64,000 nucleotides of DNA from contig NKPT01000011.1 of NCBI GenBank assembly GCA_002254845.1, forward strand, positions 16,103 through 80,102, read 5' to 3'. Source of the DNA: Chloracidobacterium sp. CP2_5A. Lineage in GTDB: Bacteria; Acidobacteriota; Blastocatellia; Chloracidobacteriales; Chloracidobacteriaceae. Under the pieces are notes generated by a model. That model was given only the letters and a program-made list of their open reading frames with translations. It was not told where the DNA came from and did no database searches. The translations under genes were made by a program, and so were the position numbers. Positions 1 to 64,000 of this stretch are shown piece by piece. Within the stretch, counting starts at the first letter, position 1, and each line of letters begins with the position of its first letter.

Positions 1-1919
1 CGCCACGTTTCATTTTGCTCCCAGACAGGGCCGCCGTTGGTCAGCTCCCGGAAGTAGCTCGTGTCGCTGGTGCCGTACTGCGATTCCGAGTTAACGAGAC
101 CGGCATGGCAGATCAGGCATTTGTAGCGCGTCGTCGTCGCTTGCAGCCAGTTCGCCAAGTGCCCGCCATAGCTGGCCCCGCCGGCGGCGACCCGCTCGCC
201 ATCCGCGTACGGGAAGGCGGCGGCAACCGCGTCCACGGCTTCCGTGATCTCGCTGCCGCATGTCCCAAAAGGATCGCCCTGGATATCCTGCGCGAACTTT
301 TCGCCAAAGCCGGTTGAGCCGGTGTAGTTCGTCAGAATCACGATATAGCCCGGCTGCGCGAGGAGATGATAGTTCCAGCGCAGAAAAAACTGGTCGCGGA
401 ACATCGTGTGCGGCCCGCCGTGGATGAACGCGAAGATGGGGTACTTCCGGCTGGGATCGAAATCGGGCGGCAGAACCAGCATGTTGTGGATGCGCTTCCC
501 GGCGCGGCTCGTGAACCAGAAATGCTCAAGCGGCTGCCAGTCAATCCGCGCCGCCGCCGCCGCGTTGAAGCTCGTCAGCGCCGCGTGGCGACCGGCCGTC
601 GGATCGATGCGAACGACTTCCGCGGGATTGACGGCGCTTTCCCAAGTGGCGAACAGCAAGGTCTTCTCGGCTTTCGGCGGAACGGCCAGGTTGGCGTAAC
701 AGCCCAGCTTCACTTCGAACGCAAGCGCGGCCTCGCCGCCGCGCGCCGGGAGCGCGAAGAGCTTCTCATGGCCGGCTTCTTCCGCCGTGACATAGATGGT
801 CCGGCTATCGGGCGTGACGCCGAACGACTCGACCGAGCGGTCAAAAGCCGGAGCGACCAAGGCTTCGGCAACCAGCCGCCCGTCCCTCCAGTCAAAGCGC
901 GCCAGCCGATCAAGGTGATAGACCTTCCCGTCCGTCGTCGGCGACCGCAGCGCGTAAAGCGACTGCCCGTCGGGCGCAAACAGCGGGCGCGCGTAACTGT
1001 GGCCCTTGGGGGTCAGCTGGCGCGGCTCGCCGCCCCGCGCGTCAACGACATACAGATGCGTTTCCACCGGGCTGTAGGCCGCCGCGTTGCGCTCGGTCGT
1101 CGCCGTGAAGACAATCCCAACGCCATCGGGCGTCCAAGCCGCGTCCAGCGTATCGGCAGCGTTGGTTGCCCGCCCGCCAAAGCCCGGCTCGGCGACCAGC
1201 TTCGTCCCGGCCAGCAGGTCGCGCGCCGGCTCGCCGCCGGTGACCGGCTGAACGAACAGATGGGTTTGCGTGTCCTCCACCCAGTGATCCCAGCGCCGAA
1301 TTGGGTAGTCGTCATAGACGCGCGCCTTGTACTTGCGGGCTTTCCGCTCCGCCGCGATGCGCTGGTTGTCGGCATCGCTGAGCGCGCCGGGAAAAACGAC
1401 GCTTGAAAACAACAAGGTCTGGCCGTCGGGACTAAACTGCGGGGCGCTCGCGCCGGTGGAAAGGGAGGTGACCCGCCGCGCTTCCCCGCCCCCCACGACA
1501 TCGAGAATATACACTTGCCCGACTTCGTCCCCTTCGCGCTTCGTCACAAAGGCGATGCGCCGGCTGTCGGGACTCCACGCGACATCGCTTTCGGCGGCCT
1601 TGGTGAAGGTCAGCCGGCGCGGCGGCGCGCCGCCGTCCCCGCGCGCCAGCCAGAGGTCGCTTGATTGATCCTTGGGATCATAGGCCGGCTCGACCACGGA
1701 AAAGACGACCAGCGCGCCGTTCGGGCTTGGCGCGGGCGCGCCGACCCGCTTCATCAGCCACACATCCCCGTGGGCGATGGGGCGCTTCCTCGTATCGGTC
1801 GCGTCGGGCGTTTGGGCGCGCAGACTGAGCGAAGCTGGCGCGACGAGCGTCAGCCAAAACAAGCCCTGCCAAAGGCAGACATGCCAAAGGGATGCGGTCA
1901 GATTTTTGTGTTGGCGCAT
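1..1919 (-). CDS. S9 family peptidase (prolyl oligopeptidase / acylaminoacyl-peptidase type), 3' end truncated by window edge
   Basis: Reverse-strand open frame read manually from ATG at 1919 (MRQHKNLTASLWHV...); WD/TolB-like propeller motifs (SPDSRRIAFVTKREGDEVGQ, FSPDGQTLLFSS) and C-terminal hydrolase segment FAFIHGGPHTMFRDQFFLRWNYHLLAQPGYIVILTNYTGSTGFGEKFAQDIQGDPFG...GASYGG. Missing from the ORF track because it runs off the edge. Confidence 0.9.
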   Translation of the reverse strand, partial: MRQHKNLTASLWHVCLWQGLFWLTLVAPASLSLRAQTPDATDTRKRPIAHGDVWLMKRVGAPAPSPNGALVVFSVVEPAYDPKDQSSDLWLARGDGGAPPRRLTFTKAAESDVAWSPDSRRIAFVTKREGDEVGQVYILDVVGGGEARRVTSLSTGASAPQFSPDGQTLLFSSVVFPGALSDADNQRIAAERKARKYKARVYDDYPIRRWDHWVEDTQTHLFVQPVTGGEPARDLLAGTKLVAEPGFGGRATNAADTLDAAWTPDGVGIVFTATTERNAAAYSPVETHLYVVDARGGEPRQLTPKGHSYARPLFAPDGQSLYALRSPTTDGKVYHLDRLARFDWRDGRLVAEALVAPAFDRSVESFGVTPDSRTIYVTAEEAGHEKLFALPARGGEAALAFEVKLGCYANLAVPPKAEKTLLFATWESAVNPAEVVRIDPTAGRHAALTSFNAAAAARIDWQPLEHFWFTSRAGKRIHNMLVLPPDFDPSRKYPIFAFIHGGPHTMFRDQFFLRWNYHLLAQPGYIVILTNYTGSTGFGEKFAQDIQGDPFGTCGSEITEAVDAVAAAFPYADGERVAAGGASYGGHLANWLQATTTRYKCLICHAGLVNSESQYGTSDTSYFRELTNGGPVWEQNETW

Positions 1920-1932
1920 AGCTTTGTGCGGG

Positions 1933-1960
1933 AAAAGGGCGCGCCGGCCGGCGCGCTTTT
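1933..1960 (-). terminator. Putative intrinsic terminator downstream of galU
   Basis: AAAAGGGCGCGCCGGCCGGCGCGCTTTT: GC-rich inverted repeat with a 2-nt bulge, A/T-flanked, between the galU stop (1982) and the S9 peptidase start (1919). Confidence 0.5.
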
Positions 1961-1981
1961 GGCAACAGCAAGGGCGTCGCC

Positions 1982-2845
1982 TTACAAAACAAGCGACTTG
2001 AGATAGGCCCGAAATTCCGGGCCGAGGTCCGGACGCTGAAGCGCGAACTCGACGGTCGCCATTAGAAAGCCAAGCTTGTCTCCGGCGTCGTGGCGAATGC
2101 CGGAAAACTCGTGGGCGTACATTGCTTGCTCCTTGAGCAACGCGCGCATGGCGTCAGTGAGCTGAATTTCGCCGCCCGCTCCCTTCGAGGTCTTTTCAAG
2201 AACATCGAAAATTTCCGGCATCAGGATGTAGCGGCCAATGATGGCCAGGTTGGAAGGCGCCTCGGCATAGGGCGGCTTTTCCACCATGTCGCGGATTTTA
2301 TAGACGCGCTCTTCGATCGGGTCCACCGCCAACGCGCCGAAGCGCGAAATAGCCTCGCCTTCGACGCGCGCCGTGCCGATGACGGAGCGCCCGTAACGCT
2401 CGTACACCTCTATCATCTGTCGCAGGCAGGGCACTTTAGAATCCACAATATCGTCGCCAAGAATGACGGCGAACGGCTCGTCGCCGACCAGCTCGCGAGC
2501 CACCAGCACCGCATGACCCAGCCCCAGGGCCTGCTTCTGACGCACGTACGAGACATTGATTTTCGAGATTTCCTGCACTTGCTCAAGCAGGTCGAGCTTG
2601 CCCTTCTCGCGCAACAACTGCTCCAGCTCAAAGGAAATGTCAAAGTGATCCTCGATGGCGTTCTTGCCGCGCCCGGTCACGATGATGACTTGCTCGATGC
2701 CGCTCAGGATGGCTTCCTCGACGCCATACTGAATGAGCGGCTTGTCAACCAAGGGCAGCATTTCCTTAGGCTGGGCCTTGGTGGCCGGCAAAAAGCGAGT
2801 GCCGAGACCGGCGGCTGGAAAGATGGCTTTGCGAATTTTTCTCAT
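1982..2845 (-). CDS. galU: UTP--glucose-1-phosphate uridylyltransferase
   Basis: MRKIRKAIFPAAGLGTRFLPATKAQPKEMLPLVDKPLIQYGVEEA... typical GalU N-terminal signature. Confidence 0.96.
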   Translation of the reverse strand: MRKIRKAIFPAAGLGTRFLPATKAQPKEMLPLVDKPLIQYGVEEAILSGIEQVIIVTGRGKNAIEDHFDISFELEQLLREKGKLDLLEQVQEISKINVSYVRQKQALGLGHAVLVARELVGDEPFAVILGDDIVDSKVPCLRQMIEVYERYGRSVIGTARVEGEAISRFGALAVDPIEERVYKIRDMVEKPPYAEAPSNLAIIGRYILMPEIFDVLEKTSKGAGGEIQLTDAMRALLKEQAMYAHEFSGIRHDAGDKLGFLMATVEFALQRPDLGPEFRAYLKSLVL

Positions 2846-3104
2846 GGCTTAGAGCTATCTCGCAGCAATGAATGGGCTGTCCGCTGGTGACGCGCGGGGG
2901 CGGACAGCGCGCGCAATCAAGCGCTTGACCGACGATACGCCAACCAGCCCGGACGACGCGAGAGGAATCGTCCCGCTCGCGCCCGGCGCTTGCAGCGCCC
3001 GCGGACAGCTAAGCGCGGGGGCGCTCCGCTCGCGGGAGAAGGCTGTAGAGTGGAGAAGCTGTAGAGAACAAGACGCCAACGGGCGCTGACCCGCCTTGGT
3101 TGAA

Positions 3105-3133
3105 TTGACAGTGCGCCAGCGCACTCTTACTAT
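3105..3133 (+). promoter_or_regulatory. Sigma70-like promoter for tatA with a palindrome filling the spacer
   Basis: TTGACA (3105-3110), 17-nt spacer, TACTAT (3128-3133); spacer contains the perfect inverted repeat AGTGCGC-CA-GCGCACT (3110-3125). Confidence 0.6.
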
Positions 3134-3181
3134 GGGGACACCTTGGCCGATCGCTTCGGCCGCGTAGGAGTTAGCCACGCT

Positions 3182-3379
3182 ATGAACCTTGGCATGCCGG
3201 AAATTCTCCTCATCAGCCTTGTGGTGGTGTTGTTGTTCGGAACGAAAAAGATTCCTGAACTCTTTAGCGGGCTGGGCGCAGGCATCCGCAACTTCAAAAA
3301 GGCTGTCAATGAGGACCCTGACGATGCCAAGCGCAAAGAGCTGGCGGCTTTGCCACCCAAGGAAAAAGAATCGGCTTGA
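3182..3379 (+). CDS. tatA: Sec-independent protein translocase TatA/TatE family
   Basis: [45 protein letters not shown]; one TM helix plus amphipathic helix with [12 protein letters not shown] at 3182 preferred over upstream start 3143. Confidence 0.93.
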
Positions 3380-3505
3380 CGTCACGTCCCCTTAGTGGCG
3401 GCGGCTTAGGGCAGGTCCCCGCGCTTCTCAACGCCTTTTAGCGCGTTCCCCGAGCGGCTCGCGCCGCGCGTATCCATGCTGATCAGGAGCTAGGCGGGTT
3501 CAGCT

Positions 3506-4153
3506 ATGAGCACCATCGATCCTATTGCTGAGTTTATTCAAGGCCAGCTCAATGAAGTCCGGGTTGTCAGCGGCGAGCGGGAGTTTAATCGCAACGAGAC
3601 GATTTACCACCTTGACGATCCGGCTGACCATATTTTCTACATCCTGTCCGGAAGCGTGAAAATCACCCGCGTTTCCGATGACGGCAAGGAGAAAATCATC
3701 AGCATCCATCGCGCCGGCGAAATTTTCGGCGAGCTGTGCTTCTGCGAAGTGGACGACCGTCGCAGCGACCAGGCCGTGGCGATGGAAGCGACGCGCGTGC
3801 TGGCCATTCGCGTCCATGACTTCCTCGGCATGCTGCGCGAAAATCCAAAAGCGCTCCTGGATATGCTTTCGCTATTCTGCAAGCGGTTGTCCCAGGCGCA
3901 GCAGCAAATCGAAACGCTGGCGTTCGACAACACGACGCGCCGCCTGGCGCGCGTCTTGCTCAAGTCCAGCAGCGACTCCGGGCTGGAGCGGCTGCGGCTG
4001 ACCCACGAAGAGCTGGCGCAGATGGTCGGCACCTCCCGCGAGATCATCACTACCATCATGAACCAGTTCCGCGACGAAGGCCTCATTGACTACCGACGCA
4101 GCGAAGTCAGCCCGCGCATCGATAAGCTGCGCCAGTTCCTCGTTACAGCCTAA
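3506..4153 (+). CDS. Crp/Fnr family transcriptional regulator
   Basis: cNMP-binding domain (GEIFGELCFCEVDDRRSDQAVAMEATRVLAI) and HTH_Crp (LTHEELAQMVGTSREIITTIMNQFRDEGLI). Confidence 0.92.
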   Translation: MSTIDPIAEFIQGQLNEVRVVSGEREFNRNETIYHLDDPADHIFYILSGSVKITRVSDDGKEKIISIHRAGEIFGELCFCEVDDRRSDQAVAMEATRVLAIRVHDFLGMLRENPKALLDMLSLFCKRLSQAQQQIETLAFDNTTRRLARVLLKSSSDSGLERLRLTHEELAQMVGTSREIITTIMNQFRDEGLIDYRRSEVSPRIDKLRQFLVTA

Positions 4154-4172
4154 GCGCGCGTCTAAGCGCGCG
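4150..4172. repeat. Tandem duplication spanning the stop codon (CTAAGCGCGCG x2, period 12)
   Basis: CTAAGCGCGCG at 4150-4160 and 4162-4172; in-frame duplicated TAA of the Crp/Fnr gene. Confidence 0.9.
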
Positions 4173-4190
4173 CCCAGGGATTGATCGTCG

Positions 4191-4244
4191 GAGACGACGG
4201 GAAGACGACGGGAAGACGACGGGAAGACGACGGGAAGACGACGG
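4191..4244. repeat. 11-bp minisatellite, GAAGACGACGG x4 plus one degenerate copy
   Basis: Perfect copies 4201-4211, 4212-4222, 4223-4233, 4234-4244, preceded by GAGACGACGG. Confidence 0.95.
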
Positions 4245-4253
4245 CGGGGCGAG

Positions 4254-5657
4254 TCACCATCCCCCGTCCGCGCTCTCGCGCGGAATCCATCCTTCAGTGA
4301 TGGAAGCGTCTCTTCGCTTTGCCCACTTTTGCGGGCGCGCCCGGTAAAAATTCCCTCGCATCTCCAGGACATCCGCCTCCGTCCCAGCGGAAAGATCGCC
4401 GACCCAATCGCGGGGGGTCGGGTTTTCCGTCGGCGCGGCCAGCGCCTTGGTCGGCGCCAACGTCTTGACGCAAAAAAGCGGGCGAGCGGGCGCGGCGATC
4501 GCTGGGCGGCCAGTCCGCAGCTCGCGGGCAAGCTCGCGGGCGAAGCGATAAAGCGCCGTCAATCCGCCAATAAACAACGCCACGCACGCCAGAGCGATCC
4601 CGATGCCGATCAGGCGCGTCATCAGCGGCGACGGCAAGTCCGCGACCGACGGGTGATCCGGCGCGCCGGACTCGGCCGGCGGCCGGGGCGAGGCCACGGG
4701 CGGGCGATCGTCCGACCCGTTGGCAGACGCTTCCGGCTTGAAGGACGCGATCCCATCCAGCTCAGCGCCGATGAGCGCGCGCCCTGGTGGAGGGGCGATA
4801 ACGCGCTCTACGTCCGACCAGAAGTCCGCGACGGTCGGGTAGCGATCTGTCACCCGCATCGCCGTCGCCTGATTCAAAACCTCCAATAGCGCGTCAGCCG
4901 CTGGCAAGCTCGCCAATCGAGATGGCAACGCGACAATCGGCTGCCCGATACAGTCCGCCGGCGGGCTACCAGTCAGGACGGCGTAAAGCGTTTTCGCCAG
5001 AGCGTATACGTCGATCGTCGCCGACAGCGGCGACAATCGCCCAGGCTGACATTCTGGCGGAAGGTAGACGCGCGGACGATCGGCCGCATCGCTGTCGAGG
5101 AAGACATCCTCCCCTCCGCTCGCGTCCTCATCGCTCGCGGCGGCGTCAAAGTCCGCCAGCTTGAGCGTTTGGCCATCGGCGGCGAGCAGCAAGTTGCCCG
5201 GCTCGACATCCCGATGAATAACCCCAAGGACGTGGCAATGCGTCAGGGCGACAACCGCCTGACGCAGCAGCCGCACAGCTTCCGCGAAAGGCAGTCCGCC
5301 GCTGGCCGCGCTGACGGTCGCCAAGTCGCCGCCCGCCAAGCGCTCAAGAACGTGATAGTCGAACGCCGCGCCAGCCAAGTCGCGCGCCGCGCCGCCATCC
5401 AGCCGCCGGACAATGTGGGGATGACGCAACCGATCAAGCCAGATACCCTCCCGGCGAAAGCGAGCGACAACAGGAGATAACCCGCCGGCGCTCAGCGGCT
5501 GGCCAAAGACCTCAGCGCCGCGCGCCTTGATGACGACGAGCCCCCCGCTGGATTCATCCCGCGCCAGAAAAATCTCGTTTCGACTTCCCACAGCTAAGCG
5601 CTGCTGAATCAGATAGCGCCCGGCTAGCGCGGCTTTTTCAAGCTTTAGTTTCCCCAC
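4254..5657 (-). CDS. Membrane-anchored Ser/Thr protein kinase-like protein with degenerate motifs
   Basis: Kinase fold motifs VVIKARG, HVLGVIHRDVEPGNLLL, LKLADFDAAA; TM MTRLIGIGIALACVALFIGGL; C-terminal SH3-like segment. Confidence 0.85.
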   Translation of the reverse strand: MGKLKLEKAALAGRYLIQQRLAVGSRNEIFLARDESSGGLVVIKARGAEVFGQPLSAGGLSPVVARFRREGIWLDRLRHPHIVRRLDGGAARDLAGAAFDYHVLERLAGGDLATVSAASGGLPFAEAVRLLRQAVVALTHCHVLGVIHRDVEPGNLLLAADGQTLKLADFDAAASDEDASGGEDVFLDSDAADRPRVYLPPECQPGRLSPLSATIDVYALAKTLYAVLTGSPPADCIGQPIVALPSRLASLPAADALLEVLNQATAMRVTDRYPTVADFWSDVERVIAPPPGRALIGAELDGIASFKPEASANGSDDRPPVASPRPPAESGAPDHPSVADLPSPLMTRLIGIGIALACVALFIGGLTALYRFARELARELRTGRPAIAAPARPLFCVKTLAPTKALAAPTENPTPRDWVGDLSAGTEADVLEMRGNFYRARPQKWAKRRDASITEGWIPRESADGGW

Positions 5658-6059
5658 TCGCCTAACATCTCCCCGAGTCGCAAATCCCGCCGCCGGCGAC
5701 TCCGCCCCGCGCAGCGGCGACTCTACCCCCCCACGCCGCGCAAGCGCCAGAAGCTTTCAGCGCGGGATGCCGCAGGCCTGCACAGCTTATGCCCAATCAA
5801 ATCTAGCCATGGGCTGACGCTTGCGGATGAAGCGCGCCGCCTGCTCGTCGCCTGCCGTCTGACCGCTCGACCATGCGCGCGAGCCGCATTCTTTAGATCG
5901 AGGGCGGCCGTCCAAGTCGCGCAAGGGTCGGCGGCAAGGCGGCCAACGGCGACGGAAGCTTCGCCGATGAAGCCAAATCTTCACCTCAAGCGAGGGCCAG
6001 CCTTGGCGGATTGAAGCTGAAACCGAGCGCGCCGACTGGAACAGAGGCAGCGGGCGGAC

Positions 6060-6084
6060 GCGCTACTTTGAGAGACGCTACTTT
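6060..6084. repeat. Tandem duplication spanning the stop codon of the VWA gene (period 15)
   Basis: GCGCTACTTT (6060-6069) and GACGCTACTTT (6074-6084); antisense TAG stop at 6078-6080 and copy at 6063-6065. Confidence 0.75.
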
Positions 6085-7247
6085 AGGTAGTAGCCCTTGC
6101 GAGCGAAAACGCGCCAGCTCTTGGCTTCGCCGGGGCGCAGGATTTTTACGGCAATCTCCCGAAACTTTCCATCGCGAGTCGGGTTGGACGGGCTGTAGGT
6201 CACGATGTACTGCTGTCGCAGATCAGTCTCGATTTGCTGAAAAGCGGCGACATAATCCGCCGGGCTGCGCGGAAAGAACGCCCGCCCGCCAGTGGACTCG
6301 CACAGCCGCTCCAGCGCGCGGCGGTCAAGCCCGGTAATGGATATGCCGCCAAAGCCGTTGGGCACGCCGCCGGGGATGCCGACCGCATACACCTGCACAT
6401 CCGAGCGCAGGGACGTGTCAATGGCGTCGCTCAACTTATAGCGACTGGTCGTGTCTTCGCCGTCCGTCAGCAAAATGATGACTCGCCGCCCGGCTTCGCG
6501 GAGTAGCATTTCGCTGGAGACCACGCAGACGGCGTCAAACAGGCTCGTCCCTGTGATGGACGGATCAAGCGGGGGCGTTCCGCCATAGACGTAGCCGCCC
6601 GACTCAAAGCGAATGTCATTCACGGCTCGCTCCAGCGCCGAAAGATTGCTGGTCAGTTTCTGGCGCACCTCGATGTCCCGCCGAAAGGTCACCACGCCCG
6701 CCAGGTCTTTTTGCGGGCGCAGCGTTTGGCGTAAAAACGCCTGCGCCGCCAGGCGCTGCTCGGCGATGCTGTATTGCTGGCTCCCGCTGATGTCAAACAG
6801 GAGAGCGAAGGTCAGCGGCAAATCGCTTTCGCGGGCGAATGAAAAAATTTCCTGCGGCTTGCCGTTCTCCAAAACCTGGATGTCCTGCGCCGTCAGGTCA
6901 TTGATGTACCGATTGCGCTTATCCGTCACGGCAAAGGGCACCATCACAAGCTGCGTTTGAATGCTCAGGGTATCTTCCTGCGACTCATCCGCGCCGGAAG
7001 GCGCGGCGTCCGCGCCCAGCGGCAGCGCTTCCGCCGGCGCGGCGACTCGCGGTCGAGACGGCTCGGAGCCCGGCGCAGGGACCGGCTCGGACGGCCGCGC
7101 CGGCGCGGGCCGGGGCGGCTCGTATTGCCGCGGCGACGACTCGCGCTTTCGCCCGCTCTGGGCTGGCGAAAGCGCCCAGCTCGCCCCGACGGCTATCAGC
7201 GCCGCCGCGCTCAAGAGCGCCCACCGCCGCTTCCATATCCGAACCAT
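6078..7247 (-). CDS. VWA domain protein of the acidobacterial VWFA-related type
   Basis: LVMVPFAVTDKRNRYINDLTAQDIQVLENGKPQEIFSFARESDLPLTFALLFDISGSQ (MIDAS DxSxS) and RRVIILLTDGEDTTSRY. Confidence 0.88.
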   Translation of the reverse strand: MVRIWKRRWALLSAAALIAVGASWALSPAQSGRKRESSPRQYEPPRPAPARPSEPVPAPGSEPSRPRVAAPAEALPLGADAAPSGADESQEDTLSIQTQLVMVPFAVTDKRNRYINDLTAQDIQVLENGKPQEIFSFARESDLPLTFALLFDISGSQQYSIAEQRLAAQAFLRQTLRPQKDLAGVVTFRRDIEVRQKLTSNLSALERAVNDIRFESGGYVYGGTPPLDPSITGTSLFDAVCVVSSEMLLREAGRRVIILLTDGEDTTSRYKLSDAIDTSLRSDVQVYAVGIPGGVPNGFGGISITGLDRRALERLCESTGGRAFFPRSPADYVAAFQQIETDLRQQYIVTYSPSNPTRDGKFREIAVKILRPGEAKSWRVFARKGYYLK

Positions 7248-7339
7248 GTCTGACTCCCGCTTCCCGCAGATTTCGCCGCGCTTCTCAGAGCCTCCTACCA
7301 GACAGCCAGACGGCAGCCCCGCAAGCGCGCGAGAGCATC

Positions 7340-8575
7340 CTACTCCACGATGAACCGCTCGTCAGGAAAGGGATGCAGGTTGTATTCGCTCGCCATGCTG
7401 CGGGCATAAGCGCCGGCGTCGGCGATGGCGAGCCAATCGCCCTCGCGCAGCTCCGGCAACTCGATGCCCTGAGCGAGAAAGTCGGACGACTCGCATAGCG
7501 GACCGACGACATCCGCCGTCACCGTCCGCTCGCCGCGCCGGACGACCGGCAAAATGCGATGCCGCGCCTGGTAAAGCGCCGGGCGAATCAGGTGGTGCAT
7601 GCCCGTATTGACGATCACAAAGGTTTTGTAGGGCGTCGCTTTGACGTACTCGACGCGGCCCAGCAGGATGCCGCAGCGCGCCACGAGAAACCTGCCCGGC
7701 TCAAAGAGAATCTCATCGGCCAGCCCCTGCGCGCCCTGCCTGATGACTTCCGCGTAGCGAGCGAAGTTATCCTGCTCGCGCGTCTCATCCCCAGTGTCGT
7801 AGTGAATGCCAAAGCCGCCGCCAACGTCGAACGTCGCCGGATGAAAGCCGCGCGCGCGCATCGCCGCCACCAGCGGCCGCGTGTTTCGGAGCGCTTCGGC
7901 GAAATTTCCCACATCGAGAATTTGCGAGCCAATGTGGAGCGACACCCCCGCCACCCGAACCCAGCGCGGCGCAGCCAGGGCAAGCGAGAGACACGCCATG
8001 ACGGCTTCCGCGTCAATGCCGAACTTATGACTCCGAAAGCCGGTGGCGATGTAGGGATGCGTTTCGGCATCCACGGACGGATTGAACCGAAAAGCCACGC
8101 GCGCTTGCTTGTTGAGCGACTCGGCCACCGCGATAATCCGGCGCAACTCGCCGACCGACTCGACATTGATCTGCTTGATGCCGGAGGCAATCGCCAGCCG
8201 CAGTTCCGCCTGCGACTTGCCGACGCCGGAAAAGATGACGCGCTCCGGCGGGACGCCGCAATCGAGCGCCCGCTGCAACTCGCCGCCGGAAACGACATCC
8301 GCGCCGCCGCCAAGCTCCGCGACGCGGCGCAGGAAAGCCGGGTGCGCGTTCGCCTTCACGGCGTAATGGATCATGTGCGGCAGGTCGGCAAACGCCGCCT
8401 GGAATCGCTCGTAACGCCGCGCGAAGTGGCGCAGGTCATAGAGGTAGAGCGGCTCTTCAAGGAATTCGACAAACTCCGCCAGGCAGACGCGCTGATCGAG
8501 CCCGAAATAAAGGCGGTCGCCCCGGTAGTCAAGGAGCATAGGCGGCGCCACTCGCTCAGTAGCGGCCTGTCGCAT
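7340..8575 (-). CDS. lysA: Diaminopimelate decarboxylase
   Basis: PLYLYDLRHFARRY, HYAVKANAHPAFLRRVAELGGGADVVSGGEL, SLHIGSQI, FDVGGGFGIHY, EPGRFLVA, GPLCESSDFLA. An internal ATG at 8539 would remove the overlap with the upstream gene. Confidence 0.93.
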   Translation of the reverse strand: MRQAATERVAPPMLLDYRGDRLYFGLDQRVCLAEFVEFLEEPLYLYDLRHFARRYERFQAAFADLPHMIHYAVKANAHPAFLRRVAELGGGADVVSGGELQRALDCGVPPERVIFSGVGKSQAELRLAIASGIKQINVESVGELRRIIAVAESLNKQARVAFRFNPSVDAETHPYIATGFRSHKFGIDAEAVMACLSLALAAPRWVRVAGVSLHIGSQILDVGNFAEALRNTRPLVAAMRARGFHPATFDVGGGFGIHYDTGDETREQDNFARYAEVIRQGAQGLADEILFEPGRFLVARCGILLGRVEYVKATPYKTFVIVNTGMHHLIRPALYQARHRILPVVRRGERTVTADVVGPLCESSDFLAQGIELPELREGDWLAIADAGAYARSMASEYNLHPFPDERFIVE

Positions 8576-8960
8576 CGGACGCTTCCGCGTTGACTTCCCA
8601 GTCGTAGGTGTACACCAGGAAGTTAATCGGCTCAGTGTACTTGACGGTCAGAATCACCTTGCCGCCCTGCCGCTTCGACTCAAACTTGGCCTCTTCGGGG
8701 ACTTGAAACTCATTGCTGATTTTCGCCCACTGGCTCTCAAGCTCCTTTTCGGTTGTGAACCCCTTGGCCCCAATGGCGAACTTGCGCGCCATGTCGGCGA
8801 GCTCGTTTTTGACATTTTGCTCGCGCCAATAAACAGGCAGCGTTTTGAAAATAATGAAGCCAGCGATGATTACCACGCTCAGCACGGCAATCAACTGTCC
8901 CTGCCCTTCGCCACGCTCAGCCGCTCGAATCGGACGACGCAGAACACCAAATCCGCTCAT
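8556..8960 (-). CDS. Small single-TM protein (DUF4845/pilin-like N-terminus)
   Basis: MSGFGVLRRPIRAAERGEGQGQLIAVLSVVIIAGFIIFKTLPVYWREQNVKNELADMARK; hydrophobic helix then soluble domain; start at 8960 preferred over 9017. Confidence 0.65.
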   Translation of the reverse strand: MSGFGVLRRPIRAAERGEGQGQLIAVLSVVIIAGFIIFKTLPVYWREQNVKNELADMARKFAIGAKGFTTEKELESQWAKISNEFQVPEEAKFESKRQGGKVILTVKYTEPINFLVYTYDWEVNAEASDATGRY

Positions 8961-9097
8961 GTCGAGATTCTCCTCTGGCGAATGCCGCCAGCCGCTTGGC
9001 CCGCGGCATTCGCGCACACTGTTTTGGAAACCAGATTGCCCACATCATAATGCCCCCCCGCGCCTATGCCTAGCTGGCTTGCGCCGAGCTGGAACGA

Positions 9098-9130
9098 GCT
9101 GCGCGGCATAAGGCGCTGCGCGGCATAAGG
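9098..9130. repeat. GCTGCGCGGCATAAGG x2, period 17
   Basis: Copies 9098-9113 and 9115-9130 in the intergenic region upstream of resB. Confidence 0.9.
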
Positions 9131-9270
9131 CTTGGCGCGGCTGGTCGCGCAGCGCGCGCTTGCCTTGACCCTTATCCGACAGCGCGCGAATAATTCGCCT
9201 TGAGTCGCGCTCCGGACGACCGCCTTCCCCCGTCGACGACGACACTTCCTCATTAGGTTTGCGAGCCTCC

Positions 9271-10926
9271 ATGGCCATTTCCGTTGAAAAGCCTGGCAAC
9301 GTTGCCGCCGCGACTGTGGCGCAAGCTGCCGAAACCGCTCCGGCGCGCGCCCCGCGCTCGCCCGCCCCTCAATTGCCCAAGAAGCCGCGCAAGTCGGCCG
9401 CAGAGCGGGCCTTGGATACAACGCTTCGCTTTCTCAGCTCCGTCAAAGTCGGCGTGTTTTTGCTGGCCGTCCTGATTGTCGCCTCGGCGCTTGGCACGGT
9501 CATCATCCAAAAAGGAACGAACGGGTTCACGGAATATTACGCCAGTCTGCTTCCGGCCGAACGCGAGCTGTATGAGCTTCTCGGCTTGCTCGACATCTAC
9601 CATGCGCGTTGGTTCAACCTGCTGCTCTTGACGGTCAGCCTCAACATTGTCCTGGCATCAATTGACTACTTCCCGGCTGCGTGGCGCTATGTCAGCAAGC
9701 CGGTCGTCAAAATCAATCAGGCGTTTGTCAATCGTCAGCCATTTCGCCAGGTCGCCGTCGCCTTGGACGCTGAAACGGTATCTCGGAAACTCAAGGCCGT
9801 CGCGGCCGAACAGCTTCGTCCAGCGGCGCATCGCCTGTTGCCGGTGGGAGCGGTGTACCGAACGATTGAGACAGCCAATCCCCGCGACGGCAGCGTGACG
9901 ATTCTGACCGAGTGCCATGCGTGGAATCGGCTGACAGCGTACGCGGTTCACATCGCGCTGCTCACGATTTTTGGCGGCGCGCTGGTTGGCGGGCTGTTTG
10001 GCCACAAGGGCACGACGCGCATGGTTCCGGGGCAATCGGCGAACACGTTTGTGAGCTTTGGGGCGCCGGATGAGCCGCCCCAGGAGTTCGCCATGCCGTT
10101 CACGCTTGTGTGCACCGACATCGAGCAAAACCTGCTTGACCCGCGCAAGCCCGATTTGAGCGCGTCCAACACGCTCGACTGGCATACGCGGGCCATCGTC
10201 AAGGACGCGCAGCGCCAAGTTGAAATCCCCGCGCACATTCACCTCAACAACCCGTTTGACTACCGCGGCTACCGCTTTTTTCAAGCCAGCTTCGACAACT
10301 TCGGCAGCGCGCGCTCGGTCAGCATCGAGCTTCGCCCGGACGGAGGCGAGGCGGGCGCGACCTATGTCATCCGCCGCGAGCCGACCGACATTCCGGGGCT
10401 GGGACTGACGCGCCTGGCCGATTTCATCCCGGATGTCACCTTCCAGGGCGGTCGCGTCGCGAGCGCGAGCGGCGAGTATCGGCGGCCGATGGCTGTGCTG
10501 GACGTGCTCGGCGACAATCCGCGACAGCTTTACGCCTTCCCGGCCGAGGGGCTTGAAACCATTGGCAACGCGCCGTTTCTCAAAGCGAAAACCGAGGCTG
10601 GCGGCCTGCGGATTGTCATGACGGACTTTGAGAAGGTTTCGAGCGGTCACGTTCTGCAGGTCCAGTATGACCCTGGCGTGACCACGGTTTACCTTGGCTC
10701 GGCGATGCTCATCGTAGCGCTGTGGCTAGTGTTTTTCTTCGCGCATCAGCGGCTGTGGATCTTGCTGGAGCCGTTGTCGGATGGGACGACGCGCGTCAGC
10801 GTGGCGGGCCACGCGAACCGCAGTCGGCTCGCTTTTGAAAAGCGATTCCAGGCCGTGGCGGCGGTCTTGGGGCCGCCCGCTGGCGGCGTCCCGCAGGTCG
10901 AAGGGCGCCCCTCGGCGGCGGGCTAA
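9271..10926 (+). CDS. resB: Cytochrome c biogenesis protein ResB-like
   Basis: [74 protein letters not shown]; start MAISVEK at 9271. Confidence 0.9.
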
Positions 10927-13900
10927 TGACAGGCGAACCAGTCATGGCCGAGTCTCAACTCAAAACCAAGCTCCGACAGTTATTCAAAGGGAGCGAAGCC
11001 GCTGAGGCGGAGCAACTCGCGCCCCGACTCGTTGGCATTCCGACGGAACGATTACTGTTCCTGATGAGCATTGGCGCGGGGCTGACCAGCCTATCGCCCC
11101 GCGCGGCGCTGGAGTTTTTCCGCGTAACGCCGGAAGTGGCGGCGCGACTGACATCATTTGAGCTTCAGGCGTGGGGCGAGTGCGGGAAGCGCCTTGCCGC
11201 TACCAACCTTGAAGCGGCGCAGGACTTCTTTCGGGTCAGCCCGAAGACGCTCGACGCGCTCTCGGCGGCCCACCGCCTAAGCGCCATTGTCCTGACGACG
11301 CGCCAGTCCACGCTCTCAACGCGCGCGGCGGTTGAGACCTTCAAGCTATTTCCGTCCGTCGCGGCCCAAATGGGCGAAACGCCGGCTTTTTCGCAGATGC
11401 TTTCCATCGCCAATGAAGTCGCCCGCCATTCCGTCCGCCATAGTCAGGATTTGCTGCGCCAATCGCCCGCGGTCTTCGCGCATATTGGCGCGTTTGACGC
11501 GCCCGACCAGTCGCTCCTCAATCGCCTCGTTGAAATGACGGCGGCCTTCGCCTATCGGGCAGGCGGCGCGGCGGCTGAGTTTTTTCTTGCCATTCCAAGC
11601 TTCCTTGATCGCCAGACGCGCTCCCGCCTTCCCGATCTGCTTGATCATACGCAGTCTTTTCTGGAGCGCGGCGGCAGCTTGGCGCTCCATTACCTGCGAG
11701 CGGCGGCGGCGGTGGTCAAGCAGACGGGCGACCGCGGCTACGTTGCTTGGCGGCGCTTGGCGCTCGCGATTTGCGCACAAGGCAACCCGAGCAGCTATCA
11801 GTTTTTGAAGCTAACGCCGGAGGTCATCGCCGCGCTGGCGACGGCCGGCGGCGAGCGCAAAAGCCTGCCGGCGGCATTTGTTTTACTCTGCGACACCGTG
11901 GCGGACATCGACCGGGTTGATCGCGCCGCCGCCTTGGAGTGCTTCAAGTCCGCCCCGCTGGCGCTACGTCAGGCTGACATTGAAAGCTTCCGCGACTGGG
12001 CGATCGCGGGACTCGCTCGCCACCGGCAGGATAGTCGGGCCGTCCAGGCTTACTATGGCTTGCAATCCCGCGCGAGCCGGGAGGCGCTCGACGGCGGGCG
12101 GCGACTGACTGGACTCTCCCTCACTGCCGTAGCCCCGATTCTGCAACTTTACGTGGAGGGCTTGACCGGTCGCGCCGTCACCGTGGCGTCGATTTCCGGC
12201 GCGGTGGAGCAAGCGCCGATTGGCGATGGTCAAGCGATTCAGCTCCCCAGCCGCGTGAGCGACTTTGAGGACGAGGAATCGAACTTTCGCCTCTACAAAG
12301 CCCTTGCCGCCCATGGCGCGGGCCAGATTGAATATGGCACGCATGCGGCTGATACGCCCGCCCTCATCGCGTTGTATGAGGACTTCCGATTGACTTTTCA
12401 GGGGGGGCAGCGGACGCCGCGCCGCGAGCCAATCACCTACCGCGTCCTGCTGCGTCAGTTTCCGGATCCGGTCACGGCGACCCGCATTTTCGCCATGCTC
12501 GAAAACGCCCGCATTGACCGCCGATTACGCCACGCCTACCGCGGCATCCGGCGCGATCTGGATTTCGTCGCTGGGCGGCTGCGGGCGACGCGCCCGGATT
12601 TGACGCAGCTGCCGCCGGAAAGCCAATGGATGGAGGCGCTCTTTCAGATTGCGCTGTGCGGTGGGGTTGACGCCGCGGCGCGTCAGACGCTGCCCGGCAT
12701 TATCGCTTCGCTCGAACATATCACCTCGGCTCACCTTGACAGCCCAGCGGCTGAACTCGCCGACACGCTGCTGGCGACCCGGCGCATCTATGAGCTGATT
12801 GAGCGGTACCAACGGGGCGATGACCCGCAAAACGCCCTGACGCAGGCGACTGAGCCAAGCGACGCCGCGCCGGGCGAGGCCAGCATATCCGAAGCCCTGG
12901 CTGAGCCAAGCGCTTCCGAGTCGCTGTCATCCCCGCCGCAGCCGGGCCAAAGCTTTGAAGCTTGGGCGCAGGAGCGCTCGACGCCGCCGCTGCGCGACGT
13001 GGCGGCGCAGCTTTCGCGTCAAGGCGCGCCAGCCCAAGAACAGACGCTGGAATCGGATGATCGGGCCTTTCTCTATGACGAATGGGACCGCGAGCTGAAC
13101 GACTACCGCGTGGAGTGGTGCCGGGTGGTCGAGCGCCGGCCAACGGCAGGGACGCGCGCTTTCGTCGAGCTGACCCGGACGCGCCACCAGGGATTGATTT
13201 CATCCATTCGCCATCAGTTCCAACTGATGAAGCCCGAAGCCTTTCGGCGCGTCACCGGCGAGCTGGATGGCGAAATCTTTGACCTTGAAGCTGTTGTAGA
13301 TCGCTGCATTGACCGCCGCGCCTCGCTTGCGGGAGATGAGCGGATTTATATCAAGCGCCTGCGGCGCGCGCGCAACGTCGCGGTCGCGTTCTTGCTGGAT
13401 ATGTCAAGCTCAACGGCCCGCGCCATGACGCGCCACCCGAAGATGCCTTACAGCCGTCCGGGACAGCGCATCATTGACATTGAAAAAGAGGGGCTGGTCA
13501 TCATGAACGAGGCGCTGGAAGCTGTGGGCGACAGCTACGCCATCTATGGCTTCACGAGCGAGGGTCGGCGAAACGTCCGCTTTTATGTCGTGAAAGACTT
13601 TGACGAGCGCTACAACGCCGACATTGAAGCGCGGATTGGCGGTATTACCTACCAGAACAACACCCGATTGGGCGCGGCCGTGCGTCATGCGGCGACCAAG
13701 CTCGGCGCGCGCGAGGCGCGAACCAAGCTCCTGATTTTGCTTTCCGACGGTCGCCCGTATGACCATGACTATGGCGACGCCCGCTATGCGCGGGAGGATA
13801 GCAAGCAGGCGCTGACTGACGCCCGTCAATCCGGCATCACGCCGTTTTGCATCACCATCGAGCGCGACGCTGATCGCGAGCTCAAGGAGCTTTACGGCGA

Positions 13901-13979
13901 CGTTGGCTACACGGTGATTGACGACGTGCTGAGCCTGCCGGAGAAGCTGCCGGGCATCTACCGTCGGCTGACCGCCTGA
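10926..13979 (+). CDS. NorD/CbbO-like VWA protein with N-terminal helical repeat region
   Basis: C-terminal VWA with [57 protein letters not shown]-terminal recurring FFRVTPEV-type motifs. TAATG overlap with resB stop. Confidence 0.82.
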
Positions 13980-13981
13980 GG

Positions 13982-14452
13982 ATGCGCCTAACGATTGTTT
14001 CAGGCGGGCAAACCGGCGTGGATCGGGCGGCGCTCGATGCCGCGCGGGCGGTTGGGCTAGCCTGCGCTGGCTGGTGTCCGAAGGGACGCTGGACCGAAGA
14101 CGGGCCGCTCCCGCTGGCGTATCCGCTGGCGGAAACGCCGGACGCCGATCCCGTGCAGAGGACGGCGTGGAATGTCCGCGATAGCGACGGGACGCTGGCG
14201 CTGATCGAGGACGAGCTGCGCGGCGGAACGCATTTTGCAATCCAGCGCGCGCTGCGGCTCGGCAAGCCCTGCGCGGTGGTCACGCTGCAACTGCCTGACG
14301 CCGCCCCGCTCATTCTGGATTGGATAAGCCGCGCGCGGCCGGCGCGGCTCAACGTGGCCGGACCGCGCGAAAGCGAGCAGCCCGGCATTTATGCGCGCAG
14401 CCGCGCCCTCTTGACGCGGGTCTTCGCTTTGGCGAAAGTCCTGCCCCCGTAA
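13982..14452 (+). CDS. cpYpsA/SLOG-superfamily 'molybdenum carrier'-type protein
   Basis: [43 protein letters not shown] ([14 protein letters not shown] and GWCPKGR signatures). Confidence 0.82.
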
Positions 14453-14504
14453 CCCTTTCCCGCTGGCGCGCCCGGCGCGCCAGTCTCCCTCGCTTTCAAG
14501 CCTG

Positions 14505-15467
14505 ATGCTTGCCAACCATCCCGCCCCGCCTTTGTTGCAGGTTGAGCGCTTAGTCAAGCGATTCCCGGTTTCCGGGGGCGCGGTCAAGGCGGTTGACGAG
14601 GTTAGCTTCACGCTGCGAGCTGGCGAGACGTTCGGGTTGGTTGGCGAATCCGGCTGCGGCAAGACCACCATCGGGCGCGCGATTTTGCGCCTCATCGAGC
14701 CGTCGAGCGGAAGCGTCATTTTCCAGGGGCGCGACTTGCTGCGGCTGAAGTCGGCGGAGCTTCGCCGGGCGCGCCGCGATATGCAGATTGTCTTCCAGGA
14801 TCCTTACGCCTCGCTCAATCCGCGCATGCGCGTTGGCGACGCCATCGCCGAGCCGTTCATCATTCACGACATCGGCGATCCGCAGTCGCGGCGCGAGCAA
14901 GTCGCCGACCTGCTGCGCATCGTCGGGCTGGACCCAGACTATGCGAGCCGCTATCCGCATGAGTTTTCCGGCGGACAGCGGCAGCGCATCGGCATTGCGC
15001 GGGCGCTGGCGCTGAAACCCAAGTTTATCGTGGCGGACGAGCCGGTTTCGGCGCTCGACGTCTCCGTCCAGGCGCAAGTCATTAACCTGCTCGCCGACCT
15101 CCGCGAGCAGTTCGGCCTCACCTATCTTTTCATCTCGCACGGACTGGCCGTGGTGGAGCATTTCTGCACGCAAGTCGGCGTGATGTATCTCGGCAGGCTT
15201 GTCGAAATCGCCCCGACGCGTCGATTGTTCGCTCAACCGCGTCATCCCTACACGCAGGCGCTGCTGGAAAGCATCCCGGTTCCCGACCCGACCCGACGCA
15301 AGACGCATGCGCCGCTTTCCGGCGATGTGCCGAGTCCGCTGTCGCCGCCGGCGGGCTGTCGGTTTCACCCGCGCTGTCCGATTGCCGTTGAGGAATGCCG
15401 TCGCCAGTCGCCGCCGCTCCGCGATCTGGACAACGGTCATCAGGTCGCCTGCTGGCTGGCGGACTGA
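14505..15467 (+). CDS. Oligopeptide/dipeptide ABC transporter ATP-binding protein (OppF/DppF type)
   Basis: [98 protein letters not shown]. Confidence 0.93.
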
Positions 15468-15487
15468 GGACGGCGCTTTCGGACGCG

Positions 15488-15506
15488 CTTTGAGAACTTT
15501 GAGAAC
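15488..15506. repeat. CTTTGAGAA x2, period 9
   Basis: CTTTGAGAACTTTGAGAAC just downstream of the OppF-like gene. Confidence 0.85.
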
Positions 15507-15574
15507 TAGTGTATGGATGCGGACGCCTGCGCTAGAGTCAGTGAACTGTCTTGATACGCACCTGAGGTATCGCC

Positions 15575-17863
15575 ATGAACCGCCGCCAGGCCGCGCTGGA
15601 TTACCATGCCCAGGGACGCCACGGAAAAATCGAGGTCGTCCCGACCAAACCCTGTTTGACGCAACGCGACTTGTCGCTCGCTTACTCGCCGGGCGTTGCC
15701 GAGCCGTGCCTTGAAATCGCCCGCGATCCGGCGACAGCCTACGCCTACACGGCAAAAGGCAATCTCGTGGCCGTGGTCTCGAACGGGACGGCGGTGCTTG
15801 GTCTCGGCAACATCGGGGCGCTGGCCGGCAAGCCGGTCATGGAAGGCAAGGGCGTCTTGTTCAAGCGATTCGCCGACATTGACGTTTTCGATTTGGAGCT
15901 GGCGACCGAGGACCCGGAGGAGCTGATTAGAACGCTCAAAATCCTCGAGCCGACCTTTGGCGGCATCAATCTTGAGGACATCAAGGCGCCGGAGTGCTTT
16001 TACATTGAGCGCCGGTTGCGCGAGGAGCTTGAAATCCCGGTTTTTCATGACGACCAGCACGGCACGGCCATCATCTCCAGCGCCGCCATCGTCAACGCGC
16101 TGGAACTCGTGGGGAAATCGCTCGACAGCGTCAAAATTGTGTTTTCCGGGGCCGGAGCCAGCGCAATGGGGTGCGCTCGGATGTACAAGAAATTCGGCGT
16201 CCGGCCGGAAAACATCCTCATGTGCGACACCAAGGGCGTCATCTATCGCGGGCGGACGGAAGGCATGAACGAGCACAAAGCCGAGTTCGCCGTCGAAACC
16301 GACGCCCGGACGCTGGCCGACGCGCTTCGCGGGGCGGATGTTTTCGTCGGGCTTTCAGCCAAGGGCATGGTGACGGCCGAGATGCTCAAAGCGATGGCCG
16401 AGCGCCCGGTGGTGCTCGCGATGGCGAACCCGGACCCGGAAATCAGCTACGAGGAAGCCATTGCCGCGCGGCCTGACTGCATTATGGGGACCGGACGGAG
16501 CGACTATCCCAATCAAGTCAACAATGTGCTTGGGTTTCCCTTTATTTTTCGCGGCGCGCTGGACGCCCGCGCGCGGACGATTACGGACGGCATGATGATG
16601 GCGGCGGCGCGCGCGCTGGCGGCGCTCGCCAAGCAGGACGTGCCGGAAGCGGTGGCCAAAGCCTACGGCGTCTCGCACTTGGTTTTTGGTCCCGACTACA
16701 TTATTCCCAAGCCGTTTGACTACCGGGTGTTGATCTGGGTCGCCTCGGCCGTCGCGGAAGCCGCGATGCGCGATGGCGTGGCGCAGCTTCCGCTTGACTT
16801 GGAGGCGTACCGCGAGGAGCTTGCCAACCGACTAGGCAAGTCGCGCGAAACGCTGCGCATTATGTTCACCAAGGCGCGTCGCGCGCCGAAGCGGGTCGTC
16901 CTGCCGGAAGGCGACGACGACCGCGTGATTCGCGCCGCCGCCGCGCTGGCCGAAGATCACATCGCCCGCCCCATTCTGCTGGGCGATCCAGCGTTCATTC
17001 GCTCGCGCGCGGAAACGCTGCGACTGACCTTTGACCAGATTGAAATCATCTCGCCCAAGACTTCCGAGCGATTCGAGGACTATGCCGAGGCGCTGCATCG
17101 GCTGCGTCAGCGCAAGGGGCTGACGCGGGTTGGCGCGCGTCAAATGCTCAAGCGCGCCAACTACTTTGGCGCGATGATGGTGAGGCGCGGCGACGCGGAC
17201 GCGCTGGTGACAGGCGTGACCAGCGCCTACGCGGAAGCCCTCAAGCCGCTGCTGCGGGTGCTTGGCGCGGCCAGCGGCGTCCGGCGCGTCATGGGGCTGC
17301 ACCTGATGCTGGCTAAAAACCGCGCCTACTTCTTTGCCGATACCACTGTCAACATCGAGCCGACGGCGGAAGACCTGGCCGATATCGCCATTCATGCCGC
17401 CCGCGAGGCGGAACAGTTCGGCATTGAGCCGCGCGTCGCCTTGCTGTCATTTTCAACCTTCGGCAGCGTCCGGCACCCATTGGCGGAGAAGGTTCGGCTG
17501 GCGGTCGACTTGGCCCGGCAAAAACAGCCGTCGCTCATTATTGACGGCGAAGTCATGGCCGATGTCGCGCTGTCGTCCGAGCAACTGACGCGCGACTACC
17601 CGTTCGCCGCGCTGGGCGACAAGCGGACGACGGTGCTGGTCTTCCCTGACCTTCAGTCAGCCAATATCGCCTACAAGCTGCTGGCGACGCTGGGCGGCGC
17701 CGAAGCGGTTGGCCCGATTTTGATGGGGCTGTCGTACCCGGCGCATGTCCTGCCCAACAACGCTGAGGTCAAGGACATCATCAACTTGGCGGCCATCGCC
17801 GTCGTGGACGCGCAGGAGCGCCAGCGCCAGCCGGCGGCCTACGCCGCTGGACGGATGTGGTGA
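15575..17863 (+). CDS. maeB: NADP-dependent malic enzyme with C-terminal phosphotransacetylase-like domain
   Basis: [54 protein letters not shown]-terminal PTA-like [19 protein letters not shown]. Confidence 0.93.
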
Positions 17864-18075
17864 GTTGGGACGGCTCGGAAGCCGCTCCCGCCAAGTCGGC
17901 GCGGGAAGGGCGCCGTCCGCGGACGACCTCAGCCTCGCCGCCGCTCCGCTTTTGCGGAAGGCGATCGTCGCCCGGCTCGTCAGCTTGCGCCGCCATCAAT
18001 CAGCTTATGCCGCCGCGCCCCATCCCGGCGCGGAGCGGGCAAGTCGCCGAACGCTTCAATCAAGCTCGCCATAGG

Positions 18076-18105
18076 ACGCCGCCAGCCGGAAACGCCGCCA
18101 GCCGG
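18076..18105. repeat. ACGCCGCCAGCCGG x2, period 16
   Basis: Copies 18076-18089 and 18092-18105 downstream of maeB. Confidence 0.85.
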
Positions 18106-18308
18106 CTTCCAGGGCCTGATCCAGGCAACGCCGAGCTTCAATCTTCGCGAAATCCAGATGCGCTCGATCTAGCCGCGCGCGCCCGGCTTCAAGGGCGATA
18201 CCGCTTTTCAGCGGAGCGCGCGTGAAGTGGTAAACTGTGACGGGCTAGCGCAAAAAGATCCTCGCCTGACGCGCTCGAAAGAGAAGTCAAAAGAGAGGGA
18301 GCTTCCTC

Positions 18309-18932
18309 GTGATCAAGTTTTTAGTAACGGGTTTCGAGCCGTTCGCCGAGTTTTCCGTCAATCCGACCCAGACGCTGGCGCTGATGGCCGAGGCGCCAGC
18401 GGGCGTCCAGTTGGCGCGGCTCGTTCTGCCGGTTATCGTTGGGGAATGCGTCGCGCAAATGCTACAGGCGATTGACGCGGAGCAGCCGGCGGCGGCCATT
18501 TCACTCGGACTGGCCGCCGGTCGCAAAATCGTGTCGCTGGAACGGCTCGCCATCAACTGCGACGACTTTGAGCGGCCGGACAATGCCGGGAATACTCGCC
18601 GGGATGAGCGGATCGTCCCAAACGGCGCGCTTGCCCTGCCGACTACGCTGCCGATTCGCCAAATGGAAGCCGCCCTTCGGAGCGACGGCATTCCGGTCGA
18701 GATTTCCTATTCCGCCGGGACGTACGTTTGCAATCATCTCTTCTATGGCGTTCAATCCGAGTTGTTCCGGCGGGGACGGCCGTGCCGGTACGGGTTCGCG
18801 CACCTGCCGCCGACGCCGGACATGGATCCGGAAGGTCTCCCGCTTGAGACGCAACTGCGCGCCGTGAAGCGGCTCTTCGAGACGTTGCGCGACACGGCGA
18901 AAGGGGACGACTGGTCAAGCCTCCCGCTCTAA
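18309..18932 (+). CDS. pcp: Pyroglutamyl-peptidase I
   Basis: TGFEPFAEFSVNPTQTL, SLGLAAGRKIVSLERLAIN, TYVCNHLFYG, YGFAHLPPTP; Glu/Cys/His catalytic residues present. Confidence 0.93.
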   Translation: MIKFLVTGFEPFAEFSVNPTQTLALMAEAPAGVQLARLVLPVIVGECVAQMLQAIDAEQPAAAISLGLAAGRKIVSLERLAINCDDFERPDNAGNTRRDERIVPNGALALPTTLPIRQMEAALRSDGIPVEISYSAGTYVCNHLFYGVQSELFRRGRPCRYGFAHLPPTPDMDPEGLPLETQLRAVKRLFETLRDTAKGDDWSSLPL

Positions 18933-19054
18933 AGCCGGGCGATTGGGCTGGGGTTAGCAAAGCCGTCCGGACGCGATAGACTAGACATGGCCGCAAGGCA
19001 AACGCCTCTCCCTAGCAGAGCGCTTGACAGAGCAGAAAGCGGTTGAACTCGGCG

Positions 19055-20053
19055 ATGATTTCAGGCAGCGCGCTCGCGGGCATTACACTGAACGACAGAT
19101 ACGAGGCGCTGACAAGGGTTCATACCAGCGCGGGGGCGACGGTTTACCAGGGGCGCGACCTCCAGACCGGCCGCTTGGTCGCCATCAAAGCGATCTCGCA
19201 GCACGAGCTTGGGAGGTATCATGACGCTGTCCTGCGCTTCCGCCGCGAGATAGCTTTACTAGCCAGAATTCGCCACCCAAACATTATTGAGATTTACGAC
19301 CGCGGAGAAACGCCCTATGGCATTGTCTATTTTGTCACTGAGTGGCTTGATGGGCGACCGCTCCTCGACGAGCTGGACCAAGCTGGTCAGCTTCCGCTAA
19401 CGCGCATCCAGTCCATTTTCGCTCCGCTTTGCGACGCCGTGGACGCCCTGCACCAAGCCAGCCTCATTCACCGCGATCTGAAGCCGGGCAACGTCTTCCT
19501 CAGCCTGACCGAAGACGGACGAGAGCGGGTCACGCTGCTTGATTTTGGCATCGCTAAGCCGGCTTCGGGCTGGACGGGCGACAACTTTGAGATTTCAGGC
19601 GAAAGCCTCACCGTGGGGACGCCGGAATACATGAGCCCCGAGCAGTGCGGCGAGCAAGCGTTGACCGCGGCCAGCGACATTTACAGCCTTGGCGTTTTGC
19701 TCTACCGCATGCTCGCGGGCCGTCCGCCCTTTGTCGGGCCGGCGCAGTACGTCATGGCCCGGCACATCGCCGCCGCGCCGCCGCCAATTCGTCTTCGTCG
19801 CCCGCATTTGCCGGAAGTCATTGTATCGGTTGTTTCCCGCGCTATGGCCAAATCCCCGCCGGAGCGATTTCCATCGGCGGGCGACCTGCGCGCCGCTTTT
19901 GACGCGGCCGCCGCCGAGGTCGGTCAGGATATTCTCTACCAGCGCCCGCAGGCGCCGGAGACAGATGAAGCGGGCGACTGGCATCGCACGAAAATGGCGG
20001 CGGTCGAGCCGGAAGCGCGGAGCGCCGAAGCCAGCCGCAAAGCGGCTCTTTGA
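19055..20053 (+). CDS. Ser/Thr protein kinase, canonical motifs
   Basis: VAIKAI, LIHRDLKPGNVFL, LLDFGIAKP, VGTPEYMSPEQ; ATG at 19055 or upstream TTG at 19043. Confidence 0.93.
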   Translation: MISGSALAGITLNDRYEALTRVHTSAGATVYQGRDLQTGRLVAIKAISQHELGRYHDAVLRFRREIALLARIRHPNIIEIYDRGETPYGIVYFVTEWLDGRPLLDELDQAGQLPLTRIQSIFAPLCDAVDALHQASLIHRDLKPGNVFLSLTEDGRERVTLLDFGIAKPASGWTGDNFEISGESLTVGTPEYMSPEQCGEQALTAASDIYSLGVLLYRMLAGRPPFVGPAQYVMARHIAAAPPPIRLRRPHLPEVIVSVVSRAMAKSPPERFPSAGDLRAAFDAAAAEVGQDILYQRPQAPETDEAGDWHRTKMAAVEPEARSAEASRKAAL

Positions 20054-20078
20054 AACAGACTCTTCTTGAAACAGACTC
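20050..20078. repeat. TTGAAACAGACTC x2 spanning the kinase stop codon (period 16)
   Basis: Copies 20050-20062 and 20066-20078; TGA stop at 20051-20053. Confidence 0.9.
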
Positions 20079-20090
20079 GCCGCGGCAGGC

Positions 20091-20870
20091 TTAGGACTCA
20101 TACACATTGGCGCGCGCGATCTTGTCGTAAAGCTGCTGCCGCTCCGAGTCAAAGAGCAGCCACAAGTTCAGCAAGATGCAAATGTTGTTGAAGAGTCCTT
20201 TGAGAAACTCGCGCAGAATCGCCATGCCAAAGCTGAGATATTCGCCATCCTCGCGCAGCACCACGGTGCCAACGATTTTCTTTCCAGGCGACGCGCCGCT
20301 CTTGCTTGTCATGTAGGCCGACAGCAGCAAGTAAGCGATGATCCCGATGTAAATCAGAAGTCTCCCCCCAGCGGCTTGCCCGACAGGGACTTCCCCGCCC
20401 TGACCGGCGCCGGCAACAATGGCCATCACGTAAATGAGCATGCCCGGCAGAGCGCATAGCGCCGAGAAAAACCCATCCAAAACCGAGCCTAGGAAGCGCT
20501 TCCCCAGACCAGCGACCACGCCCAGCGACCGAGCGTGCATCAGCGGCGCATAGCCGACCTGCCCATAGGCAGGCGCGTAGGGGTTGGGAGGCGGAGCGTA
20601 GGGCGCTGGCGGCGGATACGATGGGGCGGCATAGGGCGACGCCCCCATCCCGCCGCCGGTCAGCGGCAGCGCCGTCGCGCCGGGCGGAAACCAAGCTTGC
20701 AGCTCGGGAATTTGACCGGCGGCGCCCCAGCCAAGGCCGGGCTGAAAAACCTGATCCGTAGGCAAAACGCGCCCTTCGCGAACCCACTGCTTGAGTTCTT
20801 CAGGGTTGGTTTCGTAAGTTTGTTCCTGAACAACGACGCGCCACGTCATCATAGTAAGCGGACCTTTCAA
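20091..20870 (-). CDS. GYF_2-like plus RDD-family membrane protein
   Basis: N-terminal TWRVVVQEQTYETNPEELKQWVREGRVLPTDQVFQPG, Pro/Tyr-rich linker, C-terminal membrane part GLGKRFLGSVLDGFFSAL...SKSGASPGKKIVGTVVLREDG. Confidence 0.8.
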   Translation of the reverse strand: MKGPLTMMTWRVVVQEQTYETNPEELKQWVREGRVLPTDQVFQPGLGWGAAGQIPELQAWFPPGATALPLTGGGMGASPYAAPSYPPPAPYAPPPNPYAPAYGQVGYAPLMHARSLGVVAGLGKRFLGSVLDGFFSALCALPGMLIYVMAIVAGAGQGGEVPVGQAAGGRLLIYIGIIAYLLLSAYMTSKSGASPGKKIVGTVVLREDGEYLSFGMAILREFLKGLFNNICILLNLWLLFDSERQQLYDKIARANVYES

Positions 20871-21151
20871 AGGCTTGTCTCATCCCGCCCGGGATGAGCT
20901 TCGAGCGGCTGGGCCAGCGCGGAACGAGCAGATTTCAATACAAGCCCGCGTATCGTAGCGTACAAGCCTTGCGCGTCAATCTGGTCGTCAAGCGAATCCC
21001 CTGCGAAACGCTCAATTGCGTTCCGGCCGAGCATTCGTATAATAGTAGACTTCCCTTACGGGGAGCGCATCTGCCAGCATGCTGCCGGAAAGCCCGCTGC
21101 CTGACGCGCGACGCGGGACGGCCGCCACTTCTTAAGGACTCATACGCAACC

Positions 21152-21775
21152 ATGAAGCTTTCACTTCCACTCTGGGCGCTTGTCGTCGTCGCGGCAGGCT
21201 TTACGACGGCCTCGGCGCAGGCGCTCCCGACGGGAACTTCACAACCGGCAGCGCCGGTCAAGGCGACCTCCCTTCCGAGCGGAAGGGTTGTCATTGTCAA
21301 TACGCTCGCCTTTGGCGACAAAATAGACGAGTTCCGGCGGCAAGCCCAAAAGCTGGAAGACAAGTTCAAGCCCCGAACGACGGAGTTGGAAGCCCTTGCC
21401 AAGCGCCTGCAAGAGATGAGCCAAAAGGTGCAGGACGAAAAGCTCTCGGTTGAGGTCCGGCGGCAAGCCCAAGAACAAGGCTTAGCCCTTGAAAAGGAGT
21501 ATAAGCGTAAGGACGAGGACTTGCGCGCCGACATTGAGCGCGAGCAGCAGACCGTCTTGAACCCGCTGCGCGAAAAAGTGTTCAAGTTCATGGAAAGCTA
21601 CGCCGCGGCGCGGGGCATTGTCATGATCATTGACGTTGGGGCGCTGGCTGCCAATAACAACCTCAATATGCTGCCCTACGTGGACAACGCCGCCGACATC
21701 ACTGAGGATTTTGTCAAGGAATACAACCGCGCCAATCCAGTCGCTGCCGCCCCGGCCGCCGGAGCCAAGCCCTAA
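21152..21775 (+). CDS. OmpH/Skp family periplasmic chaperone
   Basis: Signal peptide MKLSLPLWALVVVAAGFTTASAQ; coiled-coil EFRRQAQKLEDKFKPRTTELEALAKRLQEMSQKVQDE; directly upstream of lpxD-fabZ. Confidence 0.85.
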   Translation: MKLSLPLWALVVVAAGFTTASAQALPTGTSQPAAPVKATSLPSGRVVIVNTLAFGDKIDEFRRQAQKLEDKFKPRTTELEALAKRLQEMSQKVQDEKLSVEVRRQAQEQGLALEKEYKRKDEDLRADIEREQQTVLNPLREKVFKFMESYAAARGIVMIIDVGALAANNNLNMLPYVDNAADITEDFVKEYNRANPVAAAPAAGAKP

Positions 21776-21781
21776 CCGGTC

Positions 21782-22852
21782 ATGAAGCTGGGCGAGCTGG
21801 CCGCCGCGCTGGGCGTTCCCTGCCTTGGTAATCCAGACTTGCCGATTTCAAGCGTCGGCGAGTTTGAAACGGCGGCGGACACACAGATCGCGCTGGCGAT
21901 TGGCGCGCGCCACGAGCGACTTGCCGCCTCGCAGGCGGCGGCCTTTATCGTCGCGGCGGACGCCGTGACCGACGCCGACCGCGCCCGCTACAACTTGCTC
22001 CCGACCACTTATCCAAAAGTGGCTTTTGCGCGAGCGATTGAGCTGCTGCACGTTCCGCCGCGCCGCCCGGAGGGGCTAGCCCCGGACGCCTGCATCGCCC
22101 CGGATGTCGTCATCGGCGATGAGCCGACCATCGGCCCCCGCGTCGTCATTGGGAGCGGCGCCTGTCTTGGCGCGCGCGTCACCCTTCAAGCGGGGGTCGT
22201 TATCGGGCGCAACGTGGTCATCGGCGACGATACGACCATCTTCCCGAATGTGACCATTTACGACGGCGTCCGCATCGGCGCCCGCTGTATCGTTCATGCC
22301 GGGGCGATCATTGGGGCGGACGGCTTCGGCTACGCCCGTGACGCTGACGGGGCGCACGTCAAGATTCCCCAAGTCGGAACCGTCGTCATCGAAGATGACG
22401 TGGAAATCGGGGCTAACTCGACCATTGACCGCGCCACGCTTGGGGAAACCCGCATCGGACGCGGAACCAAGATTGACAATCTCGTCCACATTGCTCACAA
22501 CTGCGTCATTGGAGAGGAAACCCTGTTGGCGGCGCTCACCGGTCTTTCCGGCGGGGTTAGAGTCGGGCGGCGCGTGACGATAGCTGGGCAGGTTGGCGCT
22601 AATCCGCAGGTCGAAGTCGGCGATGGCGCGACGATCGCCGGAAAAACCGGGATCACTAAGTCAGTCGCCGGTAGCGAGACGTACGCTGGAATGCCGATCA
22701 CGACCCTGCGCGAATGGAAACGCGAGCGCATTTACGCTGCCCGCTTGCCCTACCGCCTGCCGGACATTGAAACCCGACTGGCCACGCTTGAAGCGATGGT
22801 CAAGACGCTTCTAGGACCGCCGCCGCGCCAACCGGCGGAAAGCGAAGACTAA
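21782..22852 (+). CDS. lpxD: UDP-3-O-(3-hydroxymyristoyl)glucosamine N-acyltransferase
   Basis: Left-handed beta-helix hexapeptide repeats and signature [10 protein letters not shown]...[48 protein letters not shown]. Confidence 0.96.
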
Positions 22853-22854
22853 TC

Positions 22855-23313
22855 ATGGACACGGTGCTGACCATCGCCCAAATCCAGACATTCCTGCCCC
22901 ACCGCTACCCGTTCTTGCTTGTGGACCGGGTCGTCGAGATCGCGCCTGGACAGCGCATTGTCGGACTCAAGAACGTCACCATCAATGAGCCGTTCTTCCA
23001 GGGCCATTTCCCCGGCATGCCAGTCATGCCAGGCGTCCTGCAGATCGAAGCCATGGCGCAAACCGGCGGGCTGCTGCTGCTCAACCAAATTGCCGAGCCG
23101 GAGAAAAAGCTACTGCTCTTCGCCGGCATTGACGAAGTGAAGTTCCGGCGACCGGTCGTGCCGGGCGATACGCTTCATATTGCGATGACGCTGCTGCGGT
23201 TCAAGGGGAAAGTCGCCCGGCTGCGCGGCGACATCAGCGTTGAAGGACAAGCGGTTTCCGAGGCGGTCATCACTTCTGTGCTCGTTGACCGGGACAGTCT
23301 GACGACCAGCTAG
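22855..23313 (+). CDS. fabZ: 3-hydroxyacyl-ACP dehydratase FabZ
   Basis: IQTFLPHRYPFLLVDRVVEI, NEPFFQGHFPGMPVMPGVLQIEAMAQTGG. Confidence 0.97.
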   Translation: MDTVLTIAQIQTFLPHRYPFLLVDRVVEIAPGQRIVGLKNVTINEPFFQGHFPGMPVMPGVLQIEAMAQTGGLLLLNQIAEPEKKLLLFAGIDEVKFRRPVVPGDTLHIAMTLLRFKGKVARLRGDISVEGQAVSEAVITSVLVDRDSLTTS

Positions 23314-23325
23314 CGCGCTAGCTGG
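23306..23325. terminator. Perfect 20-bp palindrome spanning both stop codons of a convergent gene pair
   Basis: CCAGCTAGCGCGCTAGCTGG; contains fabZ TAG (23311-23313) and the opposing TAG (23318-23320, minus). Confidence 0.55.
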
Positions 23326-24691
23326 CGGGCGTTAGTCCGACCCGTCGCGAAAGGTCGGACGAAAAAATTCCCTCCGGATCAACCGCCTGCTTGATGCGCC
23401 GCCACTCCGGGAGCCGCGGATACATCGCTTCCAAATGGCGCGGCTTCAGGCGGGCATCCTTGCCAAGGTAAATTCGCCCGCCGGCTTGCGCGACGAGCTC
23501 ATCCAGCTCGTCGAGAACGGCCAGCATCCGCGCGCCGGTCATCGGAATGTCGAGCGCCAGCGTATAGCCCGGCATCGGAAACGACAGCAGCCCTTCCTGC
23601 GGCCCGAATCGCTTGAGCACCGCCAGAAATGACGCGATTTTCGCCTGGCTCAGTCTCTCCAGCAGCTTGATGAGGGTCGCCCGGCTGGTCTCCAGCGGTA
23701 ACGCGGGCTGGTACTGAATAAAGCCCCGTCGGCCATAGACGCGATTCCATTCCAGCACGGCGTCAAGCGGGTAGAAGTACGAATCGAAGTCGACGACCGC
23801 GCCCGACCGCGCCTTCGGGTGCTGGTAGTAAAACGCCGTGTTGAACGCCCTGACCGTCAGCGGATTAATGACGCCGTTAGGGAACGAAAATGGCACCGTC
23901 ACTTCCCGCTTGCGCGGAAGCGTCAGCGGATGCTTGCGCAGCTGCGCCGGAAGCTCCGCCGCCGCAAGGTGGTCGCCGCGCATGAGCACGCTCCGCCCCA
24001 GCCGCTTCCCCGTCGCCAGACAGTCAATCCAGCAAACGGCGTAGCGATACCGGTGGTCCTCTGCCTCGCAGCGCTCGATAGTTTCGTCCAAATCGCGCGT
24101 CCGGGCATAATCCACGCCAATGTAGGTCGTCTCAATCCGGCGCAGCTTCAGCGCCACCGTGAGGATAAAGCCGGTCAAGCCCATCCCGCCGGCCGTCGCC
24201 CAGAACAAATCCGGCTGTTCGGCTTTTGAGCAACGCCGGATGCGGCCATCCGCCGTCAACAGCTCAAACCACTCGACATAACTGGAGAAGGAAGCGTCGC
24301 AGTGATGATTTTTCCCGTGAATATCGCAGGCCAGCGCGCCGCCCAAGCTGACGTGCTTCGTTCCGGGCGTCACCGGCAGAAACCAGCCGCGCGGGGCGAA
24401 GGTCTCCAGAATCTCCTTGAGGCGCAGCCCAGCTTCAGCGACCAGCACGCCGGCGGACTCATCGAACGCCAGCAGGCGGTCAAAGCGAGTCTGCTCAACC
24501 ACGGCGCCGCCAGCGTTGAGCGCGGCGTCGCCGTAGCTCCGCCCATAGCCGCGCCCAATCAGCGCGGCGTAGCGCCTCTCGCCCAGTAAGCTCAACAGAT
24601 CATCCTGCCGCGCCGGGCGTAGCAGCTCGGTCGGCGTGACTGGGAAGCGCCCCCAACTGGCAAGCTGAACGGAACGACCACGCAGACTCAT
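23318..24691 (-). CDS. DprE1-like FAD-binding oxidoreductase
   Basis: IGRGYGRSYGDAALNAGG, PVTPGTKHVSLGGALACDIHGKNHHCDASFSSYVEWF, PDLFWATAGGMGLTGFIL, MYPRLPEWRRIKQAVDPEGIFSSDLSRRV. Confidence 0.88.
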   Translation of the reverse strand: MSLRGRSVQLASWGRFPVTPTELLRPARQDDLLSLLGERRYAALIGRGYGRSYGDAALNAGGAVVEQTRFDRLLAFDESAGVLVAEAGLRLKEILETFAPRGWFLPVTPGTKHVSLGGALACDIHGKNHHCDASFSSYVEWFELLTADGRIRRCSKAEQPDLFWATAGGMGLTGFILTVALKLRRIETTYIGVDYARTRDLDETIERCEAEDHRYRYAVCWIDCLATGKRLGRSVLMRGDHLAAAELPAQLRKHPLTLPRKREVTVPFSFPNGVINPLTVRAFNTAFYYQHPKARSGAVVDFDSYFYPLDAVLEWNRVYGRRGFIQYQPALPLETSRATLIKLLERLSQAKIASFLAVLKRFGPQEGLLSFPMPGYTLALDIPMTGARMLAVLDELDELVAQAGGRIYLGKDARLKPRHLEAMYPRLPEWRRIKQAVDPEGIFSSDLSRRVGLTPAS

Positions 24692-26631
24692 GGCGCTTTC
24701 GTCGGGCCAAACAGCCGGTTGAGAACGCGCTCCAACTCCTCAATGTCAAAGGGCTTGGCCAGTTTGGCGGCAAAGCCGTGGGCGGCGTGGTTGGCTATCA
24801 CGCCATCCTCGTGATAGCCGCTGCAAACAATGGCGGTCACGGCCGGATCGAGTTGACGCAACCGCTCCAGCGTTTCCCGCCCCCCAAGGCCATTGGCGAT
24901 GCGCAAATCAAGAATCACGCCTAGAAAAGCGTGACCGGACGCCTTGGCGGCGCAGTAACGCTCGATCGCCTCCTCGCCGTGACGGCAGGCGACAACGCCA
25001 TAGCCGAAGTTTTCCAGCGCCGTTTCGAGCAGGTCGCGCATCAAATCGTCGTCGTCCATCACCAGCAACCGCCGCTGAAGGATTTCGGCGGCCTCCTCTT
25101 CCGTGATCACGGAAGATTCAACCGTGATTTCCCCTGTCTTCTTAGCCGGCAAATACACATCAAAGCGCGTTCCAACGCCGACCGTCGAGGTCGCCAGAAT
25201 TTGCCCTCCATGCTTCATAATGACGGAATAGCTGACGGCCAGCCCCAAGCCATGACCGCCAGATTTGGTGGTGAAATAAGGATCAAAAATCCGCGACAAA
25301 TGCTCCGGCGCAATGCCGCAGCCGGTGTCGGCGACGCTGATCCGCACATAATCGCCCGTCGTGGCGCCCGGCACTTGATGTTCAGCCAGCGTGCAGTTTT
25401 GGAAACTAACTTGGACGCGCCCGCCCTCCGGCATCGCGTCGGCGGCGTTGACAGCCAGGTTCTGGAACACTTGCATCAGCTGCCCCTTGTCGCCCCGCAC
25501 GGGCCACAGGCGCGCCTCCGGCTCGAAGATCGCCTCCACGCCGCGCGCCTCAAGGATGCACTGCATCGACTCGATGACAAAAGTTTCCGGCGTCAGCGTT
25601 TCTAAAACCGGGTCGCCTCCCTTGGCAAAGGTCAGAAGCTGCTTGGCGAGGAGCTTGGACTGCTGGATCACGCGCTCGATTGCCTCCATCCGACGCTGAT
25701 TTCCCGCGCTCAGCGCCAAATCGCGCTTGAGGAGACCGAGGTTGCCAGTCAAAACGGACAATAGGTTATTGAAGTCGTGGGCGATGCCTCCGGCCAGCGT
25801 GCCCAGCCACTCCAGCTTGCCCTTGCGCAACCGCTCTTCCTCCAATAAACGATAAGCCTCTTCACGAGCGGCGCGTAAACGGTGAATTTCAGTGATATCG
25901 GAAGCGAAGCCAGTCCACAGCGCGCCGCCGCCCGGCAATGCTTTTGGAAACGCGATGACTTGAAACCAGCGCTCCTCGCCTGTGACGGCATGACAAAAGG
26001 GAAACGTGCATTCCCATGTGCTGAGCGCGGCGCTGACAGCGGCAAAGGAATCTCGAACCTTGAGCCGGTAGGCATAAGGCACTCGTCGCCAGCACGCCGC
26101 CTCATTGGCGAAAATGACCCCAGCCGGCAGCCCAGACAATGTCTCTACCTTGTTGCTGAGGTAGGTGAAATGTCCCTTGCCGTCGGCGTCATATTTGTAC
26201 TGGTAAGTCACGCTCGGAATCACTGAGAGCACATCATGCAAGGGCTGCCTGGCAGCGCCCTGAAATAGCCCGGTGACGCGCTCGGTGGTCATCAGGGCGT
26301 AGCGGCGGTCAGCTTCAACCAGCGTCAAGCGCCCTTGCAGCTCGCCCAGGCTGCCATCCGGGAACTTCCCCATGACAGTACAACAAACGTGACCATCTTC
26401 AGCCAGCTTGGCGTATATCTGATCGCGCTCTGCGTCAGACAGGAAAAGCGAAACCCGCTTGGTTTCCTGCCCGACCACTTCATCCGCCGCGTACCCGGAC
26501 TCCGCGATAAACGCGTCATTGACGGCGATAATTCGGCGAGTGTCGTAATCAATCAGCATTAGGGGGATATGGAGACGCTGGATAATCGCCCCCAGAACTT
26601 CAGCCGAAAGCGAGCCAAAGGATGGATTCAT
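24688..26631 (-). CDS. Hybrid sensor histidine kinase (PAS - HisKA - HATPase - receiver)
   Basis: PAS-like N-terminus, GGIAHDFNNLLSVLTGNLGLL, HATPase DTGCGIAPEHLSRIFDPYFTTKSGGHGLGLAVSYSVIMKHGG, receiver LLVMDDDDLMRDLL...VILDLRIANGLGG. ATGA overlap with the downstream oxidoreductase. Confidence 0.93.
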   Translation of the reverse strand: MNPSFGSLSAEVLGAIIQRLHIPLMLIDYDTRRIIAVNDAFIAESGYAADEVVGQETKRVSLFLSDAERDQIYAKLAEDGHVCCTVMGKFPDGSLGELQGRLTLVEADRRYALMTTERVTGLFQGAARQPLHDVLSVIPSVTYQYKYDADGKGHFTYLSNKVETLSGLPAGVIFANEAACWRRVPYAYRLKVRDSFAAVSAALSTWECTFPFCHAVTGEERWFQVIAFPKALPGGGALWTGFASDITEIHRLRAAREEAYRLLEEERLRKGKLEWLGTLAGGIAHDFNNLLSVLTGNLGLLKRDLALSAGNQRRMEAIERVIQQSKLLAKQLLTFAKGGDPVLETLTPETFVIESMQCILEARGVEAIFEPEARLWPVRGDKGQLMQVFQNLAVNAADAMPEGGRVQVSFQNCTLAEHQVPGATTGDYVRISVADTGCGIAPEHLSRIFDPYFTTKSGGHGLGLAVSYSVIMKHGGQILATSTVGVGTRFDVYLPAKKTGEITVESSVITEEEAAEILQRRLLVMDDDDLMRDLLETALENFGYGVVACRHGEEAIERYCAAKASGHAFLGVILDLRIANGLGGRETLERLRQLDPAVTAIVCSGYHEDGVIANHAAHGFAAKLAKPFDIEELERVLNRLFGPTKAP

Positions 26632-26713
26632 ACGCCTTGTCTCTCAACTAACGTCTCGGTGAGCGATTATTGGCGGAAAAGCTGTCAGCCAGTGGGTAAC
26701 GCCCTTTCGCGGG

Positions 26714-28567
26714 TCAAGGCGCGACGCTCGAGGATGACCGCTCGAGGATAACGACGCCAAAGTCTTCCCAACTGCCGCAAATCCGCCTGACCTCGTACCG
26801 CTGAGCAACCCAGCTCATGATTTGCCGGCCGTAGCGCGGGTCCTCGCCAAACCACCCAACGCCATACTCACTCATATCACGCCGGGTCAGCGCAATAAAA
26901 TTTGGCGGCCGACGCTCCAGTTCCTCCACTACCGCCGACTCCCCGCCGCAGGCCGCCAGATAATAAGGGTCGAAAGCCAAAAAAGAGGTCGGGTTCTCCC
27001 GCCGCGACCAATAGTTGAGCGCGATGCCTTCCGGCATCACGACCAGCGTGGCTCCGGCCGGGAGGGACTGCGTCAGCGTGGCGACCGCTTCGGAAAGCGT
27101 GGCTCCAGCTTGCGTCCAAGGCGCGCCGTACGTCATCAGCCGGTCGCCGCCGCCGCCGATCGCCTGGGTCTTCTTCTCATGGTAGCTAAAAGCCAATTGC
27201 GCGTGCTCCGTTAGGCAAGCGATGAGAAACCCGACGGCGATGCCGGTCGTTGGCAGCCCCGTTCCAATGTCGCGCAGCCGAATGAGCCTTGGCAGCGCGA
27301 AGAGCGCCAGGACGGCCAGCAGTAAAAAGGCCGGCATAGCAAGCGTAAAGCCATAGTGGCGAAGCCGCGCGGCAAGCCCCAGCCGGCCAAGCAGAGCCAG
27401 CGCGAAGAGGCTCCACATCAGAAGCGGCAGCCATTGCCGCCGTAGCGCCGCGTCGTCCGTCTCGCTTAGCGCCGCATAGCCGAACCCCGCCGCCGTCAGC
27501 GCCAGCAGAATCGGAAACGGCTCGGCAAACCAATCCCAGGGCGCGAAAGAACGAGCCAGCCACCACGTCAAGCAGCCTGCGCCAAGCGCCGCGCCAAGCG
27601 GCCACCTGCGCGCCAGCCATCGCTCAGCCGCCAAGCCGCCAAGCGCCGCCGCGCCAATGACGCCACAGCCGGTCGCTATGTGAGCGACGTGCTCCCGCCA
27701 GGCATCCAGCCCCGCCACATGGCGGTAAAACGCCTGCTGCGTCGGGTTGGCGGCCAGGACGGTGACGAAGTTGCCCAGCGCGCCGCGCAGCGCGAGACCA
27801 AGCGGCATGTGAAGCGCGAGATACAGGATGAACGCCGCCGGCAACAGCGCCGCGCCGCCAACAAACCAAAAAGCGTCTGCGCGGCGAACGCCCAAGCGGG
27901 TCAAGCCAACGGCCAGCCCTGCCGCTAGCGCCAGCCCGGCGGCGAGCGCCATTTCGAGCTTGGTCAGCAACACGCCGCCAAAGAGCAAGCCGCTTAGCCC
28001 AATCAGCCAGCGCGCACGCGAAGGTCGCTCCGGCTGAGTCGCCCAGGCCGCGGCGGCGCACTGTAAGGCGCCAATGGCCAGCAAAGCGCCGCGAATTGGC
28101 TCATGGCGATATGGGGCGACATAGTTGTACGTGGATAGCGGCCCGTGCTGTCCAAAAGCGAAGAGGCTGAGAAACAACAGCCCGGCAACGAGTCCCGCCA
28201 GAGGCGAAACGCAGCGGGCGAAGTAGCCTCGGATCAGTTCCGTCAGGAGCGCTATCAGCGTCAGGTTGAGCCAAATGAGCGTCGTCAGCGAAACACCGAA
28301 CAGCGCAAACGCAAGGGCATTGCCGTACTGCGCCAGCGGCCCGCCCAGCCAGCCCATATCGCGGTATAAATGCTTCCCTTCCGTGATTTGCCACGGGACG
28401 TAAAGCTCGCAGCCAAAGTCAATGAGCGGATCGCCCCACTTGCGCCACGTTGCCGCCGCCAAAAGGCCGAGCAGCGACAACAGCAGAGCGCGATGCAGCC
28501 ACGCCTGACGCGGCGCATCAGACGGCGCATTAGACAGCGCCGGGAGTCCATCTGGTCTGTCGGTCAT
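26714..28567 (-). CDS. Large multi-pass membrane protein, glycosyltransferase-39-like (GT-C-like)
   Basis: Many predicted TM helices, N-terminal FGCELYVPWQITEGKHLYRDMGWLGGPLAQYGNAL, C-terminal extramembrane domain; sits in a glycan operon. Confidence 0.7.
   Translation of the reverse strand: MTDRPDGLPALSNAPSDAPRQAWLHRALLLSLLGLLAAATWRKWGDPLIDFGCELYVPWQITEGKHLYRDMGWLGGPLAQYGNALAFALFGVSLTTLIWLNLTLIALLTELIRGYFARCVSPLAGLVAGLLFLSLFAFGQHGPLSTYNYVAPYRHEPIRGALLAIGALQCAAAAWATQPERPSRARWLIGLSGLLFGGVLLTKLEMALAAGLALAAGLAVGLTRLGVRRADAFWFVGGAALLPAAFILYLALHMPLGLALRGALGNFVTVLAANPTQQAFYRHVAGLDAWREHVAHIATGCGVIGAAALGGLAAERWLARRWPLGAALGAGCLTWWLARSFAPWDWFAEPFPILLALTAAGFGYAALSETDDAALRRQWLPLLMWSLFALALLGRLGLAARLRHYGFTLAMPAFLLLAVLALFALPRLIRLRDIGTGLPTTGIAVGFLIACLTEHAQLAFSYHEKKTQAIGGGGDRLMTYGAPWTQAGATLSEAVATLTQSLPAGATLVVMPEGIALNYWSRRENPTSFLAFDPYYLAACGGESAVVEELERRPPNFIALTRRDMSEYGVGWFGEDPRYGRQIMSWVAQRYEVRRICGSWEDFGVVILERSSSSVAP
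26725..26749. repeat. CGCTCGAGGAT x2, period 14, in the 3' end of the GT-C-like gene
   Basis: Copies 26725-26735 and 26739-26749. Confidence 0.85.
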
Positions 28568-29202
28568 ACCGGCGTCGGCGCATCCAGGGCGGGAAGTTCG
28601 GGAAAAGCCGCGAGGTCGCGCCCAAGCGCCGCCACATCCGTAAAGCGCAGGGCGCGCAAGCCTAGCTCGCGGGCGACGACGACGTTGGCTTCGACGTCGT
28701 CAATGAACAGCGCTTCCGCGGGGCGCGCCGCAAGCTGGGCCAGGACGCGATGATACATTTCCGGCTCCGGCTTGATGAAGCCGATGTCGCTTGAAAACAC
28801 GGCGGCGTCGGTTGGCGGAAGCCACGGGCAGAGCTCGCCCAGTCGCCGCCGCAAGCTGCGCTGCATATTCGAGACAATGCCAATTTTGAAGCCTGCGCGC
28901 CGCAAGCGCCCAGCCCATTCCACAAGCGGGCGGTTTGGATACGACCAGCCGCGCGCGTCTAGATCCGCCAGCTCGGCCGCCGCCGCCGGCTCAATCGTCC
29001 GCCCGCAATCCCCCGCCACCGCCTGCCAGTAGGCGACATCGTCCAGCGTCCCGCGGTCGTATTCGCCGCGAAATCGCGCGTAAGCCTCCGCGTAACGCTC
29101 CGGGCCGACGCCCAGCCGCGCCACGACGCTTTCCACAATGGCAACCGGCTGCGGCTGGCACAGCACCTTGCCATAGTCAAAAATCACCGCTTTCAGCGAC
29201 AC
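28564..29202 (-). CDS. HAD-superfamily hydrolase (HAD-IA)
   Basis: MSLKAVIFDYGKVL, IGIVSNMQRSLRRRL, FSSDIGFIKPEPEMYHRVLAQL, EALFIDDVEANV. Confidence 0.92.
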   Translation of the reverse strand: MSLKAVIFDYGKVLCQPQPVAIVESVVARLGVGPERYAEAYARFRGEYDRGTLDDVAYWQAVAGDCGRTIEPAAAAELADLDARGWSYPNRPLVEWAGRLRRAGFKIGIVSNMQRSLRRRLGELCPWLPPTDAAVFSSDIGFIKPEPEMYHRVLAQLAARPAEALFIDDVEANVVVARELGLRALRFTDVAALGRDLAAFPELPALDAPTPV

Positions 29203-29207
29203 AAAAG

Positions 29208-31097
29208 CTACTCCCGAAAGAAATAGGGCCGGCGCGGCGCGGCGGGCGACGCATCAAGCCGCTCAAGCGTCAGGTTGGGATTGTAATACGGGTCGTCGTC
29301 AAGCAACGCGCCCCACCGCGCGCGCATGTACTCGCACTCGCGCTGAAAGGTCAAACGCCGCTCGGACCGGTGATCCGAGCCGCGCGAGGCGGATTCCAGA
29401 TGGTAAAGCTCAGCCTGCGGCGTGAACAAAACCCGATAGCCGCGCTCGCGGACGCGCAAGCACAAATCCACGTCATTGAAGGCGACGGCTAGGTTTTCAG
29501 CGTCGAGGCCGCCGACCAGCTCGAACACTTCGCGGCGAATCGCCAGGCAAGCGCCGGTCACGGCTGACACTTCGCGCGCGACTTCGTTCCATAGCCGTTG
29601 GACGTTCGAGGGAACGCCCCGCGCGCGCCGCGGAGCGCGTTGATGGACGTGACCAGCCACGCCGCGAATCCCCAATACGACCCCGGCATGCTGGATTGTG
29701 TCGTCGGGGTAAAGCAGCCTCGCGCCGACGATGCCTACATCGGGGCGGACGACCTGTCGAACCAGCTCCGACAGCCAATCGGCATGAATCGCCTGCACAT
29801 CGTTGTTGAGCAGAACGAAAACGTCGCCAGTCGCGTGACGCGCAGCCAAGTTATTGATGGCGGAAAAGTTAAAGGGCGCGTCATAACGGATGACGCGAAC
29901 TCGCGAGTCCTGGCGCAACCGCTCAAAAAGCGCCAGCGCCGCCGCTTCGCGGCTGCCGTTGTCAACCACGACGACTTCCAAATCCGAGTAGTCGGTTTCT
30001 TCCAACACGCCGCGCAGCGCGGCCGCCGTCAGCTCGGCGCGATCGCGCGCTCCCATCAAAACGCTGACGCGCGGGGCTGGGCACGGCAACGGATAGTGCA
30101 CGCGGTGCCGGCCGGCGGGCGTCGTCGTCACGGTTGCGCCGGGCTCGGCGCGGGCAAGGTGCTCAGAAAGCGCGCGATGGGCGGCGTCAACTGCGTAGGG
30201 CTTGGCTTGGACGCCGCCCGCCGTCGAGCCGGCCGCGACGCGCCAGTGATAGAGGACGCCCGGCACATGCCGAATCCGCTCCGGCTCGGTTTGCTCGACG
30301 ATGCGCAAGCACAAGTCGTAATCCTGCGCGCCGTCGAAGCCAGAACGAAAACCGCCGACAGCGCGCGCTTTCGCCGTCCGGTAGGCCGTCAAGTGCGCGA
30401 GGTAGTGACAGCCGCGCAGAAGCTCCAAACTCCAGCGGGGCTTGAAATGCGGGGCGAAGCGGCGGCCGCGAGCGTCAAGCTGGTCTTCGTCGGAATACAG
30501 GATGTCCGTTTCAGGGTGGGCGTCGAGTTCCGCGGCAAGACAGGCGAGGGCGTGTTCCGCCAACTCGTCATCATGATCCAGAAAGACGACGAAATCGCCC
30601 GTGGCCAGCTCCAGGGCGCTGTTGGAAGCCGCCGCGATGCCGCCGCGCGCCGGGCGATAGACCGCGGCGATGCGCGCGTCCGACTGGGCCGCTTCGGCCA
30701 GGCAGCGCCGAACGTCGGCGCGGGTTGAAGCGTCGTCGGCAACGCAAAGCTGCCAGCGCGGGTAAAGCTGCCGCTTCACGGAAGCCAGCGCGGCCCGCAG
30801 CCAGCGGAGGTCCGGGTCGCAAACCGGCATGACAATGGAAAAGGTTGGCCGGCAGGCCAGTTGGTCAATCCGCGCTCGGATGCGCTGCCGGTCAGCGTCC
30901 GTCAGCCGGTCGTAGCGCGCCACCCACTTGGCGTACGGATAGCGGCGCGGCGCGGAACGCCCCTCTTCGGCAATGCGCGTTTGCGCGTGCCGCCAGATGC
31001 CGGCGACGCCTTCCGTCCGCCACAGCTTGCGCGCGGTTTGCAGAGCCTGTCGAATCTGGCGCGGATGACGGCGGTAATAGTCGAGGAGCGACTTCAC
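29208..31097 (-). CDS. Glycosyltransferase family 2, two GT-A-like segments
   Basis: FSIVMPVCDPDLRWLRAALASVKRQLYPRWQLCVADDAST...VFLDHDDELAEHALA and second domain VSVLMGARDRAELTAAALRGVLEETDYSDLEVVVVDNGS...VFVLLNNDVQA. Confidence 0.92.
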   Translation of the reverse strand: MKSLLDYYRRHPRQIRQALQTARKLWRTEGVAGIWRHAQTRIAEEGRSAPRRYPYAKWVARYDRLTDADRQRIRARIDQLACRPTFSIVMPVCDPDLRWLRAALASVKRQLYPRWQLCVADDASTRADVRRCLAEAAQSDARIAAVYRPARGGIAAASNSALELATGDFVVFLDHDDELAEHALACLAAELDAHPETDILYSDEDQLDARGRRFAPHFKPRWSLELLRGCHYLAHLTAYRTAKARAVGGFRSGFDGAQDYDLCLRIVEQTEPERIRHVPGVLYHWRVAAGSTAGGVQAKPYAVDAAHRALSEHLARAEPGATVTTTPAGRHRVHYPLPCPAPRVSVLMGARDRAELTAAALRGVLEETDYSDLEVVVVDNGSREAAALALFERLRQDSRVRVIRYDAPFNFSAINNLAARHATGDVFVLLNNDVQAIHADWLSELVRQVVRPDVGIVGARLLYPDDTIQHAGVVLGIRGVAGHVHQRAPRRARGVPSNVQRLWNEVAREVSAVTGACLAIRREVFELVGGLDAENLAVAFNDVDLCLRVRERGYRVLFTPQAELYHLESASRGSDHRSERRLTFQRECEYMRARWGALLDDDPYYNPNLTLERLDASPAAPRRPYFFRE

Positions 31098-31125
31098 AAG
31101 CTTTCACTGGAGGCTGCGGCGACTT

Positions 31126-33669
31126 TTACCTCTCTTGGCTGGAAAGCCAATGCGCGCGCAGCTCGGCTAGCGCCTCGTTCAAGCGATGGACATCCTCGGT
31201 CAGCTCGGCCACGCGCCCCTGAAGATGTTGATTCAGGTTGTTTTGGTGAAAAATGTAGAAGCGAAACAGCCGCGCCAGAAATCGCTTTGAAATTCGCCCA
31301 AACGCTCCGGCTTGGGAGTCGTCCATGTAGGCTTCGCCGGGCAGCGGCGGCGACTGACGGGCGACCTCAAGCTGTGAGCGCAGCGCCAGCCGCCACCCCT
31401 GGGGATGATGCCCATTCCGCGACGCGGCGAGCGCGGTTGACGCGGGGGCATCCAGCGCCGCTAGCGGCTGAGCCGGCGACGGCTTGGCGGCCCTGGCCCG
31501 TTCCATGGCCCGTTGCGCGACGCGCGCCCGGCGCTCCCGCTCGATGGCGCGCAGCCGCGCCTCGATCACCCGCCCGATGGCGGCGACGGAGTGATGCTCG
31601 CGCATATCGCGGGCCGCCTGATCGCCGCGCGCGCGCGCCGCTGCGGGATGGTCATACACGTCCCGCATCAGTCGCGCCGCGTGCTCCACGCTCGGCTCAG
31701 CCCACACGTTGCCGGCGCGATAAACGCTTATGGTTTCACGAATGACCGCCGGCGTCACCTCCACCGGATAGCTGTTAGCCGGCGTCATGAAATCCATGTT
31801 GCCTGACCAGCCGGTGGCGATGACTGGCTTGCCGAAGTACATCGCTTCAGCGATCGTCAGCCCGAATCCTTCGGAGCGATGAAGCGAGACGTAGGCGTCG
31901 CACGCCTGCGTCAGCGCATGCTTTTCTTCCCGGGAGAGATAGCCGTTGAGAATCCGTATGTTGGCGCCTTGCGCGGCCGCCTCGAGCCGGGCAAAGTCAT
32001 CCGGCGCGAGATGCTCGTTGATACACTTGAGCGCGAGGCAGGCCGGCTCGTCCGGTCGAAAGGCGCGCTTGAAGGCGGCCACGGCGGCCAGCGGATTTTT
32101 CCGCTCGAAGACGCTGTTGAAATCGAACGAGAAAAGGAAGCAAAAGTCTTTTTCCCGCAGCCCGAAATGCGATTTGCCCAAAGGCTTGATCGCGTCTATC
32201 TCAACGACATGGGGAACGGTGTAAGCCGGCGTCTCGATGGACTTTTCCAAGCTGGCGCGGATGAAGTTGCTCGCCGTCCAGATTTCATCGAAGCGCTGCG
32301 CGCAAGCCGCCCATTCGGACGGAAAATCCGGCAACTCCCACGCCCACAAGCCGATATTGTAGCGATTCTGGAAAAAGCCTTCCGCCGCGCGGCTCGCGAA
32401 GACTTCAACCTGATCGGCATTGATGCAAACGAGGTTGATCCCAAAGGGGCTTTCCTGTGAAAACTCGCCAAATGTCCTATCCAGCTTGCGGCTGAGCGCG
32501 GTGTCGGAGAAATCGTACAAACTCGTGGCATAACCCAGCTTCCGAATCACGCGAACGTAACCGCGCGCGGCCTCGCCGATGCCCATCTCGGCGCGGAAAT
32601 AACCGGCGATGTTGACCCCCATCGGCAACTCGACCGGCTCGACGCCAGTGACTTCGCGGAAAAACGATCGTCGCCCGCCAACCGCGAACGGGTTGCCGAA
32701 CTGTCGCCCTTGGCGCAGCGCGTCGGCGTATTGCCGCCGCATAGCCGGCTCGATGGGAAAGCCATTGTCAAAGGCGTCAAAGCCATATGGAATTTTGCGA
32801 TAGGTCGCATGGCCGTTGGCGGCCAGCAGCTTCGCGTAACGGTCGAAGAGGGGAGCGACCACTGGATAATCATCCATCGCGTAGCGGGACAAATGACGCG
32901 AGATCACGCCGGGACGGGCTGTGTCGTAGCCGCTGAAGTGAAAGAAAAGAATCGGCTCGCCCTTGGCGAAAAACTCCCCGTCTTTCTCGACAATCTCTCG
33001 CTCGCGCAAGTTCCAGTAGGCGACGTTGAGGCCCGGATGGCGCAGGACGCGCACGCCATCAAACAGGCCCGGCGCGAGATCGATCCACTTCTGATCGACA
33101 AAGAGTCCCTTGCCGACTTCATTGAAGCAAAAGTCTTCCAGCCGCCGGGACCACCACGCGAGCATCCGCTCGGTTTCCGCGCTGGCGGAAAGCCCGATGA
33201 AGCCCAGGTTGTAAGCGCCAGCTTGCAGAATATTGACTTCGGTCGGAATTTTATCGTCCAGCGGGAGGGGCTCGACGAGGTGCGGCGTCAGGACGATGTT
33301 GGACTGGTCGAGCGCTTCGAGGACGATATCCAGCGGGCGCAGCGCGAGAATGTCGGGGTCGAGATAAACGACCTTTCGGTAGCCCTGGCTAAACAGATAA
33401 GCGAGATAGAAGGGCTTGACGGCCGTGCACAACTCAGTGACATCGTATTTGAAGGCCATTGAGCGGAAGCGGCCTTCGGACAGAAAATCCAGCGGGCCAT
33501 GAAGCCGAGGCGACGCTGGAACCAAGGAAAGGGGCGGCAACTCATCGCGATCGACGACGAGCGCGGCAGTCTCCGCCTGCGGATGACGCTCGCGGATGGA
33601 GTCCGTCAGCGTCCGAATGCAGGCAAAGTAGTTTTTCGCCGCGATGGTGCAGAAGACGGTTGATTTCAT
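31126..33669 (-). CDS. Multidomain glycosyltransferase: GT8-like N-terminus, GT4-type domain, C-terminal coiled coil
   Basis: KVVYLDPDILALRPLD (DxD), GVNIAGYFRAEMGIGEAARGYVRVI, HRSEGFGLTIAEAMYFGKPVIATGWSGNMDF (GT4), C-terminal HLQGRVAELTEDVHRLNEALAELRAHW. Confidence 0.86.
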   Translation of the reverse strand: MKSTVFCTIAAKNYFACIRTLTDSIRERHPQAETAALVVDRDELPPLSLVPASPRLHGPLDFLSEGRFRSMAFKYDVTELCTAVKPFYLAYLFSQGYRKVVYLDPDILALRPLDIVLEALDQSNIVLTPHLVEPLPLDDKIPTEVNILQAGAYNLGFIGLSASAETERMLAWWSRRLEDFCFNEVGKGLFVDQKWIDLAPGLFDGVRVLRHPGLNVAYWNLREREIVEKDGEFFAKGEPILFFHFSGYDTARPGVISRHLSRYAMDDYPVVAPLFDRYAKLLAANGHATYRKIPYGFDAFDNGFPIEPAMRRQYADALRQGRQFGNPFAVGGRRSFFREVTGVEPVELPMGVNIAGYFRAEMGIGEAARGYVRVIRKLGYATSLYDFSDTALSRKLDRTFGEFSQESPFGINLVCINADQVEVFASRAAEGFFQNRYNIGLWAWELPDFPSEWAACAQRFDEIWTASNFIRASLEKSIETPAYTVPHVVEIDAIKPLGKSHFGLREKDFCFLFSFDFNSVFERKNPLAAVAAFKRAFRPDEPACLALKCINEHLAPDDFARLEAAAQGANIRILNGYLSREEKHALTQACDAYVSLHRSEGFGLTIAEAMYFGKPVIATGWSGNMDFMTPANSYPVEVTPAVIRETISVYRAGNVWAEPSVEHAARLMRDVYDHPAAARARGDQAARDMREHHSVAAIGRVIEARLRAIERERRARVAQRAMERARAAKPSPAQPLAALDAPASTALAASRNGHHPQGWRLALRSQLEVARQSPPLPGEAYMDDSQAGAFGRISKRFLARLFRFYIFHQNNLNQHLQGRVAELTEDVHRLNEALAELRAHWLSSQER

Positions 33670-34442
33670 GCGACGGCGTTCATGGCTGACATGGAAGCGG
33701 CTTCAGAAAACTCGCTCAAGTAAGCTTGGGCTACGTCGGCCGGGCTGCCGATGATGCGCGCGCGCCCCTGGTCAAGCCATAAAGCGCGCTGGCACCATTC
33801 GGCTATGGAGGCGATGTCGTGCGTGACGAGCAGCATCGTCTTGCCCCGCGCCTGAAACTCGCGCATCCGCGCCAGGCACTTTTCCGTGAAAGCGATGTCC
33901 CCAACCGCCAAAACCTCGTCAATGACGAGGATGTCGGGGTCAACATTGACTGCCACCGAGAACGCCAACCGCATGCGCATCCCGGCTGAGTAGGTCCATA
34001 CGGGCGCGTCAATGAACTCTTCGAGCTCGGCAAAAGTCACGACGTCGTCAAAGCGGGCGCGGACCTCGCGGGGCGACAGGCCTAAGACAAGCCCGCTGAG
34101 GAAGACGTTATCGCGGCCCGACATTTGCTCGTGGAAGCCGACGCCCAAGCTAAGCAGCGCGGCGACGCGGCCATGGACCACGACGCGACCGCTGGTTGGC
34201 TTGAGAATGCCGCACAACAACTTAAGCAGCGTGCTTTTCCCGGCGCCGTTGCGGCCGATGATGCCAAAAGTCTCGCCGGGCGACACGGAAAAGGAAATGT
34301 CCTTGACGGCTTCAACCCGCTCGGAGAGTCGTCGCTCAAACACTTCCCCGTTGATAAGCGACTCTTTGAGTGTCCGGTACCGGCGGGGCTGGTAGCGCTT
34401 GAAGGTTTTGCTGAGGCGTTCGACGTGAATAGCAGCCGTCAA
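33666..34442 (-). CDS. Polysaccharide ABC transporter ATP-binding protein (Wzt/TagH type)
   Basis: RYRTLKESLINGEVFERRLSERVEAVKDISFSVSPGETFGIIGRNGAGKSTLLKLLCGILKPTSGRVVVHGRVAALLSLGVGFHEQMSGRDNVFLSG, YSAGMRMRLAFSVAVNVDPDILVIDEVLAVGD. Confidence 0.94.
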   Translation of the reverse strand: MTAAIHVERLSKTFKRYQPRRYRTLKESLINGEVFERRLSERVEAVKDISFSVSPGETFGIIGRNGAGKSTLLKLLCGILKPTSGRVVVHGRVAALLSLGVGFHEQMSGRDNVFLSGLVLGLSPREVRARFDDVVTFAELEEFIDAPVWTYSAGMRMRLAFSVAVNVDPDILVIDEVLAVGDIAFTEKCLARMREFQARGKTMLLVTHDIASIAEWCQRALWLDQGRARIIGSPADVAQAYLSEFSEAASMSAMNAVA

Positions 34443-34621
34443 TCTGGCACCTCCCAGGCATCAAGCGGTCGATGATGCGCCGCGCCAAGGCGCAGTGTCA
34501 AGCGCGGGGCGGATTGCGCTGCGCGCCAGCGTCAACCCGCCCCCAACCGCCTCCGCGCCCCAGCCGCCGCGCCAAGTCGCCCGCCGAGCGACCTGACTAG
34601 GGCTGGCGCCCGCCCGTTCCC

Positions 34622-34650
34622 TTTTCGATTTCCATTTTTTCGATTTCCAT
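34622..34650. repeat. TTTTCGATTTCCAT x2, period 15
   Basis: Copies 34622-34635 and 34637-34650 upstream of the first Oar-like receptor. Confidence 0.9.
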
Positions 34651-34793
34651 TGCGTAAAGCGTGTGTTACAAATCAGACAATCCTGAAAGTCGGACACCTA
34701 ATCAGCTTGACCTGGAGCGTGGCGCGCCCCGTTTCCACCGTGGCTGATTTCCCTTGACATACCTTCAACCCTACGGAGAGGAGTCCCCTGGGC

Positions 34794-37700
34794 ATGCCAA
34801 AACAATATCGTTTCTGGATGCGACGGGTTGCTCTGCTGTTGGCGCTAGCGGCGGGAAGCCTTGTCCCAGCCATGGCGCAATCGGGCGCAACCGGCATCGC
34901 GGGCACCGTGCGAGACGAGCAGGGGCGCGTCATCGCCGGCGCGACCGTCACGCTCGCCGATGCCAACCGCGGCGCAACCCGGACCCAGTCTACTGACAAC
35001 AACGGCGCTTACAGCTTCAGTAACCTGATCACCGGGCGCTACAACCTGACGATCGAAGCTGGCGGCTTTAAGAAGAAAATCATCGAGAACATTCAAGGGC
35101 TTGTAGACAAAACCACGGATGTTTCGGTGACGCTGGAAGCCGGCGGCGCGGATGAAGTCGTCACGGTTTCCGCTAGCTCCTTGGAAGCGGTTATCAACAC
35201 GCAAAACGCCAGCCTCGGCAACAACTTCGTCGAGCAGCAAATCAAGCAACTGCCGCTCGAAGGGCGCAACGTCGCGGCGCTCTTGAGCTTGCAGCCGGGC
35301 GTGACGGCGGATGGCAGCGTCGCCGGCGGCCGCAGCGACCAAGCTAACATCACGCTCGACGGCGTGGACGTCAACGACCAAGTCAACGGCTTCGCCTTTA
35401 CCCCCGTGCTGCGCGTGACGCCGGATTCAGTCAGCGAGTTTCGCGTCACAACGGTCAATGCCGACGCCAACCAGGGGCGGTCGTCCGGCGCGCAGATTTC
35501 GCTCGTCACCAAGAGCGGGTCGAACGAGTTTCACGGCACCCTATTTCACTTCCACCGCAATACCATCACGTCGGCCAACGACTTTTTCAACAACCTGGCC
35601 GGCACGCGGCGGCCGCAGCTCATCCGCAACCAGTTCGGCGGCGCGATTGGCGGCCCGGTCATCAAGGATCGCTTCTTCTTCTTTTTCACCTACGAAGGTC
35701 TGCGCTTGGCGCAGGGAACGCCGGTCACGCGGATTGTCCCGCGTCCGACCATGGGACAGGGAACGCTCCGCTTTATCAACGCGAGCGGCGGCGTGACCAC
35801 GCTGACGCGCCCGCAACTAGAAGCTATTTTCCCGGCAGTCGGCCTCAACCCGGTCACGCTGCAACTGATGGCCCAGGCGGCGCAGCGATACCCAGTCAAC
35901 AACGACCAAGTAGGCGACGGCCTCAACACCGGCGGCTTCACCTTCAATGCGCCCCTGCCGGTGCGTCAGAACACCAGCATCGCGCGGCTCGATTGGAACG
36001 TTGATCGCCAGAACCGGCATGTTTTGTCGGCCCGGCTCAACTACCAACAGGACAACAGCGCCCGCGCCCCTCAACAGTTCCCTGATACGCCGACGCCAAC
36101 CGCCTGGGAGCATCCGACGGGGCTGGCTGTAAGCCATACCTGGACAGTCTCGAGCAACAAAATCAACGTTTTCCGATTTGGCATCACGCGCAATGCCTTC
36201 ACGCTGGGCGGCGACTCCAGCCAAAACTCGCTTAACTTGCGCGATGTGTTTCAGCCTTTCGCTTTCTCGCGGTCGCTGGCGCGGGTGTCGCCGGTGTATA
36301 ACTATGTCAATGACTTCACGCTCATTAAGGGCGGTCACTCGTTCCAGTTCGGCGGGAACGTCCGCATCATCCGCAACAAGGTGTTGAACTCGGCCCGGTC
36401 CTTTGACGCCATTGTGGCCAACTTCTCGTTTTATCAGCAAAGCGGCGCGGTTTTATCCAACCCGATCATCGCTGCCGGCTTTCCGATTAGCAGCGGCTTC
36501 CGCAGCCCGGTGCAAGTCGCCATGTCGGCGCTCATCGGCCGCGCGTCGCAGTATTCAGCCAACTTTAACTTCAATCGCGACGGGTCGCTGCTCAATAGCG
36601 GCGTGCCAATTCGCCGCGATGTGGCGACCGAGGAATACGAAGGCTATCTCCAAGACACCTGGCGCATTCGGTCGAACCTCACGCTCACGTATGGCATTCG
36701 CTACAGCGTCAGCCGCCCAGTCTATGAGCAAAACGGGCTTCAGGCGCGGACAACCGTCCCGCTGGGCGAGTACTTTCAGGGCCGCTTGCGCGGCATGGAA
36801 ACCGGCGTGCCCTTCAACGAGCGCATCGTGGTGGATTTGGCCGGCCCCGCCAACGGCAAGCCTGGCAACTACGAGATTGACTGGAATAACTGGCAGCCGC
36901 GCTTTGCCGTCGCCTGGTCGCCCCGCGCGGAAGGCGGCTTCTGGAAACGCCTCTTCGGCAACGAGGGCGACACCATCCTTCGCGGCGGTTACGGGCTAAT
37001 CAACGACTACTACGGCACGCAAATCGCCTTCCAGTTCGACAACAACAACACGCTCGGCTTTTCGTCGCAATCGCTGACGCCAGCCAACTCGTTCAACGTC
37101 ACAACGCGCCCCGGGCCATTAATCACCGGCGTCGGGCAGCAGGTGCGCGGCTTGCCGCTCATCACCATTCCGGGGCAGCTCAGCTTTCCGCGTCAGCAGC
37201 CGTCGTCGTTCGGCCGCATTCAAGCCATCGAGCAGTCGCTCGACGCCACAGTGCGCGCGCCCTACAACCACGTCTTCAACGCGACGATTGGGCGCAAGCT
37301 GCCGGCCGGACTTTACGTTGAAGCGTCTTACATCGGGCGCATCGGGCGGAACTTGCTCGCCACGCGCGATGTGGCGGCGCTCAACAACCTGCGCGATCCG
37401 CAGTCGGGTCAGGATTGGTACACCGTGGCGGGCATCCTTGCCGACCTGCGCGACCGGAACGCTCCGCTGTCGGCCGTGCCGAACCTCGCCTACTTCACTA
37501 ACCTGTTCCGCGGGGTTGACCTCATCGGGGCGCTGGGCGACTTCTTCGTGGGCGACGAATCCGCTTTTCTCGGCCTGACGCCAACGCAGGCGGTCTACGC
37601 CTCGATTGCGCGGATTCCCGTGCCGGGCATCGGCGTCATTGACGGCATCGCCGGCAGCGACTGGACGACCCTCCAGTTGGCGTTTGATTACGCCAACTTC

Positions 37701-38579
37701 TTCTTCCGTACCGATGGTCGCCCCGCCGCGCCGATTTTCTTCCAGCCGCAGTACGGAACGCTGTCCGCCTGGGGCAGCATCGCCACGTCGGATTACCACG
37801 GCTTTACGCTCTCGGTACGGCAACGCTACAAGGACCAGCTCACGTGGGACCTCAACTACACGCTGGCGAAGTCGCTCGACACGGCGTCGGGTCTTCAGCG
37901 GTTCGGGCAGTTTGGGAGCGCGTTCATCCTCAACCCGATTCGGCCGCGCGACAACCGGTCATTTTCGGACTTTGACACACGCCACGTCATCAACTTCAAC
38001 TCAATCTGGGACCTTCCCGTGGGGCGCGGGCGCGCCTTCGCCTCCGACATCCCGCGCTGGGCGGACGCCTTCATCGGCGGCTGGCAGTTGACGACGATTT
38101 TCCGGTGGAATTCCGGGCTGCCCGTGGACGCGCCCTTTGACGGGCGGCGCTGGGCGACGAACTGGAACGTTCAAAGCAACGGCGTGCCGGTGCGCCCGAT
38201 TTCATCGTCGCCGACGCGCAACGGCGCTGACGGGCGGCCAAACTTGTTCCGCGATCCGGTGGCGGCATCGCAGTCGTTCCGCAATCCGCGCGCCGGCGAG
38301 ACCGGCGGGCGAAACATCCTCCGCGATCCAGGCTTTGTGTCGCTCGACTTCGGGCTGGGCAAGTACTTCCGCATGCCGTGGAGCGAAAAGCAAACCCTGC
38401 TGTTCCGCTGGGAGGTCTTTAATGCGACCAATACGGCGAGCCTCACCGGCGCGCAGACGGTCAACTTCCAGCTTCCGCAGGATTCGACGACCAGCCAACC
38501 CGGACCCGGCTTTGGTCGCTTCACAGCGACGCAGGGGCCTCCGCGCGTGATGCAGTTTGCGCTGCGCTACACCTTCTGA
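34794..38579 (+). CDS. Oar-like TonB-dependent receptor with N-terminal carboxypeptidase-regulatory-like domain
   Basis: Signal peptide; GATGIAGTVRDEQGRVIAGATVTLADANRGATRTQSTDNNGAYSFSNL; plug-like and long beta-strand domain ending LRYTF. Confidence 0.92.
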   Translation: MPKQYRFWMRRVALLLALAAGSLVPAMAQSGATGIAGTVRDEQGRVIAGATVTLADANRGATRTQSTDNNGAYSFSNLITGRYNLTIEAGGFKKKIIENIQGLVDKTTDVSVTLEAGGADEVVTVSASSLEAVINTQNASLGNNFVEQQIKQLPLEGRNVAALLSLQPGVTADGSVAGGRSDQANITLDGVDVNDQVNGFAFTPVLRVTPDSVSEFRVTTVNADANQGRSSGAQISLVTKSGSNEFHGTLFHFHRNTITSANDFFNNLAGTRRPQLIRNQFGGAIGGPVIKDRFFFFFTYEGLRLAQGTPVTRIVPRPTMGQGTLRFINASGGVTTLTRPQLEAIFPAVGLNPVTLQLMAQAAQRYPVNNDQVGDGLNTGGFTFNAPLPVRQNTSIARLDWNVDRQNRHVLSARLNYQQDNSARAPQQFPDTPTPTAWEHPTGLAVSHTWTVSSNKINVFRFGITRNAFTLGGDSSQNSLNLRDVFQPFAFSRSLARVSPVYNYVNDFTLIKGGHSFQFGGNVRIIRNKVLNSARSFDAIVANFSFYQQSGAVLSNPIIAAGFPISSGFRSPVQVAMSALIGRASQYSANFNFNRDGSLLNSGVPIRRDVATEEYEGYLQDTWRIRSNLTLTYGIRYSVSRPVYEQNGLQARTTVPLGEYFQGRLRGMETGVPFNERIVVDLAGPANGKPGNYEIDWNNWQPRFAVAWSPRAEGGFWKRLFGNEGDTILRGGYGLINDYYGTQIAFQFDNNNTLGFSSQSLTPANSFNVTTRPGPLITGVGQQVRGLPLITIPGQLSFPRQQPSSFGRIQAIEQSLDATVRAPYNHVFNATIGRKLPAGLYVEASYIGRIGRNLLATRDVAALNNLRDPQSGQDWYTVAGILADLRDRNAPLSAVPNLAYFTNLFRGVDLIGALGDFFVGDESAFLGLTPTQAVYASIARIPVPGIGVIDGIAGSDWTTLQLAFDYANFFFRTDGRPAAPIFFQPQYGTLSAWGSIATSDYHGFTLSVRQRYKDQLTWDLNYTLAKSLDTASGLQRFGQFGSAFILNPIRPRDNRSFSDFDTRHVINFNSIWDLPVGRGRAFASDIPRWADAFIGGWQLTTIFRWNSGLPVDAPFDGRRWATNWNVQSNGVPVRPISSSPTRNGADGRPNLFRDPVAASQSFRNPRAGETGGRNILRDPGFVSLDFGLGKYFRMPWSEKQTLLFRWEVFNATNTASLTGAQTVNFQLPQDSTTSQPGPGFGRFTATQGPPRVMQFALRYTF

Positions 38580-38594
38580 AGCCGCGCCGTACAA

Positions 38595-38637
38595 GCGAAT
38601 CCGACTTCTTGGCGACGGGCCAAGAAGTCGGATTCGC
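38595..38637 (+). terminator. Strong hairpin terminator candidate after the Oar-like receptor
   Basis: Perfect 18-bp stem GCGAATCCGACTTCTTGG - CGACGGG - CCAAGAAGTCGGATTCGC, 16 nt after the stop codon. Confidence 0.75.
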
Positions 38638-38713
38638 CGCTTAGCTTCCAGCGGATAGGCTCGGTTGCCGGATGGCATTGTCGGGGGCGCGAGCCGGCTG
38701 CTACAGTCGGCGC

Positions 38714-39691
38714 ATGCGCGCATACCTGAAAGCCGTTCTGTGGGCGTATCGCCTGATCCTCGGACGCGAGCCGACCGAGGAAGAGGTTCAAGCTCATCTA
38801 GGGTATCCCAAACTCAGCGATTTACGGCGGGCTTTTTTCAGCTGCCCGGAATTTCGCCAGCGCGAGCGCTACCTGTGCGGCCCGTCGCTGACCGGCTTTG
38901 AGCCGGCCTTGCTGATCGAGGACGCCGTCGAAGACGCCACGCTCGAAAAGCTGCTGGAGCTTACGCGGTTGAGCTGGGAGCATCTGGGCGAGCATGAGCC
39001 GCACTGGTCGGTGCTGAGCGCCGACGAATTCAAGCAAGCCAACTTGGACGCTCATCGGGAGCGATTCTACGCATCGGGTCAGCACAGCGCCGAGCAATTT
39101 TTGAACCTGCTGCGCCGCAACGGATGCCTGCCGGAGAAGCTGTCCGACAAGCGGATTATTGAGTACGGCTGCGGCGTCGGGCGCGTGACGCATGCGTTGG
39201 CGCAACGCTTCGGCGAGGTGCGCGCCTACGACATTTCGGCGCCGCATTTGGAGCTGGCGCGACAGTTCGCGGCGTCGCTGGGGCTGGACAACATCCGCTT
39301 CGCGCAAATCAAGCGCCCCCAGGATGTAACGCAGCTTCCGCAAGCGGACGCGGTTTACACGACGATTGTGCTTCAGCACAATCCGCCGCCGGTCATTCGG
39401 TTCATCCTGAAGGCGCTGCTGGACGCGCTCGCGCCCAGCGGCGTCGCCTGCTTTCAGCTTTTGACCTACCAGCAGGGCTACGCCTTCAGCGCCGAAGCCT
39501 ATTTGCGCGCCAGTCCGGAACAGGGCCGCCGAGTCGTCGAGATGCACGTCCTGCCGCAAAGGCGCGTCTTTGAGATTATCGCGCAGAGCGGGTGCCGCGT
39601 GCTGGAGACGCTGGACGACGCCCTGGCCGACTATCGAGGCGGGGACCTATCAAATACGTTTCTCGTGCAAAAGCAGCCGGCTCCCGATTAG
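38714..39691 (+). CDS. Class I SAM-dependent methyltransferase with N-terminal DUF4214-like helical segment
   Basis: N-term YRLILGREPTEEEVQAHLGYPKLSDLRRAFFSCPEFR; methyltransferase motif IIEYGCGVGRVTHALAQRFGEVRAYDISAPHLELARQ. Confidence 0.82.
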   Translation: MRAYLKAVLWAYRLILGREPTEEEVQAHLGYPKLSDLRRAFFSCPEFRQRERYLCGPSLTGFEPALLIEDAVEDATLEKLLELTRLSWEHLGEHEPHWSVLSADEFKQANLDAHRERFYASGQHSAEQFLNLLRRNGCLPEKLSDKRIIEYGCGVGRVTHALAQRFGEVRAYDISAPHLELARQFAASLGLDNIRFAQIKRPQDVTQLPQADAVYTTIVLQHNPPPVIRFILKALLDALAPSGVACFQLLTYQQGYAFSAEAYLRASPEQGRRVVEMHVLPQRRVFEIIAQSGCRVLETLDDALADYRGGDLSNTFLVQKQPAPD

Positions 39692-39794
39692 CGGAGTCGC
39701 TCGCGGCGGCCGCAGCGTTTTGACTTACACGCGCAAAAGGCGTAACGTCGCGTCCATTGAGAACCCCTGATAGAGCTTTTCACGGGTTTGAACA

Positions 39795-40511
<717 letters not shown>

Positions 40512-40565
40512 CGCTCAGTCGGAGCCGCGAGCGCGCCGCGCGCCTACGTAACGCGATGGCAGACC

Positions 40566-42098
40566 ATGGCCATGGAAGAAAACGAATACACTCGGCAGCG
40601 TCGCCAGAACTTAGCCGACATCGCGGCGCTTGGGTTTCCAACTTATCCGGCCGGCTATGACCGGACGCATAGCGTCAGCGAGATTGTGGCGACCTACGGC
40701 GAGCGCGCCGCCGACGCGCTGGAAGCCGAAGCTGTCGCCGTCCGGGTCGCCGGGCGCATTCAAGCCATCAACCTCATGGGCAAGGCCGCCTTCATTCGGT
40801 TCACTGACGGCGCGACGACGCTTCAGGCATACCTGCGGAAAAACGAGCTGCCCGAAAATGAATGGCTGCTTTTCAAACGGCTCGACTTGGGCGACTTCAT
40901 CGGCGTCGCCGGCAAGCTCTTTCGGACGAAAACCGGCGAGTTGTCGGTGCACGCCGAGCAGCTTGCCTTTCTGAGCAAGGCCATCATCCCGCCGCCGGAC
41001 AAGCGCTACGGGCTGCACGACATTGAGCTGCGCTACCGGCGGCGCTACGCCGACCTAATGACTAACCGTGACGCGCGGGCGACCTTTGTCAAGCGGTCGC
41101 GGATGATCCAAGCCATTCGGCGGTTCTTTGACGCGCGCGGCTACCTCGAAGTCGAAACGCCGATGCTGCACCCTATCGCGTCCGGCGCGACGGCGCGGCC
41201 CTTCGCGACGCATCACAACGCCCTGAATATGCCGCTCTATGCGCGCATCGCGCCGGAGCTGTACCTCAAGCGGCTTATCGTCGGCGGCTTTGAAAAGGTT
41301 TACGAGATCAACCGCAACTTTCGTAATGAGGGGCTTTCGACGCGCCACAACCCGGAGTTCACCATGCTGGAATTCTACGAAGCCTACGCGACGTATGAAG
41401 ACCTCATGACGCTGACCGAGGAACTCTTGACCGAGGTTGTCGCCTGCGTCTGCGAGGGGGAGACCATCCCGTACGGCGAGGCGACGATTTCATTCGCCCG
41501 CCCGTGGCGACGCCTGACGATGCAGGAAGCGATTGTGACTTACTGGCCGACCGAGGACCGCCCGACCGTCGCCGACTTGGCCGATCTCGCAGGCGTCAAC
41601 CGCGCCCTTGAGCGCCTGAGACTTCCGGTCGCGCCGACGGCTGGCTACGGCAAGCGCCTTGGCGAACTCTTTGAGCAGGTCGCCGAGCCAAATCTGATTC
41701 AGCCGACCTTCATCACGCGCTTTCCGAAGGAACTCAGCCCGCTGGCGCGGACTGCCGACGACGATCCGAGCTTGGTTGACCGCTTCGAGCTGTTTATCGG
41801 CGGCATGGAGTGCGCCAACGCCTTTTCGGAACTCAACGACCCCGACGAGCAGCGGCGGCGCTTCGAGCAGCAGCTTGCCGAGCGGGCCAGAGGCGACGAC
41901 GAGGCGATGCCGCTCGACGAAGATTTCATCCGGGCGCTGGCCTACGGCATGCCGCCGACGGCCGGCGAAGGCGTCGGCATTGACCGGCTGGCGATGCTGC
42001 TGACGAATCAGCGCTCGATTCGGGATGTCATTTTGTTTCCGCATCTGCGCCCGGAAGCGCCGGAGACGCCTCCAGCGCCCGAAGCGAAAACGCCGTGA
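40566..42098 (+). CDS. lysS: Lysyl-tRNA synthetase (class II)
   Basis: [101 protein letters not shown]...; motif 3 [31 protein letters not shown]. Confidence 0.96.
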
Positions 42099-42789
42099 TG
42101 TGGCGAGCGACGCGGTTGATGAACCGGGGCGTTAGCGCGCTCTCGCGCGCCAACTGCAAGGTAATCGGGCGGCAAAAGTGCATGTGCAGGCACTGTCCGA
42201 CGATGCTGAAGGCATGGAGCGTCACGTCAGCGTCCTGCTTGAGGTCTGGTCGCGCCAGTCGAATCAGCGCCTTGAGAATCTCAAAGCGCGGCTCGATAAA
42301 CTCCCGCACCACGATGTCGAGCGCGCCGGTCGGGTGGAGCATTTCATGCGACATCAGCGCCGGCGAGTAGTCGAACTCGCCCTGCTGACCGTAAAGGCGC
42401 GTGATAAAGGTCGCAATGAACTGCGCGATGCCCTGCCGGGCGGCTTCCGGCGTGCCGACGCGCTGCGCAGAGCGCAAAATCCGCGCGAAGCGGGGCGTGA
42501 TGTCCTTCGAACGCCGCATCGCGTAGCGCAGCGTTTCCAGATAAAGCTCTTCCTTGCTGCGAAAATGGTAGTTGACGGCGGCGATGTTGACGCCGGCTTC
42601 GGTCGCCAGGTCGCGGACGCTTGTGCAAGCAAAACCGCGCTCGGCAAACAGTCGCTCGGCCACGGTCAGCAAGCGGGTTTTGGCGTCAGCGTCGCCATCG
42701 GCCGCGCGCCGCCGCCGACGCGATAGCGCGTCCAGCGCGGGCGCTCTGGCAGGAACAGGCTCAGTCTGGCTGTGGGTCCGCAACTTCAT
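42028..42789 (-). CDS. TetR family regulator (CerR/CecR-like C-terminal domain)
   Basis: [59 protein letters not shown]; 3' end overlaps lysS antisense by 71 nt. Confidence 0.88.
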
Positions 42790-42892
42790 TTTGGGCGAGT
42801 AAGCTATGGCAGGCAGTGAATATTTCCCTCAAGCTCCCCAGGACTTAAGCGCGCCGCGCTTTTTCTAAAGCGAGTTCTCTCAGTCGAGCGAC

Positions 42893-44200
42893 TCACAACT
42901 GCGCCTGCAGCGGCTTTGGTCGAGCGGAACTGAGCGTTTCGACGGCAGGTCCAAGCTGCCAGGACAATAGCCCGCGCCGGACAGTCATTAGCGCCCCGCC
43001 CGCGATGAGACAAAAGCCATTAACGAATAGCGCCTGTGAAGCGCCAAAGCGGTCGCCAATCCATCCAATCCCAATCGCGGCGGCTGGTTGGAGACCAAAC
43101 CCTACCATAAGCAGGATGCTGAGCAGTCGTCCGCGCATCTGCGCGGGCGCGAGCATTTGCATAAGTCCATTCGCCGTCGTGAAGATAAAAGGCACAGTCA
43201 AGCCGGTTGCCACAATGCAGGCGACAGCGGCGGGCAAGGTTCGACTCCAGGAGTTGCCGATAATCATCGCGCCGGCCCAGACCGTACACCCCGTGAGCGC
43301 CAGCCCGACGCGGGGCGTCGCGCGACTGAAGTGCGTTACCAGCAGCGAGCCGATGAGCGCGCCGACGCCCGAAGCGCCCAGCAGCCAGCCCAGCGTCCGC
43401 GAGTCGCCGCCCAGCACGACCGTGGCCAGCGCCGGATAGATCGTCAGGTTCGACAGCACGAAAAACGACGCCAGCATGACAAAGGCCAGCAAATCCACTA
43501 AGCGCGGCTGTGACAGCAAATACCTCGCCGCCTCGCCAAAGCCGCCGGGTTGGGCGGCGCTGGGCGCGCGCTCGATGGCGACGGCGCGAATGGCCAGCAG
43601 GCTGGCGATCACGGCCAGAAAGCTGACGCCGTTTACCCAAAAGGCTTCGGCGACGCCGACGCGGGCAATCGCCCAGCCGGCCAGCGTCGGCCCGACCGTC
43701 CGGCCGAACTGCACGATAACGCCGTTGAGCGCCAGCGCCTTGCGAATTTCAGCCATGCCGACCAAGTCGCCGATGAACGCCTGCTGCGCCGGCATTTCCA
43801 CCGCCGCCACCACGCCCAACAAGAACGACAGCGCGTAAACATGCCAGAGTTGAACCAGCTTGACTTGCACGAGCAGCGCCAGCGCAAAGGCCAAGAGCAT
43901 CGCGGCAATCTGGGCGACAATGAGCAGCTTCCGCCGGTCAAAGCGGTCGGCCGCCGCCCCAGCCCAGGGCGCGAACAGAATGAGCGGGATGGAGCCCAGT
44001 AGCGCGACTATCCCCTGCGCCTGCATGGAGCGGCTCAGCTCCCACACCACCCACGACTGCGCGGTGATTTGCATCCACGTGCCGAGCAGCGAAACGGCTT
44101 GACCGCTGAAATAAAGCCGAAAGGCGCGCCCGCGCAGCGGCGACCAATCCGCCGCCCACTGCCGAGCGAAAGTCAGGCGAGACATCGCTTGGGTTGTCAT
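42893..44200 (-). CDS. MFS transporter (EntS/MFS_3-like)
   Basis: FRLYFSGQAVSLLGTWMQITAQSWVVWELSRS, ALLGSIPLILFAPWAGAAADRFDRRKLL, many TM helices. Confidence 0.9.
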   Translation of the reverse strand: MTTQAMSRLTFARQWAADWSPLRGRAFRLYFSGQAVSLLGTWMQITAQSWVVWELSRSMQAQGIVALLGSIPLILFAPWAGAAADRFDRRKLLIVAQIAAMLLAFALALLVQVKLVQLWHVYALSFLLGVVAAVEMPAQQAFIGDLVGMAEIRKALALNGVIVQFGRTVGPTLAGWAIARVGVAEAFWVNGVSFLAVIASLLAIRAVAIERAPSAAQPGGFGEAARYLLSQPRLVDLLAFVMLASFFVLSNLTIYPALATVVLGGDSRTLGWLLGASGVGALIGSLLVTHFSRATPRVGLALTGCTVWAGAMIIGNSWSRTLPAAVACIVATGLTVPFIFTTANGLMQMLAPAQMRGRLLSILLMVGFGLQPAAAIGIGWIGDRFGASQALFVNGFCLIAGGALMTVRRGLLSWQLGPAVETLSSARPKPLQAQL

Positions 44201-46062
44201 GGGCTTGGCTCAACGTCGGGAGCGGCCTCTTCCGGGCGCGCGCTATTCGACGGCTTGACCGTGAGGCTGTTGGTATCAAGCGTCGTGGACATCGCCCGCT
44301 GAAGCGCCACCACCGCCTTGTTGTAATCCGTCAGCGCCCGAATCTCGCGCCCGCGCGCGGCTGATAGCGCGTTTTGGCGGTCAAGGACAAGAAAGTTCGT
44401 GGACTCGCCCGCTTGGTAGCGCCGCATCTCGCTGGCGTATTGCGCCTCGGCGGCCGTCCGCGAGGCGCGCGCCGCCTGCACCCGCCGGAGCGCCGTCTGA
44501 ACCGACTGGAGCGCATTGCGCACCTCGCTTTCGATTTGGGTCTCAAAACGCCGGCGCTGCGCGTCAATCAGCCGATCCTGCGCCAGCGAGCGTCCGAGCG
44601 CGCTCTGGGCGGCGCGATTGCTGGGCGTAAAGCTCAGGTTGATGCCAACCCGAACGCCATAGAAGTTTTTTGTGAAGAGATTACTGAGACTCGTCCCAAA
44701 GCCGCCGATAAAGATGCTAGGCGTTTGGTTAGCCGGCGGCGGTATGACCACCGGCGCTAGCCCGGCGCCGGCGGAGAGCAGATTCAACCGCTCCAGCACC
44801 GCCGTGTTGAAGCCGCCGGCAAAGGGGTTGGTCGTGATGGGCAGCGGCGTTCCGGCCAGCCCCTGCAAGCTGTAGGAACCCAGAAAATCAAGCTGCGGGC
44901 GCAACTGGTCGCGGAAAAACTGCGCGTCAATGGCGTTCGACGCTTTTTGAATAGCGAATTGCTCCATCTCCGGGCGCTTGGTCAGCGCGGCGCGCACGGC
45001 GTCGTCAAGCGGGATGTTGACGGGCTCCAGATTGACCTGCTCGGTCGGCACGATGGCTTCCTGCCACGCTGCCGACTGGCGTTGATCAAGGATCAGGGAC
45101 TTGAGCGCGTTTTCCACGCGCGTCAGGTTTTCCAAGGCAAGCAGGAACTCTTCCTGGCGCTGCTCGAGTTGCGCTTCGACGGAGACAATTTCCACCGGCG
45201 CGGCCGTTCCGGCCTCGACGAAGCGCCGGTTCTGCTCAAGCTGAATCCGCGCTAGCGCCACCGCCTCGGCGCGGATCTCAACGTCGCGCCGCGCAAAGAC
45301 TAAATCCCAGTAGGCCGACTGCACCTGCGCCACAATATCTATCACCCGCTGCCGAAACTGCGAATCGGAAAGCGTCAGGCGCTTTTTAGCCAACTCGATT
45401 TGCCGCCGCGACTCATCCGTTCGGAAGTTGCGAAACAGCGGCTGCGTGAACGTAAAGGTCACCTGCGAGGTGTAGAGCGGGTTCACCCCGGCGAAGATAT
45501 TTGTCGTGTCCTGGCGAGCGAGGACGACTTCAGCCCCCAAACGCCCGCCGGTCATCAGCGGCTTGGTGAATGCGAAGGCGTTCTGGGCTGAGCGAAGCTC
45601 AACCGCGCCGTTTTTATCCGCGCCGGCAAAGGGATTGACCGCCGGGTTCCGCAGCGCCGCGTAGGCGAATTGATTCGCGAGCGTGATGTCGTAAAAGCCC
45701 TTGGCGCGGTTGACATCGAAAGCCGCCTGCTGGACGGCGACGCGCTGAACCTCGATGTCCGGGTTGGCCCGCAAGGCCATCAGGATGGCCTCGCGCAGCG
45801 CCAGCGGCCGGCTCAGTCCCGGCGTCACGCCGACGCGCGCCTCGACCGAGACCTGGCGGCGCGCTTGTTCCGCCAGGTCTTGATCCGAGCCAGCCGGCGA
45901 CTGGTCAACGCCTTGGCCCACAGGCCGCACAATCCCGGCTAAGGCCGGACGCGCCAAGGCGGCTGATTCCGGCGCCCCGTCCTGCCCCGCCGCCGGCGAG
46001 GTTGCTAATCCAAGGGCCGCGAGCGCGCCCCAAGCCGCTTTGCGGAAAACGCGAATGTTCAT
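44197..46062 (-). CDS. TolC family outer membrane efflux protein
   Basis: Signal peptide; LALREAILMALRANPDIEVQRVAVQQAAFDVNRAKGFYDITL; ATGA overlap with MFS gene. Confidence 0.9.
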   Translation of the reverse strand: MNIRVFRKAAWGALAALGLATSPAAGQDGAPESAALARPALAGIVRPVGQGVDQSPAGSDQDLAEQARRQVSVEARVGVTPGLSRPLALREAILMALRANPDIEVQRVAVQQAAFDVNRAKGFYDITLANQFAYAALRNPAVNPFAGADKNGAVELRSAQNAFAFTKPLMTGGRLGAEVVLARQDTTNIFAGVNPLYTSQVTFTFTQPLFRNFRTDESRRQIELAKKRLTLSDSQFRQRVIDIVAQVQSAYWDLVFARRDVEIRAEAVALARIQLEQNRRFVEAGTAAPVEIVSVEAQLEQRQEEFLLALENLTRVENALKSLILDQRQSAAWQEAIVPTEQVNLEPVNIPLDDAVRAALTKRPEMEQFAIQKASNAIDAQFFRDQLRPQLDFLGSYSLQGLAGTPLPITTNPFAGGFNTAVLERLNLLSAGAGLAPVVIPPPANQTPSIFIGGFGTSLSNLFTKNFYGVRVGINLSFTPSNRAAQSALGRSLAQDRLIDAQRRRFETQIESEVRNALQSVQTALRRVQAARASRTAAEAQYASEMRRYQAGESTNFLVLDRQNALSAARGREIRALTDYNKAVVALQRAMSTTLDTNSLTVKPSNSARPEEAAPDVEPSP

Positions 46063-46308
46063 AAGCTCACTATCTTACTTAATCACTCGATTGAAACATT
46101 CGTTTGAACAGCGAACTCTTACGCCCCAGCGCGCGCGGCGTCAAGCGCGATTGCCTGCCAGCTTGGTCGAGGGAGCGTCCGCGGGCGACGCGACTGCGGA
46201 CGGTTGAAACGCGGCTCAGACGTGCTACGCTGGGCTAAAATCGGCAAACTGTTTTCGCTGGCGATCAGGCTTGGAAACTTCTCGCCGCTTGGCAGCGTAT
46301 GGACCGCG

Positions 46309-46352
46309 CAAAGAAGTCAAGCGAACCAAGCGAACAAAGAAGTCAAGCAAAC
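46309..46352. repeat. CAAAGAAGTCAAGC(G)AAC x2, period 26
   Basis: Copies 46309-46326 and 46335-46352 (one mismatch) in the leader upstream of nfeD. Confidence 0.85.
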
Positions 46353-46383
46353 AACGAATGACGATGCGTTGGGGGCGGAGCAT

Positions 46384-46845
46384 ATGTGGATTATGTGGCT
46401 AGTCATCGCGGCCATCTTCGCGGTCGTCGAGATTTCCACCTCCGGCTTCATCGCTCTGTGGTTTGGCATTGGCGCGGGCGCGGCGGCGCTAACGGCGGCG
46501 CTGGGCTTTGGCGCGCCGGCTCAGCTTGTCGCCCTTATCACGGTTTCAACCGCCTTGACGCTGAGCACGCGAAGGATTTTTCTCCGCTGGCTCGATCGTC
46601 CGACCTCCATAGCGCCCGCGTTTGGCGACAGCAGCCTCGTCGGCAAGCGGGGCATCGTGTTGAAGGAGAGCAAGGGAGTCCGCAGCGAAGTCGAGCTGGA
46701 GCTCGATGGCACTGTTTGGACGGCCCTGCCCGTCGCTGGCGACGCCCTCGCCATTGGCGAGGAGTGCGAAGTCGTTCGGATTGAAGGTAATCAGCTTTAC
46801 GTACGCGCCACTCAACGCGCCCCGGACTGGAAGCTCACTGGATAG
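46384..46845 (+). CDS. NfeD family membrane protein
   Basis: MWIMWLVIAAIFAVVEISTSGFIALWFGIGAGAAALTAALG..., C-terminal OB-like LVGKRGIVLKESKGVRSEVELELDGTVWTALP; ATG at 46384 preferred over TTG at 46204. Confidence 0.88.
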   Translation: MWIMWLVIAAIFAVVEISTSGFIALWFGIGAGAAALTAALGFGAPAQLVALITVSTALTLSTRRIFLRWLDRPTSIAPAFGDSSLVGKRGIVLKESKGVRSEVELELDGTVWTALPVAGDALAIGEECEVVRIEGNQLYVRATQRAPDWKLTG

Positions 46846-46919
46846 CTCGACAAATCCGCTTGGACGCCCGCCTGATCGAGCCACAGGCGAACATTCCCAG
46901 TCAAAGGAGCTTGCCATAA

Positions 46920-47966
<1,047 letters not shown>

Positions 47967-47992
47967 TCAAGGCGGACGGGGAGGCCTGAACG

Positions 47993-49576
47993 ATGGCTGG
48001 CCAAGACGCTGCGCCTGAGAGCTCGCTGGTTCAAATGAGCGCGACCGACCTCGTCCGGCGGCTGGCGACAGGCGAGCTCTCGGCGCGGGAAGTGGCGGAA
48101 GCCCACATTGCCCGGATTGAAGCGGTCAATCCCAAGCTCCGGGCGGTTGTCGTGACGCGCTTTGACGACGTCCTCCGCGCTGCCGATGAAGCCGACGCCC
48201 GGCGGGCCGCGGGCGAGCCGCTTGGCCCGCTGCACGGGCTGCCGATCACGGTCAAGGCTTCCTTTGATGTCGCCGGGCTGCCAACCTCGTTGGGACTCAT
48301 CCGGCAAGCCAACGCGCGAGCGGCCGCCGACGCGCCGACGGTCGCCCGTCTGCGCCGGGCCGGCGCGATCATCCTGGGCAAAACCAACCTGCCCCAGGTC
48401 GCCATGGCGAACGAGTGCGAGAATCCGCTTTATGGGCGAACCGTTCATCCGCTCAGCGACCTGCGAGCGCCCGGCGGGAGCAGCGGCGGCGAAGCGGCGA
48501 TTATCGCGGCTTACGGGTCGCCGCTGGGCTTGGGCAGCGACATCGGCGGAAGCCTTCGACTGCCGGCGCACGCCTGCGGCATCGCGTCGCTCAAGCCAAC
48601 TTCAGGGCGCTTGACGATGCAGGGCCATGCCGAAGTTTTCCCCGGCATGGAGGCTATCCAGTGCCAACCGGGACCACTGGCGCGCCATGTCGCGGATTTG
48701 GTCCTGGCGATGCGCGTTCTGACCGCGCCGGATAACGCGCCCGGCGACCTGACGGCGCCCGTGCCGTGGCGCGACTCCGATGAAGATGTCGCCTTCAATG
48801 GCTTGCGCGTCGCCTACTACTTGGACAACGGGCTGTTCTGCCCATCGCCGGCCATCCGCCGCGCCGTCCGCGAGGCGGTCAATGCGCTTGAACAACGCGG
48901 CGCGGAGGTGATCCCGTGGCAGCCTCCGGATGTCGCCGAAGCCTTTGGGCTGTTTATTGGCATTCTGTTCGCCGACAACCTGCGCTACATCCGCGAATTG
49001 CTGTACGCCGAACCTGTCTGGACGCCCCTGTGGCCGTATCTGGCCCTTGCCCAACTCCCCAACTGGACGCGCGACTGGCTGGCGCGGTTGGCCGACCTGA
49101 CCGGACAGCGCGCAACGGCGCGGTTGCTGCGGGCGGCGCGCGAGCGCAGCGCCGAAGGCTATTGGCGGCTGGTCGAAGCCCGCGCGCGCTATCGCGAGCG
49201 GTTTTTGGAACGCCTCGATGAGCAACGCTGCGCTGTCATCCTGTGCCCGGCGGACGGGTTGCCGGCGCTGACGCATGGCGCGAGCGCGAGCGTAGCGGAA
49301 GCGGCGAGCTACACAGCGCTTTACAATTTGCTGGGCCTGCCAGCCGGCGTCGTCCCGTGGACGACAGTTGGCCCCGCCGAGGAAAGCGATCGCCCCGACA
49401 CGCTCGACCTCAGCCAGCGAACCGCGCGCGACGTGGAGCGCGGCAGCGCCGGTCTGCCAGTCGGCGTGCAGGTGGTCGCTCGGCACTGGCGCGAAGACCT
49501 TGTGTCGCGCGTTATGCAGGCGCTCGAAGACGAGCGGACCCGGTCACGCGTCCTGCCCGAACAACGCAACGGCTGA
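47993..49576 (+). CDS. Amidase (amidase-signature family)
   Basis: GPLHGLPITVKASFDVAGLPTSLG, RAPGGSSGGEAAIIAAYGSPLGLGSDIGGSLRLPAHACGIASLKPTSGRL. Confidence 0.93.
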   Translation: MAGQDAAPESSLVQMSATDLVRRLATGELSAREVAEAHIARIEAVNPKLRAVVVTRFDDVLRAADEADARRAAGEPLGPLHGLPITVKASFDVAGLPTSLGLIRQANARAAADAPTVARLRRAGAIILGKTNLPQVAMANECENPLYGRTVHPLSDLRAPGGSSGGEAAIIAAYGSPLGLGSDIGGSLRLPAHACGIASLKPTSGRLTMQGHAEVFPGMEAIQCQPGPLARHVADLVLAMRVLTAPDNAPGDLTAPVPWRDSDEDVAFNGLRVAYYLDNGLFCPSPAIRRAVREAVNALEQRGAEVIPWQPPDVAEAFGLFIGILFADNLRYIRELLYAEPVWTPLWPYLALAQLPNWTRDWLARLADLTGQRATARLLRAARERSAEGYWRLVEARARYRERFLERLDEQRCAVILCPADGLPALTHGASASVAEAASYTALYNLLGLPAGVVPWTTVGPAEESDRPDTLDLSQRTARDVERGSAGLPVGVQVVARHWREDLVSRVMQALEDERTRSRVLPEQRNG

Positions 49577-49834
49577 CGCTCCTGGACGACAAGCCTAAAG
49601 CGATTGCCGACAGCCGCCAACGAGGCGGCTACCGGTCAGCCCGCGCTTTTCCAGCCTGGCTCGCTTTTCAGCGGCGGTTGAGCGACTTTCAAAGCGCGAC
49701 TCCGCGGCGCGCCGCAGCCCTTCGTCGGCGGCCCTTCGTCAGCGCAAGCGCGCTCGGCGGGCGCGGAAACCGCTCGACAAAAAACGGGCGAGGCAATCGC
49801 TGTGCCGCGCGCGCGTCCGTCGGGGCGAAAAACG

Positions 49835-52810
49835 TCAAAATGTAAAGCGCGCGCCGAGCTGCACCTGGCGCGGTCCGCCGAAGCGCGCTGTCGAAGGCGC
49901 GCTAAATGGCAGAAAGCCGGCCCGATTCAGCGCTGCCGTCGAAAGCGTCCCGTTCGCCAGCGGGCGCGGGCCTTCAACCGTGGCGATCGCGTCCACGTCG
50001 TAGTTTTTGTTCGTGTTGCGCGTCACGTTGAAAAACTCGGCCAGGAAATCGAGCCGCATTCGCTCGCCTATGCGGAACCCCTTGGCAACGCGCAAGTCGA
50101 GATTGAAGAAGTTGGGCTGACGGAACGAATTCCGCCCAACAACAACGCCGTTGATAATGGCCCGGTCGTTGTCATTGCCGTCGTTGTTGACGTCATCGCC
50201 AATGATGGCCGTATAGGGCAGCCCCGACCGCGCCACAATCAGCGCGCTCACGATGAAGCCGTAGGGCAAGTCCGCCAGGCCGCTCAAGTTGAAGTTATGC
50301 CGGATGTCCTGCTTGGACGGTCCGCGCTCCAGCTTCAGGTTAAACGGGTTGATGGCAAACTCCTGATTAAAGTTGCGCTCGTTCGAGTCGTCGTCCATCG
50401 TTCGCGAGAAGGTGTAGTTTGCCGTGAGCTGAAAGCGGTTGGCATAGCGGCGCGTGACGGTCAGCGTCCCGCCGTTGTAGCTCGAATGCGCCGACGACTC
50501 GTTGATGAGAATCGGGCCATAGTTGCGGCCATTCAGAATCTGAATCGGACGGAACGCCGTGTTGAAAAACACGTAGCCGGAGTCGCCAGCCACAACGTGG
50601 CCGGGGCTGCCCGGCGGCGGCAGGTTGCGGTTGACCCGGCGCTGCAAATCCCATGTCGCGTTGCGGATGAAGCCCACTGTCGCCGACCAGTTTTTGAAAA
50701 ACTGACGCTCAATCGTCAGCGCCGCCTGAAATGATCGCGGATTTTGGAAATCGCTCGCAAAGCCGTACACGCGCTGCGGGAAATCAATCGGCGCGAAGCC
50801 GGCCGGCAGCGTCGCGATGGCGTTTGGGAACGCCGGGAAAATCGCCGCCAGCAGCGCGTTGCGCCGCGCGCCGGACGGGATGTTGTTCGTGTCAATAGCC
50901 AGGTTCAGGATGCCGTTTTCCGTCGTGACGCGCTGAAACAGCGTGGCGGGCGTCCGGGCGGTAAACAGGCCGGACGAGGCGCGAACGACCGTTTTCTTGT
51001 CGCCCCCCACATTCCAGGCTAGCCCCAGCCGCGGCTGCCACTGCTCCAGATCGTTCGGGATGCGCTGCGTTTCGGGAATGTCCGGGTTCGGGGCGATGGG
51101 CTGCGGGTTGAACTGTCCTTCCCACCGGAGGCCGAGCGTGACGGTCAACGTCGGCAGGACGCGAATCTTGTCGGTGATGAAGGCGGCAATTTCCTGCTGC
51201 ACGCCCCGGAAGGTCGCCGGCTCCTGCGGCGCGCCTGGCAAGAAGCCGCGATAGCGGTTGATTGTGTTGACGCCGGTCAGCGCGCGGGTGTAGTTGAGCA
51301 GGGCGCTCCCGCCCGTAAAGCCGTACCGCCCTTGAATCGCCGCCGCCCGCTGCTGCTGGACGCGGTTGAAGTTCAGGTCAAAGCCGAAGCGCAGCTGATG
51401 GCGACCGCCAGTGAAACTCACGTTGTCGGAAAGCTGGAAGCGGCGCGTGCGGAACGCGCGCGGTCGGCCGTTGTCCCCGCCAACCGTCCCCACGCCCGAG
51501 ATGTCAATCTGCGAGCTGAGCGAGTTGGGCACTTCGTCGCGGTCATCGCCCGCGATCTGCCCGCGCAGCTCGTTGATAAAGCGGTCCGTCACAACCGTCA
51601 CGAGACTGGTCTTGAAACCGTGGCTGCTGTTTTGGCGCGCGTAGTTGACCGACTCGGCCGCCGTCTGCCGAGCGTTTTCAAAATTGAAGTTTTCGCCGCG
51701 CAGCCGCGTGTAGTTGTACTGCGCGTTGAGCGTGTTGCGGCTGTTGAGGAGGTAGTCGCTGCGCGCAAACAGCGCCGTTGGGTTGTTCGTGCCGCGCTTT
51801 TCGCCCTCAAGGTCGCGCAGGACCTGCGGCAGCGTCTGACCGGTCGGCACGTTGAAGCTGACCACAAATGGAACGCGGAGAAAGTTTTGCTCAATCGCCG
51901 CGAAGAAAAAGACGCGGTCGCGCTTGATGGGACCGCCGATGCTCCCTCCGAACTGATTTTGCAGATTGTCAAGATCGCGCCCGAAGGCGTCCGGCGAAGT
52001 CAGAAAGCGATTGCGGTTGAAGTAAAACGCTTCGCCATGAAACTCGTTGGTGCCGCTTTTGGTGACAACGTTGAGGAAACCGGCGTTGGTGCGCCCGATT
52101 TCGGCGCTCGCGCCCGCCCGCACAACCTGAAACTCGCGCACCGCCGATTGCGGGAAGAAAAAGACGGCCTCGTTGCCGCCGCGCTGGTTGCCCTGGAGCG
52201 GATCGTTGAAGTCGGCGCCGTCCACGGCGACATTCGAGTTGATGGAGCGCTGCCCGGCGACGACCAGGCCGCTGCGATCCTGCTCCTGCATAATGCCAGG
52301 CTGGAGTTGGAAGAATTCGGCGAAGTTGCGCCCGCGCGCCGGGAGGTCCCGAATCGCCCGCTCGCTGATGTTGAGACCGGTCGCCGATTCCTGCACGTCC
52401 ACCACGCCCTGGTCGGCGGTGACCTCGATGATTTCGCTGACCCCCTCGACTTCGAGCGTCAAGTCAGCCGACTCGGCGTTGCCGACGGTGAGCTTGACCA
52501 AGCGCTTTCCGGGCTTGCCACCCGCCATCGTCGCCTCGACCTCGTAAACGCCGACCGGCAGCACCCCGGCGGCGTAGCGCCCGTTGGCGTCCGTGGTTAC
52601 AGTCCGGATGTAGCCGGTTTCCCTATTTTTGATGACCACGGTCGCGCCGGCGACGGCGCCGCCGCTTTGATCCGAAACGACGCCTTCGATGCCGGCGCTG
52701 CCGGATTCAGACTGGGCGCTGGCAACAGCGAGGCAGCCGAACAGCATCCCGAAGAAACAGCCTGCGCTCAGCGCGCAGCTCCTTGCACCCAAACGCTTGA
52801 AAAACCACAT
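49835..52810 (-). CDS. Oar-like TonB-dependent receptor, second copy
   Basis: Start MWFFKRLGARSC at 52810 with AAAGGGA upstream; GSAGIEGVVSDQSGGAVAGATVVIKNRETGYIRTVTTDANGRYAAGVLPVGVYEVEA; ends GARFTF. Confidence 0.9.
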   Translation of the reverse strand: MWFFKRLGARSCALSAGCFFGMLFGCLAVASAQSESGSAGIEGVVSDQSGGAVAGATVVIKNRETGYIRTVTTDANGRYAAGVLPVGVYEVEATMAGGKPGKRLVKLTVGNAESADLTLEVEGVSEIIEVTADQGVVDVQESATGLNISERAIRDLPARGRNFAEFFQLQPGIMQEQDRSGLVVAGQRSINSNVAVDGADFNDPLQGNQRGGNEAVFFFPQSAVREFQVVRAGASAEIGRTNAGFLNVVTKSGTNEFHGEAFYFNRNRFLTSPDAFGRDLDNLQNQFGGSIGGPIKRDRVFFFAAIEQNFLRVPFVVSFNVPTGQTLPQVLRDLEGEKRGTNNPTALFARSDYLLNSRNTLNAQYNYTRLRGENFNFENARQTAAESVNYARQNSSHGFKTSLVTVVTDRFINELRGQIAGDDRDEVPNSLSSQIDISGVGTVGGDNGRPRAFRTRRFQLSDNVSFTGGRHQLRFGFDLNFNRVQQQRAAAIQGRYGFTGGSALLNYTRALTGVNTINRYRGFLPGAPQEPATFRGVQQEIAAFITDKIRVLPTLTVTLGLRWEGQFNPQPIAPNPDIPETQRIPNDLEQWQPRLGLAWNVGGDKKTVVRASSGLFTARTPATLFQRVTTENGILNLAIDTNNIPSGARRNALLAAIFPAFPNAIATLPAGFAPIDFPQRVYGFASDFQNPRSFQAALTIERQFFKNWSATVGFIRNATWDLQRRVNRNLPPPGSPGHVVAGDSGYVFFNTAFRPIQILNGRNYGPILINESSAHSSYNGGTLTVTRRYANRFQLTANYTFSRTMDDDSNERNFNQEFAINPFNLKLERGPSKQDIRHNFNLSGLADLPYGFIVSALIVARSGLPYTAIIGDDVNNDGNDNDRAIINGVVVGRNSFRQPNFFNLDLRVAKGFRIGERMRLDFLAEFFNVTRNTNKNYDVDAIATVEGPRPLANGTLSTAALNRAGFLPFSAPSTARFGGPRQVQLGARFTF

Positions 52811-52949
52811 AGGCGTCCCTTTCATGACTTTGACCAGAAAAGAAGCCTTGGAGCGAAACACCCGCGTGAAAACAGAGCCTTACGCAAATGTAACGCTTAT
52901 CTTTCGGGAATGGATAAACGCGGCGCTCGGCGGACGGAAGCGGCTTGCT

Positions 52950-53885
52950 ATGGTCTGGCTTTTGGCGCTGACAACCGCCCTGGCTTCGGCGCAGGATGCG
53001 CCGCTGCGAGAGGAAGCCCCTGAAATCAAGCCAATCCAGGTCAACTGGAGTCCCGCCGACCAAGCCGCGCTATTTCCATGGATTCCATGGGAAGCGTCGC
53101 CCGGCGCTGAGCTTTCTCTCGCGCCAGCGTTCAAGCCTTCCGACCGGCTTCAGCCGGAAGGCCCATCGCCCAAGTCAAAGGCGACGTCCGCGCCTTCGGC
53201 CGGCAACGCCTCGGATGACCCCGACGCGCCTGTCGGAGACACGCCGCCGCCCGCGCGCTTTCAGTGGAGGGAAGCCATCCGGCAAGCGATGCTCTTCAAT
53301 GCCCTTCAGCATGCGCTGCGCTTTGCGACGGAAGACGGGACGCGCAAGGAAATCAACGGGCCATTTTTCCGCGACTGGTTTCAGTCGGTTCGCAACCTGC
53401 GCGGCTGGCGCGACGGAGACCCGTTTCTGGTCAACTATATCGGGCATCCGATTATGGGCGCGGCGGCGGGTTACATTCAGATTCACAACGATCCAAAGGG
53501 GCAGTTCCTTGAGTTTGCGCCAAGGAAAAAGGCCTATTGGAAAAGCCGTATGAAGGCGATGGCGTGGTCGGCGGCCTACAGCGCGCAGTTCGAGATAGGG
53601 CCGCTGAGCGAGGCTTCGCTGGGCAATGTCGGGCGCGCGCCGCGGCCCGACGGCAAAAGCCCGATGTCCTATGTGGATTTGGTCATCACGCCAAGCGTTG
53701 GCACGCTTTGGCTCATCGGCGAGGACGCGCTGGACAAGCACCTTATCCAGCGGCTTGAGCGGCGCGTTCGGAATCCGTTCTGGCGCGGGATGGCGCGCAG
53801 CTTTCTCAACCCGGGGCGCAGCGTCGCCAACGCGATGCGCTTCAGGTGGCCGTGGCACCGCGACCAACGCAAGCTGCATGATTGA
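52950..53885 (+). CDS. Conserved hypothetical secreted/envelope protein
   Basis: Signal-like start MVWLLALTTALASAQDAPL at ATG 52950; conserved-looking core DPFLVNYIGHPIMGAAAGYIQIHNDPKG. The ORF track extends to 52689, into the receptor gene on the other strand. Confidence 0.7.
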   Translation: MVWLLALTTALASAQDAPLREEAPEIKPIQVNWSPADQAALFPWIPWEASPGAELSLAPAFKPSDRLQPEGPSPKSKATSAPSAGNASDDPDAPVGDTPPPARFQWREAIRQAMLFNALQHALRFATEDGTRKEINGPFFRDWFQSVRNLRGWRDGDPFLVNYIGHPIMGAAAGYIQIHNDPKGQFLEFAPRKKAYWKSRMKAMAWSAAYSAQFEIGPLSEASLGNVGRAPRPDGKSPMSYVDLVITPSVGTLWLIGEDALDKHLIQRLERRVRNPFWRGMARSFLNPGRSVANAMRFRWPWHRDQRKLHD

Positions 53886-53906
53886 GCCCGACACAATGGC
53901 AAGCCG

Positions 53907-54413
53907 ATGAAACGCGTCCGCTCAACCATTGGACTTTTGGCGCTGCTCATCTGCGCTGGGCAGTCCCTTCCCGGCGTCCACGCGCAGCCAGGCTTCCTGT
54001 CCTACGTCAATGCGCGCTTTGGCTATCGAATTGCCTATCCGGCGGATTTCATCCCGCAGGGCGAGTCGGAAAACGGCGACGGGCAGGCGTTCAAAAACGC
54101 CGCCGGCGCGGAGCTGCGCGCCTGGGGCAATCTCAACCCGCTTGGGGAAACCGTGACTGAGGCGCTCCGCGCGGAGCTTGACCGCTGCGCGGACGCAGGG
54201 CGGCGCGTGACCTATCGGCGGGCGGGCAAAGGTTTTTTGGTCATATCCGGCTACGAGGCGGGCGACGCTCGGATTTTTTACCTCAAGAAGCTGGTCAGCC
54301 CGCGGCGGCAAGTCGGCTTCGAGCTTGTGTATCCGGCGGCGGCGCGCGAGCGCTACGACCGCGATGCGGCCGTGATGGCTAACTCGCTCCGCGCGACGAG
54401 TCGCCCCCGATGA
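53907..54413 (+). CDS. Hypothetical secreted protein
   Basis: Signal peptide MKRVRSTIGLLALLICAGQSLPGVHAQ; FGYRIAYPADFIPQGESENGDGQAFKN. Confidence 0.7.
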   Translation: MKRVRSTIGLLALLICAGQSLPGVHAQPGFLSYVNARFGYRIAYPADFIPQGESENGDGQAFKNAAGAELRAWGNLNPLGETVTEALRAELDRCADAGRRVTYRRAGKGFLVISGYEAGDARIFYLKKLVSPRRQVGFELVYPAAARERYDRDAAVMANSLRATSRPR

Positions 54414-54428
54414 CGAGTCGCCCCCGAT
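54395..54428. repeat. GACGAGTCGCCCCCGAT x2 perfect tandem, spanning the stop codon
   Basis: Copies 54395-54411 and 54412-54428; TGA stop at 54411-54413 lies on the junction. Confidence 0.95.
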
Positions 54429-54501
54429 CAAGAGAACGGCGGTTTCGGCCGCGCTCAAGCGACAGCGAGCGCGCTTGGGGTCGCGCCGCTGTTCCGAGTC
54501 G

Positions 54502-54885
54502 TCATGGTTGAGCCGTCCTGGTTTCCGGCGCTTGGGGAGCGCGAGCGCTGAGCATCGCTGGAATCGACTGGAAAGCGCGCGAGCCCCTGACCGGATCGAG
54601 TCGTTTGGGCGCGTTGCGCGTCAAAAGGTAAAATAGCGGGCCAAACGAGCCAAAGGCCAGGGTTATCGCAATCCATGGCCATGGGTTGCGGCCCAGCCGC
54701 CTTGCGTCATGCCATATCCAAATCATCGCCATCGTCAGCGCAATCACGAGATCAGCAAAGACTTGCGCCGCCCCAAATGACTTGAAGCGCGGCTCTAGAA
54801 TGCCCCAGTAGCCGTGAAACCAAAGAGCGAGTCCCGTCAAAACGCTGAACGGAATCAGCGCTAAGGCAACCACAACGCGCTGCAT
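54502..54885 (-). CDS. DUF2834-like small membrane protein
   Basis: FADLVIALTMAMIWIWHDARRLGRNPWPWIAITLAFGSFGPLFYLLTR. Confidence 0.75.
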   Translation of the reverse strand: MQRVVVALALIPFSVLTGLALWFHGYWGILEPRFKSFGAAQVFADLVIALTMAMIWIWHDARRLGRNPWPWIAITLAFGSFGPLFYLLTRNAPKRLDPVRGSRAFQSIPAMLSARAPQAPETRTAQP

Positions 54886-55014
54886 GCCTTAACCTCCGAA
54901 AGAGCTAAGATGGCGCGCAGTATCCGCGGGCGGGCGTCGCGCGGGCAACTACCTGGCAGGTTATTGCAATGAAACCGACGCGGGCTTGAATCAGGCTTGA
55001 CTTGAATTGAGAGC

Positions 55015-55836
55015 ATGCAAACCATCGCTTCGCCGCTCCCCAGGTCGCTCCAGCAGTTGCGCCGAGCGCGCCGCATCAGCCAGATGGAGCTTTCCTTCCG
55101 GCTTGGGGTGTCGCAGCGTCACATTAGCTTTGTTGAAAGCGGGCGCTCCAAACCCAGCCGCGAGCTTCTCCTGGACTGGCTTCAGACGCTGGACGCGCCC
55201 CTTGGGCTGCGCAACGAGCTTTTGTTGCAAGCCGGCTATGCGCCAGCCTACGCCGCGACGCCGCTCACTGCCCCGGCTCTAGCGCGAGCGACCCAGGCTC
55301 TCGCCCAGCTTCTTCAGGCGCATGACCCCATGCCAGCGATGGTTCTTGACGCGCAGTGGAACTTGATCGGACTCAACCGCGGCGCAGCTTGGCTGGCCGC
55401 CACCCTCTTGCCTTGGGCGCCTCAGCTCGCCGACGGCATGCCGATCAGTCAGCCAGTTAATATGCTGGACCTATTCATTCACCCGGAAGGCTTGGTCAAC
55501 GCGGTCGCCAATGTGGACGAAATCGGGATGCAGCTTCTTGAGCAACTCCGGCAGGAAGCGTCCGCCGAGCCGGCGATACAGCCCAAGGTCGAAGCGTTAG
55601 CGGACTTGCTGCGCGCCCGGATTGGGGGCGATAGGCGGAAGGGCGGCAACCAGCTGCCATCCGCCTCGCCGGCGCTGATAACGCGCTACACAACGCGCTA
55701 TGGCCCGCTGGCGTTTTTCATGACGTTTACGACCTTCGGCCGACCGCAAGACATCACCCTGGCGTCTCTTCGCGTCGAGCATTTGTTCGCGGCCGACGAA
55801 GCGACGCGCGCTACCCTTGCCCGTCATGTCCCATAA
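55015..55836 (+). CDS. XRE family transcriptional regulator with MmyB-like ligand-binding domain
   Basis: [69 protein letters not shown]-terminal [25 protein letters not shown]. Confidence 0.9.
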
Positions 55837-55878
55837 GACCCCATCAGCCGCCATCCGCGCTTCCGCGAACGCCGCTCC

Positions 55879-57765
55879 ATGCCAAGCCTGATCGTCGGCA
55901 CGGCCGGCCACATTGACCACGGCAAGACCGCGCTGGTCCGCGCGCTGACCGGCCGCGATCCCGACCGGCTTCCCGAAGAAAAGCGCCGCGGCATGACAAT
56001 TGACCTGGGGTTTGCCGAGCTGACGCGCCACGGGCGGCGCTTCGCCTTTGTGGATGTTCCCGGCCATGAACGCTTCATCAAAAACATGCTCGCCGGAGCG
56101 CATGGGCTTGATCTTGTGTTGTTGGTCGTTGCGGCGGATGAGGGCGTCATGCCGCAAACCGTTGAGCACTTGGCAATCTGTCGGTTGCTTGGTCTTGCTC
56201 GCGGCGTCATCGCGTTGACCAAGCGCGATCTCGTCACGGACGAGTGGCTGGCGCTGGCTCGAGCGGATGTCGCGGCGCTGGTCGCCGACACGTTTCTGGC
56301 CGACAAGCCGGTTGTCGCGGTCAGCGCCAAAACCGGCGACGGACTGGACAGCTTGCTGGATGCGCTCGAAGCCGAAGCCGCCCTGGTCGGCGTCCGCGAC
56401 GCGACGCGCCCGCCGCGGCTCGCGATTGACCGCGTCTTCGTCAAGCGCGGCTTTGGCGCGGTTGTCACAGGAACGCTCCTGGCTGGAATGTTTCGCGTCG
56501 GCGATGAAGTCGGCATCGAGCCAGGCGGCCTGACGGCGCGCATTCGCGGGATTGAAGTTCATGGCGAAGCGCGGGAAGTTGCCCGGGCCGGCGAGCGGAC
56601 GGCGCTCAATTTGGCGGGGCTGGAGGCGACCGACCTGCGGCGCGGCCAGGTCGTCGCCCCGCCGCGGCGCTTTCAGGCGACTTCCCTGCTGGACGTCTGG
56701 CTAGAGCTCCTTTCAGACGCGCCCCAGGCGCTGCCAGACGAGGCGCGGGTTCGCCTTCACCACGGGACAAGCGAAGTCATGGCGCGGGTGACGCTGCTGG
56801 ACGGCGCTTGCGAGCTGCCGCCCGGCGGCGCAGGCTACGCCCAACTCCGCCTTGAAGCGCCGCTGCTAGCGCTGCCCGACGATCGCTTCATCATCCGGCG
56901 CTTTTCGCCGGCCGCGACGATTGGCGGCGGACGCATCCTCGACGCCCGGCCGCCGCGTCGTCGCGGTCGCCTGCGCGCGGCGGCCGGCTTCCTTGAAAAG
57001 GCGGACGCCGGAGGCGACCCGCGGCGCTTGGCTTTTGTCCGGCGGGCCGGCCCGGCGGGTCTGACGCTGGGCGAGCTGGCCCAGTTGACTGGCGACAGCG
57101 ATGCCGAAGCGGAAGCCTTTGCGCGGCGGACGGCAGATTGCGCGTACCTGGAGGCGAGCCGGCGCCTGGTCGCCCAGGCATCGCTCGACGAGCTGGCTCA
57201 AGCCATTCTCGCCGCGCTAACGGCAGCGCACCGGGAGCGTCCGCTTCAGCTTGAACTCCCGCGCGAAGACATCCGCAACCGCGCCGCCCGCCAGGTGCCG
57301 CCCGAAGCTTTTCAATGCGCGGTCACGAGGCTCGTCGAGCAAAAGCGCATCGTGGCGGACGCCCGCGCGATGCGGCTGGCGACGCATCAGGCTCGGCTTT
57401 CCGAAGCGGAGGCCGAGTTGAAAAACCGCGTCGAGCGCGTTTGCCGCGAAGCGGGATGGCGGCCGCCGACCCTTGCGGAGCTTGTCCGCGCCGCCGGCCT
57501 TGCGCCGGACCAAGCGCGAATGAGCGTCGAGGCGCTTGTGGCGGAGCGACGCATCCTGCGAGTGGCTGACTTTCTGCTCCACGCCGAAGCCGCCGCCGAA
57601 GTGGTCGCCCGCGCGCGACAGGCGAAACTGTCCGGCGAACGGCTTGACGTCGGCGATTTCAAGGCGATGTTTAATCTGCCGCGAAAGTACGCCATCCCAT
57701 TGTTGGAGTGGCTTGATCAAACCGGCGTTACGCGGCGCTACGGCGACAAGCGCATCCTGGCTTAA
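55879..57765 (+). CDS. selB: Selenocysteine-specific translation elongation factor
   Basis: [94 protein letters not shown]-terminal winged-helix segments. Confidence 0.95.
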
Positions 57766-57855
57766 CGATCAGGGGGCGGCGTCCGGCGACGGCGGACTGG
57801 AAGACGCGCCGGCGAAAGCGCCGTCAGCCGCGGCGTAGCGACATTTCGGCGCAGG

Positions 57856-59361
57856 CTAGGCGCTCGATAAGACGCTTTGCTCGGCGCGCTCGATGGCCGC
57901 GGCAATGCGTTGCGCCGTCTTAGCGCCGGCGACGAGCGCCGCGCCAATATCAGTATCTCCGGTCAGGCTGGCGAAAGCGTGGAAGCGCGCCACTTGATTC
58001 GTCACCTCGACCACTTGGCGCGGCTCGCAAACCAGAGCCTCCCCCTGTAGCGATACCTGTGGCGACAAAAGGCAAAACTGGCATCCAAAATGATGCCGGC
58101 GAACCGGCTCGGCCTCGGTAGTCAGCCGCAGGGCGGGGCGCTTCGGGAGTCCGGTCCAGACGGCGCTCGGCAGGCGGGCGGCCACGACATCGAGGTAATC
58201 GCGTCCGGGAGCGAGCTGAGCCTGGAGCGTTGAAATCAAGCGCGCGCGCGCAGGGGTTTGCTCCACTTGGGCGAGGGCTTCAAGGTCGAGCGAGCCGTAG
58301 GCGGCGATTTGTCCGAGGTCATTGCGGGCGGCGTCAACAAAAAGCAGGTGCTGGCTGTGCGCCAGCTCGTCATCCCTCAGCTCGGCCACCGTCAAAGAGG
58401 CTTCGGCCTCAGTGGCGCCGATGGGGCGCTCATGCGTCGCCACGTAGGCCCGAAGGACAGGCCCGATGGCGCGCGCCAAGCTGTCGGAAGCGCCGCCAAG
58501 GATCGTGGTCCCGCCGGAGCTGAAGAAAAATGTGGCCGAGGGCTCAGGATCAGTTCGCAACAGGCGATAAATCGCAAAGGCGCGCGCGCTGGTCGGGCGC
58601 TCCAAACGCTGCGCAAGCGTCAGGCAGTGCGCTTCGCCTGCCAGGATTCGCTGCTCGGCTTTCTCAGCGGCGAGGCGAAATTGTTCCGGCGTCAGCGGCG
58701 TAACGATCGCGCGCCCGCTGGGGGCGGCGACCGAGGGCGGCTCGGGAAATGGCCCGTCAAGCCGCTGCGCGATGGCTTGAATGACGGCGCGGGCTTTAGC
58801 GTATTCCGCTTCGAGCCGCTCGGAGCGCCCATCAGTCGAGACATTGATCACGATGTGTAACTGCTGGCGGGCGTGATCGAAAACCATCACGGTTCCGAAC
58901 GAGGCAAGCGCGCCTTCCACGGTTGGGGCGACGCGCGGCGGCAGGCCCTGAAGCTGGTAGGCCGCCTCGTGCGCCAGATAGCCAAAAGCGCCGCTGGCCA
59001 GCGGCGGAATGGCCTCCAAGCGCGCTGGAATGTCGGCGCGCAGCCGCCGCCGGGCGGCTTGGAGAAGCGTTTCCTGGCGCTCAAGCGTGGCATGCGGCGA
59101 GCGCAGCTCAACTTTGCCATCCCGGCCGATGATGACCCAGCGCGGCGCGAGGCCAATAAACGTGTAGGGCAGGAGCCGCCGATCCAGCCGATGATTTTCA
59201 AACATGCAAACATCGCTGGCTTGTCCCGCGACTTTGAGAAAAGCGCCGACTGGCGTATGGATGTCGGAGGGGAGCGTCACCGCGACCGGCACGACCGTCG
59301 CTTCCTGAGCCAGGCCCAAAAAGTCATCGTAGGTCGCCGGGTTGAACTGAAGCGAGTTCAT
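57856..59361 (-). CDS. Divergent chorismate-binding (TrpE/PabB-like) protein, probably catalytically degenerate
   Basis: Overall TrpE-like layout incl. FMFGYLAHEA-like segment (GAFGYLAHEAAYQ), LAAEKAEQRILAGEAHCLTLAQRLE, HLLFVDAARNDLGQIA; PIAGTxxRG and C-terminal QAGAGIV/ExE motifs not recognisable. Confidence 0.7.
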   Translation of the reverse strand: MNSLQFNPATYDDFLGLAQEATVVPVAVTLPSDIHTPVGAFLKVAGQASDVCMFENHRLDRRLLPYTFIGLAPRWVIIGRDGKVELRSPHATLERQETLLQAARRRLRADIPARLEAIPPLASGAFGYLAHEAAYQLQGLPPRVAPTVEGALASFGTVMVFDHARQQLHIVINVSTDGRSERLEAEYAKARAVIQAIAQRLDGPFPEPPSVAAPSGRAIVTPLTPEQFRLAAEKAEQRILAGEAHCLTLAQRLERPTSARAFAIYRLLRTDPEPSATFFFSSGGTTILGGASDSLARAIGPVLRAYVATHERPIGATEAEASLTVAELRDDELAHSQHLLFVDAARNDLGQIAAYGSLDLEALAQVEQTPARARLISTLQAQLAPGRDYLDVVAARLPSAVWTGLPKRPALRLTTEAEPVRRHHFGCQFCLLSPQVSLQGEALVCEPRQVVEVTNQVARFHAFASLTGDTDIGAALVAGAKTAQRIAAAIERAEQSVLSSA

Positions 59362-59370
59362 GTCAGGCGC

Positions 59371-60102
59371 TCACTCTGGAAGCGGACGGCGCTTGCCGGC
59401 GCGGCTGCGGAGGACCTCCGCCACATCGTGGGGCGTCAGGTCGCGCGCCGCCATTAGCACCAGCAAATGATAGAGCAAATCCGCCATTTCGGCCGCCAGT
59501 TCAAGCCGCTGGTCATTTTTGGCGGCGATGATGGTTTCCGAGGCTTCCTCGCCCACCTTCTTGAGGATTTTGTCAAGTCCGGCGGTGAACAGATAGGTCG
59601 TGTAAGCGCCTTCCGGACGCTTGGCCTTGCGGTCGCGGATGAGTTCGTACAGCTCGTCAAGCAGGATGCCAAGCTCGAGCGCGCTGTGTGGCACCAGCTT
59701 GACTTCTGGCGGCGCGATGGGCGGCGCGGCGGCGATCGATGGGCTGTTAGCGGGCGCTGGCGGCGGCGGCGCTGGCTTTTCAGACGGCGGGAAGACTTGG
59801 TTGAAAAAGCAACTGGTCGCGCCTGTATGGCAGGCCGGGCCCCGCGGCTCGACTCTGACGACCAGGGCGTCCTCATCGCAATCGAGGCGGATCTCGACGA
59901 CGCGCTGCGTATGACCGGAAGTCGCCCCCTTATGCCACAGAGACTGCCGCGACCGGCTCCAGAGCCAGACCTCGCCCGTCTCGCAGGTGAGTTGGTAGCT
60001 GGCGGCGTTCATGTAGGCAACCGTGAGGACTTCGTTGGTAGCGGCGTCCTGGATGACGACCGGCGCGATTCCGGTCGAGTCAAAGCGAATCGACTTCGTC
60101 AT
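59371..60102 (-). CDS. hisI: Bifunctional phosphoribosyl-AMP cyclohydrolase / phosphoribosyl-ATP pyrophosphatase (HisIE)
   Basis: [59 protein letters not shown]...[13 protein letters not shown]; HisE domain [36 protein letters not shown]. Start at 60102 preferred over 60213. Confidence 0.94.
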
Positions 60103-60306
60103 GGCTTTTGGCAAACAGACCACGGGGGTTTTAGCACAGCGCGTTCGTTTTCCAACAGAGACAAGCGTGTCGCCGCGCCGCCCGAGCGCGCGCGCCGCCA
60201 AGTCGCCAGCCAAGAGGATTCAGCGACTTGGCGGCAGACGCTAAGCCATCTCTTTCAAAGCGCGCCAAACAAAAAGCGCTTGACGGCAAAGCGCATTAGA
60301 AATAAA

Positions 60307-60328
60307 CATATAAGCAAGCGCTTATATG
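60307..60328. promoter_or_regulatory. Putative ArsR/SmtB operator
   Basis: Perfect inverted repeat CATATAAGC-AAGC-GCTTATATG just upstream of the ArsR gene (ATG 60342). Confidence 0.8.
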
Positions 60329-60341
60329 AAAGCGATGACCA

Positions 60342-60674
60342 ATGGCTTCCGCCTGCGTAACCGAACATCAAAGCTCTGAGCGCGAGCCGCTCGACGCCCA
60401 ACTCGCCTGGCGAGCGGCGGACGTGTTTAAGGCTTTCGCCGACCCGACGCGCGTGAAAATCATCGCCCTGCTTGACGCGGGCGAGCTGTGCGTCGGCGAG
60501 CTGTGCCTGACACTGGGCATGTCGCAGCCGGCGGTTTCCAGTCAGCTTCGCTTACTGCGCGCGCTCGGTATCGTCACGGTCCGCCGCGAGGGCAAGCATG
60601 CCTACTACGCGCTGGCGGATGAACACGTCCGTAACCTCTTTCACCAGGGCCTCGCTCATGCGCGACATGCATAG
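60342..60674 (+). CDS. ArsR/SmtB family metalloregulator, predicted zinc-type
   Basis: VFKAFADPTRVKIIALLDAGELCVGELCLTLGMSQPAVSSQLRLLRALGIVTVRREGKHAYYAL; C-terminal DEHVRNLFHQGLAHARH fits D-x-H-x10-H-x2-H. Confidence 0.93.
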   Translation: MASACVTEHQSSEREPLDAQLAWRAADVFKAFADPTRVKIIALLDAGELCVGELCLTLGMSQPAVSSQLRLLRALGIVTVRREGKHAYYALADEHVRNLFHQGLAHARHA

Positions 60675-60689
60675 GCGCGCATAAGCGCG
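60670..60689. repeat. CATAGGCGCG/CATAAGCGCG tandem duplication at the ArsR stop codon (period 10)
   Basis: 60670-60679 and 60680-60689, one mismatch; TAG stop 60672-60674 and copied TAA 60682-60684. Confidence 0.75.
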
Positions 60690-60725
60690 GCGACCCGACT
60701 TCGCTCGAAAGGAAGCGTCATCATC

Positions 60726-61061
60726 ATGCCTCATTGCTCCACTCACGCCGACCATACGCACGTTCACAGCGCCAACTGCGGCCACACCCGCATTCAGCAC
60801 GACGACCACGTGGATTATCTCCACGACGGGCACCTTCATTTTCAGCATGGCGACCACTATGACGAGCACGCGCTCGCCGTCAGCGCGACGAACCCCGACG
60901 GCTGCGCGCCGCTGGCGACCGCGTGCGAACACGTCCATGGGCCTGACTGCGGTCACGAAGCCGTCCCGCATGGCGACCATGTGGATTACCTCGTCAACGG
61001 CCGCCTGCACCGCGTCCACGACGGACACTGCGACGACCACGGGCCCGTGGTCGTCCTGTAG
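60726..61061 (+). CDS. Histidine-rich putative metal-binding protein with internal duplication
   Basis: 111 aa with 23 His; CGHTRIQHDDHVDYLHDGHLHFQHGDHYDEH and CGHEAVPHGDHVDYLVNGRLHRVHDGHCDDH. Confidence 0.85.
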   Translation: MPHCSTHADHTHVHSANCGHTRIQHDDHVDYLHDGHLHFQHGDHYDEHALAVSATNPDGCAPLATACEHVHGPDCGHEAVPHGDHVDYLVNGRLHRVHDGHCDDHGPVVVL

Positions 61062-61071
61062 TCTGAAACCC

Positions 61072-61965
61072 TCAGTAGCCGGTCGCCTCGGCGTCGGCGC
61101 GACCGGCGAAGCTTTCGACGCGAAACACCCGGGTTTCAAGCCGCCCGTCGGGATAGAGCCACAGTCGGCGGTAGCCCGGCGCGCGCTGGTCGATGCCGAA
61201 CTGAGCCGTTTGCGGCCTGAACTGAATGCAGGTCGAAGGCGAGGCCATCAGCCGGACGCCCCGGCGCTCGATGTCAATCTCCTGGTGAACATGCCCCCAC
61301 AACACCGCGCGGACGCTCGCCCAGCGGTCGAGCGTCTCAAAAAAGGCGTCGGCATTCGCCAGGCCGATGCTGTCCATCCACTGCGCGTTGACCGAAACCG
61401 GGTTGTGGTGGAGGCACACCAGCGCCGGGCGGTCGGCCTGCGCCGCCAGGCTCGCGTCGAGGCGGGCTAGCTCGGCGTCGGAGAGTCGCCCGCCGACTTC
61501 GCCGGGCACCGTCGAGTCGAGCAAAATGACCTGCCAGTTGCCAATGATGGCTTCGCGCTCCGGACGCAGCGGCGGCTTGACCAGCGCCGCGCGCATCACT
61601 GGCGGCGCGTCGTGATTGCCGGGCAGCCAATAGACCGGAGGCGGCGCGGCGCAGGCGGCGGCAAAGGCCGCTAAGGCTTCCGTCAAATGCGCATAAGCTT
61701 CGGCCGCGCCATCCTGCGCCAGATCGCCGGTCGCCAGCGCGGCGTCCGGCGCGGACTGCGCGGCATCCGCCAGGACGGCGGTCAGCGAGTCGTAGGTGTT
61801 CATCCCCAACAGCCGTCCATCGCGCTTGGCGAACAGGTGCGTGTCGGTGATGTGCAAGACGCTCGCCGGAGCGTCCTGGCGCGGGGAGGGCATCGAGGAG
61901 CGATTGGGCATAGGCATCCGAAACGGGCGCGGAGGAGGCAAAGAAAAGCCTTTTCGTATTGGCAA
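61072..61965 (-). CDS. cpdA: Metallophosphoesterase, 3',5'-cyclic-AMP phosphodiesterase CpdA-like
   Basis: VLHITDTHLFAKRDGRLLGMNTYDSL, ALATGDLAQDG, YWLPGNHDAPPVM, LVCLHHNPVSVNAQWMDSIGL, LWGHVHQE. Confidence 0.9.
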   Translation of the reverse strand: MPIRKGFSLPPPRPFRMPMPNRSSMPSPRQDAPASVLHITDTHLFAKRDGRLLGMNTYDSLTAVLADAAQSAPDAALATGDLAQDGAAEAYAHLTEALAAFAAACAAPPPVYWLPGNHDAPPVMRAALVKPPLRPEREAIIGNWQVILLDSTVPGEVGGRLSDAELARLDASLAAQADRPALVCLHHNPVSVNAQWMDSIGLANADAFFETLDRWASVRAVLWGHVHQEIDIERRGVRLMASPSTCIQFRPQTAQFGIDQRAPGYRRLWLYPDGRLETRVFRVESFAGRADAEATGY

Positions 61966-62026
61966 GCGGTTGTGTTACATAACGTCCGCTGTAACGCGAC
62001 TTCTGTCTCAGCAAGGTGATTATGCC

Positions 62027-63439
62027 ATGCGCGCAGTGATTCGCCGGCCAAAGTGGCGGGCGTTTTCGGTTGCCCTGCTCGTCCTGCTGGGCGGGCTTTT
62101 CGTCGCGCAAGCGGATATGGCCGGCGAGCCGCGAGCGACGTTTGAGCAAACCTACACGCTGACAACGACAAACTCGATGCGCGCCCTGGCCGACCTGCGC
62201 CCGATGCGCGCCCTGCCTGCGGGCGACGCGCCAATCGCGATTGAAGGGCTGCCGACGCTGATGCGCGTTGGCGATACGCGTACGGTGACGTTTCGCTTCG
62301 CCGGCGACGGCGTTTCGGCCCGCTTGGCCGGGGCGCTGCTGTTTGAGTCGTTTCCAACGCGCGACGCGATTTATTACTCCGCCGGAAAAATTCTGGCTGA
62401 CCGGAGTCGGCTGTCGTCCGTGCTAGACGTGGACATGCTGCCCAGCGGCGCCGCGAATGAAGTCGCGTGGCGGGTGACGGCGCGGCGCGCGGGCGTCGCC
62501 GGCGTGCTAGCGGTGTGCGCCAGCCGCGTCCCCGATGGCCCGGTCGCCTCGCAGCTAGCGGCCATCCGGGTTATCGCCTCGGCGGAAGAAGCCAATACCC
62601 TGCGTCCGGGGGTTGTGACGGAGCCGCCGCCCGCGCATCTGCCGCTCTATGTCGGCGAGCGGGTGACGTGGACGGGTTTCGCCCGCTCGCTGGCCGGGCG
62701 ACTTCCGGTGTTCGACTTCGCCGCGCTCAGCCTCGACGCGGGCTGTTTGGAAGGCGCGTTTTCCAACAGCTCCATCGCGTTGCAGGCGGTCTCCCCCGGA
62801 CGCGCGCTCGTGATTGGCGCGCTAGGGGATGAACGCGCCTGGTCGCCCTTTGCGACGCTGGTGGAAGTTTCGGCGCGCCCCGCGGCTACCGAGCCGCGGC
62901 TGCGCGGCTTCGTCAACAACTTTGTCACGCTGAAGAACCGGCGCGTCACCGCGCTAGGCGACCAGCTTGATCGGGCGATGCGCGTCTCGCTCCTGGCCGA
63001 GGACGGCGCGTTCCTGAGCCTGCCGTTTCGGGCGTGGTCGAGTCGGCTGGGGATGTTTGAGCTTCCGCCGCGCCTTGGGCGCTACACAGTCTGGCTGACG
63101 GATGAGCAAGGGCAACAAATCACCGCCCCTCAAACAGTCATCTGTAGCAATATCCAGGTGACAAACCTGGCGCGAGTGCGCGCCTCGGCTAAGTCAAACG
63201 CGCCGACGATAGGGCTCTTCGCGCGCGGACAGGGCCTAGGCGATACGCCGACGCTGATTGTCAATGGCGTCGAGACGCAGGCCGTTATGAGGAAGTCGCT
63301 GCGCGGGCTTTTCAACCAGCGGGTCTATTTCCGCCTGCCGGCCGAGACCTTGCGCGAATCGTATGTCAGCGTGCAGGTCATGAACCCGGACGGCTACGTT
63401 TCAGACACCTACTTGCTTGACTTGCGCGCTGGACAGTAG
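62027..63439 (+). CDS. Hypothetical secreted protein
   Basis: Signal/anchor MRAVIRRPKWRAFSVALLVLLGGLFVAQA; C-terminal IPT-like stretch. Start at 62027; upstream part of the ORF overlaps cpdA. Confidence 0.65.
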   Translation: MRAVIRRPKWRAFSVALLVLLGGLFVAQADMAGEPRATFEQTYTLTTTNSMRALADLRPMRALPAGDAPIAIEGLPTLMRVGDTRTVTFRFAGDGVSARLAGALLFESFPTRDAIYYSAGKILADRSRLSSVLDVDMLPSGAANEVAWRVTARRAGVAGVLAVCASRVPDGPVASQLAAIRVIASAEEANTLRPGVVTEPPPAHLPLYVGERVTWTGFARSLAGRLPVFDFAALSLDAGCLEGAFSNSSIALQAVSPGRALVIGALGDERAWSPFATLVEVSARPAATEPRLRGFVNNFVTLKNRRVTALGDQLDRAMRVSLLAEDGAFLSLPFRAWSSRLGMFELPPRLGRYTVWLTDEQGQQITAPQTVICSNIQVTNLARVRASAKSNAPTIGLFARGQGLGDTPTLIVNGVETQAVMRKSLRGLFNQRVYFRLPAETLRESYVSVQVMNPDGYVSDTYLLDLRAGQ

Positions 63440-63451
63440 CAGCCGCTTGCC

Positions 63452-63486
63452 GCGCCCGTAGCGAGCGCGGCGCCCGCTACGGGCGC
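63452..63486. terminator. Bidirectional terminator-like hairpin between convergent genes
   Basis: 12-bp stem GCGCCCGTAGCG / CGCTACGGGCGC with 11-nt loop; includes the dtd stop (63477-63479). Confidence 0.6.
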
Positions 63487-63917
63487 TCCAGAATGAGCGT
63501 CACCGGGCCGTCGTTGTGAATTTCGACCTGCATCGTCGCTCCAAACACGCCCGTCTCAACCGAGACGCCTAGCAAGCGCAGCGCGTCGACGTAGCGCGTC
63601 ACCAGCGGCGCGGCCTGCTCCGGGGGCGCGGCGTCCGCAAAAGACGGACGCCTTCCCTTGCGGGCATCCCCATACAGCGTGAACTGCGACACGGCCAGCG
63701 CCTCGCCGCCAACCTCCAGCAGCGACCGGTTCATTTTTCCGGCCTCATCCTCGAAAATCCGCAGGTTGGCCGTTTTCTCAGCCAGCCAGTCGGCATCGGC
63801 TTCGGTATCGCCCCGCGTGACGCCGACCAGCACGCACAAGCCGCGCCCGCAACGCCCGACCGTCTCGCCCGCAACTGATACCGAAGCCCGCGCCACTCGC
63901 TGAATGACCAGTCTCAT
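63477..63917 (-). CDS. dtd: D-aminoacyl-tRNA deacylase
   Basis: [99 protein letters not shown]. Confidence 0.96.
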
Positions 63918-64000
63918 GCCTTGCCAGTCTCATGCCTTGCCAGTCTCATGCCTTGCCAGTCTCATGCCTTGCCAGTCTCATGCCTTGCCAGTCTCATGGC
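63908..64000. repeat. 16-bp tandem array CCAGTCTCATGCCTTG, 5 full copies plus a partial copy, running off the window
   Basis: 63908-63923, 63924-63939, 63940-63955, 63956-63971, 63972-63987, then CCAGTCTCATGGC at 63988-64000. Confidence 0.97.

Follow-up and report, generated by a model that had tools for sequence, protein, structure and literature searches.

A histidine-rich protein encoded beside an ArsR/SmtB-type sensor in Chloracidobacterium: a candidate zinc-buffering module from a widespread family

The ArsR-HR locus

We analysed a stretch of 64,000 nucleotides from Chloracidobacterium sp. CP2_5A, referred to below as the window. Within it, a gene for an ArsR/SmtB-family repressor (ArsR in the following) is succeeded on the same strand by a gene for a His-rich protein, which we call HR (Table 1). 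On its upstream side, ArsR is flanked by a divergent HisIE fusion gene with PRA-CH and PRA-PH domains (59371-60102); in other genomes, HisI-like genes are repeatedly met close to HR, often within zinc-limitation clusters. The other neighbour of the pair encodes a calcineurin-like phosphoesterase, so that the absence of an adjacent exporter, asserted in a preliminary description of the locus, holds true. The same description had pointed out the perfect inverted repeat ahead of ArsR, the D-x-H-x10-H-x2-H ending of this protein and, behind it, the internally duplicated HR with its many His residues; all of these were found at the positions and in the form described. Elsewhere in the window, we observed genes for a SelB-like selenocysteine elongation factor (55879-57765), a fusion of malic enzyme with a phosphate acetyltransferase-like domain (15575-17863) and two large beta-barrel proteins of the outer membrane that contain carboxypeptidase-regulatory-like domains (34794-38579 and 49835-52861). 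A search for tRNA in the window found none.

Table 1. Features of the ArsR-HR locus, with positions counted from the first letter of the window.
Feature	Position	Strand	Remarks
Putative -35 hexamer TTGACG	60280-60285	+	17 nt ahead of TAAACA at 60303-60308
12-2-12 framing of the operator-like repeat, AACATATAAGCA-AG-CGCTTATATGAA	60305-60330		Overlaps the putative -10
Operator-like inverted repeat, CATATAAGC-AAGC-GCTTATATG	60307-60328	.	Perfect 9-4-9, 13 nt before the ArsR ATG
ArsR/SmtB-family repressor, 110 aa	60342-60674	+	Pfam, NCBIfam and SmtB matches
HR, 111-aa His-rich protein, proposed zinc buffer/chaperone	60726-61061	+	Starts 51 nt past the ArsR stop
HR repeat 1, residues 16-48, proposed tetra-His row H25/H28/H41/H44	60771-60869	+	Predicted strands, conservation
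HR repeat 2, residues 73-105, proposed tetra-His row H82/H85/H98/H101	60942-61040	+	Predicted strands, conservation

ArsR passes the cut-offs of both Pfam PF01022 HTH_5 (6e-15; 55.3 bits, cut-off 22) and NCBIfam NF033788 (99.8 bits, cut-off 55). Its closest solved relative is SmtB (1r1t, E 1.8e-21), with NmtR and CzrA next, in agreement with the SmtB-like character ascribed to it at the outset. The C-terminal end of the protein, DEHVRNLFHQGLAHARHA, fits the alpha-5 site D-x-H-x10-H-x2-H, and its segment DEHVRNLFHQGLAHARH aligns over the SmtB C-terminus, where the alpha-5 ligands lie. CzrA shares the D-x-H, H-x2-H ligand pattern of the window ArsR. Besides, the protein has an N-terminal C5-x3-H9 and an ELCVGEL in helix 3, which we take to resemble the alpha-3N site of SmtB. 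Judging by the domain scores, the ligands and the 12-2-12-type operator, the window ArsR can be placed in the alpha-5 subgroup. The Csa3/CasR matches that PADLOC returned for ArsR most likely reflect a shared winged helix.

Taken alone, the 9-4-9 repeat is only modestly unlikely: when the 239-nt intergenic stretch was shuffled by dinucleotides, 46/3000 shuffles (about 1.5%) contained a perfect 9-bp repeat whose arms were separated by up to 8, and the whole window holds 20 starts of such repeats. What makes the operator reading of the preliminary description credible is that the repeat is kept in relatives and is unique in the genome. A search at up to 1 mismatch recovered it a single time in 3.4 Mb; therefore, control looks local. 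In eight relatives within the genus and family, the DNA ahead of the ArsR gene contains TTGAC(A/G) and then an imperfect, A/T-rich repeat that approximates ATATAAxCA-xx-TGCTTATAT; the half-sites and TTGAC are kept, and the flanking DNA has diverged. TTGAC is invariant in 6/6 aligned upstream regions of the window's family and is present in 9/9 listed regions. In the 12-2-12 framing, 9/12 positions match, the core being the perfect 9-4-9 repeat. AzuR/SmtB repressors act on metallothioneins via 12-2-12 repeats (PMC8790569), and both the promoter position and the 12-2-12 form of our repeat agree with the SmtB/ArsR sites described there. A generic scan called no sigma-70 promoter at the locus, and the -35 and -10 elements remain a proposal. 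With approximate Zur-box patterns, nothing resembling a Zur site was found upstream of the pair in the window.

The HR protein and its relatives

HR contains 23 His and 6 Cys in its 111 residues, and its two internal copies are identical at 17/33 residues, a value reached in 0/20,000 shuffles of one copy. Modelled by AlphaFold with 72 homologues, HR is confidently predicted to form two copies of a four-stranded beta meander with two-residue turns (pLDDT 89.5, pTM 0.81). The model built without an alignment has low confidence (pLDDT 45), yet its strands are nearly unchanged. From the strand boundaries of the predicted model we deduced two rows of His: pairing residues across the two-residue turns aligns H25/H28/H41/H44 and, equivalently, the four listed His of repeat 2 (Table 1). 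All four His of row 1 are kept in 70/72 sequences and those of row 2 in 71/72; in both row-1 exceptions, H41 and H44 are lost together. On the predicted fold, one tetra-His metal site per HR repeat appears plausible.

Neither Pfam, NCBIfam and PHROGs nor the PDB (profile search up to E 10) yielded a significant match to HR, and the best Foldseek match of the HR model in the PDB had an E of 2.2, none being significant. Weak EutQ and DUF3659 matches were set aside, the EutQ score in the window lying far below the cut-off. A metallothionein of the SmtA/BmtA type was rejected as well: HR is not Cys-rich and is devoid of significant Pfam or NCBIfam matches. In a structure library, the HR model is matched by A0A5K0U9W0, a giant-virus cation-efflux-type protein, at prob 0.99 and E 1.9e-3, with 34% identity in an alignment of 104 columns. 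Such a structural match hints that HR domains may also occur fused to CDF transporters.

Proteins with CGH/DHxDYL motifs had been supposed to be widespread and uncharacterised, and the data bear this out, with at least 574 relatives confirmed in a genome scan and no significant family-model match. The 80 best-scoring of these relatives, which we examined, span Pseudomonadota, Acidobacteriota, Chloroflexota, Planctomycetota, Verrucomicrobiota, Myxococcota, Bacillota and others. HR is present in 10/10 genomes of the window's family (Chloracidobacteriaceae) and in 11/199 sampled genomes of its phylum (Acidobacteriota); among viral contigs, one HR locus was found. Plasmid records label HR "hypothetical protein", and a 49-aa single-repeat form is labelled "zinc transporter permease". 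The latter annotation, carried by an actinobacterial relative from a Rhodococcus plasmid (L097:4986-5135), is probably a mistake, because a peptide so small and hydrophilic makes an implausible permease; it has a single copy of the CGH/DHVDY repeat, of which HR has two. No description of the HR family was found among open-licence papers, a scope in which an account in a subscription journal may be missed. Overall, HR apparently represents a deep, multi-phylum and widespread family, unnamed and without a curated model.

Gene neighbourhoods of HR

The surroundings of HR were surveyed at 90 loci, a non-random sample made up of the best-scoring 80 of the at least 574 relatives and of those from the window's phylum, with neighbour genes called by a simple script that may miss some of them. 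Conserved links of HR to ArsR and to zinc genes had been set beforehand as a test of the preliminary description, and both are present (28/90 and 22/90 loci, respectively). At the 28 loci, ArsR immediately precedes HR on the same strand, and 22/28 fall outside the window's family, including Pseudomonadota, Planctomycetota, Myxococcota and others. Within the family, ArsR lies just upstream of HR in 9/9 relatives and has a complete alpha-5 site in 8/9, the remaining one (L006) lacking the fourth ligand only. Among all HR-linked ArsRs, the full alpha-5 site is found in 25/28 and the first three ligands in 27/28. ArsR-HR pairs also reside on plasmids of Pantoea and Pediococcus, where ArsR again has the alpha-5 motif. 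At one locus (L009), ArsR and HR share one open frame without a stop, for which an assembly error is possible.

The zinc markers—ZnuA, ZnuB, COG0523, Fur-family and second ThrRS genes—were counted within 6 kb of HR; HisI paralogues and TonB receptors are further neighbours. ArsR and a zinc marker occur together at four loci of 90, and at one locus (L033) the ArsR-HR pair adjoins ZnuA, ZnuB and a Fur-family gene. On a Paraburkholderia plasmid, the genes next to HR encode a zinc ABC transporter and a GTP-binding protein. Zur-box-like palindromes were found upstream in 15/63 loci without ArsR, against 1.1 expected in shuffles, a rough figure since the patterns were approximate and the shuffles preserved base composition only. 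In a Chloroflexota MAG (L046:5327-5880), L28- and S18-like ribosomal protein genes, recognised by eye, adjoin HR, and a Fur-family gene lies downstream of HR, on the opposite side; such an arrangement suggests a Zur regulon. In two Bradyrhizobium genomes (L035 and L043), a CDF-family transporter gene follows HR on the same strand at 126-169 nt. On the HR tree, which is poorly resolved and from which we draw no conclusion, the association with ArsR required at least 20 changes (shuffled mean 24), only 2 of them forced by well-supported branches. Overall, the gene context provides good support for a link between the HR family and zinc, but a link to sensors of excess and of starvation alike.

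The genome from which the window comes contains one CDF, three Fur-family and four cobW-family matches, the sole CDF match being located on another contig. ZnuA and ZIP gave no match in this genome, and at 95% completeness these absences are likely. An exporter or resistance operon of the CzrA-CzrB or ZiaR-ZiaA type was ruled out, there being no exporter beside the sensor.

A candidate zinc buffer and its alternatives

That the ArsR-HR pair is real and linked to zinc seems well supported by these comparisons, and the proposal of zinc storage, buffering or delivery first made for the pair is supported by its gene context. We favour, as a probable though by no means certain account, a self-contained and autoregulated zinc buffer module of the SmtB/SmtA kind, in which an unrelated, His-based fold would take metallothionein's place. 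Without surplus zinc, an ArsR dimer would sit on the repeat over the promoter and repress the operon made up of its own gene and that of HR. A rise in cytosolic Zn(II), or in another metal fitting the alpha-5 site, would lead to metal binding by ArsR, the repressor would leave the repeat and both genes would be co-transcribed and expressed. HR would then bind zinc mainly via the two four-His rows, one per beta meander, with extra Cys, Asp and His ligands. The resulting decrease in free zinc would let ArsR re-bind the repeat, and the zinc held on HR might later be passed to apo-proteins. In other lineages with Zur-type contexts, HR would be made in scarcity, as a chaperone or as a zinc absorber on re-supply.

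SmtB-SmtA of Synechococcus and AzuR-NmtA of Anabaena (PMC8790569) come closest to such a module. As here, an alpha-5 ArsR/SmtB repressor is combined with a 12-2-12-like promoter repeat, and the target is a small metal-binding protein and no exporter, metal binding by HR being predicted. However, SmtA and NmtA are Cys-cluster metallothioneins, whereas HR is His-based with a predicted beta-meander fold, and azuR and nmtA form no operon (PMC8790569), whereas in the window the genes of sensor and target lie side by side on the same strand. In Synechococcus WH8102, the metallothionein BmtA sets a precedent for a zinc store under Zur, which activates bmtA at high zinc (PMC9337993). BmtA is a zinc-banking protein wired to a zinc sensor, as HR would be, but the proteins are unrelated; HR has an ArsR repressor here and, elsewhere, Zur-type sites that would be repressive, judging by position only. 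CzrA and NmtR belong to the same alpha-5 sensor family as the window ArsR, but they control exporters, and ArsR has no exporter adjacent to it.

The zinc-starvation neighbours of many relatives, some of which also have Zur-box-like sites, were not anticipated in the preliminary description and argue against a purely zinc-excess role. Zur-type relatives should be made when zinc is scarce and therefore fit poorly with a simple excess-zinc sponge. HR might instead be a zinc chaperone or allocator for scarcity, comparable to the COG0523 GTPases, which are zinc-linked and often His-rich (PMC2770081) and share gene neighbourhoods with HR; here, ArsR would free HR when zinc arrives, for delivery to client enzymes. 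This proposal draws on the ZnuA, ZnuB, COG0523, second ThrRS, HisI, Fur-family and TonB receptor genes near HR, on the roughly estimated excess of Zur-box-like palindromes and on the ribosomal protein and Fur-family genes of the Chloroflexota MAG, and in a genome without a ZnuA or ZIP match efficient zinc use could matter. Nevertheless, we find it rather unlikely: the window has a sensor of the type that metal, rather than starvation, relieves, and the ArsR-HR pair has no conserved client or GTPase partner beside it. HR itself differs from the COG0523 proteins in being too small for a GTPase domain, with no match to one in Pfam or NCBIfam.

It is improbable, too, that the module answers mainly to a metal other than zinc, be it Cd, Co, Ni, Pb or Cu. 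The neighbourhoods of the relatives are those of zinc homeostasis, and the genes recurring around HR revealed no cluster recognisable as one for nickel, cobalt or copper, even though alpha-5 ArsR proteins vary in metal preference, NmtR also scores well against ours, and His-rich proteins can bind Ni and Cu, with Cys contained in HR as well. We give very little credence to the idea that a minus-strand terminator, and no operator, lies at 60307-60328 and that this ArsR regulates neither gene. Scanned on the minus strand, the repeat does look like a terminator hairpin followed by a T-rich tail, a detail absent from the preliminary description. However, several relatives keep the half-sites without perfect complementarity, always just downstream of TTGAC, and it is because the hairpin pairing is missing in them that we prefer an operator. 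Moreover, the right-hand minus-strand gene ends at 61072, some 740 nt away, and the position and 12-2-12 form of the repeat match known SmtB/ArsR sites (PMC8790569).

Coming back to the zinc buffer module, our best reading is that ArsR-HR would work like smtB-smtA, yet HR is not a metallothionein. More tentatively, HR might be the founding example of a class, so far unrecognised and spread over many phyla, of folded, His-based zinc buffers, possibly with two tetra-His sites on tandem beta meanders and wired, depending on the lineage, to opposite sensors: ArsR, which zinc relieves, and Zur, which starvation relieves. Zinc buffering and storage in bacteria without an evident metallothionein are poorly understood. 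HR combines high conservation and a wide distribution with a context that ties it to zinc, and it apparently has no curated family model. Its predicted tetra-His rows offer a direct test by mutagenesis, and the two-gene ArsR-HR module, which is also plasmid-borne, would suit as an experimental system for zinc buffering.
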